Source of the DNA: Deltaproteobacteria bacterium
GTDB lineage: Bacteria; Myxococcota_A; JAADFL01
Length of the DNA stretch: 64,000 nt
Direction of reading: 5' to 3'
Assembly: GCA_013152945.1 (NCBI GenBank)
Contig: JAADFL010000120.1
Coordinates: forward strand, 1 to 64,000
The notes under the pieces were generated by a model, which saw only the letters and a program-made list of their open reading frames with translations, ran no database searches and was not told the origin of the DNA. Positions within the stretch are counted from its first letter, which is position 1. Each line of letters starts with the position of its first letter. Position numbers and translations under genes: made by a program. Below, one piece after another: positions 1 to 64,000 of this stretch.

Positions 1-203
1 TTTGCATGACAGGCTTGCACGCGTCCTGCCATAGATACTTGTAATTACAAAAAAATCAGGCAGGAAGAAAATCAACGTGGGTGGGGACGGGACGGGGCGC
101 GGGGATCAGGGGGGAAGGGATGTGGATGTGGGTATGTGAAAAAAACTTCACAGGGATCATGTCTTTCTTGACCGCTGGCTCTTTGACTGCTAATTGCCTG
201 TTC

Positions 204-1364
204 ATGCTTGAAGCAATCATTATTGCAGCCTGCCTGCTCTTGATTTTCTGGGCCAGAACTCTAATCAAGGCCAGGCAGATCATGTACGGCGACTTCGTGT
301 TGGGGCGGGAGTGGGCCGATAAACAAGATGGGGAACTTGATCCGGTCAGCGTAATCGTGCCGGCACGGAATGAGGAAGACAATATCAGGGGATGTGTATC
401 CTCCTTGTTGTCCCTGGACTATCCGGAGCTCGAGGTCGTAGTCGTAAATGACAGGTCCGAAGACGACACGCTCCGGATTTTGCGAGAGCTGTCAAAAAGC
501 GACGACCGACTCAAGATTGTGGAAGGCTCTGAACTTCCCGAAGGGTGGTGTGGAAAGACTCATGCCCTGCACCAGGGAATAATGAGAGCCGGTTATGATT
601 GGTTTCTCATGACCGATGCAGACACCGAGCACAAGCCCTGGTCATTGAAAGCTGCAATGGCCATGGCGAGAAAACAGAATCTCCAGGCCCTTTCCTTGTA
701 TCCCAGGCTCGATTGCAGATCTTTCTGGGAAAAGCTCCTCCAGCCGTCTGTTGCCGCATTGATAGAAAACTTTGTTCCCTTGTCCAGGGTCAACGAACCA
801 TCTGATCCCCTGGCATGGGCCAATGGGCAATACATGCTAATGAGCAGAAAATCCCTGGATGCTACCGGCGGGTGGCAAGGTGTCAGGAGCAAGATCCTGG
901 AAGATGTCGCCATGGCGGACGCGATCAAGAGAAAAGGCATACCCTACAAATTATTACTCGCGGATCGCCTTTTTACCACGAGAATGTATTCCAACCTCTC
1001 AGAGATAGTCCGTGGATGGAGCAAGAATGTCTTTTTAGCTATGGGCAAACATATCTCTGCGGCAATCATGGTCATCTTGTTCACCATTATCGTCACCTGG
1101 GTGCCTTTACTCGGGTTGCTCTCCGGTATTGTCCTGGCCCCTGGTGGTGACCATCCGGTATTGAGTCTTCTGGCGTTCGGGCAGTATTTTTTCGTATTGG
1201 GCGTTCAGGCATATGTTCGTTCAAAAATAAAACTTTATCCCGTCTATTCCCTGCTCGCTCCGGTAGGCGCGCTCATTGTATCGTTTATCGTGGCGCTATC
1301 CGCTTACAATCACCTTGTTAAGAAGGAAATCTTGTGGAAGGGGCGAAGGATGCGGGATTCATAG
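204..1364 (+). CDS. Membrane-bound family 2 glycosyltransferase (HpnB-like)
   Basis: A GT-A fold glycosyltransferase expected to move a sugar from a nucleotide-sugar donor onto a lipid or membrane-linked acceptor at the inner membrane. After an N-terminal membrane segment comes the GT2 start (VSVIVPARNEEDN), then a nucleotide-binding NDRSEDDT, the metal-binding DAD in MTDADTE, and an ED motif in LEDVAMAD. The last 90 residues form two or three further membrane segments. This arrangement matches the hopanoid-associated HpnB group, but no hopanoid genes are nearby, so the substrate is unassigned. The start is uncertain: ATG at 204 puts the membrane segment at the N terminus, while in-frame ATGs at 120 (behind a G-rich tract) and 159 are also possible. 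Confidence 0.8.
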   Translation: MLEAIIIAACLLLIFWARTLIKARQIMYGDFVLGREWADKQDGELDPVSVIVPARNEEDNIRGCVSSLLSLDYPELEVVVVNDRSEDDTLRILRELSKSDDRLKIVEGSELPEGWCGKTHALHQGIMRAGYDWFLMTDADTEHKPWSLKAAMAMARKQNLQALSLYPRLDCRSFWEKLLQPSVAALIENFVPLSRVNEPSDPLAWANGQYMLMSRKSLDATGGWQGVRSKILEDVAMADAIKRKGIPYKLLLADRLFTTRMYSNLSEIVRGWSKNVFLAMGKHISAAIMVILFTIIVTWVPLLGLLSGIVLAPGGDHPVLSLLAFGQYFFVLGVQAYVRSKIKLYPVYSLLAPVGALIVSFIVALSAYNHLVKKEILWKGRRMRDS

Positions 1365-1469
1365 CGGTATGGGGGGACGGCCCTGCCTGGCAAGCTGTCC
1401 AAGGAAACAGGGGTTGACACTCATTGAGCCTCTTTCTATGTTTGGAGACCGATGAACAAAGGAGAACGC

Positions 1470-1715
1470 ATGGGAAAACTTCGCCCTCCTTCGTGTGAAG
1501 ATATTCGAGTCAATGTGCAGATCGACAAAGCCGGGGGACCGCCCTGGATAAGGATTTTTCTTCACAGGTACGAAGGTGACAAGAAGGGTGAGTTCATGGG
1601 ACACTGCGACATCAACGACTTGCCTGGTGGCGACATTCTGGCCGGGAGGATAGGCAGGCTCGTGGTTGAAAGTTCGCCATTCTTGAGGTCTTGGCTCAAG
1701 GAACAAAACTCTTGA
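1470..1715 (+). CDS. Small hypothetical protein
   Basis: About 81 residues with no family I recognise. It has no signal peptide or membrane segment and looks like a small cytosolic protein, with a proline- and cysteine-containing N terminus and a mixed alpha/beta pattern. ATG at 1470 has a good Shine-Dalgarno (AAAGGAG) five bases upstream; an in-frame ATG at 1452 also has GGAG close by. The stop overlaps the probable -35 box of the tRNA promoter. A longer reading frame lies on the opposite strand (1359-1739), but the plus frame has the better ribosome binding site and fits the direction of its neighbours. Confidence 0.5.
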   Translation: MGKLRPPSCEDIRVNVQIDKAGGPPWIRIFLHRYEGDKKGEFMGHCDINDLPGGDILAGRIGRLVVESSPFLRSWLKEQNS

Positions 1716-1739
1716 CACATAAAAAAGGCAAAGTAGCAT
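1712..1739 (+). promoter_or_regulatory. Probable sigma-70 promoter of tRNA-Gly
   Basis: TTGACA (1712-1717) and TAGCAT (1734-1739) are separated by 16 bases, and the mature tRNA starts 12 bases after the -10 box. The -35 is a perfect consensus and the -10 matches four of six. It overlaps the stop codon of the small gene upstream. Confidence 0.5.
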
Positions 1740-1751
1740 CTTTGTCCGGTT

Positions 1752-1827
1752 GCGGGCGTAGCTCAGTCGGTAGAGTACAAGCTTCCCAAGCTTGGTGTCG
1801 CGGGTTCGAGCCCCGTCGCCCGCTCCA
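1752..1827 (+). tRNA. tRNA-Gly (anticodon CCC)
   Basis: A complete 76-base cloverleaf. The 7-bp acceptor stem GCGGGCG/CGCCCGC is perfect, the D-arm contains GGTA, and the anticodon stem CAAGC/GCTTG encloses loop TTCCCAA, giving anticodon CCC for glycine codon GGG. The T-arm has GGGTTCGAGCCCC with one G-U pair at its base. The discriminator base is U, as usual for bacterial glycine tRNAs, and the 3' CCA is encoded. No terminator follows, so it may be read through into the MaoC-like gene. Confidence 0.95.
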
Positions 1828-1885
1828 CTAGGATTTAGATGCCAATGACTTGCTTTGGAAAATACTTTGAGGTTTGGAGACCGTG

Positions 1886-2332
1886 ATGCTGATAAAATGG
1901 GATCCGAGCAAAGTTGAAGAAGGTATCTCCGGCACCTTTTCGAGAACTATCAACGATGCTGACCTGGTCCTGCACGCAGGCATTACCGGTGACACAAATC
2001 CCCTGTACCTGGATGAGGAACATGCAAGATCGAGGAAATTCGGACACAGATTCGCGCCGCCGGCCCTGGTAATAGGCATCATGCACGCTGCATACTCGGC
2101 AAAGATAGCCTCCTTGCAGGATGGAGTGGTGACAGAGGCTGAATACAGGTTTTTCGCACCCTTGAGGGTGGGCGATACCGGCACGGCAAGAGCGACCGTA
2201 TCCAGAGTGAATACCATCGAAAAGAAGGTCACGGTCCAATTGACATGCACCAACCAGTTGGGAGGCAAAATTGCGGAAGGTCATGTGGTCCTCCTGCCTG
2301 CGCCTCCACTTGCGGACAGGAAATCCGAATGA
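1886..2332 (+). CDS. MaoC-like hot-dog dehydratase-family protein
   Basis: About 148 residues of a single hot-dog fold of the MaoC / R-specific enoyl-CoA hydratase superfamily, which hydrates or dehydrates acyl thioesters. The family block reads GDTNPLYLDEEHA followed by a glycine- and proline-rich turn (FGHRFAPP). The Asp of the usual Asp-His dyad is kept, but the His normally after NP(I/L) is Tyr, as in the non-catalytic N-terminal dehydratase-like subgroup. Activity is therefore doubtful without a partner subunit. ATG at 1886 has GGAG six bases upstream; GTG at 1883 and TTG at 1874 are in frame. The stop overlaps the next start (ATGA), so these genes are translationally coupled. Confidence 0.75.
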   Translation: MLIKWDPSKVEEGISGTFSRTINDADLVLHAGITGDTNPLYLDEEHARSRKFGHRFAPPALVIGIMHAAYSAKIASLQDGVVTEAEYRFFAPLRVGDTGTARATVSRVNTIEKKVTVQLTCTNQLGGKIAEGHVVLLPAPPLADRKSE

Positions 2333-2892
2333 CCATAGTCCTAAACATCCTGTTCACATTGCTGACGGTCACGGTATTCGTCATGATGTGTAAAAAACAG
2401 GATGATAAGGGTGCAAGGTTCGATGTTCGAGATATCCCTCCCGCCGGAGAGTATTTCAATTTCCAGATGGCGCTTTTCTGGTGGGTTGCCGCCGCAGCGG
2501 CTGTGACCAGGATGTTGACTTACCATTACCAGTCCTTGGGCTTGTCCTACATGGTCATTTTCTTGTTTTTACTTGGAATTACGATCCACCTGACCCAACA
2601 TGAGCGTGCAAAAAAGGACAAGGCGGGCAAGGCAATGAAGCCTGTAATAAACAAGTTTGTCTCTGCGGCATACTTACTGGGAGCTGGATGGTGGTACTCT
2701 ATCTCCCTTCATAGCGGAAATACCTCCCCAGCGTCGGTCGCCGCAATGATTACACTCTCCATGCCGGTTTTTGGCGCCCTCATGTTTTTCGCGGTCACCG
2801 GGTTGAAACTTTCCAAGGCCTCGCCCAGGCCGTGGGGAATCCTTGCGCTCGTTCTTACTCTGGTTTCAATCGTAAGAGTGCTTGCCGAATGA
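2329..2892 (+). CDS. Hypothetical multi-pass membrane protein
   Basis: 187 residues with about five hydrophobic segments and a charged cytosolic loop after the second or third (HERAKKDKAGKAMK). I do not recognise a family. ATG at 2329 lies in an ATGA overlap with the MaoC-like gene and its own stop forms an ATGA overlap with the following gene, so the three are almost certainly co-translated. That suggests a shared function, perhaps in lipid or acyl metabolism at the membrane, but this rests on context only. Confidence 0.7.
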   Translation: MTIVLNILFTLLTVTVFVMMCKKQDDKGARFDVRDIPPAGEYFNFQMALFWWVAAAAAVTRMLTYHYQSLGLSYMVIFLFLLGITIHLTQHERAKKDKAGKAMKPVINKFVSAAYLLGAGWWYSISLHSGNTSPASVAAMITLSMPVFGALMFFAVTGLKLSKASPRPWGILALVLTLVSIVRVLAE

Positions 2893-4535
2893 CATCGATA
2901 AAACTGGTAAAAGGTGCGAATTCAGCTAGCCCGGCCGAGCGACTGGCCAGTCTGCTCGACACAGCGGATCCCAAGCTGTCCGTCCAGGCTCTCTCTTTGC
3001 TGGATTTTGCCCATCTTGCACTGGCCTTGGGACCTGAATCATCGAGCGAACTCCTGATCCTGGCCTCGCAAAAACAGTTCAAGACCCTGTTGGACATAGA
3101 TGCATGGGACAGGGACAGGGTGAACCTGAAACGGGTACACAAATGGATCGACGCCATGTCCCAGGCCGACAACATGGGAATGGCCAAGGGCTTCCTGTCA
3201 CTTGATCCCGAGCTTGCGGGATTCATTCTGCTCAAGGAAATCAAGTTATATGTCGAAGGCGAAGACCAGGATCCGGGAGAGGGCCACGTACTTCACCCAA
3301 CTCCCGATCCCAGGGTGTTCGTTGAAATCATGCTCGATGGAGAAGAGCATGAAAGAGTATTGAAAATGTTGGACGAAATTTATTCGTTGAATCCCGCGGC
3401 TGCTGTAAGAACATTGCTTTCGATTAGGGCGGCATTGCCTTCAGAGTTGGAAGAGCAGGCTCTCCAATGGCGCTGCGCCAGAATGGAAGATCTCGGTTTT
3501 CCTCCAATGGAAGAGGCCCTGGACGTGTACGCAAAGCCAGGAAGTGACCATGTAGCTCATTATGATCCTGTTGAAGGATCCGATTTATCTTATCTTCCTG
3601 GCTTTTATGCAGACAGATTATCGCCCGATGAACTGATAAGCAGGGCGCTGGACGGCATGGACGGCAGGCAATCCACTGCAATTACGCAGCAATTGGTATC
3701 ATTATTCAATCGCATCCTGACAGCGGACCGGATCAAGCTTTCAGATCAGAGGAGCACCCTTAAAAAAATCGCCACGGCGCTTGACACCATTACGTTGGGC
3801 TTGGAAGTGCTGGGTGCACGCGATGGAGAAACAGCTTCCCGAATTCTCCTGGATCAGGGAGTTAAGGAGGTTTTCAGGTTCGGATACAGGCAAGGTGCGG
3901 AACTGGCCGAACGTGCCAGGCGGCTGAAGAGAATAGGCCTGCTCGGCGGCACTGAACCTGGAGAGCTCCATGAAAGCCCTGTTCCACAGGTTATGTCCGC
4001 CCTGCTCTCTTCAAGGCCGAAATTCTCGAGGCGTCTCGATGAACCGGCTGTGACCGGCATTCGGCCTTTCAAGACCCTTTATGATGTGGAAAGGACAAAG
4101 CAGATCCTCGATCAGGCTGAAGCAGCGGCATTGTTGGTACACAGGGTGATAGGTTTTTCAGGAAAGGCCATAAGGAGCATGGCCGAAGAGACCGGAAAGG
4201 CGCCATCCCTGGCAAACGCATTTCGAACAGCCTTTGTAAGAAGGGCAATCGGCTTTGAAACCTTTGATCTCGAAATCTTGGAAGTGTCCCAGGTCAACGA
4301 GTTTCGAAAGGCCTGCATTTCCATGGAGTCGGGCCGGCCGGAAATGAATCAAAAAACTGCGGCCTGGATGGAATCGAGTCTGGATTCACTGAAGATGCCT
4401 CTTCCGGAAGAACTCCAGGAGCATGTATCAAGGCTGGCAGGAAAATGGATAACCGACCTATTGGAGGAACTCGGCTCCATACCCAATAACATGGAACTGG
4501 ATCCAAGGTATATCGGCCTGCTTTTCGTAGCGTGA
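2889..4535 (+). CDS. DUF6178-like protein
   Basis: 548 residues, apparently cytosolic and mostly alpha-helical, with no signal peptide or membrane segment. The N-terminal pattern (ASLLDTADPKLSVQALSLLDFAHL, then FKTLLDIDAWDRD and a following short helix) resembles DUF6178 proteins of deltaproteobacteria, whose role is unknown. The assignment is from pattern memory, not a search. The start overlaps the preceding stop (ATGA), making it the last gene of a coupled trio. Confidence 0.6.
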   Translation: MTSIKLVKGANSASPAERLASLLDTADPKLSVQALSLLDFAHLALALGPESSSELLILASQKQFKTLLDIDAWDRDRVNLKRVHKWIDAMSQADNMGMAKGFLSLDPELAGFILLKEIKLYVEGEDQDPGEGHVLHPTPDPRVFVEIMLDGEEHERVLKMLDEIYSLNPAAAVRTLLSIRAALPSELEEQALQWRCARMEDLGFPPMEEALDVYAKPGSDHVAHYDPVEGSDLSYLPGFYADRLSPDELISRALDGMDGRQSTAITQQLVSLFNRILTADRIKLSDQRSTLKKIATALDTITLGLEVLGARDGETASRILLDQGVKEVFRFGYRQGAELAERARRLKRIGLLGGTEPGELHESPVPQVMSALLSSRPKFSRRLDEPAVTGIRPFKTLYDVERTKQILDQAEAAALLVHRVIGFSGKAIRSMAEETGKAPSLANAFRTAFVRRAIGFETFDLEILEVSQVNEFRKACISMESGRPEMNQKTAAWMESSLDSLKMPLPEELQEHVSRLAGKWITDLLEELGSIPNNMELDPRYIGLLFVA

Positions 4536-4636
4536 AGTCGGTTTTTTGTGCGCCTTTATTTGACCATCGAGGTATTAGTCTATTAACATCAAAATGTGAT
4601 ATTTGCTGTTTTTGGAAAGCAGGAGGATGTGGTGAA

Positions 4637-6013
4637 ATGAAAAGATGCCCCCGTTTACTGAAGGCATTGTTGTTATTGTCGATAACGATACCATTTACAT
4701 CGACTGTTGCAGGGCAGGATAAAGGCGGAGAACAGCCTACATTGGCAATTCTCGGAATAAAGGCCCTAGGTGTAGACAAATCAACCCAACGTATCCTGGT
4801 CAGACAACTAAATGCAGAAATAGGAAAGCTGGGAAAATTTCGTGTGGTGCCGTACAGGGAATATCGTTCCAAGCTGGAGATGACAAACGAGAGGGTCTTG
4901 GCTGTTTGCGGCGTCAAAGTCGCCTGTTACGTAAACGCCGGTCGAATGATGGGTGTGAACAAACTGGTAATCGGCATCATCAGCCGTCTCGGGAAATCGA
5001 GGACCATCAACCTCAAGCTTATAGATATAGGGGACGGGGTTCTTGAGAATGATGTTTCCGAGACTGTAATCGGCAAATCCGAAAAGTTGATCACTGCTAT
5101 TACCCAACTGGCGAGAACTCTGATAGAGTTTGTTGACGAGCTGAAGATCAGCATAGAAAACGTGAATGACGCAGTCGTTACCATTGATGGCAAGGAAGTC
5201 GGCAAAGGCGCCGATGTAATGGTTAAAAATACGCGGGTCGGCAAGCACTCGCTTCAAGTCACAAGGCCAGGGTACAGTGCTCATACCCAATTCTTTTCCA
5301 TCTCCTTTGGAGACAGGAAAAAAATAACCGTGGCCCTCAAACCCGTGGACGGTTTCTTGTCCATAGTTTCAAATGCACCGGATGCAACGATTTTGGTGGA
5401 TGGCAACAAAATGGGCACTGCTCCGATGAAGGAGTTGATAGTTTCTCCCGGAAGGCACACAATCAGACTGGAACACAGGTATTTCACCGCCTCTGAAAAA
5501 GTAGTCGATATCAAGGCCGGAACCCATCAAAGACTGACCTTCAATCTCAAGAAATTAAAGGGCAGCCTGGAAGTGACCAGCGTTCCTGACGGCGCATCCG
5601 TAACCATTAAAGGTGAAGGACTGGGGGAAACGCCGCTGAACAAAGAGATCGAGGCGGGGCGATATAAGATCGGACTTGCCAAGGATGGTTTTGAACCACA
5701 GGAAAAAGAGATCGAGGTCCTCCCGGAAGGTGTCAACAGGTTTGAATTCAAGCTTACTCCCCTGGGTACCGCAAAACAGGGGGAAGAAGAAATAAACGCC
5801 AGGCCGGAAATACCTGAAAAGGCTATGCCCGAGGCGCCAAAAGAGCCTGGGAAACAGCCTTCCTTGAAAACGGCGTGGTACGAGAAATGGTGGGTTTGGA
5901 CAGCGGCGGCTGCAACAGTAGCCGTCGTTGCGGTGGCGGTGGCAGTACCCCTTTCAATGCAAGAGGGTGGAACCAACCTGCCGTCGTTCGACACCAAGGT
6001 CAAGTTGCCTTGA
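4637..6013 (+). CDS. Exported PEGA-domain protein with C-terminal membrane anchor
   Basis: 458 residues. A signal peptide (about residues 1-25) precedes a domain of roughly 120 residues starting LAILGIKALGVDK, which resembles the TolB/CsgG-like N-terminal modules found in myxobacterial exported proteins. Three tandem PEGA-type beta repeats follow (for example NAPDATILVDGNKMGTAP and SVPDGASVTIKGEGLGETP), then a Glu/Pro-rich linker and a hydrophobic helix WWVWTAAAATVAVVAV near the C terminus. PEGA domains are taken to be surface-polysaccharide or cell-envelope binding. ATG at 4637 has an AGGAGG site upstream. It is followed after 35 bases by the large Big_5 lipoprotein, probably in one operon. 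Confidence 0.85.
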   Translation: MKRCPRLLKALLLLSITIPFTSTVAGQDKGGEQPTLAILGIKALGVDKSTQRILVRQLNAEIGKLGKFRVVPYREYRSKLEMTNERVLAVCGVKVACYVNAGRMMGVNKLVIGIISRLGKSRTINLKLIDIGDGVLENDVSETVIGKSEKLITAITQLARTLIEFVDELKISIENVNDAVVTIDGKEVGKGADVMVKNTRVGKHSLQVTRPGYSAHTQFFSISFGDRKKITVALKPVDGFLSIVSNAPDATILVDGNKMGTAPMKELIVSPGRHTIRLEHRYFTASEKVVDIKAGTHQRLTFNLKKLKGSLEVTSVPDGASVTIKGEGLGETPLNKEIEAGRYKIGLAKDGFEPQEKEIEVLPEGVNRFEFKLTPLGTAKQGEEEINARPEIPEKAMPEAPKEPGKQPSLKTAWYEKWWVWTAAAATVAVVAVAVAVPLSMQEGGTNLPSFDTKVKLP

Positions 6014-6048
6014 TTTACTTGAAATCAGATAGTTCCAAGAGGTGTGAC

Positions 6049-9000
6049 ATGAAATATCATGCAATACTCGTTGTTACATTGTCGGCATTCTCTCTCGCAG
6101 GTCCCATAACAGGTTGCAGTAGTGAAAAAAAAGAAACCGCGATTATGCTGAACGTCAAGGCCAAGATGGCGGTTCCTTCCGAACTTGACCTGGTTGAATT
6201 GGAAGTCTACGACGGCCGTACAGGAGATTTGCTGGGATCGCAACAAAGGACCCCAAAATCGTCGGAAGCCACCAACGACTATAGGCGTATTTGGAGTGTT
6301 GCAATAGTGGCCGGTTCGCCTGAAAAGTATCCCGAGGGAGTGGATATCTTTGTAAAAGGAAGCCATGGCGGACAAGAGGTTTCTTCTGCAGGAGCGAGAA
6401 AGACATTCCTAATCGGAGGAATCGTTTACCAAACCATAAACCTTGTTGCAGGCAACTCGGCACCGCATATAGTTTCCACCACGCCTAAACCCGGTGAGAC
6501 AGGAGTAGACCTCATGGTCGTCCCTACCGCTGTTTTCAACGCACCAATGGCCCAGGGGGGCAGCGGCATAGCCGAAGCATTCGTCCTGGAGGATGACAAG
6601 GGGTCTGTAGTGCAGGGCAAGGTCAGCCTCTCACAAGACGGCCAGGACCTGGCATTCAAACCGGATAAACCGCTTGAACGAAACACAAAATATCACGCTA
6701 CGATCAGGGCCGGCAACCTGGACGGCCGGCCGTATTTGGTGCTTGCCAAAGATGGGAAAACCGGCTTGGCTTACTCCTATACATGGAGCTTCGACACCGG
6801 GGATACACTGGCGGTCGTCAGCACCACTCCTGCTGACGGTCAACAAGGCGTTCCCACGAACGAGGATGTTACAATTGAATTCGATCGGGACTTGGATTCA
6901 GGCTCGATTAATCAAGACACGATAAAGGTTGTAGCCGGTCAGACCGGTGTGAGTGGTTCCGTTGCCTTGCAGGGCACACGAAAGCTTGTGTTTACTCCTG
7001 AATCCGGCCTGGTGGAAAATGCCACACATATAGTCACGGTTTCATCATCAATAAAAGCCAAGGACAAAAGCACGTTGAAGGATGATTACGTGTTTTCATT
7101 CACTACCAAGGGAGAGGCTCCGAAGATTGCCGGAACCAACCCAGAGGATGGAGACAAGAATGTATCACCGAGCACAAGCATAACAGTCGAATTCACCGAA
7201 CCCATGGACAAGGTGTCAGTCCAGGATGCCCTGAGCGTAAACGAGGTCGGTGTCGGTGAGGTCCAAGGTGATATTACCTACAAGGAAGACCCTTTCACCA
7301 TGGAGTTCAGGCCCAAACAGCCTTTGAACGAGGGCTCGCTGGTACAGGTTACCATAAGCAAGGCAGCAAAAGACCTCTCCGGATTGCCCTTGGCAAAAGA
7401 TTATACCTTCTCGTTCACAGTTGGTACAGGGCCTGCAATCATTTCCACCAAACCCGGACCGGATGAATATGATGTGCCTCTGGACACTGTTATCAAGGCC
7501 GCTTTTGACCGGGATATGAATGGAGATACCATCAAGGATACCAGCTTCCAGGTTACCTGTTCGGATAAGCCGGTAGGCGGCTTGGTAACATATTTGCCCC
7601 AAACCAGGGAAGCTTCTTTCACACCCGGGGAAGACCTGCCGGAAAATATAGAGTGCACGGCTCTCCTGACCACCGCCGTTCAAGATTCAATGGGAATCCC
7701 TTTACTTGCCGACTATTCATGGTCTTTCCACACCAGGATGATTCCTCCCATGGTAATCGAAACCGACCCCCCGAACGGAAGCATGGATGTTCCTCTGTCC
7801 ACCAGGTCTATTACAGTCAAGTTCAGCGAGAAGCTGGACAAGAGTTCGGTTACCAAATCGGCGATAAGAGTTACCGATCATGGAATGTCCGAATCAGCAA
7901 CAGCCTCTTTACAGGGCTCGGGTGATGCAGTGACGTTGACTTTCACCAAGGATCTTGCTCCAGGTCGAACATACTTCATTGAGGTGAGTGATGAAATCAA
8001 GGATATGCAAGGGGTTCCCCTGGCCACACCTTATATCGGAATTTTTTCCACTGTTGCCAAGCCGGATATACTCTATTTTTCACCCACCCCGTTTACCTCG
8101 AACGTTCCCTACAATAAATCAATCGAGGTGGGCTTTGCGAGCCGAATGGACAAGAATTCGTTCCAATTGACCAAGTCACCGGATAGTCCAAAGAGCGTAA
8201 CAGTTTTGAAAGGTGATGGAACATTGGTGGATGTTTCGATGAACTATTATTCTTCACCGAGAAATTTACACATAGTTATGCCGGGTTCCGGTACCATGGA
8301 CCGAAAACAAAGGTATACATTTCTCCTCGACGGCAGGTTGATTAGTGATGAAAACGGGGAAAGATCCGATATAGTCCATTCGTTCACCTTTCTAGTGGGA
8401 GATCAAAAGGATGACAATGCGCCGCGTCTGCTCGGAAGCGAGCCGAAAAACAATGACACGCAGGTCCCGTTGAGTAAAACCATGTTCCTGTTGTTTTCAG
8501 AACCAATCGAGCCCATAACCGCTACTGCACTGAATATTGCACTGCGAAAGCAGGGAGAAACAAGCCAACTGGCACGTACCATCCGATATGTAGGAAACAA
8601 TGCAGTGATGATTGTACCGAAGTCAACACTGGAACCCGGCACCACCTATCATATCACAGTTGGGAAGGGTGTCCGGGACTTGAGCGGAAATCAACTTGAA
8701 AACGCTGCCGACATAAGCTTCAAGACCATTGAGTCCGATCCGACTCCTCCAAACCTTGCCGGAACCTATCCTCCTCCCGGAAGCACTGATTTACCTTCCA
8801 ATTCGAGCGTAGTGCTTTTCTTCGACAAACCAGTGGTAAAAACTTCAGTGCGAATTTCCGCGGAAGCGGGAGAAACCAAAATCACGGGCAGTGTCAACAC
8901 TGCTTACTATAATATGATGGTGGTATTCACTCCAGACAGTGATTGGCCTCCAGGCAAGCAGGTGACGCTGTTCGTCGAACCTGGAATCAGGGATGTGGAT

Positions 9001-10605
9001 GGCAACCAATCGACTGACAGGATTACGGCCACGTTTTTCACTTCAAATGGTACGAAAGACACGGTCGCACCGCTCATTTCCATGAGCACGCCGAAGAATG
9101 ATGACAGGGATATCCCTCCAGGCACATCCATTTCCCTTGTATTCAATAAAGTCCTGGATTTCACTACCCTGCATCTCTTCGACAAGTTCGACATAACTAT
9201 CAGAAAAGAAAGAACCGGCACGAAAATACCGTGCTATGCCTCTTTTGATTTCGATACGAACAAGTTGGAAATAGTTCCCCAAATTCTCCTGGAAGGAGGA
9301 GAGAAGTATATTGTCGAGTTACCAAGCACGGTCAAAGACTTGGCAGGCAATTTGATTACAGTGGGAGATGGAAAAAACCGGATTGCTTTCACTGTCGACG
9401 ACCAAAAACCCCATGTGATTGAAACCGTGCCTGGAGATATGCAGGACATGGGGCCTGCTGACCCAATACAGGCCAGATTCGATGAAGACATGAAAAGTCA
9501 TTCCCTGAACCTTTTGAACTTCTTTATTTGGAAAGACGGTGACGACATGTCGAAACTGATTCCGGGTGCTGTAGGTTATTCGCATGACACCATGTTGGCG
9601 GTACTTCAGCCTGCAATTCCTCTCGATCCCGGCAATTACAACATAATCCTCAAGAATTCAGTAACAGACCTGGCAGGGAATGCCATAACCGCCAATACAG
9701 CTCTGGGTTACGGGTGGAGTGTTACAGTCAAGAGCGGTGGGTTGTGGGTAACCGACATCACTCCGTCCGCAGGATCGGTTCTGGGACCGGATGACATGGA
9801 CCAGAGCATAAAGGTACGGTTCAACAAGGACTTGAACACCACAACCATTCAAAACAACTTCAAAGTAATAAACGCCAACTCAGTCAAGGTTCCAGGTACC
9901 ACAACTTACAGTGACAGGGATTATTCCATAGTATTCATCCCTGATTCGGGGTGGGAATACGAACAGACATATAGGGTGTCCATCGGCACCGGCCTAGAGG
10001 CTTCAGACGGGGACAAGCTGGATGTTTCCTTTAATTCATCGTTCAAGACAGTAAAGATATTGTTCCAGGATGACATGGAGGGTGACACGAACGATTGGAG
10101 TCAATCCGGCAGGCGTACGGATCTGAATACCTGGAAGATAAAAGAAGATGACCTTGGAGGAGGAAACGGTGATAATAACAACGTATGGGCTGTCGAGCCT
10201 AATACCCTGGGAGGAAACGATTATATCAGGCCCTGCCTTCCGAGTGGAGCGCCGGACGAGAGCATATCGCTGTACTCTCCTTCTTTCCAGGTGCCTCTGG
10301 AAATCAATACCGTGTTCCTGCGTTTCGATCACAAGTTTGAGATAAACCAAGTCGACTCGGCAGAGGTGCAGGCGATCAAGAAAGGAGGGACACAGATTCC
10401 AATAACATTGGTACAACCTTTCAATGGAAAAAGTAACGGTTATACGAATGTCGAAGTGCAGGTGGACAACGTGGGAGGAGTTTCCGGCTCTGATTTTGAG
10501 CTTTCTTTAAGGTTCAAGTTCAACATAGACGGACAAAGAACGAGTTCATGTGATCCGACAGGATTTGGATGGCGCGTGGACAATGTAATGGTGTACGGGT
10601 ACTAG
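6049..10605 (+). CDS. Giant lipoprotein with eleven Big_5 (SbsA Ig-like) repeats
   Basis: 1,518 residues. A lipoprotein signal ends in ITGC (Cys23). After a short N-terminal domain come eleven units of about 110 residues, each opening with a form of 'P.(I/V)..T.P..G...VP' and 'F...(M/L)D', the hallmark of bacterial Ig-like domain 5. The C terminus (from LFQDDMEGDTNDWS, roughly the last 180 residues) looks like a jelly-roll carbohydrate-binding or MAM-like module. Such proteins are extended cell-surface rods. ATG at 6049 has AGAGG upstream. Its position behind the PEGA protein suggests both belong to the outer surface. No enzymatic motif is visible. Confidence 0.85.
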   Translation: MKYHAILVVTLSAFSLAGPITGCSSEKKETAIMLNVKAKMAVPSELDLVELEVYDGRTGDLLGSQQRTPKSSEATNDYRRIWSVAIVAGSPEKYPEGVDIFVKGSHGGQEVSSAGARKTFLIGGIVYQTINLVAGNSAPHIVSTTPKPGETGVDLMVVPTAVFNAPMAQGGSGIAEAFVLEDDKGSVVQGKVSLSQDGQDLAFKPDKPLERNTKYHATIRAGNLDGRPYLVLAKDGKTGLAYSYTWSFDTGDTLAVVSTTPADGQQGVPTNEDVTIEFDRDLDSGSINQDTIKVVAGQTGVSGSVALQGTRKLVFTPESGLVENATHIVTVSSSIKAKDKSTLKDDYVFSFTTKGEAPKIAGTNPEDGDKNVSPSTSITVEFTEPMDKVSVQDALSVNEVGVGEVQGDITYKEDPFTMEFRPKQPLNEGSLVQVTISKAAKDLSGLPLAKDYTFSFTVGTGPAIISTKPGPDEYDVPLDTVIKAAFDRDMNGDTIKDTSFQVTCSDKPVGGLVTYLPQTREASFTPGEDLPENIECTALLTTAVQDSMGIPLLADYSWSFHTRMIPPMVIETDPPNGSMDVPLSTRSITVKFSEKLDKSSVTKSAIRVTDHGMSESATASLQGSGDAVTLTFTKDLAPGRTYFIEVSDEIKDMQGVPLATPYIGIFSTVAKPDILYFSPTPFTSNVPYNKSIEVGFASRMDKNSFQLTKSPDSPKSVTVLKGDGTLVDVSMNYYSSPRNLHIVMPGSGTMDRKQRYTFLLDGRLISDENGERSDIVHSFTFLVGDQKDDNAPRLLGSEPKNNDTQVPLSKTMFLLFSEPIEPITATALNIALRKQGETSQLARTIRYVGNNAVMIVPKSTLEPGTTYHITVGKGVRDLSGNQLENAADISFKTIESDPTPPNLAGTYPPPGSTDLPSNSSVVLFFDKPVVKTSVRISAEAGETKITGSVNTAYYNMMVVFTPDSDWPPGKQVTLFVEPGIRDVDGNQSTDRITATFFTSNGTKDTVAPLISMSTPKNDDRDIPPGTSISLVFNKVLDFTTLHLFDKFDITIRKERTGTKIPCYASFDFDTNKLEIVPQILLEGGEKYIVELPSTVKDLAGNLITVGDGKNRIAFTVDDQKPHVIETVPGDMQDMGPADPIQARFDEDMKSHSLNLLNFFIWKDGDDMSKLIPGAVGYSHDTMLAVLQPAIPLDPGNYNIILKNSVTDLAGNAITANTALGYGWSVTVKSGGLWVTDITPSAGSVLGPDDMDQSIKVRFNKDLNTTTIQNNFKVINANSVKVPGTTTYSDRDYSIVFIPDSGWEYEQTYRVSIGTGLEASDGDKLDVSFNSSFKTVKILFQDDMEGDTNDWSQSGRRTDLNTWKIKEDDLGGGNGDNNNVWAVEPNTLGGNDYIRPCLPSGAPDESISLYSPSFQVPLEINTVFLRFDHKFEINQVDSAEVQAIKKGGTQIPITLVQPFNGKSNGYTNVEVQVDNVGGVSGSDFELSLRFKFNIDGQRTSSCDPTGFGWRVDNVMVYGY

Positions 10606-10845
10606 ACCTGTCTTCACCACTGACGATTTCAAGAGAGCATGACTCGATTCGATTAGGCTGGGTTGATTGACCGAATCAACTGAATTACGAACAAGATTGC
10701 AAATTCTGTCAAGTGCTGGCAATAATACATCGTTTCTTGTAATTAAAGCCCTTCCAATTAAACCAAACGATAACAACGTGTCATTCCCTGGGCGAAATTC
10801 AAGGAGTACTTGTAATTTCCTGTGAATTACGAAGCGAACCAGGGG

Positions 10846-11355
10846 TTATTTAAGCAGAAATGTTCCCTGTGCCAGCACGTCCGCTATCCTGCGTTTCTTG
10901 TGTACCCTGACAACCCTCATCAGAATCTTCTGGCCTTGCTCAAAATCATCGGTGTCCAAAACCACCTTATCCACTACCTTACGGGTCGAGGGCTTTGCAT
11001 CTATTTGCAATATGGTCTGTGGCTTCTCATTGCCTGGATCTTTCGTGACATCAATAAAATAGAGCTGTAACGAACGAACCTTGGCCCTGCCGTTGAGCAA
11101 TGCATGAAAATAAATCGTCCACTCTTCATCCTTGCTCATCTTGAACTCTGTCTTGTTGTGCTTCTCAAAGTACTTGAACCGGGCTTTCCGGCTCTTGAAA
11201 CTCTTGGCAACCGGCTTGTCGGAAAACATGATGGTGCCTGTTTCTCCGAGTCTGGGCCCCTTGTTTTCCTTTTGTGCCTTTTTTGCCTGGCAAGGGACTG
11301 ATAAAAGGAGAAATGCTCCCAGAACCAACAGTGGATTTCTAACTACTTGTTTCAT
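10846..11355 (-). CDS. Exported hypothetical protein
   Basis: 169 residues with a clear signal peptide (residues 1-24, ending VPCQA) and a basic mature part with a mixed beta pattern. I do not recognise a domain. It ends about 240 bases from the convergent Big_5 lipoprotein gene, and no hairpin with a T tract is visible between them. A strong GGGAGG site lies just before the ATG, and that site is present twice (see the repeat at 11360-11398). It lies downstream of the GH84 gene on the same strand after a 111-base gap. Confidence 0.75.
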   Translation of the reverse strand: MKQVVRNPLLVLGAFLLLSVPCQAKKAQKENKGPRLGETGTIMFSDKPVAKSFKSRKARFKYFEKHNKTEFKMSKDEEWTIYFHALLNGRAKVRSLQLYFIDVTKDPGNEKPQTILQIDAKPSTRKVVDKVVLDTDDFEQGQKILMRVVRVHKKRRIADVLAQGTFLLK

Positions 11356-11359
11356 TTTA

Positions 11360-11398
11360 TGTCCTCCCGGACTCTTTTCTTTGTCCTCCCGGACTCTT
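11360..11398 (-). repeat. Tandem duplication containing the ribosome binding site
   Basis: A 17-base unit (on the minus strand AAGAGTCCGGGAGGACA) occurs at 11360-11376 and again at 11382-11398, a period of 22 bases. Each copy carries GGGAGG; the proximal one is well placed for the ATG at 11355. Confidence 0.85.
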
Positions 11399-11466
11399 TG
11401 TACTTTAAAAACCTAGTCCTGCACTATATTACATGTCAAGCAGGTGCCGCATTTTTTGTAAATTTG

Positions 11467-14010
11467 TCATTTTTGCCTCCTTGCCACAATGATCCGGGAA
11501 ATCAACAATGCTGCCAAAATAAAAGCTCCTGCCAAAAGCACCGGCATTATGAAATCCTTCCTGCCTGATGCCTTGACTTCACCGGGTAAAATATCGATGG
11601 TTCGGAAAGCGTAATCGACCAGTTGTCCGCACTTGACCACCAACGCCATTCTGAATTCACCGGTACGAACAGGTGTCCATCGAACGACCCGATCTCTCCC
11701 GGGTTTTGCTTTGGGAGGACCCAAGAAATGCAACTTGCAATCATCCACATTTGAATCTGTTTCCATTCGGATATTCAGTCGCCGACCTGCAATGGAATAT
11801 GCAGGTAGTTTCAGTCGGACCCGCAAGTACGGCTCACCACCTTTATCTTTGGGCCTTGGTGAATTCTCCCTGGCGCCTGAATCATGCGCCTGCTTGACAA
11901 GGCGCAGCAAGAATTCATGACCAACGTGCCAGGAGCTGTTTTCTATAGCTTTCAATTTATTATCGATATTTTTTAATTTCGCATCTCCATCCGGGTTAAG
12001 CAAATAAGCGATAAGCCCGGCTCCCAAACGTGCCACATCTGATACGATAATTGCCGCCGGCTCCAGATCGTCTTCCATATCTGTGGAGAGATTCGAATTG
12101 TATATGCATGTTCCGGATCTCCAAGCTGTTGCAAACATCTCCATCAGCTTGAATCCTTGTCTGGATGCATCTTGTTGCCTTTTTTCATCCAATGAACGTA
12201 AAAACACGCTCGTCAACCTGGATATTTCAGATGAATCCGGAGAGTTCGTGGTTACCCGTTCGCTTCCTGTAAAAAAGGATGCGAGATGAGCCAGGCATTT
12301 TCTTTCAGGCCCGCCAAGTTCGAGTTGTACAGCCCGGTTGAAAACTGCCTGTGGCTCATACTCCTCAGGATCGAATAAATATTCCGAGTACGCCCGAAGT
12401 GGAATCCTGGATGCAGCCGCCTGGATCATGGGATTTACGAGAAAACCTGAAACAATGTTAAACAGGTTCTTATCCCTGCCCGTAATAGCCCCCAGATACA
12501 AATTCCCTTTTTTGCCGACATCGTTCACCGGGTAGTTGTCCCAAATTATCACTCTCCTGCCGCCGATGAGTTTACGAAGCCAGGCAATATCATCTACCCG
12601 AATCTCCCGTGAAAAAACATTTGGCCCGGTCCAGGCAACCGGCACATCGACAGGAATTTTGGCAAGGGCCCTCAAGTAGTCTTTTTCTTTCTGTTCAAGG
12701 GATGAAGGAGTACCGGAATAGACCGTTGGAACAAAAAAGAACAAAGAACCAGGGCCTGCCCTGTCTGTAATAACGCCTTTCATGTAACGGACCAGCCTGG
12801 CATGTGCGGTTCCAAGAGTTTCATCCGGCTTCTTTGGTATGTCATCCAGCAGCAGGCCGAAATTCTTGTAGCCGATGTCGGCCATAACATCTATTTTGTA
12901 CTTCAGCAGTTCGATGTCTCTTTTTGAGTCCGGATCCAGGGTCAACCCTGGAGAAATCGTATAGGCTACCCTGATGCCGAGTCTGGAACCTGTCGAGAGA
13001 ATCTCGGCAAAGCGCTCCTTTTCCTTCAAGGAAAGCGTTGCTGTCCAGTCTTGCCTGTGCCGGGGATCGTCTTTCGGAGCATATGCATAGAAGTTGAATC
13101 CCATCCCCGCCATTGCACTAAGCAAGGCCAGCCGATGTAACCTCGGCCATGGTCTCCCATAGAAGCCTTCTACTACACCTCTTATGGGAAAAGCCGGGGT
13201 CAGACGCGGCAGGGCACGCTGAACCAGCCTTGGACCGCATTCTATCTTTTTCCCGTCAAATCCTACTGCAACAACTGCAAGTTCATAACCCGTAGGCTTA
13301 CATGCGATTGGAGGTTTCAAAACTACATGATTGGTTCTGGGAATCAACAAGAGCGATGCCGCTGACGGGGTAAAACCCGAATCCCTGGACCTGTGTAATT
13401 CCATGTGGTGGACCCTGGAAAAGTCCGGTTTCGGCCAATCCAAGAGTATCGAACCGTCACCCAGATTCTTGCTCGAAATGTTTATCGGCCTCGGCGGACC
13501 GCTTCCGTGCCCGAAAACCTTTGCCTCAAGTAAATGAACATCCTTGCCGGGATTCCTGGTCGCTATCTCTATGTATCCAACCCTGGGTCCGGCAAGTTCT
13601 ATTTGCATTTTATCTTTACCCTTGGCCCTGGCCAGCAAAGCGAGATTCCGTGGATCCATTCCGGCGGAAATACTGCATCCATGTGCAGGCGGTTGTTTCC
13701 AGACAAGCTCGATACGGTCCGGGAAAAAACCCATCGGCGTAAAATTGGTAAAATCGAATATTATCGCCTGCCTGCCCTTTTCAGGCACAGCCCACCCAGT
13801 GGAAAGATCCTGGTCCCGAACAGCAGGCGGACCATCTTTTTCATACGAGCGCACCAGGCCCAATGTATCCGCGCCCATTATCCCCGAGACCTTGATTCTA
13901 CAGAACAGCGCCAGGTTTAATCCTTCCTGGTGGGCCGAAGAAGAAAAAGGCCAAAGGGCCAATGCTATCCACAAGACATGTCTGACCCGGAAAATCTTAT
14001 TGTCTGCCAA
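11467..14010 (-). CDS. GH84 beta-N-acetylglucosaminidase, membrane-anchored
   Basis: 847 residues, exported by an N-terminal signal (cleavage near SSSA). Residues about 30-170 look like a discoidin-type beta-sandwich and 171-265 like an Fn3-like module. The catalytic domain starts at RGVVEGFYGRPW (277-288), continues with AYAPKDDP, and has the adjacent catalytic aspartates in LLLDDIP (Asp389-Asp390), which is the GH84 signature for substrate-assisted cleavage of beta-linked GlcNAc. A further GPNVFS motif lines the site. The last 30 residues form a hydrophobic helix with a basic tail, so the enzyme is probably membrane-tethered and faces the periplasm or outside. It starts 2 bases after the kinase stop codon. 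Confidence 0.88.
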   Translation of the reverse strand: MADNKIFRVRHVLWIALALWPFSSSAHQEGLNLALFCRIKVSGIMGADTLGLVRSYEKDGPPAVRDQDLSTGWAVPEKGRQAIIFDFTNFTPMGFFPDRIELVWKQPPAHGCSISAGMDPRNLALLARAKGKDKMQIELAGPRVGYIEIATRNPGKDVHLLEAKVFGHGSGPPRPINISSKNLGDGSILLDWPKPDFSRVHHMELHRSRDSGFTPSAASLLLIPRTNHVVLKPPIACKPTGYELAVVAVGFDGKKIECGPRLVQRALPRLTPAFPIRGVVEGFYGRPWPRLHRLALLSAMAGMGFNFYAYAPKDDPRHRQDWTATLSLKEKERFAEILSTGSRLGIRVAYTISPGLTLDPDSKRDIELLKYKIDVMADIGYKNFGLLLDDIPKKPDETLGTAHARLVRYMKGVITDRAGPGSLFFFVPTVYSGTPSSLEQKEKDYLRALAKIPVDVPVAWTGPNVFSREIRVDDIAWLRKLIGGRRVIIWDNYPVNDVGKKGNLYLGAITGRDKNLFNIVSGFLVNPMIQAAASRIPLRAYSEYLFDPEEYEPQAVFNRAVQLELGGPERKCLAHLASFFTGSERVTTNSPDSSEISRLTSVFLRSLDEKRQQDASRQGFKLMEMFATAWRSGTCIYNSNLSTDMEDDLEPAAIIVSDVARLGAGLIAYLLNPDGDAKLKNIDNKLKAIENSSWHVGHEFLLRLVKQAHDSGARENSPRPKDKGGEPYLRVRLKLPAYSIAGRRLNIRMETDSNVDDCKLHFLGPPKAKPGRDRVVRWTPVRTGEFRMALVVKCGQLVDYAFRTIDILPGEVKASGRKDFIMPVLLAGAFILAALLISRIIVARRQK

Positions 14011-14012
14011 TC

Positions 14013-16226
14013 CTACTCCGGGTTTAAATCCGGCTCGGCACAGTTTTTCAGAAGTTGCCTTACCTCTTTTGCGTCCTTTGCCTGGGGTTCTATTCGCAGA
14101 TAGTTACGAAACTCTCTTGCCGCGTTTTCTTTGAGACCCCGCTTCAACAAGGCAATTGCCAGGTCCCGGCGGGCAGGGGCAAAGTATTTTTCCACCCAAA
14201 TCACCTTTTTCAGGCCGGAAATAGCCTCATCGTACTTGCCGGAGGATATGTACCTCCTGGCAATCTTGTATAGCCTAATAGCATTCTTGTCCTCAAGCGG
14301 CCGGTTGTAACTTACTTTGCTGGAGTGCTCAACATGTGGCAGTTCTTTCATCAATGCTGCAAGAGGGCCCGCCCCGCCGGATTTATTTTTCCCATTATTA
14401 TTTTCTTTACCTGCTTCTTTTTCATTGAGACCGGCTCTTGCAGCGGCCTGATCCGGCTCTCTCTTATTATCAATGCTCCGGGTCTTCCCGACTTCGACCA
14501 ATTGGGCATTTTTTTTATCATTTCCATTGATGCGTGGTACATTATCGCTGTTCATTTGAGCACTGCTCGTCTTCCTTTCCTTAAGCCGCCTTGTCCCTTC
14601 AGCCCTTTTCCCTTGTCCGGATAATGCCGGCAAAGCAGGCTCCATACCGCGCCTGGAATTACCTCGCACTGATTTCCCGGCATTCAAGCCGATCTTTTCC
14701 GCAATACGTGGATAATAGTGGTAACCGCCGACACCAAGTCCGGCAAGCACCAAGACGAACACAATAAAGAAAATCACACCGCCTTTACCCTTGGCCTGTT
14801 TCGGCGCATTGACGTGCCGTTCGACCGAAGCCTGCCTTGCCGGAAGAATCCTGGGCTCGCGGGCAAGACGAAGGGCAGGTCCCGGTCCGGGCAGAAGCGC
14901 CCCCGGCTCATTCTCATTCATGGCTGCAGGGCGTGGTTTTTGAGCATGCGTATCAGGAGGCTTTACCCTGGCTTGGGGAGAAACAGGCGGCGCAGTTCGT
15001 TCGATTTGCAGATCCAGCGGCTCTACTTCAATGCCCAAATCGAGTTCGGCTGCTGCCGGAGGCACGGGCATGGCTGATTCCATGCCGATCGGGGAAATCG
15101 AATCCGCAGTGTTTTCATTGGACGGCATATCGAAAAGCTCTTTCCTAAGTTTAAGCATTTCTCCGCTTACCGCCTCGCCCTTTCCCATTACAATAGGTGG
15201 TACAGACATGCCGGAATTTGAAACTTCCTCCTCGATCTCTTCCATCCTTTTCGCCATTTTCGGAAGTTTCAAACTCGTCGAGTAATCTTCAAGTTTCTCG
15301 AAGAGAGCCTCTGCATTCTGGTACCTGTCTCCCCTCCGCTTTTGTAGACACTTCAAGCATATCCTTTCCATCGTCTTCGGTATATTGAGATCCGGCCTTA
15401 GTCTCCTGGGTGGTGTCGGGCGCTCCTGAAGGTGTCTCGTTACTATATCTATTGGATTCGGAGCCTCGAAGGGCAATTTTCCCGTCAGCATCTGGTATAT
15501 AATTACTCCGAGTGAATATATATCCGACCGGGAATCCAGCTTTTCTCCGCGGGCCTGTTCCGGACTCATGTATTCAGGGGTGCCGCAAATCATTCCCGTG
15601 TCCGTCAACCTCTCTTGCTGCCTCGGTGCGCCCGGAGCGGTTATTTGTGCAAGGCCGAAATCAAGGACCTTCACAAAATCCCTTCCGTCCCTGGTCCTTT
15701 CCACCATTATATTTTCCGGTTTCAAGTCTCTGTGAATTACGCCCTGCGTATGAGCTTCGACCAGGGCGCTGGTGACCTGGCTTGCTATATCCACTGTTCG
15801 TTCGATTGGAAAAGGAAAATCCCTTGCCATGAGAACAGCCAGGTCCGTGCCTCTCAGGTATTCCATGACCAGGAACAGTTCGCCTGACTCGGCCCTGCCG
15901 AATTCGATGATCTGAATACTATTCGGATGGTGCAACCTGCTTGCAGCCAGGGCCTCTCTCTCGAACCGCCTGGCATACACCTCGCCATGAGCGAATTCTT
16001 TTTTCAGGATCTTGATGGCCACCGGTTTCTTCAGAGAAAGCTGTTCAGCAAGATAGACCTTCCCCATACCGCCTTCGCCGAGGAGTTCCTTGACTGCAAA
16101 ATTCTTCTGTATAATTGTTCCCACATGCGTGCCGGTCCCCCTGCCGGGGTTAAGCTCGGCTCCGCATCTCGGACAAAAAGCCAAGTTGTCTTCAACTTGG
16201 TTGTTGCACTTCGGGCATTTAAGCAT
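14013..16226 (-). CDS. Transmembrane Ser/Thr protein kinase with zinc ribbon
   Basis: 737 residues. An N-terminal zinc ribbon (CPKC ... CPRC, Cys4, 7, 18, 21) precedes a complete Hanks-type kinase: glycine loop LLGEGGMGKV, ATP-anchoring Lys72, HRDLKPEN at 165-172, DFG at 189-191, and activation segment ending GTPEYMSPEQ. A long Pro-rich linker leads to one membrane helix (about 483-502) and an extracytoplasmic segment whose last 90 residues look like two TPR-type helical repeats. All catalytic residues are intact. ATG at 16226 is preferred because GGGGAG lies six bases upstream; an ATG at 16244 lacks one. It is the first gene of a pair with the GH84 hydrolase. Confidence 0.9.
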   Translation of the reverse strand: MLKCPKCNNQVEDNLAFCPRCGAELNPGRGTGTHVGTIIQKNFAVKELLGEGGMGKVYLAEQLSLKKPVAIKILKKEFAHGEVYARRFEREALAASRLHHPNSIQIIEFGRAESGELFLVMEYLRGTDLAVLMARDFPFPIERTVDIASQVTSALVEAHTQGVIHRDLKPENIMVERTRDGRDFVKVLDFGLAQITAPGAPRQQERLTDTGMICGTPEYMSPEQARGEKLDSRSDIYSLGVIIYQMLTGKLPFEAPNPIDIVTRHLQERPTPPRRLRPDLNIPKTMERICLKCLQKRRGDRYQNAEALFEKLEDYSTSLKLPKMAKRMEEIEEEVSNSGMSVPPIVMGKGEAVSGEMLKLRKELFDMPSNENTADSISPIGMESAMPVPPAAAELDLGIEVEPLDLQIERTAPPVSPQARVKPPDTHAQKPRPAAMNENEPGALLPGPGPALRLAREPRILPARQASVERHVNAPKQAKGKGGVIFFIVFVLVLAGLGVGGYHYYPRIAEKIGLNAGKSVRGNSRRGMEPALPALSGQGKRAEGTRRLKERKTSSAQMNSDNVPRINGNDKKNAQLVEVGKTRSIDNKREPDQAAARAGLNEKEAGKENNNGKNKSGGAGPLAALMKELPHVEHSSKVSYNRPLEDKNAIRLYKIARRYISSGKYDEAISGLKKVIWVEKYFAPARRDLAIALLKRGLKENAAREFRNYLRIEPQAKDAKEVRQLLKNCAEPDLNPE

Positions 16227-16375
16227 CCTCTTGCTCCCCGGCATTACTCTGATTTGATATTTATAGCATAAACCACCTGATACGGCGAAATAGATTTTTT
16301 CCGGATGTCTTCGTATCGTGATAATTCGAGAAAGTTGGTGGGAATTTCACGAAACAGCATGGTTCGATCGTTTTT

Positions 16376-17305
16376 TTATCCCAATGCGGACTTGTTAATA
16401 TGGCGGCTATAAAACCTTTGGGCCAAAACCTTGACCTTTTCTATGTCTATTCCCGTCTCGAACCCATGTTTCTCCGCAATCTCGACCAAGTCTTCGGTCG
16501 GAAGGTTGCCAGGCGCCCCGGTCACACAACCCCCTGCACCGGCCAGGGAACCGTCCAGGATCCGTATTCCCGCATCAAGTGCTTCCTCTGCATTTGCCAA
16601 CCCGGTTTCCGGATCCGCGTGATGTCCATGGTAACCGAGGCGCATGAAAATATGGTTGCCTAGTTCGCGGGCCAGGCCGGTAAACAAGTCAAAGGTCTTT
16701 CCCGGCATGGCAACGCCCTGCAAGTCAGACAGGGTAACGGTTTTTGCCCCCAGCTCCAAAAAATAGGTTATCAATTCCATCAGGCTTTCAAACCCGGCCT
16801 CAATAATCTTTTGTCCACCGGCCGGTTTGTAACCAAATGCTGCTGAAATATAGGCACAGAACCGAACATCATGTTTTTTCGCCATATCGGCCGCCTTGAT
16901 ATATTCCTGCTTTGTTTGCTTGATGGTCATTCCCAGGTTTGCAAGATTGTGTTCCTGAACCGCGGAAAGGAAGAACCCTGCATGGTGCCCGAGTTCGTGC
17001 AATTTCAATGACAGGAAAAGCTGCATGCCTCGAGTATTCGGAACCAACGTGACTATCTCCGCACCTGGTTGCCGTCCGATCATGTAGGCGACACCCCGCA
17101 GCCTGTCTCCATGCATCGAAGGCACGACTTTTGATGACACACAGGAAAGCACTTCCAGCCTCCTGAAGCCGAGGTCAATAAGATTCCTGGCTGTCTGGGC
17201 CCTATAGGCATCCGTGAAAACATTGAGATTTCTTTTCGCCACGTTTTGCCCGTACTCGCGTAGGGTCACGTCTGAAATGGTAACTTTACGCTTGTCAACT
17301 GCCAT
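16376..17305 (-). CDS. HMG-CoA lyase-like / HMGL-family TIM-barrel enzyme
   Basis: About 309 residues of the HMGL-like family, which includes HMG-CoA lyase, homocitrate and isopropylmalate synthases. It begins TISDVTLREYGQN, holding the metal-binding Asp and the catalytic Arg. The C-terminal block GSLAGAGGCVTGAPGNLPTED matches the HMG-CoA lyase Cys loop, and a metal-ligand GYHGHHAD is present. The likely reaction is aldol cleavage or condensation of an acyl-CoA; the substrate is unclear. ATG at 17305 has an AAGGGG site; a GTG at 17377 would extend it by 24 residues and overlap the permease stop. It is the third gene of an operon with an ABC-2 exporter. Confidence 0.75.
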   Translation of the reverse strand: MAVDKRKVTISDVTLREYGQNVAKRNLNVFTDAYRAQTARNLIDLGFRRLEVLSCVSSKVVPSMHGDRLRGVAYMIGRQPGAEIVTLVPNTRGMQLFLSLKLHELGHHAGFFLSAVQEHNLANLGMTIKQTKQEYIKAADMAKKHDVRFCAYISAAFGYKPAGGQKIIEAGFESLMELITYFLELGAKTVTLSDLQGVAMPGKTFDLFTGLARELGNHIFMRLGYHGHHADPETGLANAEEALDAGIRILDGSLAGAGGCVTGAPGNLPTEDLVEIAEKHGFETGIDIEKVKVLAQRFYSRHINKSALG

Positions 17306-17364
17306 CGGCCGCCCCTTTGCCTTTTTAATAACATATCCGTTGTCGAAGAGAAAGGCGCCGAGGC

Positions 17365-18102
17365 TCACATAATCCACTTTCTCTTGATGTTGTGGAGGCT
17401 TCCTGCAAACAGGAGTATACAGAAACCGGCAAGTACGACCAGGTCCAAGTACATGGGCATTATGTTGGTGGATTGAACAGATCCATGCAGCACGTCAACG
17501 CCGTAGGTCAGCGGGAGGGCATAGGACAAGGGGCGGAGGAAAACGGGCAGCTTTGCTATCGGGAAGAAAAGGCCGCAAAGAAATACCATGGGAAACCTGA
17601 AAAAATTCGAAAATGTCTGGGCTTCGAAAACTTCGCTTACAGCCACCGCGATAAAAAGACCTAGAAAGGCCGAGGCAATCGCAATCAACAAGACAGCCAT
17701 AAAAAAGGATCCCCAGGCTATTGATGACAGGTCTGTGAGGAACGACGCCATGATCACCGGTACAAATGCATTGGCCAACCCGAAGATAATCGCGCCGCCT
17801 GTCTTGGCCAGCATGAGCAATTCAAGAGAAATCGGAGACAGCAACAATCTCTCGAAAGACCTGTTCTTCTTTTCAAAGGTTACTGTCACCGCCAACATCG
17901 ACGTGGTGCCGAATAAAATCGATAGGGCCACAACCCCGGGAAGTAAGCCCAGGACATCCTCGAGGCCCTGGCCCGACTTGATGAAGAACATGCCGGTCCA
18001 TGCGAGGGGGAATAAGAGTCCCCAACTGATGTTGGGAGGTTTCAAGTAGTAGGCATGCACATCTTTCGCCAGTATATTAAAAAAGGCGGTCCACTGGCTC
18101 AT
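17365..18102 (-). CDS. ABC-2 type transporter permease
   Basis: 245 residues with about six membrane helices and the ABC-2 pattern: an amphipathic N terminus (VHAYYLKPPNI), a charged 'coupling' loop FEKKNRSFERLLLSPIS, and the late FPMVFLCGLFFPIAKLP and ALPLTYGVDVLHG motifs. It is the membrane half of a DrrB/NodJ-like exporter for a lipid, polyketide-like molecule or drug. Its ATG overlaps the stop of the ATPase gene by 4 bp, so the two are co-translated. Confidence 0.88.
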   Translation of the reverse strand: MSQWTAFFNILAKDVHAYYLKPPNISWGLLFPLAWTGMFFIKSGQGLEDVLGLLPGVVALSILFGTTSMLAVTVTFEKKNRSFERLLLSPISLELLMLAKTGGAIIFGLANAFVPVIMASFLTDLSSIAWGSFFMAVLLIAIASAFLGLFIAVAVSEVFEAQTFSNFFRFPMVFLCGLFFPIAKLPVFLRPLSYALPLTYGVDVLHGSVQSTNIMPMYLDLVVLAGFCILLFAGSLHNIKRKWIM

Positions 18103-19136
18103 GTGCCGCCTCCTGCCTTTTTCTTTTTACCATGCCTCTTTGTCTCGGTTACCTTAAGCAATTCCTTGGCCTCGATACCGGTGATTCGCACGAAAACATC
18201 CTCGAGGGAAGAACGTAGCAGCCTGGCCTCGATAACTTGAATGCCGTTTTCTTCGAGAAACCTGACCAAGCGGCCCACCGGTATTGGCTCCCCGGACTTC
18301 ACCCTTACATGTTCCTCTCCTGCTTCCTTGTCCCGGGAAAATGACCGGCCGGCATTCCGGCCGGTATTGTTGAAGACAAGATCCTTGAACTCTTTGCCCA
18401 GCAAATCGACAGCCTGCTTTTCTCCCCTGGTGCATATTATCTCGGCCAGGTGCTCTTCCTGCATCGGCTGTAACAGGTTTTCCATGGTATCGATCCGCAC
18501 TATGCGTCCTGACACGATGAACGCGATACGTTCGCACAGTCGCTCTGCTTCCTCGATGTAATGCGTGGTCAGAAACACGGTCTTGCCGGTCTCGTGCAGT
18601 CTGGCGATGAGCATCCTTATCTGCCTTGCACTGGCGACATCTATTCCGGTGGTAGGTTCATCGAGGAACAGGATTTCAGGGTCGTGTATAATACCTGCCG
18701 CAATGGTCAGCTTGCGTTTCATTCCCTTGGAATATGCGCCGAACTTGCGAAAAGCCGCCTCTTTAAGACCGAATTGCTCCAGCAATTCCCAAGCCTTTGC
18801 AGTGCGCTCGGCCTTTTTCATTCCGTACAATGCCGCGCAAAAACAAAGGTTTTCAAGACCGGAAAGCTCGGGATACAAGTTGCTCTCATCCGGCACCACT
18901 CCAATGCTCTGCTTGATCGTTTTCAGATTTTTCAGATAGTCCTTTCCATGTACCCGGATGCTTCCCTGGTCCGGCCTTGCAAGACCGGTCAACATGTTTA
19001 TCGTAGTTGTCTTTCCAGCCCCGTTTGGACCTAGGAAACCGAACATCTCCCCTTTTTTGACAACAAATGATATCTTGTCCACTGCCTTAACGTCTTCAAA
19101 GCTCTTGGACAGGTTCCGGACCTCAACCGCGTTCAT
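18099..19136 (-). CDS. ABC transporter ATP-binding protein (DrrA/NatA-like)
   Basis: 345 residues. Walker A is GPNGAGKTT, the signature is YSKGMKRKL, Walker B is ILFLDEPTTG, and the H-loop is TTHYIEEA. The C-terminal 100 residues form the extra regulatory domain typical of the DrrA/NatA group; the signature spelling is normal in that group. It energises the permease encoded immediately downstream. The gene is divergent from the lipoprotein at 19367 across a 230-base gap that holds a short inverted repeat (19246-19261) but no clear promoter. Confidence 0.9.
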   Translation of the reverse strand: MNAVEVRNLSKSFEDVKAVDKISFVVKKGEMFGFLGPNGAGKTTTINMLTGLARPDQGSIRVHGKDYLKNLKTIKQSIGVVPDESNLYPELSGLENLCFCAALYGMKKAERTAKAWELLEQFGLKEAAFRKFGAYSKGMKRKLTIAAGIIHDPEILFLDEPTTGIDVASARQIRMLIARLHETGKTVFLTTHYIEEAERLCERIAFIVSGRIVRIDTMENLLQPMQEEHLAEIICTRGEKQAVDLLGKEFKDLVFNNTGRNAGRSFSRDKEAGEEHVRVKSGEPIPVGRLVRFLEENGIQVIEARLLRSSLEDVFVRITGIEAKELLKVTETKRHGKKKKAGGGT

Positions 19137-19366
19137 ATATTGTGTCCCGTTTTATGTCTTTTGGCCTACTTCTCATTGCTGCTCCCTGTAAGTCGCCGGA
19201 AAAGTACTTTTTACTCTCAAATTAAGCAATAAAAAAATGGATTTATGGCCAATAGGCCATGAGCCTTACCCTGTTTCCATGATTCCGCTTATTGCCGCCG
19301 TCTTTCATGGAGTCCTTGACTTGACAATCCCCCCATGGTACCCACCGTTTTTAGAGGAGGCTCCCG

Positions 19367-21226
19367 ATGTTCGGCCTGCGCAATGTTCGAATATACATTA
19401 TAATGGTTGTGGCAGCCTTTTGCGCATCGTGCTCACAAAATGTTTCCGAACGTTCCATCGGCACCCTCGTAATGCCTTACGGCGTGGATGCAGTGAAACT
19501 CGATGCCTCGCAAGGCGGTAAAAACTATGCCATAGTTGCCAATACCGGAGACGACTCATTGGCTGTGGCTGACCTGGACCAGCAGGAATTCCTCGATTTC
19601 GTTCCAGGCAACACATTGCGCAGAAACGGACTTCCTTTGGCGGGGATGCCGTTGCTGGTCAAGGTGGCAAAGGATCATGGCAGGGCATTCGTTGTAACTG
19701 AAAAGGGGCCCCAAGTCGTTGCAGTGGATCTGCCGTCATTCAAGGAACTCGACCGGTTTGCACTGGCTCCGGGAGCGTCGCCCGACAGTTTCGTGTTGCT
19801 TAATGACGGTGTAAAGACATACGGCCTTCTATCCAGGCCGGCCGAAGCCATGATCGAGGTGGTGGATCTGGACGCGTACAAAATCGTGTCGGATTGGTAC
19901 ATTTCCGGCGCAGTGCCGAGGGGCCTGGCTCTTTGTCCTGATTCATCATGCCTGTACATGGCAGACAGCTCCGGCCCGGATGTGTATAAACTGTCGATAG
20001 AGATGGGCGACAATGGACTTTTGCCGCAATCAGCCTCTTTCGAAGAAAGTTACGATGCGGGAGGTCCCACCAGGAGGGTGGCAGTCGATCCGACGGGAAG
20101 ATTCCTGTATTGTATGCGGGCTGACCAAAATTCCATTGCGGTTATCGATCTCGAGACAGGCGACCGTGTGGACGCGAACAAAGAAAAGAAGGCTCTGGAC
20201 GAGGCCGAGGGAAAAGAACACGACTTGGATATCAAAACAGGGGCCGTGCCCTTGGAAATGAACATGGTCTCTTACAACTATGTCGGGACTGCCCCGGATG
20301 CGGAACCGGAGCAGGTTGCCATTGCATTTGTCCTCGACTACGAAGGTACGCTTTGGGGCTTCGACCTTACGAGGGACCTTCATGAAATTTTCGATACGAG
20401 CAGGACGAGTTACGCCACTGTGACAAAGCCTGTCTATCATAATGCGGATGGAACAGAGATTACGTCACCGGGCACAGGCGAACCTTCTTTCAAACCCATT
20501 GACCCCGAGGATCCCGAGGATCCCGGAGTCAAGGTCTTCTATAGAGTTACAAGGAGTGAGACCTGGACGGTTGTATTCGATGGGGTCATAACAGGAAGTT
20601 ACAGGCAAGCGAAGGCAAGCCTGGACCTTGAAGAGCATCGGGTTGTTGCACCGGATGCCAACTTCGTCGAAGCCGGAATCGAGGCAGGGGATGTTATTAC
20701 AATCAAGTCGCCGCCGGTGGGAGATGATTGCCCGCTCGTTGGACAGGAAGAACCGGAAACAGTAGAGATGAACATCGTGGAGGTGCATGATACGTGGCTG
20801 AAATACGGGGATACCGATCAGCCGTTGAAGAAATGTTTTGCCGAAAGGGAATTGTCCTTCAGCATTAGGACACAGGGAAGTTTCAGCGTAAATGGAAGCG
20901 TGAGCGGCTTCAAGGGGCGGGCTCTACCAGGGGTTGAGTATGACAATTTACTGATCATGTTCACGATAGAGCCGCCCAAGGATGCATCTGCAATACTTGA
21001 AAAGGGAGCAGGCTGGTCATTTACTACGAGTAGCGGCGTGGATCCCCTAGCGGTAACCATTGGCTCTGTTCCGGGTGGAATTGCCTTTTCTTCCGGTGAT
21101 CCAAATGTGAGCACAGATGACAGGATCCTGGTCACCAACAGAAATTTCGGAGGTTTTGGCGGTTCCAGGGGAGGCCTGCTTGAAATAGACGCACAAACTT
21201 TCGAGTTGTTGGTTCAGTACTACTGA
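19367..21226 (+). CDS. Lipoprotein with beta-propeller-like repeats
   Basis: 619 residues. The signal peptide ends in CASC (Cys22), marking a lipoprotein. The first 280 residues show repeated YVTN-type blades, for example YAIVANTGDDSLAVADLD, KTYGLLSRPAEAMIEVVDLD and RFLYCMRADQNSIAVIDLETG. An insert of about 250 residues follows, and a final blade appears near SSGDPNVSTDDRILVTNRN. It is probably an outer-membrane or periplasmic binding scaffold; no catalytic motif is visible. The ATG has a strong GAGGAGG site. A TTGACTTGACA stretch lies about 45 bases upstream, without a convincing -10. Confidence 0.8.
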   Translation: MFGLRNVRIYIIMVVAAFCASCSQNVSERSIGTLVMPYGVDAVKLDASQGGKNYAIVANTGDDSLAVADLDQQEFLDFVPGNTLRRNGLPLAGMPLLVKVAKDHGRAFVVTEKGPQVVAVDLPSFKELDRFALAPGASPDSFVLLNDGVKTYGLLSRPAEAMIEVVDLDAYKIVSDWYISGAVPRGLALCPDSSCLYMADSSGPDVYKLSIEMGDNGLLPQSASFEESYDAGGPTRRVAVDPTGRFLYCMRADQNSIAVIDLETGDRVDANKEKKALDEAEGKEHDLDIKTGAVPLEMNMVSYNYVGTAPDAEPEQVAIAFVLDYEGTLWGFDLTRDLHEIFDTSRTSYATVTKPVYHNADGTEITSPGTGEPSFKPIDPEDPEDPGVKVFYRVTRSETWTVVFDGVITGSYRQAKASLDLEEHRVVAPDANFVEAGIEAGDVITIKSPPVGDDCPLVGQEEPETVEMNIVEVHDTWLKYGDTDQPLKKCFAERELSFSIRTQGSFSVNGSVSGFKGRALPGVEYDNLLIMFTIEPPKDASAILEKGAGWSFTTSSGVDPLAVTIGSVPGGIAFSSGDPNVSTDDRILVTNRNFGGFGGSRGGLLEIDAQTFELLVQYY

Positions 21227-21281
21227 CATCGACTTTTACCCCCGGATTCAGATGCTTTAGCCCTTGTTCCTGGAGTAATTC

Positions 21282-22595
21282 ATGGCAGAGCTTATCGTAA
21301 GAGGCGGTAATAGGCTTTCGGGCTCCATCACACCCAGCGGCAACAAAAACGAGGCATTGCCGGCCTTGGCGGCATGCTTGCTGGTTTCAAAGCCGGTTGT
21401 GCTCAGGAACATGCCGAGAATAGGAGATGTGCTACGCATGGTGGAAATTGTCCGCGGCATCGGCGTGGAGGTGGAATGGCTGGACGAGCACACAATGAAA
21501 ATAGATGCTTCCGGTATATCGGGCAATGAGCCTGATCCAGACTTGTGCTCCAGGATTAGGGCTTCCTTTCTGTTGGCCGGGCCCTTGCTCGCAAGGAAAG
21601 GGGCGGTAGTACTGCCCAGGCCGGGTGGAGATAGGATAGGCAGGCGTAGAATAGACACGCACCTATTGGCCTTGTCAGCCCTGGGCGCCCGGATAGATGT
21701 TTCGAGCAACTACTCGCTGGTTGCTGAAAACGGATTTATGCCGGCCGAAATATTCCTGGACGAGGCCAGTGTCATGGCTACGGAGAACACTCTCATGGCT
21801 GCGGCTTCAGCCCCGGGAGAGACCGTAATATATAATTCGGCAAGCGAGCCGCATGTACAGGGACTTTGCAGGCTCCTGTCCGGCATGGGTGCGGCCATAG
21901 ATGGAATCGGATCCAACGTGCTTAGGGTCCAGGGAGGATCCCTTGATGGAGGTATTGAGCATACAATATCTCCGGACCACATCGAGATAGGTTCTTTCAT
22001 AGGGCTTGCTGCAGTAACCAGGAGCGAGTTGACCGTAAACGGCGTAAGACCGGAGCACCTGCGTAAGATATTAATGGACTTTCGCAGGATAGGCGTTCGG
22101 ACCATTCTGAAGGGAAACGACCTTCTGATTCCAGGCGACCAGACGCCGGAGATACAGGCGGATCTTGGAGGAGCAATACCCAAGATCGATGATGCACCCT
22201 GGCCCGGTTTTCCGGCCGACCTGACATCCATAGCCCTTGTAACCGCGAGCCAGAGCAATGGTACTGTGCTGATTCACGAAAAGATGTTCGAAAGCAGGCT
22301 GTTCTTTGTGGACAGGTTAATCTCCATGGGCGCCAGGATCGTGCTTTGCGACCCACACCGGGCACTGGTGGTTGGGCCGACTCCTCTCGTGGGCGCCACG
22401 CTGGCCAGCCCGGACATCAGGGCCGGTATGGCTCTGCTTCTTGCAGCACTTGCGGCCAAAGGAGAAAGCAGGATTCAGAACGTGGAGCAAATAGACAGGG
22501 GATATGAGAAGATAGAGGAAAGGCTTGTAGCCCTGGGCGCGTCAATAGAAAAAGTAAAGGATTGGGATGGAAAGGAACGCAGGAAGAAATTCTGA
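21282..22595 (+). CDS. murA: UDP-N-acetylglucosamine 1-carboxyvinyltransferase, Asp variant
   Basis: 437 residues, the normal length. It transfers enolpyruvate from PEP to UDP-GlcNAc in the cytosol, the first committed step of peptidoglycan synthesis. Lys22-Asn23 in GNKNEALP matches the substrate-binding pair at the same numbering as E. coli. The mobile loop reads PGGDRIGRR, so the residue equivalent to Cys115, the fosfomycin target, is Asp117. That substitution is natural in mycobacteria and chlamydiae and gives active but fosfomycin-resistant enzyme. The C-terminal DIRAGMALLLAALAA block is conserved. TGGAG lies six bases before the ATG. A second murA elsewhere cannot be excluded. Confidence 0.92.
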   Translation: MAELIVRGGNRLSGSITPSGNKNEALPALAACLLVSKPVVLRNMPRIGDVLRMVEIVRGIGVEVEWLDEHTMKIDASGISGNEPDPDLCSRIRASFLLAGPLLARKGAVVLPRPGGDRIGRRRIDTHLLALSALGARIDVSSNYSLVAENGFMPAEIFLDEASVMATENTLMAAASAPGETVIYNSASEPHVQGLCRLLSGMGAAIDGIGSNVLRVQGGSLDGGIEHTISPDHIEIGSFIGLAAVTRSELTVNGVRPEHLRKILMDFRRIGVRTILKGNDLLIPGDQTPEIQADLGGAIPKIDDAPWPGFPADLTSIALVTASQSNGTVLIHEKMFESRLFFVDRLISMGARIVLCDPHRALVVGPTPLVGATLASPDIRAGMALLLAALAAKGESRIQNVEQIDRGYEKIEERLVALGASIEKVKDWDGKERRKKF

Positions 22596-22663
22596 AGTCT
22601 CTGCTCGGCAGTGTTGGACGTCCCATATCCAATTCAATCCGGAGTGATATTTTAAAGCTGTTG

Positions 22664-22683
22664 CCGATAGTTTTCCCTATCGG
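22664..22683. repeat. Inverted repeat between murA and hsp20
   Basis: CCGATAG and CTATCGG enclose a six-base loop (TTTTCC), 69 bases after the murA stop. No T tract follows, so it is a weak candidate for an intrinsic terminator; it could be a 3'-end stabiliser or an operator for the heat-shock genes. It does not match CIRCE. The rest of the 245-base gap shows nothing else I can name. Confidence 0.4.
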
Positions 22684-22840
22684 ACAGGTTATGCAATCAG
22701 GTGTTGCAATATCGACCGCCTTGTTACCGGCAATAGCTTGAGGCTTAAATTGGATTTGCCAGGTCAAAAGGCATTGGATATGATGCGTTTGAATTCAAGT
22801 ATCCTTGAACCGGGTGGACGACAAGGAGTGGAGCTTCGAA

Positions 22841-23287
22841 ATGAAACCGATGCCGGATGAAATACTCGAGAAACTGTTGTACTTCCGACAGGAGATAGAC
22901 AAGATATTCCAGGAGTTCTTCGACCAGAAGACAGAACCCGGCACTGAAGGTCCCGGTGAACCCGAGGTTCCGGTCGATATCTTTGATCTGGGCGATGAGT
23001 TTCTCATACTCGCCGAGTTGCCCGGCATCGGAAAGGATGACTTCATTCTTTCTGCTGTAAGAGACACGTTTTTCATCGAGGGAGAGAAGAAAAGGCGCCA
23101 TCCCGGGGAAGGCTCCCGTTTCATCTGTGCAGAACGGGATTTCGGTTTTTTCAGAAGGATTATCGAGTTACCGGAGGCGGGCAACATGACAAAGGTTCAA
23201 GCCAGGTACTCGAACGGGATTCTTGCAATACGTCTCCCTAAGATTAAGGAACGTAGGGGCAGGAAAACAAGAATAGAAGTCGAGTGA
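22841..23287 (+). CDS. Hsp20 small heat-shock protein
   Basis: 148 residues with an alpha-crystallin domain (from VPVDIFDLGDEFLILAELPG to IRLPK) containing the family's GILAIRLP-type motif. It is an ATP-independent holdase that keeps unfolding proteins soluble. ATG at 22841 has GGAG seven bases upstream; a TTG at 22805 is in frame but less likely. It lies 59 bases before lon, forming a protein quality-control pair that is probably heat-induced, although I see no clear sigma-32 promoter. Confidence 0.88.
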   Translation: MKPMPDEILEKLLYFRQEIDKIFQEFFDQKTEPGTEGPGEPEVPVDIFDLGDEFLILAELPGIGKDDFILSAVRDTFFIEGEKKRRHPGEGSRFICAERDFGFFRRIIELPEAGNMTKVQARYSNGILAIRLPKIKERRGRKTRIEVE

Positions 23288-23346
23288 TAGACAAATGTGT
23301 GTCGTTTTTTCGCCTTTGATTTTTTCTGGCTGACACGAGGACGGAT

Positions 23347-25698
23347 ATGGATTTCAACGAACAGGAGAGTTTACGCATACCTACAAAGTTACCGCTCTTG
23401 CCGGTGCGCGATCTTGTTGTTTTTCCCTACATGATAGTGCCCTTGTTCGTAAGCAGGGAGTTGTCAATCGCCGCTGTCGAGGAAAGCTTGGCAGGAGACA
23501 GGCTGGTGTTCCTGGCGGCACAGAGAGAGGCCGGCGAAGATGAACCCGGTCCCAAGGACATCTACCAGTACGGATCCGTAGGCCTTGTAATGAGGATGAG
23601 AAAGCTTGCCGACGGTAGAATCAAGATCCTTGTTCAAGGCTTACTCAAGGCCAGGATACGGGATTTCCTCCAGGAGAGGCCATATCTGAAGGTTGGCTTC
23701 GACAAGGTAATCGAGCCACCCAGCAACGCTCCCTCAGCAGTGATTGAGGCACTTATGAGATCGGTCAAGGAAAACCTGGAGCAGATCATCTCGGTCGGCA
23801 AGGTGCTGTCTCCCGATATATTGCTCATTTTATCCTCCATCAACGATCCTGGAAGGCTGGCCGACCTGGTGGCATCCAATCTCGGCCTGAAGGTAAAGGA
23901 TTCGCAGGAAATATTGGAGACCCTTGAACCAATCGAACGTCTCAAGAAAGTAAATGAACTCGTTTCAAGGGAACTGCAGATACTGAAGATGCAGGCAGAG
24001 ATACAATCTCAGGCAAAAGAGGAGATGAATAAATCTCAACGCGAATATTTTTTAAGAGAGCAGCTTAGAGCCATAAAAAACGAGCTGGGCGAATCTGACG
24101 GAAAAACAGAGGAAATTGAAGACTATCGCAAGAAACTAAAGGAAGCGGAACTCCCGGAAGACGCTGCCGCCGAGGCAAAAAAACAGCTTAAGCGCCTTGA
24201 ACAAATGCACCAGGAATCATCCGAAGCAGCAGTGATCAGGACCTACCTGGATTGGCTCTCTGAACTTCCATGGGCCAAAGCCACCAAGGACAACCTGGAC
24301 ATCATAGAGGCGAACAGAGTGCTGGACGAGGATCACTATGACCTTGAAAAGGTTAAGGAGAGGATCCTGGAGTACTTGGGTGTTCGCAAACTCAAGGCCG
24401 ACAACAAAGGCCCTATTCTTTGTTTCGTAGGACCGCCCGGAGTCGGCAAGACATCTTTGGGAAAGTCAATCGCCCGGGCGTTGGGCCGCAAGTTCGTGAG
24501 GATAAGCCTTGGCGGAGTCAGAGACGAAGCCGAGATACGAGGTCACAGGAGAACATATGTCGGAGCCATGCCGGGAAGGATTATTCAAAGTATCAAACAG
24601 GCAGGTTCCAACAATCCCGTGTTCATGATGGACGAGATGGATAAGATAGGCGCCGACTTCAGGGGAGATCCTGCCGCAGCTCTACTGGAAGTCCTTGATC
24701 CGGAACAGAATCACAGCTTCAGGGATCACTATTTGAACCTGGATTTCGACTTATCCAACGTAATGTTCATAGGCACGGCAAACTTACTCGATCCCATCCC
24801 GCCAGCCCTCAAGGACAGGATGGAGGTGCTCCATCTCTCTGGTTACACGGAAGAGGAAAAACTGCACATCGCAACACGCTACCTTGTTCCGAAACAACTC
24901 GAGGAAAATGGTTTAACTTCGAAAATGCTCTCTTTCTCAAACTCGGCGATCATGGCAGCCATACTCGGTTACACCAGGGAGGCCGGCTTAAGAAACCTGG
25001 AGCGGGTGATAGCCAGAATATGCCGCAAGGTCGCACGAAAGATGGCGGAAGGTTGGAAAGATCCGATCAAAGTCACAAGGAGTAGTCTACACAAGTACAT
25101 GGGGCCAGTTTCCTTCGAGGACACGCCGGCCCTGGAAAAAAATGAAATCGGAGTTGCAACCGGCTTGGCCTGGACCCAGTACGGAGGTGAAATACTTCAC
25201 GTAGAGGTAACCGCCATGAAGGGGAAGCCGGGGCTCCTGCTGACCGGCCAACTTGGTGATGTAATGAAGGAATCGGCTCAGGCTGCATTATCATATGCAC
25301 GCTCCAAGGCAAAAGAATTTCAAATAAACGAAGCATGGTTCAACAACCGCGAGATTCATATTCACGTGCCGGCCGGCGCCATTCCAAAGGATGGCCCCAG
25401 CGCCGGTATAGCGATAGCAACTGCGCTCATCTCCATCGCCAGCAGGAAGCCAATAAGGAGAGACCTGGCCATGACCGGTGAAATAACACTGCGGGGCAGG
25501 ATATTGCCCATAGGCGGAGTGAAGGAAAAACTTCTCGCTGCTGCCCGGGCAAGATGCAATCTGGTGGTGTTGCCGAAACAAAACGAGAAAGACATGGAAG
25601 ATATTCCCGTGCACTTAAAACGTAAGCTGCAGTTTCTCTTCGTTGATCAGGCAGAGCAAGCAGTAAGAGCTGCGCTGGTGGAAACCGCGAAACAATAG
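23347..25698 (+). CDS. lon: ATP-dependent protease Lon
   Basis: 783 residues, close to E. coli Lon. An N-terminal substrate-binding domain (LPLLPVRDLVVFPYM) and a coiled-coil linker lead to the AAA+ module with Walker A GPPGVGKT at 362-369, Walker B FMMDEMDKI, and a sensor region. The C-terminal serine protease has the Ser685-Lys728 dyad in PKDGPSAG and GGVKEK. It is a cytosolic hexamer degrading misfolded and regulatory proteins. GAGG lies upstream of the ATG. Confidence 0.96.
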   Translation: MDFNEQESLRIPTKLPLLPVRDLVVFPYMIVPLFVSRELSIAAVEESLAGDRLVFLAAQREAGEDEPGPKDIYQYGSVGLVMRMRKLADGRIKILVQGLLKARIRDFLQERPYLKVGFDKVIEPPSNAPSAVIEALMRSVKENLEQIISVGKVLSPDILLILSSINDPGRLADLVASNLGLKVKDSQEILETLEPIERLKKVNELVSRELQILKMQAEIQSQAKEEMNKSQREYFLREQLRAIKNELGESDGKTEEIEDYRKKLKEAELPEDAAAEAKKQLKRLEQMHQESSEAAVIRTYLDWLSELPWAKATKDNLDIIEANRVLDEDHYDLEKVKERILEYLGVRKLKADNKGPILCFVGPPGVGKTSLGKSIARALGRKFVRISLGGVRDEAEIRGHRRTYVGAMPGRIIQSIKQAGSNNPVFMMDEMDKIGADFRGDPAAALLEVLDPEQNHSFRDHYLNLDFDLSNVMFIGTANLLDPIPPALKDRMEVLHLSGYTEEEKLHIATRYLVPKQLEENGLTSKMLSFSNSAIMAAILGYTREAGLRNLERVIARICRKVARKMAEGWKDPIKVTRSSLHKYMGPVSFEDTPALEKNEIGVATGLAWTQYGGEILHVEVTAMKGKPGLLLTGQLGDVMKESAQAALSYARSKAKEFQINEAWFNNREIHIHVPAGAIPKDGPSAGIAIATALISIASRKPIRRDLAMTGEITLRGRILPIGGVKEKLLAAARARCNLVVLPKQNEKDMEDIPVHLKRKLQFLFVDQAEQAVRAALVETAKQ

Positions 25699-25789
25699 CC
25701 ATGAGAAAGTGTTTTTTAACCGTAAAACGTAAAACCTAACAGGATCAAAGTAATTATGATTCATGCCTGATATCCATGGGAGGCAGATA

Positions 25790-26464
25790 GTGCAACTCAA
25801 CGTTCAGGACAGAGAAATAACGATAAAGATCGTTTACTATGGACCTGCCCTATCTGGAAAGACCACCAACCTGACCGCGATCCACTCCCTGGTCGAGGAC
25901 GAACACAGGGGCAAGCTGATAACCCTGGATACCCAGGATGACAGGACGATTTTCTTCGACCTGTTACCGATTCATTTCAAGGCAAGTGGTAACCTCTTGA
26001 TAAAAGTCAAGCTGTTTACCGTGCCGGGACAGGTTGTTCACGATTCCACCAGGAGGGTCGTGTTGGCAGGAGCAGATGGAGTGGCATTCATAGCAGACGC
26101 CCAGCATTCCAAGAAACAAGATAATATCGATTCCTTCAACAACCTGAAAAAAAACTTGAAACTGAACGGCTTTGATCCCGAGTCAATGCCCATGGTCGTC
26201 CAATTCAACAAGCTTGACCTGCCTGATACCCAGACAAAGGAAGAGATTGAAGAGTCACGCAGGAGGAGCAGTCATCCGGTTTATCCTGCTGTTGCGATTC
26301 AGGGCAAAGGGGTAATAAAGACCTTGGCTGGCCTGATCGCATTGACGTGGGAAGAGTTGGAAAAAAAGCACTCGCTGGAGGACAAGTTCGGCATCACGAG
26401 AACAGCTTTCCTTGAAAATGTATTGAGCTGCCTCAAGATGAAGGACATAAAGGCCGGAATTTAA
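25790..26464 (+). CDS. MglA-like small GTPase
   Basis: 224 residues of the bacterial Ras-like MglA family, the switch that sets polarity in gliding and twitching myxobacteria. The P-loop is GPALSGKT (18-25), the switch region carries TVPGQ (77-81), and the G4 motif is NKLD (140-143). GTG at 25790 has GGGAGG upstream and gives the usual MglA N terminus before KIVYYGP; an ATG at 25763 is in frame. A C-terminal extension of about 25 residues goes beyond M. xanthus MglA. No mglB GAP partner is adjacent; the gene leads directly into a histidine kinase and response regulator. Confidence 0.88.
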   Translation: MQLNVQDREITIKIVYYGPALSGKTTNLTAIHSLVEDEHRGKLITLDTQDDRTIFFDLLPIHFKASGNLLIKVKLFTVPGQVVHDSTRRVVLAGADGVAFIADAQHSKKQDNIDSFNNLKKNLKLNGFDPESMPMVVQFNKLDLPDTQTKEEIEESRRRSSHPVYPAVAIQGKGVIKTLAGLIALTWEELEKKHSLEDKFGITRTAFLENVLSCLKMKDIKAGI

Positions 26465-26479
26465 GGGGAGGGTTTGGAC

Positions 26480-27871
26480 GTGTCTGCAGGCGGCATCCTG
26501 TCCGGGGCATTCATGCACAGGGAGCCTGGGCTCAAGGACCTCCTGGATCCCATGGAGTTTCGCGAGCTATGTGAGTCTTTCGCTTCTCATTTCAAGGTCG
26601 GATTACGAATTATCGATTCGGATAAAAGTAGCGTGATTCATATCCAGGGGCCGGGAGAACTTTGTCGAAAAATAAAGGAAGTTTCAGGCGGAATAGAGCG
26701 ATGTACCAGAATCGTAGAGCTAATCAAACAGGTCGAAATAGAAGATGGCGCACAGGTGGTTGGTTGTTTCACCGGGTGCAACTACCAGGTATTTCCCATT
26801 AGGTATGACGACAGGGTGCTGGGCAGGCTGGTTTTCGGACCCTATGTCCCTGACGAATCCGCGGAAATTTCCGACCTTCCTCCCGGAATGCCGGAAACAG
26901 AGATACTTGAAAACCGCACGTCCATCACCATGATGAGTGACGATGATGCTTACGAATCAAGCGAAATGATCGCAAAAGTCGTGGAAGCGGCTGTCTTCGG
27001 CGGTTACAAGGTCATGGTCACCTCTTCCATACACGTGGAATCCCTGTCCGAATCCTACAAGAGGCTCCAGGAAAAAAACCGCGAATTGGAAAAAATGAAC
27101 CTGAAGCTCAAAGAACTTGATTTACTCAAATCCAACTTTCTCGCAACCATCAGCCATGAGTTGAAGACCCCGCTGACGTCCATAATCGGGTACAGCGAAA
27201 TGCTCCTCGAGGGTCTTGCCGGAGGAATTAACGAGGAGCAAGGTACTTACTTATCCACTATCATGACCAAGAGCGAGGAACTCTTGAAGTTGATAGGCAA
27301 CATCTTGGAAATGGCAAAAATTGAATCATCTGCCGTCCAATTGGAATTAACGCCGTCCGATCCGGGTGCCATACTTGAAAATGCAGTAGATACACTGAGA
27401 CCCCAGGCAAGGAAAGCCGGGATACACCTGGTGTCAAAAACGCAGATTGGAATGCCTAAAATCCTGGTGGACTCTGACAAGTTACGCCAGGCACTGGTGA
27501 ACATTCTATCGAATGCAGTAAAATTTACAGGCAATGACGGCAGGATTATCGCATTGGCGGATCTGATCGAAGATCATTCGATATCCTTGAAAACAGAGGC
27601 AGAGCAAATTTTCGGCGCCGAGCCCAGACCCATGATAAGGTATACCGTGCTCGACAGTGGTATTGGAATTTCCCGGGACCAGCTTGACAGGATTTTTCTT
27701 TCCTTTTACCAAGTGGATGGAAGCGCGACCAGGGGATACGGCGGCGTAGGACTGGGCCTTTCTATTGCAAGGGCGCTGGTGGAGGCTCACGGAGGCAGAA
27801 TCTTGGTAAAGAGTGCAACAGGCAGGGGTTCCCAGTTCACAGTGCTCGTCCCGGCAAAAGTAGAAGTATAA
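26480..27871 (+). CDS. PocR-type sensory histidine kinase
   Basis: 463 residues, no membrane segment. Residues 20-180 resemble a PocR sensory domain, with Cys31, Cys62, Cys75, Cys96 and Cys100 (GCFTGCNYQVFPI) that could bind a metal or small ligand. A coiled-coil linker leads to a HisKA domain with phospho-acceptor His226 (SHELKTPLTS) and a HATPase with N box LVNILSNAVKF, G1 DSGIGIS and G2 GVGLGLS. It should autophosphorylate in response to a cytosolic signal. GTG at 26480 has AGGGGAGG eight bases upstream. It sits between an MglA GTPase and a single-domain response regulator, its likely partner. Confidence 0.85.
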   Translation: MSAGGILSGAFMHREPGLKDLLDPMEFRELCESFASHFKVGLRIIDSDKSSVIHIQGPGELCRKIKEVSGGIERCTRIVELIKQVEIEDGAQVVGCFTGCNYQVFPIRYDDRVLGRLVFGPYVPDESAEISDLPPGMPETEILENRTSITMMSDDDAYESSEMIAKVVEAAVFGGYKVMVTSSIHVESLSESYKRLQEKNRELEKMNLKLKELDLLKSNFLATISHELKTPLTSIIGYSEMLLEGLAGGINEEQGTYLSTIMTKSEELLKLIGNILEMAKIESSAVQLELTPSDPGAILENAVDTLRPQARKAGIHLVSKTQIGMPKILVDSDKLRQALVNILSNAVKFTGNDGRIIALADLIEDHSISLKTEAEQIFGAEPRPMIRYTVLDSGIGISRDQLDRIFLSFYQVDGSATRGYGGVGLGLSIARALVEAHGGRILVKSATGRGSQFTVLVPAKVEV

Positions 27872-27894
27872 TTTTATTAAAGTAGGAGGGATCG

Positions 27895-28266
27895 GTGCAG
27901 ACATACAAAGTTTTGCTTGCAGATGACTCGAGCAGGTTCCGCAAGATGCTTAGAACCGCGTTTGAAGAAGAAGGGATCCAGGTTGCCAAGGAGGCATCCG
28001 ACGGGATCGAGGCAATACGTATGCTGGAAGAATTGCTGCCCGATGTCATGATACTCGATCTGGTGATGCCCGGTCTTTCAGGCATGGACGTGCTGGCCAG
28101 GGTTCCGGAAATTTCACCTGGAACACGGGTAATCGTGCTGACCGCCCTTGACTCGGAGAAATTTGCCGCAGCGGCCCTGGAAGCAGGAGCCGCGGATTTT
28201 CTGGTCAAGCCGATTGACCCGAGAGAAGTATTGTTGAGTATCAAGAAAGCCCTGGCCGCAGGTTAG
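27895..28266 (+). CDS. Single-domain response regulator (CheY-like)
   Basis: 123 residues, a receiver domain only. The acidic pair is Asp10-Asp11, the phosphorylation site Asp55 in LDLVMPG, with conserved Thr (VLTALD) and Lys in LVKPID. It carries no output domain, so it should act by protein contact, possibly on the MglA GTPase or a motility or pilus motor. GTG at 27895 follows AGGAGGG. It is 23 bases after the histidine kinase. Confidence 0.92.
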   Translation: MQTYKVLLADDSSRFRKMLRTAFEEEGIQVAKEASDGIEAIRMLEELLPDVMILDLVMPGLSGMDVLARVPEISPGTRVIVLTALDSEKFAAAALEAGAADFLVKPIDPREVLLSIKKALAAG

Positions 28267-28321
28267 GATGCACTTCTTATTATTTTCTTCCTCCAGGGAG
28301 TAATTTCCTGGGCATCACGTT

Positions 28322-29098
28322 TTAGACAAGCTTTGCCTGCGAATCCATTACCCTGGTCGAAGCCTTCATTACAGCGATCATGGCTCCCACTGCATCAGCC
28401 GCAGCAATCATGAACATTACGACTATCTGGTAGGCCACGGCCTGAAGGGGCGGTGAACCAGCCAGAATCTGGCCGGTCATCATTCCAGGCAATGAGACGA
28501 TGCCGGCGGCTGCCATCGAATTCATTATCGGTATCAATCCCGTTCTAACCGCTTCGGCCCTCAAATCGCGCAGGGCCTCGCTGCGACTCGCCCCGAATAC
28601 CACCAAGAGCTCTATTTGCTCCCTGTTCGCGTCAAGGGATTGGAGAAACCTGTCAAGGCCGAGCGCCACGCCGGTCAGCGAATTGCCCAATATCATTCCA
28701 AGCAAGGGGATCACGTACCTTGGAGAAAACCAGGGTTGTACACCGACGACTCCCTGGGTAACCACTCCGCCCACGACAAGGCAAGACAAGGTCATTGCCA
28801 GCCATCCGTCCAGGTATATTCCCTTGTACCGCCTCTTGGTCCTGGCCACGGCCTCCCTGGCGGCAAAGATTGTCATGATAAAGAGCAGGCCTGCAACCGG
28901 CAGCGGGTGGGCCATGGCAAACACCTGTTTCAGAATCAAGCCGACCAGCCCCAGTTGAAGAACGGTTCGTATCGAGACCAATAAAAGCCTCTTGCCTATC
29001 TTCAACCCCAGGAGAATCGAGATAAGGCCTGCAACAATGATCAGACCGGACGAGATTACGAGATCGATGTAATCAAGTTCGATAAGGTTACCGTTCAA
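28322..29098 (-). CDS. fetB: ABC transporter permease, FetB/UPF0014 family
   Basis: 258 residues with about seven membrane helices and the family motifs IRTVLQLGLVGLILK and MILGNSLTG. In E. coli FetAB is reported to export iron and help against oxidative stress. The gene overlaps the preceding fetA by 4 bp and is the last of a thiD-fetA-fetB operon. Confidence 0.88.
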   Translation of the reverse strand: MNGNLIELDYIDLVISSGLIIVAGLISILLGLKIGKRLLLVSIRTVLQLGLVGLILKQVFAMAHPLPVAGLLFIMTIFAAREAVARTKRRYKGIYLDGWLAMTLSCLVVGGVVTQGVVGVQPWFSPRYVIPLLGMILGNSLTGVALGLDRFLQSLDANREQIELLVVFGASRSEALRDLRAEAVRTGLIPIMNSMAAAGIVSLPGMMTGQILAGSPPLQAVAYQIVVMFMIAAADAVGAMIAVMKASTRVMDSQAKLV

Positions 29099-29748
29099 AC
29101 CGCCACCAGCCTGTTTTCCCGAATCATGAGAATCCTGTCGGCCTTTTCCAGCAATTCCCGGTCATGCAAAACCACAAGCACGGCCCGGTCCCCCCTTTTC
29201 ACATGTTCGCGCAAGACATTGAAACACGCCGCCTTGTTTTCAGGATCTGATCCGGAAAAGGGCTCATCAGCCAGAAGCACAGGGGGGTCGAACAATATAC
29301 CCCTAACCAGCGCGGCCCTGTGTCTCTCCCCTCCGGAAAGGGATCCTGCGTCTTGCTGGAGCGAGGCGCTTATTCCCATTTTCCGCAGCAAGGACTCGGC
29401 CTTTTCCTTTTCAAACACCTTTTTCCCGGTATTCTTCAAATGGAAAGGAAAGGACAAGTTGTGCTCAAGCGTGTCCCTGAGCATGGGCGCATCCTGTGCA
29501 AGCAGTACCACCCGGCTTCGCCATACCGGGAGAGAGCCCGAAGACATATCCCGGCCCAGTACGATCCTCTTTTCACACCACGCTGAAGAGATAGCTGCAA
29601 TTGCTTTTAATAGAGAGGTCTTGCCTGAACCAGATTGCCCGGTAAGGACTACCAGTTCGCCGGGACCAAGCGTGACCTCTGCCTCGAGCACGAGCCTGTC
29701 TCCAACAGGGATCCGGGCCGGACCGCAGAAGAAAAACTCTTTGTTCAT
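29095..29748 (-). CDS. fetA: ABC transporter ATP-binding protein, FetA-like
   Basis: 217 residues. Walker A is GQSGSGKTS, the signature LSGGERHR, Walker B VLLADEPFSG, and the H-loop LHDRE. It powers the FetB permease. Both junctions are 4-bp ATGA overlaps, with thiD upstream and fetB downstream. Confidence 0.88.
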   Translation of the reverse strand: MNKEFFFCGPARIPVGDRLVLEAEVTLGPGELVVLTGQSGSGKTSLLKAIAAISSAWCEKRIVLGRDMSSGSLPVWRSRVVLLAQDAPMLRDTLEHNLSFPFHLKNTGKKVFEKEKAESLLRKMGISASLQQDAGSLSGGERHRAALVRGILFDPPVLLADEPFSGSDPENKAACFNVLREHVKRGDRAVLVVLHDRELLEKADRILMIRENRLVAV

Positions 29749-30620
29749 GTCTTTGTGTCCAAATGCTTGTATGTGCTCGTGTCAACGAGCAACGGCATAC
29801 CATGTCCCTTGGGTCCCTTTTGCCCGGCAATGATATTCCGCAAGTAGACATGTGCTTCCTCTGCTGCTTGCTCAAGGCCGTTCCCAAGGGCCAGGCCGGC
29901 TGCGATTGCCGATGAATGACGGCAACCGGTTCCCCGTGGACTGGGACCCTCGTGGCGGTCGGAACCCATCCAATAAAGTGCATCTTTGGACACCAGCAAA
30001 TCCTTGGCCTCTTTTTCAAGATGTCCGCCCTTGACCACCACGCAACATCCAAATGATGCTATCTTCCTGCCTGCTTCAACCATGGTGTATTCATTGTGCA
30101 CCCTTTCCATCCCGGACAGGGCCGCGGCTTCGTACAGGTTAGGCGTAACCACATCAACCAAAGGTAACAGATGTTCCTTGATTGTCCGTTCAACACTTGG
30201 ACCTGCCAGGGCATGGCCGGACGAAGACAAAAAAACCGGGTCCAGGACCACCTGAACCAATTGATTATGCGAGGCGCATCGAACCTCTCGAATCAATTCG
30301 GCTATTGCCATGGCTGTTTCTCTTGAGGGAATCATGCCTATCTTTATTGCCCTGACATCAAGGTCCTTGAGAACAGCCCCGGCTTGAGCCGAGACCAGAT
30401 TGGATTCAAGGGCAAGATAACCGTGCACCTTGACCGTGTCTTGGACGGTTACTGCCGTAACAGCAGCGGCAGGCCAGCAACCAAAGGCCCGGAAAGTACC
30501 TGCATCTGCGAGAATGCCGGCGCCTCCACTTGGATCGAACCCGGCAATTGCAAGGCATACCGGTGGTGACATCTTGACATTACTGGCATTTTCGCCTTTC
30601 CCTTGCTGCCGACCGATCAT
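29745..30620 (-). CDS. thiD: Hydroxymethylpyrimidine/phosphomethylpyrimidine kinase
   Basis: About 291 residues of a ribokinase-fold enzyme that phosphorylates HMP and HMP-P in thiamine biosynthesis. It shows the HMP site GFDPSGGAGILAD, the TPNLYEAAAL motif, a VVKGGH, and the anion-hole GTGCRHSSAI with the catalytic Cys. ATG at 30620 has AGAGGA upstream; a later ATG at 30572 begins closer to the family core, and a TTG at 30659 is also in frame. It is joined to fetA by a 4-bp overlap, an uncommon partnership. I looked for a TPP riboswitch upstream and saw none. Confidence 0.9.
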   Translation of the reverse strand: MIGRQQGKGENASNVKMSPPVCLAIAGFDPSGGAGILADAGTFRAFGCWPAAAVTAVTVQDTVKVHGYLALESNLVSAQAGAVLKDLDVRAIKIGMIPSRETAMAIAELIREVRCASHNQLVQVVLDPVFLSSSGHALAGPSVERTIKEHLLPLVDVVTPNLYEAAALSGMERVHNEYTMVEAGRKIASFGCCVVVKGGHLEKEAKDLLVSKDALYWMGSDRHEGPSPRGTGCRHSSAIAAGLALGNGLEQAAEEAHVYLRNIIAGQKGPKGHGMPLLVDTSTYKHLDTKT

Positions 30621-30826
30621 TCTCTCAAATCCTCTAACATGCCTGAAACTGGGTACCAATCATGTGAATTAATGTCAATTGCGGTTTTTTTGAAAAAAGT
30701 AGGCAACAAAATTCCAAATCATACGAAGATCTATACGAGCTCGATTCACGAACCGGATTCAATTTTTTAACCGTTAAACAGCCAGCGGAAAAAATATCGG
30801 CAGTCAGTCAAAACAGGAGGTAGAAC

Positions 30827-31258
30827 ATGACGCACTGTAAACCAAAATGGAGCAAGATACTGTGGTCGGTACTCGTTTTACCGGCTTTTTTCCAAGGTGG
30901 AATCGAAAAAGAGGCAAGAGCGGATGAAAGCCAAGCTTTTCTCCTGGAAGAAGCAGAAAAGGCTGAAATCGAAAACCCGGAGGATTTCACTGACCTGCAA
31001 GATCTGGCAGAGGAACTATGGACCGAAGAACTGGAAGCCAGGGCAAGAACCCGCAGGTTGGCAAGAAAAATAGCAACAACCCGTCTTTATCATCTCTTTC
31101 CGTCCATTTCGATTGCGATAACCACGGTGTTTTCAGATTCCGGCGATGCTGTTCTTTTGCGTTCCGAATTTCCCCACCGTGTTCCATGCAAATATACGTA
31201 CAGGATTTATCCCGGGTTGCGTATCTATGCCTTGTTCAAATTGATTTGGCGTTTTTAA
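30827..31258 (+). CDS. Exported hypothetical protein
   Basis: 143 residues with a signal peptide (cleavage near EARA/DES), a very acidic middle segment (residues 33-75, rich in Glu), and a basic C-terminal part with Arg and aromatic residues. I recognise no domain. The ATG has a strong CAGGAGG site. It is the first of three exported genes in a row; the next starts 20 bases downstream. The C-terminal 50 residues are odd in composition compared with the acidic part, so a frameshift cannot be ruled out. Confidence 0.65.
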   Translation: MTHCKPKWSKILWSVLVLPAFFQGGIEKEARADESQAFLLEEAEKAEIENPEDFTDLQDLAEELWTEELEARARTRRLARKIATTRLYHLFPSISIAITTVFSDSGDAVLLRSEFPHRVPCKYTYRIYPGLRIYALFKLIWRF

Positions 31259-31278
31259 CGGTCGTGGCGGAGGAAAGA

Positions 31279-31998
31279 ATGGGATTAAAGAAAAAAAAGG
31301 CCGGGCTAATGCTCGTCTTGGACATTGTGCTTCTTTTTCCGGCACGGGCGTCATGGGCTGGAGAAAAGGCATGTCCCTCGGTCAAGGACCTGGTCAAAAT
31401 GGTGACCGATGCAAACGGGATCGAGCCAGCAAGATTCAAGGACTTGGCGACAAGAGCCGGCAATGCCGGATGGTTGCCCTTGCTCGAAATACGAGTGGAC
31501 AGGAACCTGGACGGCAATAAGTCCGGGACCCGGAGCCGGTCGGTATCTGTTTCTTCGTCGGGTGTGTACTTGGGGCCGGATGACGAAACATTCGTGTTCC
31601 AAGAGGGAGACGACTGGAGAATAAGAATCCGGGCCGTGTGGGAATTGGACAGGCTGGTGTATGACAGAGATGAACTCAAGGCCTTGGATAGGGAATTAAA
31701 AACCGTTGAAGCCAGGAACAAGCTCTTGAAACAAGCCCTTGATCTGTACTTCAAATGGAAGAATTTGATTCGAAAACTTGCACAGGAAGAAGGGGCAGAG
31801 AACAGAATCCACATTCATGAGGCCCTGGACAAGGTTACAGCCATGCTGGATGTGCTGACACTTGGGAGGTTTTCAAAAGCGATTGGGGATAGGCGTAAAG
31901 CAAAGCCCGGAAAAACCACAGCCGGAAAGCCCATGGTTGAAAAACAGCTTCAATTGCAACCTGAATACAAGGAGGTGGATGAAAATGGATCACATTGA
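31279..31998 (+). CDS. Exported hypothetical protein
   Basis: 239 residues with a signal peptide (Lys-rich start, cleavage near ARASWA). The mature part includes a beta-rich section ending in DDWRIRIRAVWELDRL, followed by a long charged helix (DELKALDRELKTVEARNKLLKQ) that could form a coiled coil. I recognise no family. The ATG has GAGGAAAG upstream. Its 3' end overlaps the start of the following lipoprotein gene, whose ribosome binding site lies inside it, so the two are coupled. Confidence 0.72.
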   Translation: MGLKKKKAGLMLVLDIVLLFPARASWAGEKACPSVKDLVKMVTDANGIEPARFKDLATRAGNAGWLPLLEIRVDRNLDGNKSGTRSRSVSVSSSGVYLGPDDETFVFQEGDDWRIRIRAVWELDRLVYDRDELKALDRELKTVEARNKLLKQALDLYFKWKNLIRKLAQEEGAENRIHIHEALDKVTAMLDVLTLGRFSKAIGDRRKAKPGKTTAGKPMVEKQLQLQPEYKEVDENGSH

Positions 31999-33721
31999 CA
32001 GGAGAATGGACAGGGGCTTTGTTCCTGCAGCAAAAGCAAAAACCATGAAGTACGGAGGACGGCATGTCTCAATTTCCGCCTCCATTGCTTTTTTCATAAT
32101 TGTCTTTCAGTTCCCGCTTGTTACTGCATGCGCCCCGGACCCCCCGGGTTTCCAAAACCCATCCGGCGTGGACAAAAATCCGCCGTATCTGATCTCGATG
32201 GAGCCGTCGGGAACGCATATTAATCCCAACTTGTGTCTGGGCCTGACCTTCAGCGAACCCATACTGGAATCGTCACTCAATCCGGAAACGGGCATGCCCG
32301 GAATCGTATTATTGGAGGGCGAGGCACCTGCCGATGTAGTTGAAGTCGTGGGAAGAGGGGGCGAGGCGCCGGACGGTTTTCAAATGGTTGAAGCAAGGCT
32401 AAAAACTGCAAAGGCTGGATCAGCGGTCATCTTGTGCCCTTTGAAGACCATGAAGGATGAGACTGAATATTCACTCGTGGTCACCCATAGAATTACCGAC
32501 AAGTCGTACAACCCGCTTTGCTCGGGCCCGGACGATCCTTCGACCAGGGATGTAGTCATAGCTTTCAAAACCACGTTTGCCGGGTTGAGGGTAACAGGCT
32601 CCATGCCGCCTCCTGGAGCTGTTGATGTCCCGACCAACCTTCCAAGACTCCGGGTAACATTTGACAGGCCTGTAGATCCCCGGAGCTTGAAGGAGAGTAC
32701 AATCAGGGTGACGGCAACTTCAGGGCAAAACGCAGACCTCATGAATGTGGCGCTTGTACAAGACGGAAAAATAATTTCAGCCGAACTTGCAGGACTTATT
32801 GGATCCATGGAATACAAGGTCGAGGTGGATACGGACATAAGGGCAATGGAAGCAGGCCAAAGGTTGCTCGTGCCGTATTCCTATACCTTTACGACCACCG
32901 AAGGTCCTGACCTCGATCCTCCGAAAATCGCGAACGGGCCTGATCTGGATGTCAATGATACCTGGGCCGACTTGAAATTCGAGACTGATGAACCGGCCCT
33001 TTGCAGCATGGACTATGGTTTGTCTAATCTGCATTCCAATGGCCGGAGCGGAGGATACAGGTCTGAATCAATGACACAAGCCTTTGACGTGCCAATTGAC
33101 AGTCTGTTGCCGGAAAGTCATTATTTCCTGACCGTGACCTTGGAAGACATTGTCGGCAACCAATCGGATCCGTTCAAAATGGAGTTTACCACCCTGCCGC
33201 CCCAAGGCAGACCCGTGATCACCGAAGTAATGGCCAATCCGGTCGGCCCGGCATCGAGCGAGGCTCCACTGGAGTATGTCGAGGTGTACAACGCGGGTTC
33301 GGGGCCGCTGGATCTTTCAGGTTGGTTCATCGACGATCGGGGGGACGGTAACGGCGCAGACCTCTTGGTACCGGACCAGGCAGGAGGTAGCATGGTCATC
33401 TTACCGGGCAAGAGAGCGCTTTTGGTCGCATCCTCGTACTACGGCGCATACGATTTGCCTGAAGATGTGCTGTTGATACGATGTGACGACGGCAAGATAG
33501 GTGCCGACGGGCTTTCCCAATCGGATTCGGTTGAACTCTACGACCAGGATCCAGGTAATGGAGGCGAGTTGATGACGAGTTACGGCGGATGGATCAATGC
33601 CTCCAGGGACGGCGTGTCCGTGGAGAGGAAGTCCGTATCGAAAACCGATATTCCGTCTAGTTGGATTTTTGGTACCTTGGGAGGAACTCCGGGCAAGGCC
33701 TGGCCCGGACAGGACCTTTAA
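31985..33721 (+). CDS. Lipoprotein with Ig-like and lamin-tail domains
   Basis: 578 residues. The lipobox is LVTAC (Cys49 from this start). Two Big_5-type Ig-like units follow (PYLISMEPSGTHINPN and LRVTGSMPPPGAVDVPTN), then an Fn3-like module, and a C-terminal lamin-tail domain (from PVITEVMANPVG, through EYVEVYNAG and LDLSGWFIDD, to the end). Bacterial lamin-tail domains occur on secreted and surface proteins. ATG at 31985 has AAGGAGG nine bases upstream but gives a long N-terminal region; ATG at 32045 would give a standard signal peptide but has no ribosome site. It is built like the giant lipoprotein at 6049. Confidence 0.82.
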   Translation: MDHIDRRMDRGFVPAAKAKTMKYGGRHVSISASIAFFIIVFQFPLVTACAPDPPGFQNPSGVDKNPPYLISMEPSGTHINPNLCLGLTFSEPILESSLNPETGMPGIVLLEGEAPADVVEVVGRGGEAPDGFQMVEARLKTAKAGSAVILCPLKTMKDETEYSLVVTHRITDKSYNPLCSGPDDPSTRDVVIAFKTTFAGLRVTGSMPPPGAVDVPTNLPRLRVTFDRPVDPRSLKESTIRVTATSGQNADLMNVALVQDGKIISAELAGLIGSMEYKVEVDTDIRAMEAGQRLLVPYSYTFTTTEGPDLDPPKIANGPDLDVNDTWADLKFETDEPALCSMDYGLSNLHSNGRSGGYRSESMTQAFDVPIDSLLPESHYFLTVTLEDIVGNQSDPFKMEFTTLPPQGRPVITEVMANPVGPASSEAPLEYVEVYNAGSGPLDLSGWFIDDRGDGNGADLLVPDQAGGSMVILPGKRALLVASSYYGAYDLPEDVLLIRCDDGKIGADGLSQSDSVELYDQDPGNGGELMTSYGGWINASRDGVSVERKSVSKTDIPSSWIFGTLGGTPGKAWPGQDL

Positions 33722-33823
33722 CGGTAAAAAAAAGACTTCGTGTCGAGTGCTTGAATACTATTACCTGCTGTGATAGTTAATTGAAGATGTAAGCGACTTG
33801 TTTCCGAAAGGCAGGAGGATTAA

Positions 33824-34573
33824 ATGTCCGGCCATAGTAAATGGAGTACTATCAAGCACAAGAAGGGTGCGGCTGATGCGAAGAGGGGTAAACTCTTCAG
33901 CAAGTTGATACGCGAGATAACAATCGCAGCGAGGAACGGATCTGATCCCGGAGGTAATCCCAGGCTTAGAAGCGCCGTGCTGGCCGCCAGATCTGCAAAC
34001 ATGCCCGGTGACACGATAGACAGAGCAATCAAGAAAGGCTCGGGCGAACTCGGGGGCGCAGACAGCCTCGAGGAAGTCATCTACGAGGGGTACGGCCCGG
34101 GTGGAGTGGCCATACTTCTTGAAGTAGTCACGGACAACAAAAAGCGAACCGTGGCCGAGATTAGGCACCTGTTCAGCAAGTACAACGGGAATCTGGGTGA
34201 AAACGGTTGTGTGGCCTGGATGTTCACCAAGAAGGGACTGATCGCGGTCGACAAGAACTCGGCCGACGAGGACAAACTCATGGAAGTGGCGCTGGATGCC
34301 GGGGCCGAGGATATTTCCGATGAAGACGATCACTTTGAGGTGACGTGCGACCCGAGTGTATTTTCAGAGTTACGGGATGCGATACAAGCAGCCGGAATAG
34401 ACATGCTTTCTGCAGAGATAACAATGATCCCGAGCACTACCGTGGAACTCGATGGAAAGCCGGCCCAGACCATGCTCAAGTTGATGGAGAAATTGGACGA
34501 CCACGATGATGTACAAAACGTGTACGCCAACTTCGACATCGACCCCGCCATCATGGAGGAGGCTGCCGGGTGA
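33824..34573 (+). CDS. yebC: YebC/PmpR family protein
   Basis: 249 residues, the usual length, opening with the conserved [20 protein letters not shown]. Members are cytosolic; some repress transcription and some relieve ribosome stalling on proline-rich stretches. GCAGGAGG lies eight bases before the ATG. The order yebC-ruvC-ruvA-ruvB is widespread in bacteria and supports the identity. No clear terminator separates it from the lipoprotein gene 100 bases upstream. Confidence 0.95.
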
Positions 34574-34607
34574 CCCGTTATCTCCAGTCTTGGATGGAAC
34601 GGATCCC

Positions 34608-35105
34608 TTGATTATACTGGGTGTCGATCCGGGGAGCAGGCTGACCGGTTGGGGAATCTTGGAAGCCCGAGGTCCGGCCTTTACAAGACACGTTGACAAT
34701 GGGGTGATTGCCCTTGGTAACGGTGCATTACCCGCAAGGCTGCTGAAGCTCATGAATAGCCTTGAGATGATTGTTTCAAAATACGGTCCCAACGTCGTTG
34801 CAGTGGAGGGAGTATTCACGGCAAAAAATGCAAGGAGCGCACTGGTGCTTGGACATGCAAGGGGAGTAGCCTTGCTCGTGGCGGCAAAGAACTCTCTCGA
34901 TGTATTCGAGTACGCACCGGCTAAGATCAAGAAGGCTATTGCAGGCTCGGGCAGGGCCGAGAAGTTTCAGGTGCAGACCGCGCTTCAACTCGTCCTGGGA
35001 CTTCCCGAACCGGCCCAGGCCGATGCAGCGGACGCACTGGCGGTCGCCTTTTGCCATGCCTCTAACATGTGCCGGGAAAAGATTCTGAAGGGTGTATCGA
35101 CATGA
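34608..35105 (+). CDS. ruvC: Holliday junction resolvase RuvC
   Basis: 165 residues. RuvC dimers cut Holliday junctions symmetrically. The catalytic acidic residues are visible in ILGVDPGSRLTG, VAVEGVF and QADAADALAVA. No ATG fits: TTG at 34608 gives the standard family start just before IILGVDPG, and TTG at 34590 adds six residues. The upstream yebC stop is at 34571-34573. The 3' end overlaps ruvA by 4 bp (ATGA). Confidence 0.93.
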   Translation: MIILGVDPGSRLTGWGILEARGPAFTRHVDNGVIALGNGALPARLLKLMNSLEMIVSKYGPNVVAVEGVFTAKNARSALVLGHARGVALLVAAKNSLDVFEYAPAKIKKAIAGSGRAEKFQVQTALQLVLGLPEPAQADAADALAVAFCHASNMCREKILKGVST

Positions 35106-35704
35106 TAGCCATGCTCTTTGGAAAGATAGCGCGAAAGCGCGCAGATGAAATTGTATTGAATGTATCAGGAGTGGGTTACAGGGTCTCTTGCTCCTTGAGA
35201 ACCGCTGCAGAACTTCCGGAAGTCGGAAAAGAGACAACGGTTCACATCGTTACCATAGTGCGTGAGGATGCATTCAACCTGTACGGCTTCAATGAAGAAT
35301 CTGAAAAGGATGCATTCAAGCTCCTCATCTCGGTATCTGGCGTTGGTCCCAGGGTGGCCCTGGCGGTTCTTTCAAGGCTTACCGCATCACAGGTAGGCAG
35401 TGCAGTGGTGTCAAGGGATCTGGACCTTCTTTGTTCTGTGCCGGGAGTGGGCAAAAAGACCGCAGAGAGAATAATCGTGGATCTCAAGGATAAGATCAAG
35501 TTGATTCTGGATCAGGAAACAGGAGGAGCAAGTGATGCGGCACAAAGGCCGCCCGTCCTGAATGACTTGGTGGGAGCACTGGTAAATCTCGGGTACCAGA
35601 CCAAGACGGCTCAAAGGGTGGCGACTCAATTAAGGGCAAAGGCCGACCAAGGAATGAGCCTGGAGGGTCTGATAAGGGCTGCCTTGCAAAAGCTGGCCAT
35701 GTAG
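35102..35704 (+). CDS. ruvA: Holliday junction helicase subunit RuvA
   Basis: 200 residues with the three RuvA domains: an N-terminal OB fold (MLFGKIARK, GVGYRV), two helix-hairpin-helix motifs (LLISVSGVGPRVAL and LCSVPGVGKKTAERI), and a C-terminal RuvB-binding helical domain ending LIRAALQKLAM. The tetramer holds the four-way junction for branch migration. Start codon overlaps the ruvC stop. Confidence 0.96.
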   Translation: MIAMLFGKIARKRADEIVLNVSGVGYRVSCSLRTAAELPEVGKETTVHIVTIVREDAFNLYGFNEESEKDAFKLLISVSGVGPRVALAVLSRLTASQVGSAVVSRDLDLLCSVPGVGKKTAERIIVDLKDKIKLILDQETGGASDAAQRPPVLNDLVGALVNLGYQTKTAQRVATQLRAKADQGMSLEGLIRAALQKLAM

Positions 35705-35738
35705 ACCGGCCGTGTAGAAAAGTCCAAAGGTCTGAATA

Positions 35739-36764
35739 ATGGATGGGACACAACTCGGTGATTTGAGGCCTGACGCAACGGCTGAAGACCAAGTACTGGA
35801 CAGGGCTCTTCGGCCTTCCAGTTTCGGCGAGTACATCGGTCAACATAGGGTCGTGGACAACCTGAAGGTCTTTGTAGAGGCTGCACGTCAAAGGGGCGAA
35901 CCCTTGGATCACGTGCTTTTATTCGGTCCGCCCGGGCTCGGAAAGACAACGCTCGCCTATGTCATATCCAATACCCTGGATGTCGGTTTTCACCTGACGT
36001 CAGGCCCTGCTCTTGAAAAAAAAGGGGACCTTGCAGGACTGTTGACAAAGCTTTCCTACCGCGATGTCCTTTTCATAGACGAAATTCACAGGTTGAATCC
36101 AGTGGTGGAGGAATACCTGTACCCGGCGCTCGAGGATTTTTCCATAGATATCATGATGGGAGAAGGCGTGGGTGCAAGGTCCATCAAGATTGATATCAAG
36201 CCTTTCACCTTGATCGGGGCCACTACCAGGACAGGCCTGCTCACATCGCCCTTGAGAGATCGCTTCGGCATTGTCGAACGCCTGGATTATTACACCCCGG
36301 ACGAACTCACGAGCATAATAACCAGGTCGGCATCCCTCCTCGATATTTCCCTCGAAGAAAACGGGGCCGGCGAATTGGCGCGCCGCTCCAGGGGCACCCC
36401 CAGGATAGCCAACAGGCTCTTGAGGAGAGTCCGGGATTTTGCCCAGGTGGAAGGCAAAAAACGCATCGACCTGGATGCAGCCACCAGCGCATTGAGCCGG
36501 CTTCATGTAGATGCCTTGGGCCTGGAACCCATGGACAGGAACCTCCTTGTGACAATCATCAGAAAGTTCGGCGGCGGACCAGTGGGCCTTGACACGCTTT
36601 CTGCAGCACTTGGAGAGGAAAAGGATACACTGGAAGAGGTTTACGAGCCTTACCTGATTCAACAGGGACTCATCGAGAGGACGCCCAGGGGCAGGAAAGC
36701 CACTATAAGGGCATATCAGCATCTTGGACTGACCAAAAACAATGACAAGGGGTTATTCGACTAG
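35739..36764 (+). CDS. ruvB: Holliday junction branch-migration ATPase RuvB
   Basis: 341 residues. AAA+ motor with Walker [10 protein letters not shown], Walker [12 protein letters not shown], sensor ATTRTGLL with Arg finger region PLRDRFGI, and a C-terminal winged-helix domain ending [13 protein letters not shown]. Two hexamers pump DNA through the RuvA-bound junction. It lies 34 bases after ruvA and ends the yebC-ruvCAB operon; the next genes are convergent. Confidence 0.97.
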
Positions 36765-36798
36765 AAACAATGACCTGACGGGCCAATGGTCTTCTGTC

Positions 36799-37116
36799 TC
36801 AAGGTGTTGGGAGGGAGTCCAATACTATTTCCGTGCCAGGCTCGTCTTCCCAGGTATCGACGCTGTCGAAGAAAGAACGTAAGCGCAGGAAAAAATTATC
36901 CCGGTACTCAGAATATGCCTTCTTATACTCCCAAAAAGGTGCACCGACCTGGACCCCGTGAGCCCAGGCAATGCGAACCTGTTCACGTGCAAATACATAG
37001 TCTTCAGGCGAGCACTCGCTGCCGCAGTCTTCTCCATTCGAGTTCCACTGGCTGTCATTTTTTCGAAAAGGGAAGGGCTTTGTCGAAGTTCGCCTGTTGT
37101 AACGAGAACACGCCAT
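36799..37116 (-). CDS. Small hypothetical protein
   Basis: 105 residues, apparently soluble. The half from residue 35 onward (YVFAREQVRIAWAHGVQVG and YKKAYSEYRDNFFLRL) looks like an ordered helical domain; the N terminus is Arg/Lys/Asn-rich. No family recognised. An AGGGA lies about ten bases before the ATG. It ends 35 bases from the convergent ruvB gene and follows another small unknown gene by 27 bases. Confidence 0.5.
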   Translation of the reverse strand: MACSRYNRRTSTKPFPFRKNDSQWNSNGEDCGSECSPEDYVFAREQVRIAWAHGVQVGAPFWEYKKAYSEYRDNFFLRLRSFFDSVDTWEDEPGTEIVLDSLPTP

Positions 37117-37143
37117 ACGCTGTCTTTCCCTGTCGGTTCGTTC

Positions 37144-37551
37144 CTATTTGTCCGCAGGATCCTTATTTCTCCTTTCCTGCTTTCTCTTTTCCACGCTATC
37201 CAGAAAAGCATCCCAGTCCTGCTTTTGCAGCCTGGCTATCTTTCTGTGAGCCTCATCATGGGTTAGGCCAAAGTGTTCTTCAACCACCTGCCAACCGATC
37301 TCTATGGCATCCTGCCAATTTTCCAGGTCTTTTTTCGGGTTCAGGTTGTTTGGAAACAACGGCTCCCCGTTCCCGGCCTTCATGAATTCCGGAAGCTCTG
37401 AATGCCTTGACAAGGGGAATAGACATGTCATGTGAATGTATTCTTCAAGCTCTTCCAGGTCTTCGTGTTTGACCAGGTATCCAATCTTGTCGATAATCTC
37501 TTTCCGGCTGTACCATTGGTATAGCGCTGTGGCCTCTTTCTTTGTCAACAT
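37144..37551 (-). CDS. Small hypothetical protein
   Basis: 135 residues, helical and charged, no signal peptide or membrane segment. It ends in a basic, Lys/Arg/Glu-rich tail (EKRKQERRNKDPADK). No family recognised. ATG at 37551 has AAGGAGG eight bases upstream, which decides the start over an ATG at 37608. It follows the nucleotidyltransferase gene by 38 bases. Confidence 0.65.
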   Translation of the reverse strand: MLTKKEATALYQWYSRKEIIDKIGYLVKHEDLEELEEYIHMTCLFPLSRHSELPEFMKAGNGEPLFPNNLNPKKDLENWQDAIEIGWQVVEEHFGLTHDEAHRKIARLQKQDWDAFLDSVEKRKQERRNKDPADK

Positions 37552-37589
37552 ATCGGATAGCCTCCTTCTTGGTGCCCGAACCGGACTGA

Positions 37590-38330
37590 TTACTTTTTTG
37601 AAAAGCACTCGTCTGCAGACTTCAGGGAATCATGGTCGCCAATATCGAACCAATGGCCTTTATCGAATACATGGCCATAAACTGCGAGCCTGTGTATTAG
37701 CCAGGATACATAATTACCCGGGGCATCGCTGTTTCCTCCAAGGTCCAGGTATTCCCGGACCAACGGCAACGAGGCCCCGGACAAGACATACAAGCACAGG
37801 GCGAAATCCCTGGATCTCGGCTCGGATGGTTTTTCTTCAAAGCTCGATATTCTCTGATCAGCCTCCAGCTTAACCACGCCGAATCGCTTTACTTCATCCA
37901 ATGAAGCGGCTGTCCTTACACCAATGACAGGTGCAGACCTGAGCCTGGAGAGGGTGCAAAGAGGGTTCAAATCGAAGTCGAACAGGTTATCTCCTGCTGC
38001 AATAAGAAGATCTTCCCTTTTTTCCATGAGTTCGATCATCATCCTGATATCACCCACTGCACCCAGCCGGTCCTCTTCACAGGTCGAACCGTCATCATGC
38101 AGGGAAATAGGTAAATCAAAGGAGCCTGCTTCTTGCCAATCCTTGAATTGGTCTACAAACTTGTGGTTGGTGACAACATGGACATGCTCGACCCGGGGCA
38201 CTTGCTTCAACCTGTCGATAAGCCAATCGATTACCGGCCTGCCTCCAACTTTCAACAAGGGTTTGGGCCTGTCCTTGGTGAGTGGATACAGCCTTGTGGC
38301 ATAACCTGCAGCCAGTATCAAAGCCTTCAT
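37590..38330 (-). CDS. Sugar-phosphate nucleotidyltransferase
   Basis: 246 residues of the NTP-transferase family that makes activated sugars such as NDP-hexoses. It opens with the nucleotide-binding loop LILAAGYATRLYPLTKDRPKPLL, and has the metal-binding Asp in AAGDNLFDFD and a second in HWFDIGDHDSL. The protein lacks a C-terminal left-handed beta-helix, so it is a single-domain enzyme; sugar specificity is not clear. It could supply the polysaccharide cluster at 42.9-49.9 kb. Confidence 0.88.
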   Translation of the reverse strand: MKALILAAGYATRLYPLTKDRPKPLLKVGGRPVIDWLIDRLKQVPRVEHVHVVTNHKFVDQFKDWQEAGSFDLPISLHDDGSTCEEDRLGAVGDIRMMIELMEKREDLLIAAGDNLFDFDLNPLCTLSRLRSAPVIGVRTAASLDEVKRFGVVKLEADQRISSFEEKPSEPRSRDFALCLYVLSGASLPLVREYLDLGGNSDAPGNYVSWLIHRLAVYGHVFDKGHWFDIGDHDSLKSADECFSKK

Positions 38331-38555
38331 GGATCAGGGGGTTTACATGACCGGCCATTTCAAGTCAACCCTTTGTACTTCGTGGCAATTCCGATTACCG
38401 GCAAGGTGATTGCTCAAAAAGTTGAAAAAAGGTGCCTCCCAGAAATTCATTTCATATTTCATATAGCGTATTTTCGGTAGGACGGCACAAAGCGTATCAG
38501 TAATTTTGTAGAATTCACCTGCTCACATGCCAAGCAGCTATTTACAGTAATATTT

Positions 38556-38852
38556 TTAATCTTTTGAAGAATCGCTCTTCTTGGACTTTGACGATCCGGG
38601 CTTTGAATCGGAAACAGGGTTCGACTTGGGCTTGGAATCATGGCTGGAATCAGAACTCGGACTCGAGGCTTTCTTACCGGCATAGTCGGTCACGTACCAA
38701 CCTGTTCCCTTAAGCTGAAAGCTGGATTGGGAAATCAGCTTGGTGAGCGGACCGCCGCATTTTTCACACTTACGCAGAGGTCTTGCATTTATCTTCTGAA
38801 AAACCTCGTAGTGAGCATTGCATCTTTGGCATTGATATTCATAAATAGGCAT
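38556..38852 (-). CDS. FmdB-type zinc-ribbon protein
   Basis: 98 residues. The first 60 form the FmdB/CxxC_CXXC putative regulatory domain (MPIYEYQCQRCNAHYEVF ... RKCEKCGGPLTKL) with two Cys pairs for zinc. The last 35 residues are a Ser/Lys/Asp-rich low-complexity tail, common in deltaproteobacterial members. Its exact role is unknown. ATG at 38852 is preferred because GGAGG lies upstream; an ATG at 38891 is out of step with the family start. Confidence 0.85.
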   Translation of the reverse strand: MPIYEYQCQRCNAHYEVFQKINARPLRKCEKCGGPLTKLISQSSFQLKGTGWYVTDYAGKKASSPSSDSSHDSKPKSNPVSDSKPGSSKSKKSDSSKD

Positions 38853-38881
38853 GACCCATACCTCCTTCGAAACAATGTAGC

Positions 38882-38910
38882 CATATAGCACTATTGCCGG
38901 TCGACATCAA
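38882..38910 (-). promoter_or_regulatory. Possible promoter of the FmdB-type gene
   Basis: On the minus strand TTGATG (38910-38905) and TATATG (38887-38882) are spaced 17 bases apart, each matching four of six consensus bases, about 30 bases upstream of the start codon. The remaining part of the gap up to 39171 shows no gene or other structure. Confidence 0.35.
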
Positions 38911-39171
38911 GCCCGCTTTCCTGGACAAATCATCAAAATACGATAACCTCCCGGCCATTACCGGGAATCCACGAAAATATCTGCCTGATTCTCTGATTTT
39001 TTCACCTGAAACCATTAATTCTCCCTATCACTCACCTTGGACAACCGCCTATATTATTAATTTGTCCACATCTTCCCTGTTGTCAAGAAGAAGAGTCAGA
39101 GCAGAATGAAAATCCGGCAAAGGAACCTGCAGTTACGCAAAGCAGTGTTCCACAGGGATGTTGGATTGCAA

Positions 39172-40491
39172 TTATTTAAGTTCTGTTATCTGCTTCTCCA
39201 CCAGGCTGCGGTATGGAGCTTCTTTGGGAGCATATTTCAGACATTTCTTAAATGCCTCAAGTGCTTCTTTTCTTTTACCTGTTTTCAAAAGAGCGACACC
39301 CAGGTTTCTCCAAGCGTCCGGAAATTCAGGACCAGCCTCGAGGGCCTTCCTGAACGCACTGATTGCCTGATCCATTTCACCCAAGGCAGCCCTTGCAAGA
39401 CCAAGGTAATAGAATATATCCGGATTTGCAGGCGAAAGCCTGGCAGCCTCTTCATACAGCCCGGCCACCTTTGCAAGATTTCTTCCCTTCCTGTGCAGGA
39501 GCAATGCCTTTGAAAAAAGGGCCTTGCTGCATCCGGGATCAAAGGAGATCGCCTTGTCATACAATTCCATTGCATGCCTTGTCTCTCCTTTTGATGCAGA
39601 CATCCCTGCAAGAGCTGTAAGGGGCCCGCAGCATCTTGGACAGCTCCTGCGGGCCGTGGAGTATGCCTTGTATGCCTTGTCGGACAGCCCCCCGCTCTCC
39701 ATGGCCCTGCCAAACAGCAAGGCCGCGAGATAATTCCTATTCATTGCAGGTTCGATTACTGCGGCAGCCTTGGCAGGTTTCCTCGAGTGCAAGTACACCT
39801 CGGCCAACAAAATCCTAACCGAGACCAGGCCCGGATCAAGGCCTATTGCTGTTTCAAGGAGACGAACGCCTCCTGCCGGATCGTTCGGACACCCCTTCAG
39901 CCTGCATGACCTTCTAAACAGCATTTCAAGGCCCTTTGCCGCAGACATTACTGCATCAATCGATAAGACCTTGGCTTGCTTCCCGCCCGTTTTTCCCAAA
40001 AGCTTCGATTGGATTTCACCGGACAGCTCATGGCCTACGGAAACCGGGTCTTTTGCAAACAAGGTCTTGCCGAATCTGTAGTTACAAGCCCTTCTCCCTG
40101 TCGGCTCTGCCGTTATTTCCAGCATGAACCCCTTTGGCTCAAGAGTCTTTGAGACCTTGCCTGAAACCACCACGTCTGCCTCGGCCCTGTCCGCAGGGAC
40201 CCTTGGATAGCCTACTATCTCTTCAGCTTCGCATTGAAATAGGGCCTGCTCCGTATCGTAAAGAGATATGGGCAACACTCCCGGAACCATTGACAGCAAA
40301 TCCTGCCATGTTACAAGAGTCACAGCCCAACCAATCTCTGGTTGATCTTCAACACCTGATATCATGAGGGCCGTGCGGATAGGACCCTTGCATGGTCCTG
40401 CATCGGCAGGCCGTGGAAAAGCAAGCAGGAAAACAAGCATGATCCACTCAAACTTTTTTAAAGCCTTACTGTTCGAAATCACTAAATCCAT
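39172..40491 (-). CDS. Exported TPR-repeat protein
   Basis: 439 residues. A signal peptide (to about residue 31, ending PADA) is followed by a domain of roughly 150 residues containing a 'VVVSGKVSKTLEPKGFMLEI' stretch similar to lipoprotein-type or CsgG-like folds. From residue 200 to the end there are about six tetratricopeptide repeats, for example PDIFYYLGLARAALGEMDQA and PDAWRNLGVALLKTGKRKEA. TPR scaffolds mediate protein assembly, often in outer-membrane or pilus systems. A GGAG lies nine bases before the ATG. An alternative ATG at 40440 would remove the basic N-terminal segment. Confidence 0.85.
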   Translation of the reverse strand: MDLVISNSKALKKFEWIMLVFLLAFPRPADAGPCKGPIRTALMISGVEDQPEIGWAVTLVTWQDLLSMVPGVLPISLYDTEQALFQCEAEEIVGYPRVPADRAEADVVVSGKVSKTLEPKGFMLEITAEPTGRRACNYRFGKTLFAKDPVSVGHELSGEIQSKLLGKTGGKQAKVLSIDAVMSAAKGLEMLFRRSCRLKGCPNDPAGGVRLLETAIGLDPGLVSVRILLAEVYLHSRKPAKAAAVIEPAMNRNYLAALLFGRAMESGGLSDKAYKAYSTARRSCPRCCGPLTALAGMSASKGETRHAMELYDKAISFDPGCSKALFSKALLLHRKGRNLAKVAGLYEEAARLSPANPDIFYYLGLARAALGEMDQAISAFRKALEAGPEFPDAWRNLGVALLKTGKRKEALEAFKKCLKYAPKEAPYRSLVEKQITELK

Positions 40492-40806
40492 GGTTCATGC
40501 TCCGGCTTCCAACCAAGCCGTCATTCATACCGGCTGTTCCAGCCAATATAGGTTAGACAAGTTTGGCCGGACAGGTCAACCCTGAAGCAAGTCAACTATT
40601 GTTCGTTCGTGGAGAGCCCGGGGTCACGAACAGGGATATGCACTGACGTCAGCGTCCAAAAGGGATTCTTCAACAAGCCCTTGAAGACCCGGGCTGCGGG
40701 CCCGAACAGAGGCGATGCGAGTGCAACCCCAATACCTACACCGGCCCCTGACAAGGAAGGCCGCGAGATAATTGCATTTACGAGTTTTCGCCGGGGTCTT
40801 GGCGAG

Positions 40807-40845
40807 CCCTTGCCCCACCGCCCTTGCCCCACCGCCCTTGCCCCA
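40807..40845. repeat. 14-bp tandem repeat in a 540-base non-coding gap
   Basis: CCCTTGCCCCACCG is repeated 2.7 times at 40807-40845. The gap 40492-41033 has open frames on both strands, but they are low in complexity, carry no good ribosome site, and look spurious. Confidence 0.6.
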
Positions 40846-41033
40846 AAATGCCCCCTGACATCAACCTCGGTCGGGTATCAGAACAGGGGAAGTAACAAGG
40901 CATGCATTGCCTGTAACCCTTGGCCGGCCGCCGGTCCTGCACTAATGTTTGACAATCCATGATCCTATGGGCATGATCCACCAGCTTTTCAGGTCATTGA
41001 ACGAAAGAAGAAAAAAGAAAGGAGTCTAATGAA

Positions 41034-42881
41034 ATGAGTTACATGAAACGAAATATTTCAAAGATGGCATTTGGCCTCTTGTTCCTGGCCTTCGGCTCCA
41101 TGTCATGTTCCCCGTCCAATACGAACGAGAGTGGAAGAAAGGTGATATTCATACACATCAATGATATACATTCCCATCTCCTTGGTTTCGGCCCAAACCT
41201 TGATTACACGCCGGACACGACAAACGACGACGATACCCTGGGCGGAATAGCCAGGATAGCCACCAAGATGAAAGAGTTGCGCCAGGAGGCGGGAGATGTG
41301 CCGGTGTTGGCCATGGATTCGGGAGACTTCACCATGGGCACAATGTTCGAATTCCTATGGGGTACTAATACGCCGGAAATGCGCTTCCTCAAGGAACTCG
41401 GGTTCGACGCCACCACGATTGGCAACCACGAGTTCGACTTCGGTCCCGGAGCCCTTGCCGATTACCTGAACAAGGCCATTGATCTCGGTTACAAGATCCC
41501 GGTAATTTCTTCCAACCTGGTATTTTCCAAAGAATCAAATGCCGACGACGGACTCGAGGCCCTGGTGAAAGACGGAGAAATTCAGGACACAAAGATATTC
41601 ACTTTGTCCAACGGCCTGAAGATTGGCGTGTTCGGCCTCCTTGGAAAGGATGCAATCGCATCGGCCCCGTTTGCAACCCCTGTGACCATTGCCGACCCAA
41701 TAGAGACTGCAAAGGCCAAGGTAAAGGCCCTGAAACAAGAGGGAGCAGACATGATCGTATGCCTTTCACATTCCGGGTTATGGGACAACCCGGCAAAGAG
41801 CGAGGACAGGATTTTAGCGGTACAGGTTCCGGATATCGATGTAATACTTTCGGGCCACTCCCATACATTGACCACCAAACCCTTGATAGTGGGAAATACC
41901 GTGATTATACAGGAACTCTGTTACGGCCAGTACCTTGGCAGACTCGAGATGCAAGAGAGCAAGGGAAGGTTCAAGTTAGTCGAGTATGAGCCAATACTCA
42001 TGGACGATTCCATCAAGGGAGATGAGGTCATTACATCCGAAGTCAACAGCCTGGTCGATGACATCGACAAAACAGTTTGGAGCAAGATGGGCTTGTCCCA
42101 TGACACGCCCCTTGCAGAAACGAACTTTGATCTCAAGAGAATCGAGAAAAAAGAGAATAATCTCTATGACCTTGTGGCTGACGCATTCCTTGCGAGTGTT
42201 TCCGCAGTCCAACAGCAGGATCCGCCGAAAGTGGCGGTCGAGGCTGAAATACGCGCAGATGTACTCAAGGGAAAAACAGGAAAGATATCTGTCATGGACG
42301 CGTTCAGGACCATGCCCCTCGGGTCCGGGCCTGACAAGAATATCGGCTATCCCCTGGTGACATTCTTCATCAATGCCAAGGAACTCAGGGCAGGCCTGGA
42401 AGTAAACGCCAGTGTGGTGGATTCCGGCCTTGCAGGGGGAAATTATTACCTCGCGGTTTCCGGTATGAGATACGAATATGATCCCAAGGCCCCCCTTTTC
42501 AACAGGGTAAAGGCCATCTATCTCTCCAACGGCCAGGGAGGGTACGAGGACAAGCCTATCGATTTTGAAGATGAAAATACTTTGTATAAAATTACGGCAA
42601 CCTTGTATGTTGCTTCTCTAATCGGTTCGGTCACACAAATGACGGGCGGGGCCCTGGTTATCACACCCAAGGACGAAGATGGTAAACCTGTTCAGGATCT
42701 TACCAAAAGATTGGTCGACGCAGATCCCTCGACTACCGAGGTGGAAGAATTAAAGGCATACCAGGCCTTGTTCATGTACCTCCAGTCTCAGGAAGACACG
42801 GACAATGACCAGGTGCCGGACATTCCGGATGATTACAAAAAACCTGATGGGCAGAACAGGGCAGCCCCAATCTCTCAATAA
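41034..42881 (+). CDS. 5'-nucleotidase / cyclic phosphodiesterase lipoprotein
   Basis: 615 residues. Signal peptide with lipobox GSMSC (Cys25). The metallophosphatase domain has IHINDIHSH, SGDF, GNHEFDFG, LSHSG and SGHSH, giving the two-metal site of the UshA family. The C-terminal nucleotide-binding domain follows (LAETNFDLKRIEKKENNLYDLVADAF, LKGKTGKISVMDAFRTMPLGS). It probably releases phosphate from extracellular nucleotides, facing the periplasm or surface. AAAGGAG lies upstream. The tail ends in a Ca-binding-like DTDNDQVPDIPDD stretch typical of surface anchors. Confidence 0.9.
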   Translation: MSYMKRNISKMAFGLLFLAFGSMSCSPSNTNESGRKVIFIHINDIHSHLLGFGPNLDYTPDTTNDDDTLGGIARIATKMKELRQEAGDVPVLAMDSGDFTMGTMFEFLWGTNTPEMRFLKELGFDATTIGNHEFDFGPGALADYLNKAIDLGYKIPVISSNLVFSKESNADDGLEALVKDGEIQDTKIFTLSNGLKIGVFGLLGKDAIASAPFATPVTIADPIETAKAKVKALKQEGADMIVCLSHSGLWDNPAKSEDRILAVQVPDIDVILSGHSHTLTTKPLIVGNTVIIQELCYGQYLGRLEMQESKGRFKLVEYEPILMDDSIKGDEVITSEVNSLVDDIDKTVWSKMGLSHDTPLAETNFDLKRIEKKENNLYDLVADAFLASVSAVQQQDPPKVAVEAEIRADVLKGKTGKISVMDAFRTMPLGSGPDKNIGYPLVTFFINAKELRAGLEVNASVVDSGLAGGNYYLAVSGMRYEYDPKAPLFNRVKAIYLSNGQGGYEDKPIDFEDENTLYKITATLYVASLIGSVTQMTGGALVITPKDEDGKPVQDLTKRLVDADPSTTEVEELKAYQALFMYLQSQEDTDNDQVPDIPDDYKKPDGQNRAAPISQ

Positions 42882-42911
42882 TCATCCGGATCATCGGGAA
42901 TAACCATTGTC

Positions 42912-44315
42912 TTGAAAATTTTATATGTCATACATGATTTTCTGCCCCGCCACAGAGCCGGCGTGCAGATTTATGTTTCCAGGTTGGCCAAGGCAATCCA
43001 ATCCAGGGGACACCGGGCCTGGATTTTCTACACCAGGGAAGATCCGTTGATGCCGGCGTACAACTTGTCCTGGAGTAAATACCAGGGACTGAACCTTGCC
43101 GGGGTCCAGAGGCCCTGGGTATCAAGCTTTGAAAAAACATGGCACGATACAAGAATGAATGAAGTCTTCATCCGGGTTCTGGACAGGGTAAAACCCGAAC
43201 TGGTACATATACATCACTTGCAGCATCATTCCATGGGATATGTTAAAATAGCCAGGTCGAGACACGTGCCTGTTGTAATCACGCTACACGACTATTACAT
43301 GCTTTGTCCTTCTCCCACAGGAGGCCAGCTTTTCAATTACACAGGAAAAGCATGTCCGGGCCCGACGCTCGATGCATGTGCGACCTGTCTTTCAGGCAGC
43401 CCGGGTTCGCAGGGCTCTCTCTTTTCCGTTCTTGCCTCCAAGTTCTTCGGCCTGGCTGAAAAAGTGTCTTTCGGAGTATGGCCTGAAATAATCGAGAGGG
43501 GGCCTTTGAAGAAACTCACCTTTACCATGAGAAAACAAGTCATAACATCCCGCCGCTTAGCCGATGTAACCCAAAAACAGGTATACAGCCGAATGACAGG
43601 AGCAAGAGCCGCAGTACGCAATGCGAGCATATTGATAGCCCCGTCCAGGCACATGAAAAGAAAGGCCATAAACATGAAGCTGGTCAGGGCAAGGCGCATA
43701 CTACAAATGCCGTACGGTTTTCCCGTGGTTTCGGAAAGGATGTCCAGGCAGGTACAGGCCGGCGGTGAGCTGAAAATTCTGTTTATAGGCACATATACCA
43801 GGTACAAGGCGCCTCACATCCTGGTTGAAGCAGCCAATAGATTGGCCCATCCAAGGCTGAAGATAAGGATGTTCGGCAATCAAAGAGTGGATCCCGGGTA
43901 CGTCATGGAATTGGAAAGCAAGAAAAAAGGAAACCCGGGAATAGAAATCCTTGGTGAGCTGAAATCCGCAAGAGAAGTATACAAGGCAATGGCATGGGCC
44001 GACCTGCTCGTGGTTCCGTCGACCTGGGAAGAGAATTGGCCCCTTGTCATAGGCGAGGCCTTTTCATCAGGCTTGCCTGTTGCTGCTTCCAACATCGGCG
44101 GTTTGAGGGAACTCTTGAAAAACGGCAGGTACGGCCCGTTGTTCAGGCCCGGCTCGGCAACACATCTCGCAGCAACCTTGAAAAGTTTTCTGGATCACCC
44201 TGAAAAGATTTCAAGGCTGTCTTCGAATTTACCCATGCCCTTGAGCATTACAAGGGACTGCACCGACCATCTCAACCTGTATAGACGCTTGATTTCCCGG
44301 CATGCAAATTGCTAA
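42912..44315 (+). CDS. Family 4 glycosyltransferase
   Basis: 467 residues of a GT-B fold retaining transferase. It opens ILYVIHDFLPRHRAGVQIYV with the usual glycine-rich acceptor region, and the C-terminal donor domain has the E-x7-E block in TWEENWPLVIGEAFSSG. Likely substrate is a nucleotide-activated hexose on a lipid-linked oligosaccharide. TTG at 42912 is the only start close to the family N terminus; no strong ribosome site is seen. It starts 30 bases after the nucleotidase gene and opens the glycan cluster, with its stop overlapping the next start. Confidence 0.85.
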   Translation: MKILYVIHDFLPRHRAGVQIYVSRLAKAIQSRGHRAWIFYTREDPLMPAYNLSWSKYQGLNLAGVQRPWVSSFEKTWHDTRMNEVFIRVLDRVKPELVHIHHLQHHSMGYVKIARSRHVPVVITLHDYYMLCPSPTGGQLFNYTGKACPGPTLDACATCLSGSPGSQGSLFSVLASKFFGLAEKVSFGVWPEIIERGPLKKLTFTMRKQVITSRRLADVTQKQVYSRMTGARAAVRNASILIAPSRHMKRKAINMKLVRARRILQMPYGFPVVSERMSRQVQAGGELKILFIGTYTRYKAPHILVEAANRLAHPRLKIRMFGNQRVDPGYVMELESKKKGNPGIEILGELKSAREVYKAMAWADLLVVPSTWEENWPLVIGEAFSSGLPVAASNIGGLRELLKNGRYGPLFRPGSATHLAATLKSFLDHPEKISRLSSNLPMPLSITRDCTDHLNLYRRLISRHANC

Positions 44316-45259
44316 TGCAAGAGAAACGACAAGAGGAACAGGAAAACTTGAAGCTTGACAAAAAAATATTAGCCATGGTCATAAGCCATGGAAGGCCTGA
44401 TTCTTTGAAACGCTGTATCCAGGGTTTGCATCTTTCAAATACAAGACCTGATTGGCTCTATATACTTGACAATGGAATTGGGAGCAGAGAACAGGATCTG
44501 TCCGGTCTATATCCAGGCCCCATCAAACCCGTTGAAATCCGGTCGAAAGAAAACCTTGGGTTTGCAGGTGGCGTTAATTACCTTCTCGGCCATGTTAAAA
44601 AGCTCTCATGGGACTTTCTGTTCCTCTTGAATGATGACGCGGTAGTGCACGAAGGTTGCCTCGGGTCTCTTGTTGAAACAACAGTAAACCTTGGCCACGA
44701 AGCTATACTCGGTCCCCTGGTCCGTGAACTGGAAAGGCCCTGGAAAATAGAGTCGTCAGGCATTGCAGTAAACAACAAGACATTCAGGATCCGCCAGTTA
44801 CACGAAATGCCGGAAAAGAAAATAGTGTCCAGAGCCGCTGTTTCAGGATGTTCAATGTTTATTCCCAGATCCATCATAGAAAAGCTGGGCGGCTTTGATT
44901 CAAAATATTTCATGTACTTCGAAGACATCGACTTTTGCCTGAAAGCCAGCAGGGCCGGTATTGAAATCCTGGTTTCAAGGGATGCCCAGGTGTTTCACGA
45001 AGGCGGGAGACTGGGTGGGCCGAAAAAAGTATACTATTCGACAAGAAACCAACTGCGCCTGGCCAAAAGGAACATGGATGGTACCGGGTTCATATTTGCA
45101 GCGCCCTTCATACTTGCCTTTAACCTTGCAGCTTCATTGAGGCGTAAACAAAGGCACGCAGGCGGGGCAGGCAATGGGGCGCTACATTCGAGGCTTACCG
45201 CTTTTTTTCATGGAGCGGCCGATGGATTGAAAGGTCTTACGGGCAGGGGGGAATGGTGA
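44315..45259 (+). CDS. Family 2 glycosyltransferase
   Basis: 314 residues of rhamnosyltransferase-like GT2. The nucleotide-sugar site includes LAMVISHGRPDSL and an LLNDDA metal motif; EDIDFC and FHEGGRLGG form the later conserved blocks. It should add a sugar to the growing lipid-linked glycan. The ATG at 44315 shares its first base with the TAA stop of the previous gene (TAATG). Confidence 0.85.
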   Translation: MQEKRQEEQENLKLDKKILAMVISHGRPDSLKRCIQGLHLSNTRPDWLYILDNGIGSREQDLSGLYPGPIKPVEIRSKENLGFAGGVNYLLGHVKKLSWDFLFLLNDDAVVHEGCLGSLVETTVNLGHEAILGPLVRELERPWKIESSGIAVNNKTFRIRQLHEMPEKKIVSRAAVSGCSMFIPRSIIEKLGGFDSKYFMYFEDIDFCLKASRAGIEILVSRDAQVFHEGGRLGGPKKVYYSTRNQLRLAKRNMDGTGFIFAAPFILAFNLAASLRRKQRHAGGAGNGALHSRLTAFFHGAADGLKGLTGRGEW

Positions 45260-45981
45260 TGACCGGGTCAAAACAGGTGCTTGTTGTCATCCCTGCCCTG
45301 AACGAGGCACCAAGGATCGGGAAAGTCATAGAAGCGGTTAAAAAAAACCTGGAACATGCCCGTATCCTCGTGGTCGACGATTTTTCCAGGGACAATACCA
45401 AGCAAATCGCCGAAGATACAGGTGCAATGGTGCTGCGCCATCCATTTCACCTGGGTTACGGCGCTACCTTGCAAACAGGTTACAAGTACGCATTACAACA
45501 AGGTTATACAGGCCTGGTTCAGCTCGATGCGGATGGTCAGCATGTTGCAGCCTATCTGCCCCGATTGCTTGGCCCGGTCAAGAGAGGGGAGGCTGACGTG
45601 GTCCTGGGCTCCAGGTACGCCGGGGTAGGACATTACGAGGGGCCCTTATTCAAAAAGATCGGCTCTCTTCTATTTGCCCGGCTTGCGTCCCTGCTGGCAA
45701 GACAACGGATAACAGATCCTACGTCAGGTTTCAGGGCACTGTCCAAAAAGGCGATCGCCATATGCTGCGCGGATTCCTTTCCAACGGATTTTCCCGATGC
45801 AGACACCCTGGTACACCTGAAACGTGCGGGCCTGACCATAATGGAGATTGGTGTAGAGATGAGGGCAAGTCCTGACAAGCCTTCCATGCACCATGGATTG
45901 TCACAAGTTTATTATGTTTACAAGATGTTCCTCTCGACCCTGGTCGTCATGACCAGGGGTAGGGCGAAAAAGGAGAATTGA
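45259..45981 (+). CDS. DPM1-like family 2 glycosyltransferase
   Basis: 240 residues of the polyprenyl-phosphate mannose synthase type, which load a sugar onto a lipid phosphate. It begins LVVIPALNEAPRI, has DDFSRDNT and the DAD of LVQLDADGQH, and lacks a C-terminal membrane domain. It overlaps the stop of the previous gene (TGATG). The next gene encodes a DUF2304 membrane protein, which often accompanies this enzyme and may help to anchor or flip the lipid-linked product. Confidence 0.88.
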   Translation: MTGSKQVLVVIPALNEAPRIGKVIEAVKKNLEHARILVVDDFSRDNTKQIAEDTGAMVLRHPFHLGYGATLQTGYKYALQQGYTGLVQLDADGQHVAAYLPRLLGPVKRGEADVVLGSRYAGVGHYEGPLFKKIGSLLFARLASLLARQRITDPTSGFRALSKKAIAICCADSFPTDFPDADTLVHLKRAGLTIMEIGVEMRASPDKPSMHHGLSQVYYVYKMFLSTLVVMTRGRAKKEN

Positions 45982-45983
45982 AA

Positions 45984-46337
45984 ATGCCTCTTGTCCAGCG
46001 TGTGATGGCACTCGCCATCGGGGTCGGACTCATGCTCCTGGTCGTAGATTTGGTAAGGAGAAGGAAGCTCAAGGAGGAATATTCCGTATTGTGGTTGCTC
46101 CTGGGGTTTACCGTCCTCATACTTGCAGCATGGTTTCCGCTTGTAAGATTTCTGGGAGGATTTCTGCACGCCTCGACTACTGCGACCATACTCTTTTTCG
46201 GCATGATTTTTCTTGTGTTTATCGCACTTCATTACTCGGTCAAGATCTCCAAACTGACCCAACAAGTCAAGGAGCTGGCCCAGGAAGTAACATTGCTCAA
46301 GGCTGAAATCAGCAAGCACGGGAGATCAAACGGTTGA
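45984..46337 (+). CDS. DUF2304 membrane protein
   Basis: 117 residues with three hydrophobic helices and the DUF2304 pattern: a short Arg/Lys-rich loop after the first helix (VRRRKLKEEYSVLWLLLGF) and a C-terminal coiled coil (LTQQVKELAQEVTLLKAEI). The gene is almost always beside a DPM1-like transferase, as here, and is probably its membrane partner. AAGGAG lies eight bases before ATG 45984; the stop overlaps the next TTG start. Confidence 0.85.
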   Translation: MPLVQRVMALAIGVGLMLLVVDLVRRRKLKEEYSVLWLLLGFTVLILAAWFPLVRFLGGFLHASTTATILFFGMIFLVFIALHYSVKISKLTQQVKELAQEVTLLKAEISKHGRSNG

Positions 46338-47347
46338 AAAGGTCCTGCTCCGCAATAGTGGTCAACTGGAATTCCGGGCATGACCTTGCAGACTGCCTGG
46401 ACTCGTTGCTCGCCCAAAACAGACCCTTTGATGAAATAATCGTGGTGGACAACGGATCTACGGACGGATCTGATCGTGCGGCAATGGAAAAGGGCATCAG
46501 CTTTTACAAGTTACAACACAATCAGGGCTTTGCATCCGCGGCAAACCTGGGCGCAACCAAGGCTGAAAGCGCTTTTTTGGCATTTATCAATCCTGATGTT
46601 GTCTTGGATCCATACTGGCTGGAACATATGCTGGATCCATTCGACAAGTTTGGAAAAATCGGCCAGGCAGGTGGAAAGGTACTTTTTGAAGATGCTCCTT
46701 ATAAAGTTGAAAACACCGGTCACCTGATGTTCTTCGACGGCCTAAACAGGGCCAGGAGCAGGGGAAGGAGAGATCTCAATGTTATTGACGAGCTTGGGCC
46801 GCCGTTCTTCCCGAGCGGGTGTGCCGCTGTTTACTTGAAAAAGGCATTTGATGCTGCAAATGGTTTTTGTGAAGAGATGTTTGCCTTTGGAGAAGATGCG
46901 GATCTTGGGATCAGACTGAGGATGATGGGATATGACTGCGCCTATGTTCCAAAGGCTATTTCCAGGCACAAGCTGTCCAATTCAGCCGGCAGATGGTCGG
47001 AAAATAAAGCCTACCTGGTGGAAAGAAATAGGATCTGGGTGCTCACAAGGACATTTCCCTTGGCGGCATTTATTTTCAGTCCAACATTCACCACATTCAG
47101 GCATATACTCCAGTTAATCGCAATTTTGAAAGGAAGGGGCGCACCCGCAAGGTTCGTGGATTCAAGTGGAGCCTATGAACTGGCCAAAACAGCACTTCGC
47201 GCATACAGGGATGCCCTTGCAGGTCTGCCCGGGCAAATAGTCAAAAGAAGGGAATTCCGCAGGTCCCGGCCATGGCCTGACCTGGAATTCTATAGGTGGC
47301 TGATACAGTACAGAGCCGATCCTGTGGACCTTGCAATGGGAGAATGA
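46334..47347 (+). CDS. Family 2 glycosyltransferase
   Basis: 337 residues. The GT2 core reads SAIVVNWNSGHDLADCLDSLL, VDNGSTDGS, a metal-binding FINPDVVLDPYW, and the EDADLGIRLR block, followed by a helical, partly hydrophobic C-terminal section. It resembles rhamnosyl- or galactofuranosyltransferases of O-antigen clusters. TTG at 46334 overlaps the previous stop (TTGA) and has GGAG nine bases upstream. Confidence 0.86.
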   Translation: MKRSCSAIVVNWNSGHDLADCLDSLLAQNRPFDEIIVVDNGSTDGSDRAAMEKGISFYKLQHNQGFASAANLGATKAESAFLAFINPDVVLDPYWLEHMLDPFDKFGKIGQAGGKVLFEDAPYKVENTGHLMFFDGLNRARSRGRRDLNVIDELGPPFFPSGCAAVYLKKAFDAANGFCEEMFAFGEDADLGIRLRMMGYDCAYVPKAISRHKLSNSAGRWSENKAYLVERNRIWVLTRTFPLAAFIFSPTFTTFRHILQLIAILKGRGAPARFVDSSGAYELAKTALRAYRDALAGLPGQIVKRREFRRSRPWPDLEFYRWLIQYRADPVDLAMGE

Positions 47348-47350
47348 GCG

Positions 47351-48718
47351 TTGAGATTACTCCTTGTCAACCCGCCGCTTCCTTCGGGGCTTTCCTCGAA
47401 TTTCTTGCTCCCGCCCTTGGGGCTTGCGTACCTTGCATCTGTTGCATCGAGCAGCGGACATGAGGTATCTATTCTGGATTGCCCTGCTCTTGGAATCGAA
47501 ATGGATGATCTTGCCGGCCATGTTCAACCAGGCGGTTTTGACATAATAGGCCTGACCGGAACATTTCAACAGGCAAAGGAGGTAGCTGATGCTGCGCAAA
47601 TCCTCGGTGCAAAATCCAAGTTCCTTATTGCAGGCGGGCCGTACGCCACGTCCGCACCGGAAGATTTCTTTTCCAGGGTGAGCAAGGTCGACCTGTTGGT
47701 GCGCGGTGAGGCTGAAGATCTTTTACCTGAACTCATGTCCACATTGGAAAGGGGAGACGATCCATCAAATCTGGACGGTGTAGCCCTTCCAAACAGGCCG
47801 GCCGCCATCAGGCGGCCGGGGCCAAACCCGGACAGGCTGCCCAGGCCTGCAAGGTGGATGTTGCCATGGAAAAATTACAGGCATCCCCTGGCCGAATCCA
47901 AGCCCATTGCGACCATGATTACATCAAGGGGATGCAGCCATGCATGCACGTTCTGCGACAGGTCTGTTACCGGCAACAGGTGGAGAGCCAGGGAACCCGA
48001 TGACGTAGTGGACGAGATGCTCGAGCTTGTTGCAGCAGGTTACCGGCAAACAATAATTTATGACGACGATTTCCTGGCCGACCCGGAAAGGGCCGCCAAG
48101 ATCTGTGAAGGCCTGTGCATGGCAGGCTCACCCATATCCTGGTCCTGCGAGGCAAGACCGGAGAAGCGCGATAAGGCTCTGTACAAATTTTTGAAAAGGG
48201 CCGGGTGCAGACAAATAGCTTTTGGCGTCGACGCTGGAACGCAGACCGGGCTCGACGAGCTGAAAAAGGGCCTGGATGTGAACGAGATAGAGATAGAGTT
48301 CAGACATGCAAAAGAGTCGAACCTGGATATCCTCGCGTACTTCATAATAGGCTTGGAGAGCGAACCGCCCTTACGACTCGATTGCCTGAAATACGCATTG
48401 AAACTCGATCCTGACTTTGCCCAGTTCTCTGTCCTGGAGGCATATCCCGGAAGCTCGCTTTGGAGAAAATGGCGCGGAATGGAAAGAGACGTTGAACAAA
48501 AAGCCGTGCTTGGGCCGGCTGACCTGGGACCAGGAAGAAAAAACGTTTATTATCCTGCAAACGTACTGAAAAAGGCGCTGAAAAGGTCGTACATCGGCTT
48601 CTATGCAAGACCTGGTTACATGCTCAGGCGGATGGCAGGAGTTTCCAGCCTTGTACAGCTTTCAGGTCTTGTACAAGCCGCCGAAAGGCTCGCTTCCTGG
48701 TCACTTGGACTCAAATGA
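47351..48718 (+). CDS. B12-binding-type radical SAM enzyme
   Basis: 455 residues of the BchE-like class. The N-terminal cobalamin-binding-like domain reads LLLVNPPLPSG ... GLTGTFQQAKEVADAA ... IAGGPYAT, and the radical SAM domain has Cys195, Cys199 and Cys202 (SRGCSHACTFCDRS) for the 4Fe-4S cluster. Members methylate unactivated carbons or rearrange substrates; in sugar clusters they often C-methylate or modify a glycan or lipid. A TTG start at 47351 follows GGAGAA. The stop forms an ATGA overlap with the next gene. Confidence 0.88.
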   Translation: MRLLLVNPPLPSGLSSNFLLPPLGLAYLASVASSSGHEVSILDCPALGIEMDDLAGHVQPGGFDIIGLTGTFQQAKEVADAAQILGAKSKFLIAGGPYATSAPEDFFSRVSKVDLLVRGEAEDLLPELMSTLERGDDPSNLDGVALPNRPAAIRRPGPNPDRLPRPARWMLPWKNYRHPLAESKPIATMITSRGCSHACTFCDRSVTGNRWRAREPDDVVDEMLELVAAGYRQTIIYDDDFLADPERAAKICEGLCMAGSPISWSCEARPEKRDKALYKFLKRAGCRQIAFGVDAGTQTGLDELKKGLDVNEIEIEFRHAKESNLDILAYFIIGLESEPPLRLDCLKYALKLDPDFAQFSVLEAYPGSSLWRKWRGMERDVEQKAVLGPADLGPGRKNVYYPANVLKKALKRSYIGFYARPGYMLRRMAGVSSLVQLSGLVQAAERLASWSLGLK

Positions 48719-49914
48719 AAAAGAAAACGCCGGGATTGCTGCACGTGGTGCCGTACTTTGATGGTGCGGATGCATACGGCGGAATCCCAAGGGTGGCGGC
48801 CGGCCAGGTATGGGAACTCTCGAATCGCGGATACGAGGTGACAGTTTGCACAACAGATGCAAGGGACGCCGACAGGAGACACCCTGCCTCTAAAAAGAGC
48901 ATCATGTACAACAAGAGCAAGGTCCACTATTTCAAAAACATGAGCAACGGACTTGCCTACAGGCAAATCTTTCTGCCTCTAAAGGGCCTTGCCTGGCTAT
49001 GGGACAATGTCTGCAATTTTGATGTGGTTCACCTGCACGGCTACAGGAATCTTTTAAACGAGGTGGCTGCGACTGCTGCAAGGAAACACAGGATTCCTTA
49101 TGTAATACAGGCCAACGGAACCGTCCCAAGAATCGAGCGAAAAAAAACCGTAAAGTTGCTGTATGACCTGGTGATTGCAAGAAAAACCATGCAGGGATGC
49201 AGTATGGCAATAGCTGTTTCCGAAGCTGAAAGGTCACAATATGTGCAGGCAGGCCTGGACCCTGCCCGTGTTGCGCTGGTGCCGAACGGTCTTGACCCGG
49301 CAGAGTTCAAAGACCTTCCGTCCAGGTCCGAGTCCAGGAGGAAACTCGGCATAGGCCCTGGAGAAAAAATTATTGCATTCCTTGGCAAGGCAACTCCAAG
49401 AAAAGGCATTGATACACTTGTAAAGGCTGTTTCAAGTCTGAAACCGGATTACGGTTTGAGGCTCGTAATCAGTGGAAGCGACATGGGAGGCGTAAAACCT
49501 GCGCTTCAGTTGGCTGCACGGCTTGGTATCGAAAGCAGGATTGCCATGCTGGGCCCGGTGGAAGGAAAGGAACGCTTGTCATTGCTTGTAGCTGCTGATG
49601 TCAGCGTGTACGCGGGCCGGGATGAAATTTTCGGCATTTCAGCCTTCGAGTCGATAATGTGCGGCACGCCTGTAATCGTTGCTTCCGACTCTGGGTGTGG
49701 CGAATGGGCCAAAAAGACAGGCTGCCCGTGGCTAATACGGCCAGGGGATGCGGTAGCATTGGCTGAATGGATCGAACGTATTCTGGGCGAGCCTTCCAAG
49801 GCCGGTTCGACAGTGAGGCTTGCCCGTGAATTCGTCAAGAGGGAACTTTCCTGGGGACAGGTGACGGATTCTCTGGAAAAGGTGTACATAAAGGCGCTTG
49901 AAATCGTTGCCTGA
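48715..49914 (+). CDS. Family 4 glycosyltransferase
   Basis: 399 residues of a GT-B transferase. The N-terminal acceptor domain starts GLLHVVPYFDGADAYGGIP; the donor domain has IAFLGKATPRKGIDTLV and the E-x7-E block in DEIFGISAFESIMCGTPVI. The 4-bp overlap with the radical SAM gene makes it the last member of the seven-gene cluster. Gap to the convergent pilY1 gene is 129 bases with no clear terminator. Confidence 0.88.
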   Translation: MKKKTPGLLHVVPYFDGADAYGGIPRVAAGQVWELSNRGYEVTVCTTDARDADRRHPASKKSIMYNKSKVHYFKNMSNGLAYRQIFLPLKGLAWLWDNVCNFDVVHLHGYRNLLNEVAATAARKHRIPYVIQANGTVPRIERKKTVKLLYDLVIARKTMQGCSMAIAVSEAERSQYVQAGLDPARVALVPNGLDPAEFKDLPSRSESRRKLGIGPGEKIIAFLGKATPRKGIDTLVKAVSSLKPDYGLRLVISGSDMGGVKPALQLAARLGIESRIAMLGPVEGKERLSLLVAADVSVYAGRDEIFGISAFESIMCGTPVIVASDSGCGEWAKKTGCPWLIRPGDAVALAEWIERILGEPSKAGSTVRLAREFVKRELSWGQVTDSLEKVYIKALEIVA

Positions 49915-50043
49915 TAATACCGTCAGTACCAAGTTTTTTAGTGTTCAGCTTTCAAGATTGTTTTGTACGCACGTGTAATTTCTTGTTCGAGGACAGGATG
50001 TTGTTTTTCTTGCAACGAAATAATATCAGGGCAAGTATTCCTC

Positions 50044-53000
50044 CTACAGCAAACCTCCCCAACTCTCGTACCTACACCGGGGTTTCTTTGGTTGCTTGAG
50101 CTTCCTACTTCCCGAAGTGCCGGAAGAGAGCACGCTGTTAAGCCCGATCTCGCCGAAAGACGGCGTGAGAATCTGGTTCGGAGCTTCTTCCGGAACCACC
50201 ACTTTTGCCACTCCACCGGTTCCCGGCAGGCCGGTGCTGATGATAGCGGTGTTTCCTCCCACCAGCGTTCCTGCATGCATGTTCAGGATATTGACCCCGT
50301 AAAGGTAACGCAGCCATTCCATGCATCCAAAACCAGGGGCTCCTCCGACCACCGGCTCATTGGCAGTAAAATATACCTGCCCGAATACAACCGCCGGAGT
50401 ACCGGTGACCTTTTTGTTCGGCCCGAGGAGCAACCTCGAGGCACAGCATCCTGTTGTACAGTATTCGTCCGGGTCGCATCCCGCATCATATGGCGATGCC
50501 ATCTCACCGGTCATCTTGGATCGCAGGATGGTCTCGTTGGCACTGGACGGGCTGACCGTAGGTGAATAGGTATTCCTCAAGGCAAAAACCCATTCCTGGC
50601 GACCACGCCTGTTTGCCGGCAGGGGCCCTGTGGGCGTGCCCATATCCGATATGTCATCCGGGTTTCCGGTAGTGACCACCAGGATGACACTTCCATCTAT
50701 ATCGCGGACAAGGGCAGGTGCCACAACTATTGGCTCCCTGGATACCTGCCAGCCTGTGCCCTGGTACTGGTCCCAGAAATCATTCTGGCCGTCAGGTATC
50801 TGCCAGTACTGCCATGCAGGCTGGGTGTTGGCAGGATCAGCACGTATATACTTCTCCTGGGGACCTGCAGGGTCCCACAGGCCGTTTCTTGCTACCAGTT
50901 TGAAAAGCCTGCCTTCGGAATTGCCGAACCATATCTCCTTAATACTGGAAAAGGTGCCGGACCCGAGAGCCACAGGCTCACCTGTCAACGATTCACGGGT
51001 AAACGAACACTTGGTTGCCGGGCATCCTACACTGCCGCACCTGCACAGGCCGTCCACCTTGTCGCGCCATATAAGGTCCCTGGTATTCAAATCCACGATA
51101 TAGAAGTACTGGCCTATTTCCCCTGGCGTGTCTTCCGGCGCATAGCCGCCTGGAAAAGCCATTATTGGAATCTTGCCATCCCTTGCGCCGCCGATTGTCA
51201 AGAACAGGTGTCCGAGTAAAGGCTTGCTCCAGGTTATCCCGAGATTCTCGAAGCGATCCGTCTTGCCTGTTATTTTTTCATCGAAAGGTACATTTGCTGC
51301 ACCTGAGGCCAACCTGGGAGAGTACTCGCCTATGAAACCGGGCGGCTGGTTGTTCTGTAGCTTTGTAGCATTGGTAATATCCAGTGCCCAGTAACTCCTG
51401 CCGCCCCTGGTGCCGCCTGCAAGGACCCGGCGATACTCGTCGAGGCCCGGAAAATACAGGTCTTTCACGACCGGCGTGGCATCCACGTAAAAATGCTTGC
51501 CCTCGAGAAGAGGAACCTTCATCGGTTGCAGAGTCACCGGATTTATTTGTGTGTAGTAATCCTTGCCCTCCAAGGCCTGGTCTGTCCATATGCCGCTCAT
51601 TCCCGGCAGGTATCGCAAGTTTTTCAGTACTGAATACGGCACATAGCTCCAGAGTGCTCTCCTTGTCCAGGTGCCTGAATGTGCAGTCACTGCATCATCA
51701 ACCACGAATGCATGGACCTGGCCGTCTCCTGTTGCAACGAATGCCATTGTGGCATCCCTGCCGTCCGGATCGCCCGCATAGTCCTCAACAAAAGTCTGCC
51801 AGGCATCATCTCCTGCTCCCCGCGGCGGTCTGGCAATCACCACCTCTGAGTGCAACACCTCGCCCGGCAAGCAGTCGCCCCCAGCCGGCATGATACCTAT
51901 TCCAGCTTCTGACGGCCTGGGGCACTTGAGTCTATTGACAACCTTCTGTACCTCTGCATTTCTGGGCAACTCCATTATTTCGCGCAGCCTGTTGAAGTTG
52001 GCAGGCTGTGTAATATCCACAAGGTTCCAATTCGGGGGAAAAGCAGAATATATCGGCCTTGCCTTGGGAAGGCTGAAGAGTTCCCATGTACTTACTGTAG
52101 GGCCGTCTATGGGAGCGAAATATTCCCTGTTATTAACTGCATCGAATGTCAGCCTGACCCTCCTTCTTTTCATCTCGAGGCGCCAGGGAGTCTTGGCCTG
52201 CACATCCACTCCTGCCCCGGCTGAAGCGGTCTGCCCGATCCTGAACACCGGGTCCACTATGTAGTACAGGGGATCCACGAGCGGCCCTTCAGGGGCCCTG
52301 GCCCTTACCACTGCCGGTGGCTGGTGCCTTGCAAGAACCTGGTGCTCCAGTATGGGACGAAAAACCCTTTCTCTTATGGCATCCCTGACTTGCTGCACCA
52401 TTTGCCTGTCGTTCCATCCTTCTTGGCCTGCAACATCAGTAGTGCCGTGCTCCAAATCGACCCTGATATAGTTGGCGTTGTACGTTGCCGTGTAGTACTT
52501 GGTGACGTCAGTGTTCTCGTGCTCGATGGAACTCGTGTCGCCCGCGGTGTGCATAGCCGTAAGTGTCGCATTCGCCCCTGCCTGGCCCCTAAGTAATGTA
52601 TCCAGCCGGTCCTCTGTGTTCAAGGCGACCACGAAAGTCTTGACATGGAGCCCGAAGCCCTGGAGAGGGCCCGTGCCTTCCGCATTCAGGCCGGCAGCCA
52701 ACCGGCTGATGACCGTGCTCGAACAGTCATAGTTGCCGCATTCCTCCAAAGATGGTGCGCTGCCGGTAATCAGCAGGATATAAGTTTGCCTGCACGTCTT
52801 GAACGGATCGTTGACATCGGACAAATCGATCATGATCTGGGCATCTCGGAGCAGGGCCGAGAGCGGTGCCCTGCCTGCCAGGTTGTTCCTGAAATCCTTC
52901 CTCGTTCGCCGTCCGGTGTTGGGAGGAGTTCCCTGTACGTTCTGTCCCGATGCGGTTTCAGCCGCATCCAGTAGGGTAGCAATGATCAGGTCGTTTGTTT

Positions 53001-53973
53001 CTTTTTCCGATCTCTGGCAATTGGCTGTGTCAAAGCTCGCACACGTTCTTGGAACAACGTAGTTTCGTTCTCCATCCTTGGTGTACAGGCTTGCAAACGG
53101 CACGCTCAAGTACGCATCTGCACCATAATCGCCCCTGCCGTCAGTGAATCCCCATGCCCTCAATGGAAAGTCATTCCAGTCCCCGGGATCGTTGTCGAGC
53201 AACATGAGCCCGAACCTAATCTGTGAACCGAAGTTGTTGCCATTCGCAGTCTCTTTCCATCGCAGGAGTCCGTTGTCGTCGATCCGTACGGCGTCATTAT
53301 TTTGGTTGTAGTCGTAAAATCCCCTCCTTCCGTTTCCTCCCGAATAGATAGTTGCCCGTCTTATCATTGGCTTATTCAACCAGTTGGGTGCGCCTGCACA
53401 GGCTCCTGCGACTGCCATTCGGCATATAGGGAAAAAGGCGGTATTCGGACTCACCTCCGGCAGGACAGGCTGGGTAAAGTTGGCAAGCTGGTCGAAACCA
53501 TTGAACCTTCCTCCACCCAAAAGAGTGGCCGGATCTCCTATAGCGCTGTCGTCAGGGTACCTCATGCGCCATGGGTCGCCTGAAGGAGGGTCCTGGTAGT
53601 CGCCCAACAGGGCTTGTATTACGATATGGAACAAGGTGGGAACCCTGTCCGGGCCATAACGATTGTTGGGTGGTCCTCCACTCACGATTTCCTGTGGAGA
53701 ATGGAACCAAACATTGTTCCACTGCTGGTGCCAGGGTCTCCTGTTCATGGCAAGGCTGTTGTCAAGCAGAATGAGAACCTGGGGCTTATGGCCGTACTTG
53801 AAGGTCTCGTTTCCCAGGTTGCGCCAGTTGGACTGGTCGCTGAACTCGGGGATACCAAGTTCGGTCCACTGGGCATTTGCCTTGCCCGGCATTGCCGAGA
53901 CAAGCATGACCACGGCCGTTGCAAGTAACATCGATCTTGCCCCGGCCAATCTATTTTCCCGCCATCTTAACAT
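50044..53973 (-). CDS. pilY1: PilY1-like type IV pilus tip / adhesin protein
   Basis: 1,309 residues with a signal peptide (cleavage after KANA, residue 34). The N-terminal half holds a VWA-like domain opening VLILLDNSLAM; the usual MIDAS DxSxS is degenerate (DNSLA). The C-terminal half is the PilC/PilY1 beta-propeller with ATMAFVATGDGQVHAF, YVPYSVLKNLRYLPG and a LVVTTGNPDDI block. PilY1 sits at the pilus tip, primes assembly with the minor pilins and can sense surfaces or bind calcium. It closes the minor-pilin set, 219 bases after pilX. The ribosome site AAGGAG is present twice (see 53976-53997). Confidence 0.9.
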   Translation of the reverse strand: MLRWRENRLAGARSMLLATAVVMLVSAMPGKANAQWTELGIPEFSDQSNWRNLGNETFKYGHKPQVLILLDNSLAMNRRPWHQQWNNVWFHSPQEIVSGGPPNNRYGPDRVPTLFHIVIQALLGDYQDPPSGDPWRMRYPDDSAIGDPATLLGGGRFNGFDQLANFTQPVLPEVSPNTAFFPICRMAVAGACAGAPNWLNKPMIRRATIYSGGNGRRGFYDYNQNNDAVRIDDNGLLRWKETANGNNFGSQIRFGLMLLDNDPGDWNDFPLRAWGFTDGRGDYGADAYLSVPFASLYTKDGERNYVVPRTCASFDTANCQRSEKETNDLIIATLLDAAETASGQNVQGTPPNTGRRTRKDFRNNLAGRAPLSALLRDAQIMIDLSDVNDPFKTCRQTYILLITGSAPSLEECGNYDCSSTVISRLAAGLNAEGTGPLQGFGLHVKTFVVALNTEDRLDTLLRGQAGANATLTAMHTAGDTSSIEHENTDVTKYYTATYNANYIRVDLEHGTTDVAGQEGWNDRQMVQQVRDAIRERVFRPILEHQVLARHQPPAVVRARAPEGPLVDPLYYIVDPVFRIGQTASAGAGVDVQAKTPWRLEMKRRRVRLTFDAVNNREYFAPIDGPTVSTWELFSLPKARPIYSAFPPNWNLVDITQPANFNRLREIMELPRNAEVQKVVNRLKCPRPSEAGIGIMPAGGDCLPGEVLHSEVVIARPPRGAGDDAWQTFVEDYAGDPDGRDATMAFVATGDGQVHAFVVDDAVTAHSGTWTRRALWSYVPYSVLKNLRYLPGMSGIWTDQALEGKDYYTQINPVTLQPMKVPLLEGKHFYVDATPVVKDLYFPGLDEYRRVLAGGTRGGRSYWALDITNATKLQNNQPPGFIGEYSPRLASGAANVPFDEKITGKTDRFENLGITWSKPLLGHLFLTIGGARDGKIPIMAFPGGYAPEDTPGEIGQYFYIVDLNTRDLIWRDKVDGLCRCGSVGCPATKCSFTRESLTGEPVALGSGTFSSIKEIWFGNSEGRLFKLVARNGLWDPAGPQEKYIRADPANTQPAWQYWQIPDGQNDFWDQYQGTGWQVSREPIVVAPALVRDIDGSVILVVTTGNPDDISDMGTPTGPLPANRRGRQEWVFALRNTYSPTVSPSSANETILRSKMTGEMASPYDAGCDPDEYCTTGCCASRLLLGPNKKVTGTPAVVFGQVYFTANEPVVGGAPGFGCMEWLRYLYGVNILNMHAGTLVGGNTAIISTGLPGTGGVAKVVVPEEAPNQILTPSFGEIGLNSVLSSGTSGSRKLKQPKKPRCRYESWGGLL

Positions 53974-53975
53974 CT

Positions 53976-53997
53976 CATGCTCCTTGCCATGCTCCTT
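53976..53997 (-). repeat. Tandemly duplicated Shine-Dalgarno before pilY1
   Basis: On the minus strand AAGGAGCATG occurs twice, 12 bases apart, just ahead of the pilY1 ATG. The nearer copy is six bases from the start codon. The remaining gap to 54192 shows no gene or structure. Confidence 0.8.
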
Positions 53998-54192
53998 ACC
54001 TGCCTGGTCCTGTATTCATCACGATGCCCAACCTGTTACACATTATGACAATCGAGACCAACCAAGCCCCAATAACAAATTAAGCATACGTCGTTCATTT
54101 CACCTCGAATCATCAAAGCCATCTCCTGTCCTTTTTATTAACAAGTCCAAGCAAGCTTCCTAATATGATACCTTTCCCCGTTCCTCCGGTTC

Positions 54193-54780
54193 CTAGTGCT
54201 GGCTCCTGCAAGCCACTGGTTGCGCCGTAATGGTTCCTCTTGAAAACATGAGCGGCTGATCTCCTGTGCCCGGGGCCTTGCTCTGCACCAGGACATCCAG
54301 TTTCTGCATGCAGAATTTTCCATCCAGGGCCATTGGAATCTCAGGCCCGTGGTTGAAAAGAAACACGCTGTAATCATACCCTCCCCTTCCATGCGGATCG
54401 AAGGTGGGTGTGAATGCCCCCACAAAGTCGCGGAACTCTGCTGCAGACGTGAACTTGGGATCCAATGTGCATGTGCCTGCCGTGGCACTGCAGTTCAGGG
54501 CCGCCACCGGCGTACCCAAGGTAAAGGGATTATTGACCTCCCAAGACTTTTCCGCAAACTGGGACGGATTCCTGTCACACAATCCAACGAGTTGATTCAA
54601 GGCTCCTTCTGTAACCTGCTTTAGGAGTTGGGTCTCCCGCAGGTTGCCGGATGCCTTCAGCTCTGAAGTAGTCAACCTTACCGATACAAAGCCGACCCAC
54701 ACCATTGTGGAGATGAGCAGGACCGACACCCAAAGGGCATTGCCGTTCTCCTGTCTTTCGAGTCTTCTCAGAATATTCAT
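54193..54780 (-). CDS. pilX: PilX-like minor pilin
   Basis: 195 residues. An N-terminal helix (GNALWVSVLLISTMVWVGFVSV) preceded by a charged leader RRLERQENGN matches PilX, which lacks the usual Glu5. The globular part has three Cys, including a C-terminal pair. It is part of the pilus-tip initiation complex. ATG at 54780 has GGAG seven bases upstream and follows the pilW stop by four bases. Position between pilW and pilY1 supports the call. Confidence 0.78.
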   Translation of the reverse strand: MNILRRLERQENGNALWVSVLLISTMVWVGFVSVRLTTSELKASGNLRETQLLKQVTEGALNQLVGLCDRNPSQFAEKSWEVNNPFTLGTPVAALNCSATAGTCTLDPKFTSAAEFRDFVGAFTPTFDPHGRGGYDYSVFLFNHGPEIPMALDGKFCMQKLDVLVQSKAPGTGDQPLMFSRGTITAQPVACRSQH

Positions 54781-54784
54781 TCGA

Positions 54785-56275
54785 TCAACTCCCACTCCTA
54801 GGATCGATATTGGCGATAATATTGTTCAAAAATATCACGGTTCTGATCGACCTTACCCGCGCGAGTCCGTTACGATAAATCGGAGGTCCTGTTCCATCCC
54901 TTACAAGGTCGTATGCATCTATCGGCAAAACAGCGCCCGGAGGCAGCCTGGTCAGCCCCGGATCTTCATGCAATGTATGCCCGCGCAAAGATATCATGAC
55001 CGAACGCAAGCTCCACGGTAACTGGTCCCTGTAACAGGGCTGGTTGGAACTTGGATTCCAAGCGCATCCTGCGGGAAGCTCGGGGTCTATTCCCTCTGTA
55101 TCACCAAGAGGGGTTGCAAGTGGTGAATTTATTGCCTGGAGCGGCTGTGTCTGGTTCAAGGGCGGCACGGTGGGCAATGCCAGGCGAGGATCAGGCAGCC
55201 ATCCCCGAAGCCCGAGTCTCTGGTTCCTGTCCCTGGTTATCATGATGCTGAACCCGCTCGTGTTGGGATTGGTGGTATAGGGAAGCACATCCTCCATGAT
55301 ATCCGTACAACATGCGTTTATGGCATTGCCGGCCAAATCTTGTATGGGCGGGTTACAGGGCTGGCAGGTCGGACGCCCTACAAGGCAGGCATCCTCTACG
55401 ATTCTCCGGATACGCCAGACACTGACCTGGGTCCCGTCTACCGGGTTGATGGCATGATCGGACAATGGGTCGTATGGTCCTGGAACCTGGTACTCCTGGT
55501 AGCTTACGAAGTGCACTGGTGAAATCCTCACCATGTCGGTTTCGTATTTTTCTCCTGACAGCGAAATTGGGGGACTCATGGTAAGGTTTCCACCGGCTGT
55601 GGCTGTGGCTGTCAACCTGGAGTAAGCATGTGTCCCACCTGCCATTATATGCACCATCTGGTTGTTGCAGAACAACATTTGCCAGGGCTGCAACCCGCCT
55701 CCACCAGGTGCGCTGTAATACGGATTCACCCTGGGATCATTGGCTTCAGGGGATGCAGGATTGTTTATCATGCATCCAGGCGTACCAATACGTGCTCCCG
55801 TGGCCCCTCCCTGGTACGAAGCCGGGTAGCAGGCTAGTCCCTCGCCTGTCCTTGAACCCTGGGGATAATAGGGATAACTCGTTCCGCTGGCATAGTTGCC
55901 CACAAGGGTGATTATGGGCCCATCCGGATTCGCATCAGGAAACAAGTCGCCGGCAGATACCCTCTGGTTGTACATCACCGGAAGGGGAACGAAGTTTTCC
56001 AAGGTGTTCACGTGTTCCGCAGATACCACGGGACTCAACATGAAACCCGCCCGCTCGAAGTCGGCACGCATGATTTCAGTTGCGAACCTCAAGTTGGACT
56101 GGAGTTCCGCTACCTCCTGTTGCCTGAAAAAAGCCTTGGTGGTAGTGCTGAACAGGCCTACCAATACAGAGACTATAAGGGCGGATACGACCATGGATAC
56201 AGCGAGTTCGATCAGGGTGAACCCCTCTTGGCCGGAGCTCCTGAGCCTTGAAAACATATTGGACCATTCAGCCAT
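54785..56275 (-). CDS. pilW: PilW-like minor pilin
   Basis: About 496 residues, long for a minor pilin. The prepilin leader ends RSSGQEGFTLIELAVSMV, a canonical class III cleavage site with Glu5. The large soluble region is rich in Pro, Gly and Cys. ATG at 56275 has AAGGAG upstream; an ATG at 56296, overlapping the pilV stop, would add seven residues. It belongs to the fimT-pilV-pilW-pilX-pilY1 series. Confidence 0.85.
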   Translation of the reverse strand: MAEWSNMFSRLRSSGQEGFTLIELAVSMVVSALIVSVLVGLFSTTTKAFFRQQEVAELQSNLRFATEIMRADFERAGFMLSPVVSAEHVNTLENFVPLPVMYNQRVSAGDLFPDANPDGPIITLVGNYASGTSYPYYPQGSRTGEGLACYPASYQGGATGARIGTPGCMINNPASPEANDPRVNPYYSAPGGGGLQPWQMLFCNNQMVHIMAGGTHAYSRLTATATAGGNLTMSPPISLSGEKYETDMVRISPVHFVSYQEYQVPGPYDPLSDHAINPVDGTQVSVWRIRRIVEDACLVGRPTCQPCNPPIQDLAGNAINACCTDIMEDVLPYTTNPNTSGFSIMITRDRNQRLGLRGWLPDPRLALPTVPPLNQTQPLQAINSPLATPLGDTEGIDPELPAGCAWNPSSNQPCYRDQLPWSLRSVMISLRGHTLHEDPGLTRLPPGAVLPIDAYDLVRDGTGPPIYRNGLARVRSIRTVIFLNNIIANIDPRSGS

Positions 56276-56292
56276 GTTCGCTCCTTGTATTT

Positions 56293-57021
56293 TCATGTCC
56301 CCTGGAACGTGGTGAGGTATCCCCCTCCACCGGTCACCATGGTATCCAGGAGTACCATTCTCCTGTTCCACTCGTCTGCAGTTCCGTAATAATCCTTGGA
56401 GGCCGTCTCTCCCTGGTCCTTGTTGCTCCAGGATACGCGCAACGTAAGCCTTACAACCTCGTTGCTTGCATTTGGAGATGTTGTAAGGCCCAAAAGTTGT
56501 GCCCTGTACTCAAGTATGAAACGCCTGTTAATATCCTGTGCCACCGGATCTTTTAATCTGCCCTGCTCATCGAGCAACCACTGCCCGGTCTTGGTATCCT
56601 TCCAACCTGGAAGTGTAGTAAAATCCGGGTTGTCGAGAAATGTTGTGATTGGGCAAAATTGCTTGGTGTTGTCGCACCAAGGTATCGGAGGGGGAACAGG
56701 GTCGTTTTTCAGGGGAAGGTCGGGAAACACGTGCTGCCATAGTGCTCCGGGAGTATTCTGGAACAAGGGCTCCTGGCTTGCAAGCTTGGGATTCCATGCA
56801 GTGGCCCTTCGCCTCACGTCTTCGAGAAAGGCATTGGCCAGGTAGGATGCAGCGCTTATTTCCCTTGCGAACCTGTTGCTCCTGGCAGAAATGTAAATCG
56901 TCTGAAAGACCGCGGCCAGGGAAATACCCAACACTGCCAGGGCCGCGATGCACTCGACCATTGTGAATCCATCAGCCTGCTTCTTTCTTGAACGAAGACT
57001 GAACCCCTTTTTGAAAATCAT
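56293..57021 (-). CDS. pilV: PilV-like minor pilin
   Basis: 242 residues with a prepilin leader ending KKQADGFTMVECIAALAVL, cleavage after Gly and Glu5 intact. ATG at 57021 overlaps the fimT stop by 4 bp. It assembles into the tip of the type IV pilus with the other minor pilins. Confidence 0.85.
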   Translation of the reverse strand: MIFKKGFSLRSRKKQADGFTMVECIAALAVLGISLAAVFQTIYISARSNRFAREISAASYLANAFLEDVRRRATAWNPKLASQEPLFQNTPGALWQHVFPDLPLKNDPVPPPIPWCDNTKQFCPITTFLDNPDFTTLPGWKDTKTGQWLLDEQGRLKDPVAQDINRRFILEYRAQLLGLTTSPNASNEVVRLTLRVSWSNKDQGETASKDYYGTADEWNRRMVLLDTMVTGGGGYLTTFQGT

Positions 57022-57685
57022 GTGACTCCTCCCTGTCCGGTGAGCTTCATCGACCCCGTGGGTGATACGAACAATTCCCTGGGGTTGGGCATTAAGCTGC
57101 CGTCCGGCGCCAATAACTGGAACCTGAACCATACCTGGCTGGGCTCGAGCCTGCCACCGCCCACATCGAGGTACATCCCCGTGCCGTCGAACAACAAGTA
57201 AAAAGGTTTAGGCAACTGGGGAAGGCCTGGTGTAATCCTTGCGTCAGTCATTTGTACCGCCAGAATATTTCCCTGACTCATGGTGCCAAGGGAAAACTCT
57301 GTAAGCAACCTTCCCTTGCCTGCCACGCCTGCCCACTGGCTGTACCTCGCGCATTGCCTGTCCCTCAGGGGGACAATTGCAGGATTCAAATTGGGTGCCC
57401 ACACTTTAATATAACCGGGATTCGCCGTTGTCGATGTTCCCCTGTTAACCTCCACCGCCAGGCAATATGGAAGCCCACCCGAGGTGGATCTTGCCCAGAT
57501 CAGTACGCTCCTGAACTCGGCGACAGCCCTGTGAAGGCGATTTCTTACCAAGTACTCGTTTAAAAAAGGAGTCATTATAGCCGCCAGAACAGCTATCACT
57601 GCAACAACCACCATGAGTTCGATTAATGTAAAGTAAACCCTCTTGCTCTTCGGTGGCCTGAAATGGCTTTCTTGATAAAAATCAT
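57018..57685 (-). pseudogene. fimT: FimT/GspH-type minor pilin, frameshifted
   Basis: The ATG at 57685 has an ideal GGAGGAG site and encodes MIFIKKAISGHRRARGFTL, then hits a stop at 57623. Removing one copy of a 5-bp tandem repeat (TTTACTTTAC on the minus strand, plus 57628-57637) joins this leader to the downstream frame as GFTLIELMVVVAVIAVLA, a perfect prepilin. As it stands the downstream frame has Tyr instead of Gly before the cleavage site and no good start. The rest of the gene, with a GspH/FimT-like C-terminal domain, is open. So it is either a recent inactivation, a slipped-strand switch, or a sequence error. Confidence 0.8.
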
Positions 57686-57711
57686 GGATACTCCTCCAGG
57701 GGTATATTGTT

Positions 57712-57727
57712 AGCAATAATCACACCA
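57712..57727 (-). promoter_or_regulatory. Candidate sigma-54 promoter of the minor-pilin operon
   Basis: On the minus strand TGGTGTGATTATTGCT gives GG and GC spaced by exactly 10 bases, as required at -24/-12. The expected start site is near 57701, 16 bases before the fimT ATG. The regulator gene just upstream encodes a sigma-54 activator. Confidence 0.6.
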
Positions 57728-57853
57728 ACATGCACTTGCTTGCATATTTAACCCATATCCCGGGAAAAGTCAAAAAAGTCAATATAATAACTATGCCTTA
57801 CTCTGGCATGAACACCTATGCGAACGCTGGTTGGTAATGCAACTTTTTTCACA

Positions 57854-57876
57854 AGGTATGAAAACTTTTCATACCT
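57854..57876. promoter_or_regulatory. 23-bp palindrome, candidate upstream activator site
   Basis: AGGTATGAAAA and its exact reverse complement are separated by one C. It lies about 127 bases upstream of the -24 element, a normal enhancer distance for an NtrC-family activator, and 28 bases after the regulator stop codon. A hairpin terminator is less likely because no T tract follows. Confidence 0.55.
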
Positions 57877-57903
57877 CATGCCTTGTAATGATTATGATCC
57901 CAA

Positions 57904-59286
57904 TTATGTTATTCCATAGTCCTTCATCTTGTAAATCAAAGCCCTGTGGGATATCTCGAGCAACTTTGCAGCAGCAGTCTTGTTTCCTCCCGTTTTTTCC
58001 AGGGCCTTGCGTATCAGATCTTTTTCCACAGCCTTGACGGTTTTCTTTATGGACAACTCTTCGGGAGACAGAGGAAGATCCAAGGTTACACCAAGGCCTT
58101 GACCGGTAATTCTCTCCGGTAACGCCTCCCTGTCTATTTCTTTGCCGTCAGCGAGAACCATGGCGCGCTCAACAGTATTTTCCAGTTCTCTGACATTGCC
58201 TGGCCATGAATAGTTCAGCATGGCCTTCATTGCATCCTGGGTGAATTCCACATCCTTCATATCCAACTTGGTCTTATATTTGCCCAAAAAGTGCTCGACA
58301 AGGGTAGCAATATCTTCTTTTCGTTCTCTAAGCGGAGGCAGCCTAATAGTGAGTACATTCAGCCTGTAAAAAAGATCTTCTCTGAAACGATGTTCTTTGA
58401 CCTCCTCGGCAAGATCTCTTGCAGTAGCAGCGATGATGCGGATATCAACTGCTATTTCCTTTGTATCTCCAACCCGCCGAATCTCGCCTTCCTGCAGCAC
58501 TCTCAACAATTTTACCTGCAGAGATACCGGCAACTCACCGATTTCATCGAGAAACAGAGTTCCTTCGTGCGCCTCTTCTATCAGGCCTTTCTTGGTTCGT
58601 AATGCATCGGTAAAGGCACCTTTCAAGTGACCGAACAACTCACTTTCCAGGAGATTTTCAGGAATGGCACCACAATTTACAGCAACAAAGGCCCTTTCTC
58701 TCCTGTTGGAGTTGGCGTGAATGGCCCGGGCGAGCAACTCCTTTCCAGTGCCGCTCTCACCTTGCAATAAAACCGTGGTCTTGTAGTCAGCGACCTTCTC
58801 CACTGTTCTGAAAATCGCTTGCATGACGTTTGACCTGCCGACGATGTTGTCAAAGGACAGTTCCCTGATTACCTGGCTCTTGAGCCTTTCGTTCTCCTGT
58901 CTAAGTTGTTCCCTTTCATCCGCCTGTTTGAGCCGGCGCAGAATTTCTTCAGGTTTTACAGGCTTTTGAACATAGTCCTTGGCTCCAAGCGACAGGCTCT
59001 TGAGGGCAATGTTCACATTCCCATAGGCGGTCATTAGTATGAAAATAATGTCTCTGGTCCTGGCGCCGAGGGCCTGGAGCAGTTCGATACCATCCATTCC
59101 CGGCATCATGAGATCGCAAATAACATATCTGAATGACTCGCTGTTCAACATGTCCAGAGCCTTCTTGCCATCTTCGGCCTGGCTAACTTCGAATCCCTCT
59201 TGGGTGAAGAATATGCTGAGCATGTGCCTTGCATTTTCCTGGTCTTCGACTATAAGCATCTTTTTTTGTTGGGGTTTATCTTCCAT
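57904..59286 (-). CDS. NtrC-family response regulator, PilR-like
   Basis: 460 residues. An N-terminal receiver domain with phosphorylation site Asp58 (CDLMMPGMDG), then a sigma-54-activating AAA+ domain with Walker A GESGTGKE at 176-183, the loop GAFTDA (usual GAFTGA) at 223-228, Walker B FLDEIGEL, and a C-terminal Fis-type HTH (GGNKTAAAKLLEI). It should activate RNA polymerase-sigma-54 at nearby promoters when phosphorylated. ATG at 59286 matches the family start. No cognate histidine kinase is adjacent. The order regulator, palindrome, -24/-12 promoter, fimT suggests it controls the minor-pilin operon. Confidence 0.88.
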   Translation of the reverse strand: MEDKPQQKKMLIVEDQENARHMLSIFFTQEGFEVSQAEDGKKALDMLNSESFRYVICDLMMPGMDGIELLQALGARTRDIIFILMTAYGNVNIALKSLSLGAKDYVQKPVKPEEILRRLKQADEREQLRQENERLKSQVIRELSFDNIVGRSNVMQAIFRTVEKVADYKTTVLLQGESGTGKELLARAIHANSNRRERAFVAVNCGAIPENLLESELFGHLKGAFTDALRTKKGLIEEAHEGTLFLDEIGELPVSLQVKLLRVLQEGEIRRVGDTKEIAVDIRIIAATARDLAEEVKEHRFREDLFYRLNVLTIRLPPLRERKEDIATLVEHFLGKYKTKLDMKDVEFTQDAMKAMLNYSWPGNVRELENTVERAMVLADGKEIDREALPERITGQGLGVTLDLPLSPEELSIKKTVKAVEKDLIRKALEKTGGNKTAAAKLLEISHRALIYKMKDYGIT

Positions 59287-59380
59287 TTTTTCTTTTAACC
59301 GCCTTTGTGACAATCCTAACCGTGGCTTATCATGTGTCAACCTGTTGAACGGTTCCTGTAATACAAATATACTCCATCCC

Positions 59381-60247
59381 ATGAGTAATTGGAAAGATGT
59401 CAAGATCAATCTCGAAAATCAGTGGAAAGGCAGAGGCGATCTGGCTCTTTTGAACAAAAGACTCCAAGCAAAGGGAGTAAAACCAGGCAACCCGCGAATT
59501 GAAGATCTGGCTTCCATGGACCAACTCCATGCAGGGCAGTTGGAGGCAACTTACAAGTTCGCTTCCTGGGTCGCTCCCTGCGCCGGCGACAAGGTAATGG
59601 ATTTCGGTTCAGGCCTTGGTGGTCCTGCAAGAGTTCTTGCCAGGGATTTCGGATGTACGGTCACTGCCTTGGAGCCGATCGAAGAATTGCATATTGCAGC
59701 AGGAAACCTGACCAAGAGATTGAATTTGGATACCAAGGTAGAGCATATTTGCAAGATTGTAAATGATTTGGAAATGTACAAGACTTATGACATCGTATGG
59801 ATTCAACATGTCGACGTACACTTGTGGAACCGGGAAGAAATATACAAGATCCTGGTTAACCACCTGTCGGACAGGGGTAGAATAGTCTGGCATGACTGGC
59901 TGGCAACAGGTAAATCAGGGGTGACATACCCCTTGCCATGGTCCAAGTCGGAGAGTGTGTCTTTCCTTGCCGACAGGTCAGGTTTTAAAAAAGCGTTGTG
60001 CGGGGCCGGACTGGATTTGAAGCGTTTCGAGAAAGTAACCGATATTACACGAAAATGGTTTGAAGCCGGCAAGGCAGGCCTTGAAAAGCTCTTAAAGAAA
60101 CAATCTGTCGTGGCAAGCAAGAGCTTGGGTAACGTGCTCCTTGAGGTCAACAACATGCTGAACAACCTGGACCGCGGAAGCTTGGTCCCTTTTTTTGCAG
60201 AAGCACGGCCTAAAGTAATTTGGGCCAAGGTCCTGGAAAAAAGCTGA
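59381..60247 (+). CDS. SAM-dependent methyltransferase
   Basis: 288 residues of a class I methyltransferase. The SAM-binding motif I is DKVMDFGSGLGGPARVLA, with later acidic ALEPIEEL and IVWIQHVDVHLW motifs. The GLGGPARxLA spelling is frequent in small-molecule N-methyltransferases such as glycine sarcosine methyltransferase, but the substrate is unknown. It begins divergently from the regulator, 94 bases apart. The following small membrane gene starts 2 bases downstream. Confidence 0.85.
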   Translation: MSNWKDVKINLENQWKGRGDLALLNKRLQAKGVKPGNPRIEDLASMDQLHAGQLEATYKFASWVAPCAGDKVMDFGSGLGGPARVLARDFGCTVTALEPIEELHIAAGNLTKRLNLDTKVEHICKIVNDLEMYKTYDIVWIQHVDVHLWNREEIYKILVNHLSDRGRIVWHDWLATGKSGVTYPLPWSKSESVSFLADRSGFKKALCGAGLDLKRFEKVTDITRKWFEAGKAGLEKLLKKQSVVASKSLGNVLLEVNNMLNNLDRGSLVPFFAEARPKVIWAKVLEKS

Positions 60248-60248
60248 C

Positions 60249-60479
60249 ATGGCCTTGGCATCAACAATTCTGGGTGTACTTGCCCTTTTTTCCTGCTGGA
60301 TTCCTGTTTTTGGTTGGTTCGGTGTTGCAGCCGGGTTTATCGGCCTTTGTATGGGAATATCGAGCATAATGGACCCTTGGCACAGGCAAATGGCATTATT
60401 CGGCCTGGTTTCCTGCTTGATTGCAATAATAACCGGACTTGTACTACAAATTCCATTATTATTGGCCATGCTGGAATGA
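60249..60479 (+). CDS. Small membrane protein
   Basis: 76 residues with two or three hydrophobic segments, Gly- and Ile-rich, similar in pattern to DUF4190 proteins. Function unknown. It follows the methyltransferase stop by one base, so the two are probably co-transcribed. Confidence 0.65.
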   Translation: MALASTILGVLALFSCWIPVFGWFGVAAGFIGLCMGISSIMDPWHRQMALFGLVSCLIAIITGLVLQIPLLLAMLE

Positions 60480-60502
60480 GCCCCGGCTCTTCTTGTTGTT
60501 AA
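60478..60502 (+). terminator. Weak possible terminator
   Basis: GAGCCCCGGCTC at 60478-60489 can form a short hairpin followed by TTCTTGTTGTT. The stem is four to five base pairs, so support is modest. Confidence 0.25.
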
Positions 60503-60590
60503 TACCGGATTGTTTGGTGTAAAATAATGACTCGAGAATAATTTCACAAAGCATGGTGTGGCTTTGGGTCAAGCGCCAGGGAGAAGCAAG

Positions 60591-61901
60591 ATGAAACATA
60601 TCAAATTCCAGATCCTTCTTTCGCTCATTGGATTGCCGGCCTTTATCTTTGCAGCATTTCTGTCTTTGCACTGTTCCAACAATGGTCAATCAAGGCAAGG
60701 TGATACCGACACTGATACTGATACCGATATGGATATTGACATTGATATTGATATCGACACCGATACCGATACGGACACGGACATTGATATCGATACTGAT
60801 ACTGACACCGACACGGACACGCAGGAGCCTTCTTGTGCATCCCTTGGAGGGTATTGCGCCTTGCACAAAGGAGAATGCAGGTCAGGATACATTGTTTCAA
60901 AAGATGATTACGATTGTCCAAAGACCTGCTGCTTGCCTGAAGGCGGAGATACAGACATAGATACGGATACCGATATGGACACAGACATGGACATTGATGT
61001 CGATACCGACACTGATACTGACACTGATACCGGCACTGACACCGGCACTGATACCGGCTCTGATACCGGCTCTGATACCGGCACCTCTGCTTCGTGCGAC
61101 GGTATTACATGTTCAGGCCATGGCAAGTGCACGCTCGATCCTTTTTTACAAACCCCGCGCTGCATCTGCGACGATGGTTATCACGCGCAGGGTTTGAACT
61201 GTCTTTCGGATGCCGACTCTTGCGCGGGTATAGACTGCTCGGGCCATGGAACATGCAAGGTCAACCAGTCCAATCATTCTGCATACTGTGATTGTGAACA
61301 AGGATACGTTGCAGTAGGTCTCGACTGCATCGAACAGGACAAGGTTTGCCAGGGAGTAGACTGCTCGGGCCATGGAACATGCTGGGCCTGGGGAGGCAAA
61401 CCGGTTTGCGGTTGCGATGAAGGATATACCCCTTCGAGAAAAGACGGGCTCGATTGCGTACCCACGAGCCAGGTCTGCAAGGGTGGAAAAATCGATTATG
61501 ATGTCGACGGAGACGGTGTGAACGAGACTTACTTCGAACCCAGTGACGATGAATGCTTCATGTACGAACTCGTCAACTACACCCGGGCAACGAGCGACGA
61601 CGAGGGTCACCCGGAGTGCCACACGCCTTTGGCATGGGACGTCCTGTGGGCAGCTCACGGCCGGAACCATTCCAAGAAGATGTCCGAGGCAGGACATCTT
61701 TTTCACGAAGATTTTCCGTACGGCCAAAACTGCGCCCGGGGCTGTGACCCCAAGTGTGAAATGAACCTATACATGTCAGGATCGAACGAGCCTCATTGCC
61801 CGGAATTGTCACATCACTGTAATATCATGCGTTGTTCATTCAGCCACCTGGGAGTCGGCTATTACAACCCTGGATACTGGAATACACAGAATTTTTACTG
61901 A
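60591..61901 (+). CDS. Surface lipoprotein with Asp/Thr repeats, EGF-like and CAP domains
   Basis: 436 residues. A signal sequence ends LSLHC (Cys28), a lipoprotein-like motif with an unusual His before Cys. Two stretches of Asp alternating with Thr, Ile, Met or Gly (about 39-78 and 121-165) flank a Cys-rich module and probably form extended, calcium-binding spacers. Three EGF-like modules follow (around 170-290, each with CSGHG), then a C-terminal CAP/SCP-like domain: YELVNYTRA, PLAWDVLWAAHGRNHSKKM and NIMRCSFSHLGVGYYN. This architecture is typical of myxobacterial and related surface proteins. ATG at 60591 has AGGGAGAA upstream. Confidence 0.85.
   Translation: MKHIKFQILLSLIGLPAFIFAAFLSLHCSNNGQSRQGDTDTDTDTDMDIDIDIDIDTDTDTDTDIDIDTDTDTDTDTQEPSCASLGGYCALHKGECRSGYIVSKDDYDCPKTCCLPEGGDTDIDTDTDMDTDMDIDVDTDTDTDTDTGTDTGTDTGSDTGSDTGTSASCDGITCSGHGKCTLDPFLQTPRCICDDGYHAQGLNCLSDADSCAGIDCSGHGTCKVNQSNHSAYCDCEQGYVAVGLDCIEQDKVCQGVDCSGHGTCWAWGGKPVCGCDEGYTPSRKDGLDCVPTSQVCKGGKIDYDVDGDGVNETYFEPSDDECFMYELVNYTRATSDDEGHPECHTPLAWDVLWAAHGRNHSKKMSEAGHLFHEDFPYGQNCARGCDPKCEMNLYMSGSNEPHCPELSHHCNIMRCSFSHLGVGYYNPGYWNTQNFY
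60700..60826 (+). repeat. Low-complexity hexamer repeats encoding Asp-Thr runs
   Basis: Imperfect units of the type GATACC/GACACT, encoding Asp-Thr and Asp-Ile, fill this tract. A second tract of the same kind occupies about 60950-61085, ending in GGC units that give Gly. Such arrays change length easily by slippage in steps of six bases, which keeps the frame. Confidence 0.8.
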
Positions 61902-62010
61902 TCCCGGTTAATCCTGGATCAAGGCCACATTGCCAACGGTTCTTTCCCGGTTCAGGTGAAATCATTGATATTATACCAAAATAATTCGGCCAAAGGCCAA
62001 ACCGCTTGTA

Positions 62011-64000
62011 CTAGGTTTTCCCGCTCTTTCCTCTCCACAGGGTATTGACCTTGTCCTGAACCAAAGTCGAAAGCGTATTGTACATATCCTTGTCTTTGAC
62101 CTCCTCGATCCTGGAATCAGACCATTCGGATGCAATGGATTTGCAGTCCACGCTTTCAACCAGGAATTCTTCCACCCACGAGCCAGGAACGAGGTTGACA
62201 AAAGGCCCCGTGGACAACATCTTTTTCAGAGAACCCGCTTTTTTCACCAGGACATCTTCGAGGAGTTGATATGTTACGAGAAAAGGTCTTCGGGATTCAA
62301 TCTCATCTTCTATTGCAATGAAGTACGCATCGGCCAGTGTAATGGTCCAACCTGCATGGGCCTTTAGATATCCGGCCAGGGCTTTGCCGCCAAGGCTTCC
62401 CTGGAAATGAAACAACACCGCACCCTTTTCAGGGAGCCTAATCATAGGGATACTGCCTTCTTCGACACCGAGCCACTTCCCAAAAGACCTGGCCCCGGGC
62501 CTTGAAACGAGTGGGCTCGAGCGGGGAGAAAAGCGTGGAGGTTCCGCCAAGTCCCTTGTTTGCTGCACCACGACCACCTTGTCATCGACAGACAAGACAT
62601 GTCTTGCCTTGCCTCCAATGGAAATTTCAGCTTCCGGTCCACCGGCTATCCTACCCAGCTTCTGGCCGGTACTCTCTTCCACAACTTCAAGCAATCCCGT
62701 GTTTTCCGAGTCAATATTCGAATGTATGCTCCCCTTTTCCATAGCCCTTATCAAGTTGTCCCCCGGCATGTACTTTTCGCGCCCACCTCTTTTGAGCCAG
62801 CCTTTTTCAGCCATTATTTCGAACATCCGATCTATTCGTCCGGCCGGGTACATGGCCGCAATATCAGCCGGCAATCTTGACACGAACACCTTTGAGTCTA
62901 TCCAACCGGACCTTGATTGCATGAGCATGGACCCTGCTTGCTGTGCAAGCACCGAAGGGGTGAAGGCATAATGACTTGCATACAATTTTCCCTGCCTTGC
63001 CATGGCCACCTGGTGCCTTAATTGCAATTCTTCGCTCTTGGTCCTGGCACATGCCAGCAACCGGCATTCACCTCTCCTGCGGTTACCTCTTCCAATCCGT
63101 TGAATAAGCGACGATACCGAGCCTGCAGGTCCGACAAGGGCGACCAGGTCGACATCACCTATATCTATGCCCAACTCCAAGGTGGTGGTTGCAAAACACA
63201 CGGCCGAAGGATCTTTTAAAAACCGCCCTTCCACCCGCTCCCTCTCTGCTTTCGCCAGGCTACCGTGATGGCTGTACACCCTTGAGCCAAGCAAGCCTGA
63301 AGACGTTGCAAGGCCGGCAATGAACTCGACTTCGTCGCGCCTCTGTAAAAAGACCAATATCTTCCTTGCATACCCGCCCAACCGGGAAGAAAGGACTTTC
63401 AGCAAATGGAACGGTGTGGGAGTTTGGCAGAATTCCGCATCGATCTCTCTCTGATCGTTCACGATTATGCACTCCGGATCCTGCAAATACCGCAATGCAA
63501 GGGCCCTTGTATCCTCCAGCGTAGCAGATGACACTATGGTCTGAAGCCGGGTCCCCCGCTTTTGCAACATCACTCGAATTCTTTCGACCAGGATCCTGAG
63601 CTGGTCGCCCCGTGTGGTCTTGTCCAGTACATGTATCTCGTCCAGCACCAATGCCCCAAGGCCCTTCAACATCGACGGTTGCCTGACCAGCATGGAATCC
63701 AATGACTCGGGTGTGGTCACGAGCACCTGGAATCGACGCTTCGAAGAAGTGTCCTTGTGATCTCCCGTCCGCCTGCCGAGGTGCAAACCCATTCGGGAAA
63801 GAGGGCTTGTTATTCTTCTGGCCAAGTCATTGACAAGAGCCCTTGTCGGACTCACGATAACCACTGTTACTACCGGCGCCGGATCTTGCCTTACATGCCT
63901 CTCCACCAGGGGTGCCAAAAAGGCTTCTGTCTTTCCGGATGCGGAAGGTGAACAAAGGAGAACATCACGCCCGGCCAGAATAGGTCCGGAGGCCAAGGCC
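62011..64000 (-). CDS. Lhr-like SF2 DNA helicase, 5' end beyond the window
   Basis: At least 661 residues. Motif I is SPSASGKTEA, Ia SPTRALVNDL, motif II DEIH, motif III SSATLED, and motif VI QRIGRGNRR, so it is a complete SF2 core lacking only the N-terminal residues past the edge. After motif VI comes a winged-helix and Lhr-type domain. Lhr proteins translocate on ssDNA and act in replication or recombination repair. The gene runs off the right end in an open frame. It ends 109 bases after the CAP lipoprotein gene, which it faces. Confidence 0.85.
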   Translation of the reverse strand, partial: ALASGPILAGRDVLLCSPSASGKTEAFLAPLVERHVRQDPAPVVTVVIVSPTRALVNDLARRITSPLSRMGLHLGRRTGDHKDTSSKRRFQVLVTTPESLDSMLVRQPSMLKGLGALVLDEIHVLDKTTRGDQLRILVERIRVMLQKRGTRLQTIVSSATLEDTRALALRYLQDPECIIVNDQREIDAEFCQTPTPFHLLKVLSSRLGGYARKILVFLQRRDEVEFIAGLATSSGLLGSRVYSHHGSLAKAERERVEGRFLKDPSAVCFATTTLELGIDIGDVDLVALVGPAGSVSSLIQRIGRGNRRRGECRLLACARTKSEELQLRHQVAMARQGKLYASHYAFTPSVLAQQAGSMLMQSRSGWIDSKVFVSRLPADIAAMYPAGRIDRMFEIMAEKGWLKRGGREKYMPGDNLIRAMEKGSIHSNIDSENTGLLEVVEESTGQKLGRIAGGPEAEISIGGKARHVLSVDDKVVVVQQTRDLAEPPRFSPRSSPLVSRPGARSFGKWLGVEEGSIPMIRLPEKGAVLFHFQGSLGGKALAGYLKAHAGWTITLADAYFIAIEDEIESRRPFLVTYQLLEDVLVKKAGSLKKMLSTGPFVNLVPGSWVEEFLVESVDCKSIASEWSDSRIEEVKDKDMYNTLSTLVQDKVNTLWRGKSGKT

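Follow-up and report, generated by a model that had tools for sequence, protein, structure and literature searches.

The window, a stretch of 64,000 nucleotides, carries a gene for a Hanks-type Ser/Thr protein kinase and, directly downstream on the same strand, a gene for a predicted GH84 beta-N-acetylglucosaminidase (Table 1). The TAG stop codon of the kinase gene and the TTG start codon of the GH84 gene are separated by 2 bases, and a GGAG motif is located 5 bases before the TTG. Promoter and terminator scans stayed near shuffled levels, with 9 hits versus 8.0 in shuffled sequence (sd 3.2) and 17 versus 11.2 (sd 4.1), respectively, and neither scan was drawn upon. In the surroundings of the pair, inspection by eye revealed tgtcctcccggactctt twice in tandem (11360-11400), directly before the small gene that lies past the GH84 gene, and a protein of 1576 aa with 11 Big_5 Ig-like stretches (Pfam) is encoded at 5875-10605.

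Table 1 Features of the kinase-GH84 locus and its context (positions refer to the window)
Feature	Position	Strand	Basis and details
Hanks-type Ser/Thr protein kinase gene	14013..16244	(-)	743 aa, one membrane helix, C-terminal part predicted periplasmic
Zinc ribbon, kinase N-terminus, aa 9-31	16152..16220	(-)	Pfam Zn_Ribbon_1 E 2e-6, 27.8 bits vs cut-off 25
Kinase catalytic domain, aa 50-314	15303..16097	(-)	Pfam Pkinase E 3e-51; PF00069 same coordinates
Kinase transmembrane helix, aa 488-507	14724..14783	(-)	Sequence and hydropathy
TPR-like kinase tail, aa 663-732	14049..14258	(-)	Pfam TPR_9 E 7.7e-7, 29.5 bits vs cut-off 35
Predicted GH84 beta-N-acetylglucosaminidase gene	11467..14010	(-)	847 aa, TTG start, 2 bases past kinase stop
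Signal-peptide-like N-terminus, about aa 1-27	13930..14010	(-)	Sequence; hydrophobicity 1.86, simple scale
F5/8-type-C-like region, about aa 36-170	13501..13905	(-)	By comparison with close relative L122
FN3-like region, about aa 172-265	13216..13497	(-)	By alignment with L122; L122 fn3 E 0.012, under cut-off
GH84 catalytic barrel, aa 277-566	12313..13182	(-)	PF07555 9e-74; Foldseek best match TtOGA 5diy 6.2e-31
Catalytic Asp389-Asp390	12841..12846	(-)	Invariant in GH84 alignments of 15 and 32 sequences; aligned with human OGA DD
Post-catalytic helical region, aa 569-715	11866..12306	(-)	AlphaFold2 helices, mostly high pLDDT; 582-593 low
Predicted C-terminal membrane helix, about aa 821-843, basic tail	11482..11550	(-)	Sequence; hydropathy 2.74
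HMGL-like gene (context)	16376..17377	(-)	Pfam HMGL-like 6.4e-21; upstream, ends 131 bp before kinase
ABC-2 permease and ABC ATPase genes (context)	17365..19136	(-)	Pfam; upstream, same strand
Small protein, signal-like start (context)	10846..11355	(-)	111 bp past GH84; no Pfam match at E 0.01

Domains and predicted topology of the kinase and the GH84 enzyme

The kinase has a complete catalytic domain in which the GxGxxG, AIK, HRD, DFG and SPEQ motifs were found by inspection, which places it among the Hanks-type Ser/Thr kinases. Its best NCBIfam model is NF033483 (E 1.3e-93), which matches aa 42-334 alone and reaches 314.9 bits against a cut-off of 450, and no PASTA family was present among its Pfam matches at E 0.01; for these two reasons, an identity as a PASTA kinase (PknB/Stk1) was rejected. 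When the tail beyond the membrane helix was searched on its own, the TPR_9 match improved to E 1.8e-7 and was still under the gathering score. With no more than 14 candidates scored in each genome, relatives of the tail turned up in 41 of 188 genomes, a count that includes the genome of the window; the best of these matches (E 3e-8) covers about 80 residues of the TPR part, and a few weaker ones are longer.

The downstream protein belongs to GH84, its NAGidase domain (aa 277-566, Pfam E 6.7e-73) scoring 246 bits against a cut-off of 25, and it is the single GH84 match of its genome in a search with the PF07555 profile. The adjacent aspartates correspond to the catalytic pair D174/D175 of human O-GlcNAcase, and the same letters as in the human enzyme are found at the other pocket positions, which we take to be Gly67, Lys98, Tyr219, Asn280, Asp285 and Asn313 in the human numbering and roles. 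By domain and catalytic motifs, the protein is thus a predicted exo-beta-N-acetylglucosaminidase. An AlphaFold2 model (mean pLDDT 65.6) is of mostly high confidence for aa 270-715 and poor in the remainder, and a Foldseek search with this model gave the Thermobaculum terrenum OGA as best match; the other matches listed are also GH84 proteins, mainly from Clostridium perfringens and Bacteroides, at identities of 19-27% among the listed matches.

Because model confidence is low towards both ends, the names given to the N- and C-terminal domains rest on L122, a protein of an uncultured delta proteobacterium with 33% identity to the window GH84 over aa 36-569. The N-terminal region of the window protein has no Pfam match of its own, and in L122 the corresponding part matches F5_F8_type_C (2.6e-13).

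The GH84 protein is probably exported, a call that comes from hydropathy alone, its N-terminal value lying barely above the threshold of 1.8. At the other end, the hydrophobic stretch is followed by a tail of RRQK, and the AlphaFold2 model has a helix at 821-846 with low confidence. Basic residues mark the cytoplasmic end of a membrane helix under the positive-inside rule, and therefore the stretch and its tail fit a periplasmic enzyme with a cytoplasmic C-terminal end. The helix could instead be a surface-sorting signal; MYXO-CTERM and GlyGly-CTERM are families of such C-terminal signals. None of the sorting-signal NCBIfam models matched the window GH84 at E up to 1, such models being short and easily missed, and no Cys or Gly-Gly motif was seen by eye before the helix. 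A C-terminal hydrophobic stretch was present in 4 of the 128 other GH84 frames that are complete at their 3' end (6 frames cut at a contig end were left out), and two of the four, L068 and L100, were accepted as having a similar end. The stretches of L098 and L099 were judged not to be membrane helices.

The original prediction, made for positions 11467-16226, had described a complete membrane kinase with an extracytoplasmic TPR-like tail, followed 2 bases later by a GH84 enzyme with both catalytic aspartates and a C-terminal membrane anchor. The pair, its spacing, the completeness of the kinase, the aspartates and, as judged from the sequence, the anchor were all confirmed. Two details were revised: the kinase gene starts with the ATG at 16244, position 16226 being an in-frame ATG at codon 7 of the same open reading frame, and the tail beyond the membrane helix stands as such, its TPR part being short and weakly scored because the TPR_9 match stays below its cut-off. 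The description is now extended by two features that it had lacked, the zinc ribbon of the kinase and, at the N-terminus of the GH84 enzyme, the F5/8-type-C-like and FN3-like part.

Distribution of the pair and settings of GH84 relatives

GH84 proteins were found in 48 of 377 sampled genomes, the window's own included, with 55 matches besides that of the window. DNA was fetched around all 55 of these other loci from the phylum, often with short flanks, and the 80 top-ranked named GH84 loci from a scan were considered in addition. One of the 55 is a fragment without a strong GH84 match; for loci that have one, the upstream flank measures at least 2 kb in 43 of 54 cases from the phylum and in 71 of 80 named cases, and less than 2 kb in 11 of the 54. 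Three of the 80 named loci (L138, L139 and L171) are probably the same records as phylum loci (G323, G312 and G219).

With a profile built from kinases of the window genome, the window kinase included, a kinase was detected in the fetched DNA of none of the 55 phylum loci and in 2 of the 80 named loci, both from Saccharopolyspora. In both, another open reading frame, presumably encoding GroEL, lies between the kinase and the GH84 gene. As a control, the same profile recovered 4 kinase loci of the window genome that were outside the building set; in three other genomes, 60 regions yielded 57 kinase genes with it. A conserved kinase-GH84 unit was therefore rejected across the 55 phylum and 80 named loci, and since no examined GH84 relative directly adjoins a kinase gene, the pair seems to be a local arrangement and not a conserved new system. 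Within this sample, the outcome that the original prediction had named as its refutation, the two genes being unlinked in relatives, was thus obtained. Among the titles listed in literature searches, none describes a GH84-kinase pair. The 56 other genomes drawn as relatives are no closer than the same phylum; because of this distance and of the 11 loci with short upstream flanks, the pair may yet be conserved in close relatives outside the sample.

These counts also bear on the shared cell-envelope function that the original prediction had suggested for the two genes. Both proteins are intact, and the membrane helices, the signal-like start and the gap of 2 bases make co-translation and a common envelope location likely; conservation of the pair, in contrast, finds no support in the sampled loci. 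The sensing of peptidoglycan or surface glycans that the original prediction had put forward is a possible role.

In a quick maximum-likelihood tree of catalytic domains (131 rows, leaving out the three named loci judged duplicates and domains spanning fewer than 200 positions), the window GH84 grouped with 17 GH84 proteins of the phylum and L122 in a clade of 19 rows with an SH-aLRT value of 98. At least 2 kb of upstream DNA was available for 13 of the 18 clade relatives. This grouping, together with the lack of a kinase at the loci of the relatives, suggests that the GH84 gene is native to the phylum and that its kinase neighbour is lineage-particular; as far as sampled, the pairing looks particular to this lineage.

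The best-scoring matches of the relative-genome and named-locus searches were L068 (genome G001) and L122, respectively. L068 (1509-6062) is a single open frame of 1518 aa in which GH84 is joined to GH2-type domains and which ends in a hydrophobic C-terminus. The GH84 gene of L122 overlaps its upstream neighbour at the latter's end. This neighbour has a start that looks exported and no Pfam match, and it weakly resembles an NCBIfam model for an oligosaccharide amylase (29.5 bits, the cut-off being 820.7). These settings hint, on thin evidence, at glycan breakdown rather than signalling. Among the neighbours of ten GH84 relatives, no common gene was recognized by eye with a simple gene caller.

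The gene content of the window genome, which is 94% complete, was also searched for related functions. GH3 gave three matches, GH20 gave none, and GT41 (PF13844) gave none at E 0.001, the control for the latter matching in 2 of 14 genomes. The GT41 result is relevant to a reading in which the hydrolase serves intracellular O-GlcNAc signalling, as proposed for Thermobaculum terrenum, whose TtOGA is the closest PDB entry to the catalytic domain of the window protein. Such a cycle is highly improbable here, because of the absence of a GT41 match and the export-like ends of the GH84 protein, a signal-like start and a C-terminal anchor, in contrast to TtOGA, which is cytoplasmic according to an excerpt of its description (PMC4683255). 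Bacterial O-GlcNAc cycling was accordingly dropped, the two ends, as read from sequence and hydropathy, speaking against a cytoplasmic hydrolase.

Exported partners of kinases in the window genome and in three others

The window genome contains 27 kinase matches on 26 genes, 2 of which run off a contig end. Tight pairs were defined by a same-strand gene starting at -30 to +60 bp, and genes were called exported or membrane-like by a simple hydropathy rule. In a pattern that was noticed by eye first and then counted on the same data, with a non-random background drawn from the surroundings of kinases and from 20 additional stretches, 9 of the 10 genes tightly downstream of kinases were exported or membrane-like, versus 46 of 183 background pairs (Fisher 6e-5). 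The excess was also seen versus pairs with an upstream gene encoding 1-2 membrane helices (22/57, 0.004) and versus those in which this upstream gene is long as well (11/28, 0.009), and it persisted at three thresholds (9, 8 and 7 of 10 versus 47, 40 and 33 of 184). Counted per gene it was weaker, at 9 of 26 versus 46 of 469 (p 0.0009), or versus 22 of 173 membrane genes (p 0.008). Upstream of the kinases of this genome there was no excess (2/7 versus 55/184).

Besides the pair described here, eight kinase genes have an exported-looking or membrane gene no more than 60 bp downstream (L206, L208, L211, L214, L215, L217, L224 and L226). Pfam matches of the partner proteins include PDZ, PsbP, ion channel, 5'-nucleotidase, purple acid phosphatase and ABC substrate-binding; the counted partner at L206 is a membrane protein that resembles ion channels, rather than a secreted protein.

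In three other genomes of the phylum, 20 regions each were taken, mostly the strongest of their 37, 44 and 82 kinase matches (a further genome, G050, with 95 matches, does not enter the count). Downstream genes were exported or membrane-like in 10 of 21 cases versus 42 of 142 (p 0.13), or versus 13 of 38 membrane controls (p 0.41). By genome, the downstream counts were 0/1 versus 5/28 in G038, 6/12 versus 22/69 in G011 and 4/8 versus 15/45 in G006, and the upstream counts 0/3 versus 4/26, 3/7 versus 25/78 and 5/5 versus 13/50, respectively (G006 regions L290-L309). G038, with 70% GC, is a weak replicate because few kinase genes were obtained, the simple gene caller having recovered 9 from 20 regions. 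The upstream excess in G006 argues against the downstream position being special. The kinases at L272, L280 and L309, which belong to two other genomes of the same phylum, each have a tightly spaced downstream gene for an exported protein with a start that appears TPR-like by eye.

The excess in the window genome hints at a link that goes beyond co-expression, and we treat the pattern as a lead and not as a result. For the locus itself, such a link would mean that the anchored GH84 enzyme binds or processes periplasmic GlcNAc glycans and signals to the kinase through its TPR-like tail, the two forming one glycan-sensing unit. The two-base coupling, the predicted membrane location of both proteins and the one-sided excess after kinases in the window genome are consistent with this arrangement, which we nevertheless consider unlikely: no other examined GH84 gene has a kinase directly beside it, the excess was seen before it was counted and is not significant in the three further genomes, in G006 it is the upstream side of kinases that is rich in exported-like genes, and the matches to the kinase tail are at TPR level within the 188 genomes. 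A broader version, in which transmembrane Ser/Thr kinases and co-translated, exported or membrane-bound periplasmic co-sensors would form modular receptor units in this lineage, the GH84 unit reporting GlcNAc glycans to the cytoplasm, is a long shot. Under that version the co-sensors would comprise GH84, an ABC-type binding protein, a PDZ lipoprotein, a 5'-nucleotidase, a purple-acid-phosphatase-like lipoprotein, a TPR protein and an ion channel.

At the opposite end, the two genes may be chance neighbours, the kinase being one of many and the envelope enzyme downstream of it functionally unrelated. With 26 kinase genes in the genome, a pair that was seen nowhere else, and 183 of 469 background genes that likewise have a tightly spaced downstream gene, chance proximity is a serious candidate, to which we give somewhat less than even odds since the stop/start spacing and the GGAG motif suggest translational coupling and exported genes are in excess after the kinases of this genome.

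Proposed role of the pair and comparison with known systems

We favor, with a probability of about 60%, a reading in which a periplasmic, membrane-anchored GH84 enzyme that trims GlcNAc is co-expressed with a transmembrane kinase in one lineage. The GH84 protein would be exported and anchored in the inner membrane, where it would remove terminal GlcNAc from periplasmic glycans or glycoproteins by a substrate-assisted mechanism involving Asp389 and Asp390. The two genes are probably co-transcribed, and kinase and hydrolase would be translated from the same message, with the catalytic half of the kinase in the cytoplasm and its TPR-like tail in the periplasm. With such a common message, the two would probably be synthesized jointly and reside in the same inner membrane. 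Co-expression would be the likeliest benefit of the pairing, and a direct partnership in which the kinase tail contacts the GH84 enzyme is possible. The estimates given for this reading and for the alternatives overlap and do not sum to one.

What the locus contributes is an anchored GH84 enzyme from a lineage that has been little sampled and is probably myxobacterial. Were the broader association of kinases with exported partners to hold, it would suggest a way in which bacterial Hanks kinases that lack obvious ligand domains receive their signals, and the kinase-GH84 pair would then offer a specific case to test, with an enzyme that can be assayed.

Among known systems, the window kinase shares with the bacterial PASTA kinases (PknB/Stk1) the Hanks kinase domain and its best model, and differs from them in its score under the NF033483 cut-off and in having a TPR-like tail in place of PASTA Pfam matches. 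The GH84 barrel with its Asp-Asp motif is common to the window enzyme and TtOGA (PDB 5diy), the best PDB match in both sequence and fold. T. terrenum possesses a GT41 OGT in addition to its cytoplasmic TtOGA, as stated in the excerpt of PMC4683255, whereas the window enzyme looks exported and anchored and its genome yielded no GT41 match. NagJ/CpOGA of Clostridium perfringens and BT_4395 of Bacteroides share with the window enzyme the barrel, the pocket letters and the fold of the modelled core; its N-terminal region, in comparison with theirs, falls in no Pfam family and aligns with the F5/8-C and FN3-like part of L122. BbhIV and BbhV of Bifidobacterium bifidum are GH84 enzymes of 1960 and 1139 aa, larger than the 847 aa of the window enzyme; BbhIV has been tied to mucin O-glycan breakdown, and the excerpt of their description (PMC10245121) mentions no kinase partner for either. 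Both carry C-terminal transmembrane regions, as does the window enzyme by prediction, and its anchor is therefore a design already known from B. bifidum, as reported in the same excerpt (PMC10245121).

Follow-up and report, generated by a model that had tools for sequence, protein, structure and literature searches.

Assembly of type IV pili is primed by minor pilins and PilY1, which form the pilus tip. In Pseudomonas aeruginosa, the two-component system AlgZ/FimS-AlgR reportedly controls the minor-pilin operon fimU-pilVWXY1; unlike the regulator described here, AlgR is not known to be a sigma-54 activator. A link of the minor pilins with FimS-AlgR has been published (PMC5979040), and a paper on the priming complex did not treat the transcription of the complex (PMC7541494). 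In Myxococcus xanthus, the NtrC-like HsfA binds the pilY1.1 and pilY1.3 promoters (PMC9109919) and is thus, as proposed for the regulator considered here, an NtrC-like protein acting directly on pilY1/minor-pilin promoters, but HsfA of the HsfB-HsfA system works in a phosphorelay with a hybrid kinase, has several unrelated gene targets, and raises one cluster and lowers another. Besides PilSR, the same species has another NtrC-type two-component system that is associated with type IV pilus genes, PilS2-PilR2 (PMC6060248, PMC6211767): pilR2S2 is part of the pil cluster (PMC6060248), and pilus-dependent motility requires PilR2 in a manner independent of PilR (PMC6211767). No target motif of PilR2 was found in the papers searched. 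In the control of pilA by PilS-PilR, as at our locus, an NtrC-type activator goes with a sigma-54 promoter before a pilin gene, but the target is the major pilin.

The window, that is, the whole stretch of 64,000 nucleotides that was analysed, carries in succession an NtrC-type regulator gene, a palindrome, a -24/-12 element and a minor-pilin operon. Comparison with several dozen related genomes indicates that the palindrome is very likely an enhancer and the element a sigma-54 promoter, both of them conserved, and that the adjacent regulator most likely uses them as a switch for the operon of the pilus tip. A description of this enhancer motif was not found in the literature searched, which is not a proof of novelty.

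The proposed control region and the minor-pilin operon

The element TTGGTGTGATTATTGCT (57728-57712, minus strand; GG at 57726-57725 and GC at 57714-57713) has 27 nt between its GC and the fimT ATG (57685), so that the GG-N10-GC element lies where the original prediction had placed it. A ribosome-binding site GGAGGAG (57691-57697, minus strand) precedes the ATG, and the fimT transcript is predicted to start near 57701. By itself the element is unremarkable, as 22 sites in the window, itself counted, reach its consensus score or more; its weight comes from its position and its conservation, and together with the latter it qualifies as a sigma-54 promoter whose start is placed by prediction. Its -24 box lacks the consensus CAC. 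An ATGCA-N6-TGCAT inverted repeat (57733-57752) was also seen immediately upstream of the -24 element. In the interval from the regulator gene to the promoter there is, in addition, a weak terminator-like hairpin with a T-rich tail (57793-57809, minus strand).

The palindrome AGGTATGAAAACTTTTCATACCT (57854-57876) reads AGGTATGAAAA-C-TTTTCATACCT. It had been described as near-perfect; its length of 23 bp was right, and its arms are in fact perfect (11+1+11). The regulator gene ends 27 bp before it, in agreement with the claim that the palindrome comes right after the gene of a sigma-54 activator. When the 221-bp gap was shuffled 3000 times with its dinucleotides preserved, an 11-bp arm never arose, and among the inverted repeats of the window the palindrome alone has arms of at least 10 and a spacer of at most 12. 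We propose it as the enhancer and a putative dimer site of the regulator. It lies 137 bp from the -24, farther than in most relatives. A degenerate sequence, TTGTGAAAAAAGTTGCATTACC (57833-57854, minus strand), might, speculatively, be a second dimer site; its centre is about 20 bp from that of the palindrome, though it keeps core bases only and falls under the reporting cut-off of the half-site model (below), and no convincing second site was found beside the palindrome in the control region of the window.

The operon on the minus strand runs in the order fimT, pilV, pilW, pilX and pilY1-like. The pilV-like gene (56293-57021) has a prepilin motif and a weak match to TIGR02523, and the pilW-like gene (54785-56371, limits of the open frame) has the N_methyl domain PF07963. 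The pilX-like gene (54193-54795) is named from its operon position and N-terminal segment only, as no family match was found. The pilY1-like product (50044-53973) has no direct match to PF05567 (PilY1), but it aligns at 22-23% identity with proteins of relatives that match PF05567 at 2e-13 to 3e-21; the names pilX and pilY1 derive from gene order together with the resemblance to relatives whose PilY1 matches PF05567. The fimT-like gene (57018-57685) is frameshifted: because TTTAC is tandemly duplicated (5 bp) at 57637-57628, the frame from the ATG stops after MIFIKKAISGHRRARGFTLH, the prepilin signal is put out of frame and the pilin sequence resumes in another frame. This duplication may be a strain variant, a sign of decay or an assembly error. 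The frames of the other four genes are fully open.

The regulator and its relation to PilR and PilR2

The regulator (57904-59286, minus strand; 460 aa) passes the Pfam cut-offs for a receiver (PF00072), a sigma-54 AAA+ domain (PF00158) and a Fis-type HTH (PF02954), which places it in the NtrC family. Its sequence contains the receiver Asp within ICDLMMPG, and its recognition helix ISHRALLYKIK is conserved across its clade. Its loop is GAFTDA instead of GAFTGA, and in the clade 57 members have GAFTDA and 32 have GAFTGA. Identity with AtoC (NCBIfam NF008469) was rejected, since 490.7 bits is below the curated cut-off of 714. The genome has rpoN and encodes at least 24 NtrC-family matches.

The genome has a separate canonical pilC-pilS-pilR-pilA-like locus (L060, contig C192), which makes the regulator an additional PilR-like protein. 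In the tree, a 96-member clade with a modest node support of 0.75 includes the regulator and leaves out both the pilS/pilA-linked PilR of its own genome and similar proteins. As far as sequence tells, therefore, the regulator is a member of a separate PilR2-like clade and not the canonical PilR of the genome, and the name "PilR-like" of the original prediction is to be refined accordingly. At the canonical locus, a sigma-54-like ATGGCACATAATTTGCT was observed 5' of the first pilin, but an enhancer motif of the kind in the window is absent upstream of pilA there.

In relatives, the orthologue is commonly found next to pilM or after pilD and a histidine kinase gene, which we take to be the position of PilR2 in Myxococcus xanthus. 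It thus has the neighbours of PilR2, and the likeness to PilS2-PilR2 rests on these gene neighbours; unlike that system, the gene in the window lies next to the minor-pilin operon, with no kinase gene linked to it. As a candidate partner, the best match in its own genome was an orphan kinase (contig C53, 37% identical), which was not convincing. On the other hand, one histidine kinase family occurs in several relatives directly upstream of fimT or convergent on the regulator, suggesting a complete two-component module. In six loci (L045, L048, L059, L123, L134, L139) a histidine kinase gene on the same strand ends just before the fimT promoter, and this kinase is likely the partner of the regulator.

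Conservation of the two elements in the phylum

Of 379 genomes of the phylum, 203 have close relatives of the regulator (E 1e-128), and minor-pilin genes lie within about 9 kb of it, on the same strand or convergent, in about 18 of the 103 loci inspected. We analysed 15 relatives of the phylum with a clear fimT and the operon near the regulator orthologue. A -24/-12 element is present 5' of fimT in all 15 and in the window, with a mean best score of 10.0 out of 12 (window included) against 4.5 +/- 0.75 in random draws. In four loci of one family (L031, L106, L110, L111) the match lies within the fimT leader and is doubtful, but the result holds without them (11 relatives and the window).

A motif search upstream of these elements, with the window left out and seeds taken from random positions, yielded a palindromic motif mostly about 100-105 bp upstream of the -24. 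Modelled on relatives only, the repeat consists of two inverted half-sites, TT[TG]C[AG]NA[GC], in which the conserved G and C lie 10 or 11 bp from each other. It is found mostly 82-105 bp upstream of the -24, and the model reaches a log-likelihood of 121.6, compared with 42.5 at most in shuffled sets. Pairs of sites 19-20 bp apart are frequent in relatives. Under the relatives-only model, the palindrome is the best-scoring site of the whole window (15.7 bits; runner-up 14.8). The central C is invariant in all 46 half-sites of 23 sites pooled from other genomes, and every position of the window half TTTTCATACC is a letter observed among the pooled half-sites. The test set with the original prediction, whether relatives keeping the operon lack the palindrome, was run, and the inverted repeat was found conserved with the promoter before fimT. 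Such a dimer site upstream of the -24 and conserved with the promoter has the properties of an enhancer. With the half-site model, no convincing site was found before other genes of the window operon or before pilM in relatives.

The pair of site and promoter was also found in a held-out fimT locus (L116) and directly before pilY1 in five further held-out loci (L046, L048, L121, L123, L124), so that here the same regulator may drive pilY1 from a separate promoter. Moreover, the pair precedes operons unlinked to the regulator in six loci (L148, L149, L152, L153, L154, L155), with a weaker match in L156, while none was found before a pilin in L146, L150 and L151. Among PilY1 loci away from the regulator, sampled from genomes with and without it at a fixed, arbitrary presence threshold, the coding strand carries the pair in 14 of 21 where the regulator is present versus 2 of 22 where it is absent (Fisher p about 1e-4, with counts that are less than independent because of shared ancestry); the antisense control gave 0 and 2, respectively. 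Both exceptions among the genomes lacking the regulator have the pair near the pilY1 start and may be genomes whose regulator fell under the threshold. The pair is missing in some genomes with the regulator. The predicted order of regulator, enhancer, promoter and target operon is thus borne out in that both elements are conserved before minor-pilin operons, linked to the regulator or not, and the pair is rare without the regulator. The site and promoter, widely conserved in the phylum, appear to be those of a PilR2-like regulator other than canonical PilR.

Alternative explanations and the proposed regulon

The palindrome might be an enhancer of this promoter that is bound by another NtrC-family protein, such as canonical PilR or an HsfA-like regulator, the adjacent gene being there by chance. 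The many NtrC-family matches in the genome leave room for such a protein, and in M. xanthus a different NtrC-like regulator, HsfA, does bind the pilY1.1 and pilY1.3 promoters (PMC9109919). However, the clade of the adjacent regulator is repeatedly linked with the operon, the pair is rare where this clade is missing, and the canonical pilA of the genome has no such site upstream. We therefore consider binding by another protein unlikely, and the adjacent regulator remains the preferred user of the palindrome.

Less probable still is that this organism is losing the operon through decay and keeps its control region as a relic: the 5-bp duplication does break the fimT frame in the prepilin signal, but pilV, pilW, pilX and pilY1 are fully open, the palindrome is perfect, and a single small duplication in a metagenome assembly may equally reflect strain variation or faulty assembly. 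The palindrome might also serve at the 3' end of the regulator transcript as a hairpin or terminator and not as a protein site, since the RNA on the strand of the regulator folds well (-16.2 kcal/mol, z -4.6). This explanation is nevertheless very improbable, because no T-run follows the palindrome, a terminator scan makes no call, and the conserved motif stays with the promoter before fimT regardless of where the regulator gene is, also in relatives in which this gene is convergent or unlinked.

In the genome itself, the palindrome arms with up to two mismatches gave one exact site, and the two-mismatch matches (17 versus 12 in the control) barely exceeded the control, so no wider regulon is seen there. 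A relaxed consensus of the relatives, written when both the relatives and the window were already known, has three exact sites in the genome; only that of the window is in a promoter, and the other two are within coding sequence.

For the enhancer and promoter, most likely used by the adjacent regulator, we propose the mechanism that is usual for NtrC-type activators, in which a histidine kinase, encoded at an unlinked site in this genome, would phosphorylate the NtrC-type regulator encoded next door, whose HTH dimer would bind the 23-bp palindrome and whose AAA+ domain would activate sigma-54 RNA polymerase at TTGG-N10-GC. Transcription of fimT-pilV-pilW-pilX-pilY1 would then supply the priming and tip complex. 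We lean somewhat toward extending this to a phylum-wide two-component regulon, in which the PilR2-like sigma-54 activator mainly controls the priming/tip complex, apart from PilS-PilR and the major pilin, and which would cover the fimT operon plus an additional promoter before pilY1 in several families. If so, pilus initiation and tip identity would be set separately from filament supply. The reading suggests what the second, little-understood pilus regulator controls, a concrete and testable target, and the motif can be sought in any member of the phylum.

Two other genes were observed in these regions. The clusters of five relatives (L042, L045, L046, L048, L059) have an extra gene of about 285-340 codons with a lipoprotein- or membrane-anchor-like N terminus, located past pilY1 or in the stretch that separates the pilin operon from the regulator. 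In the window, 60558-61901 encodes a protein that is predicted to be secreted and has EGF-like cysteine motifs as well as long Asp-Thr/Asp-Ile repeats.
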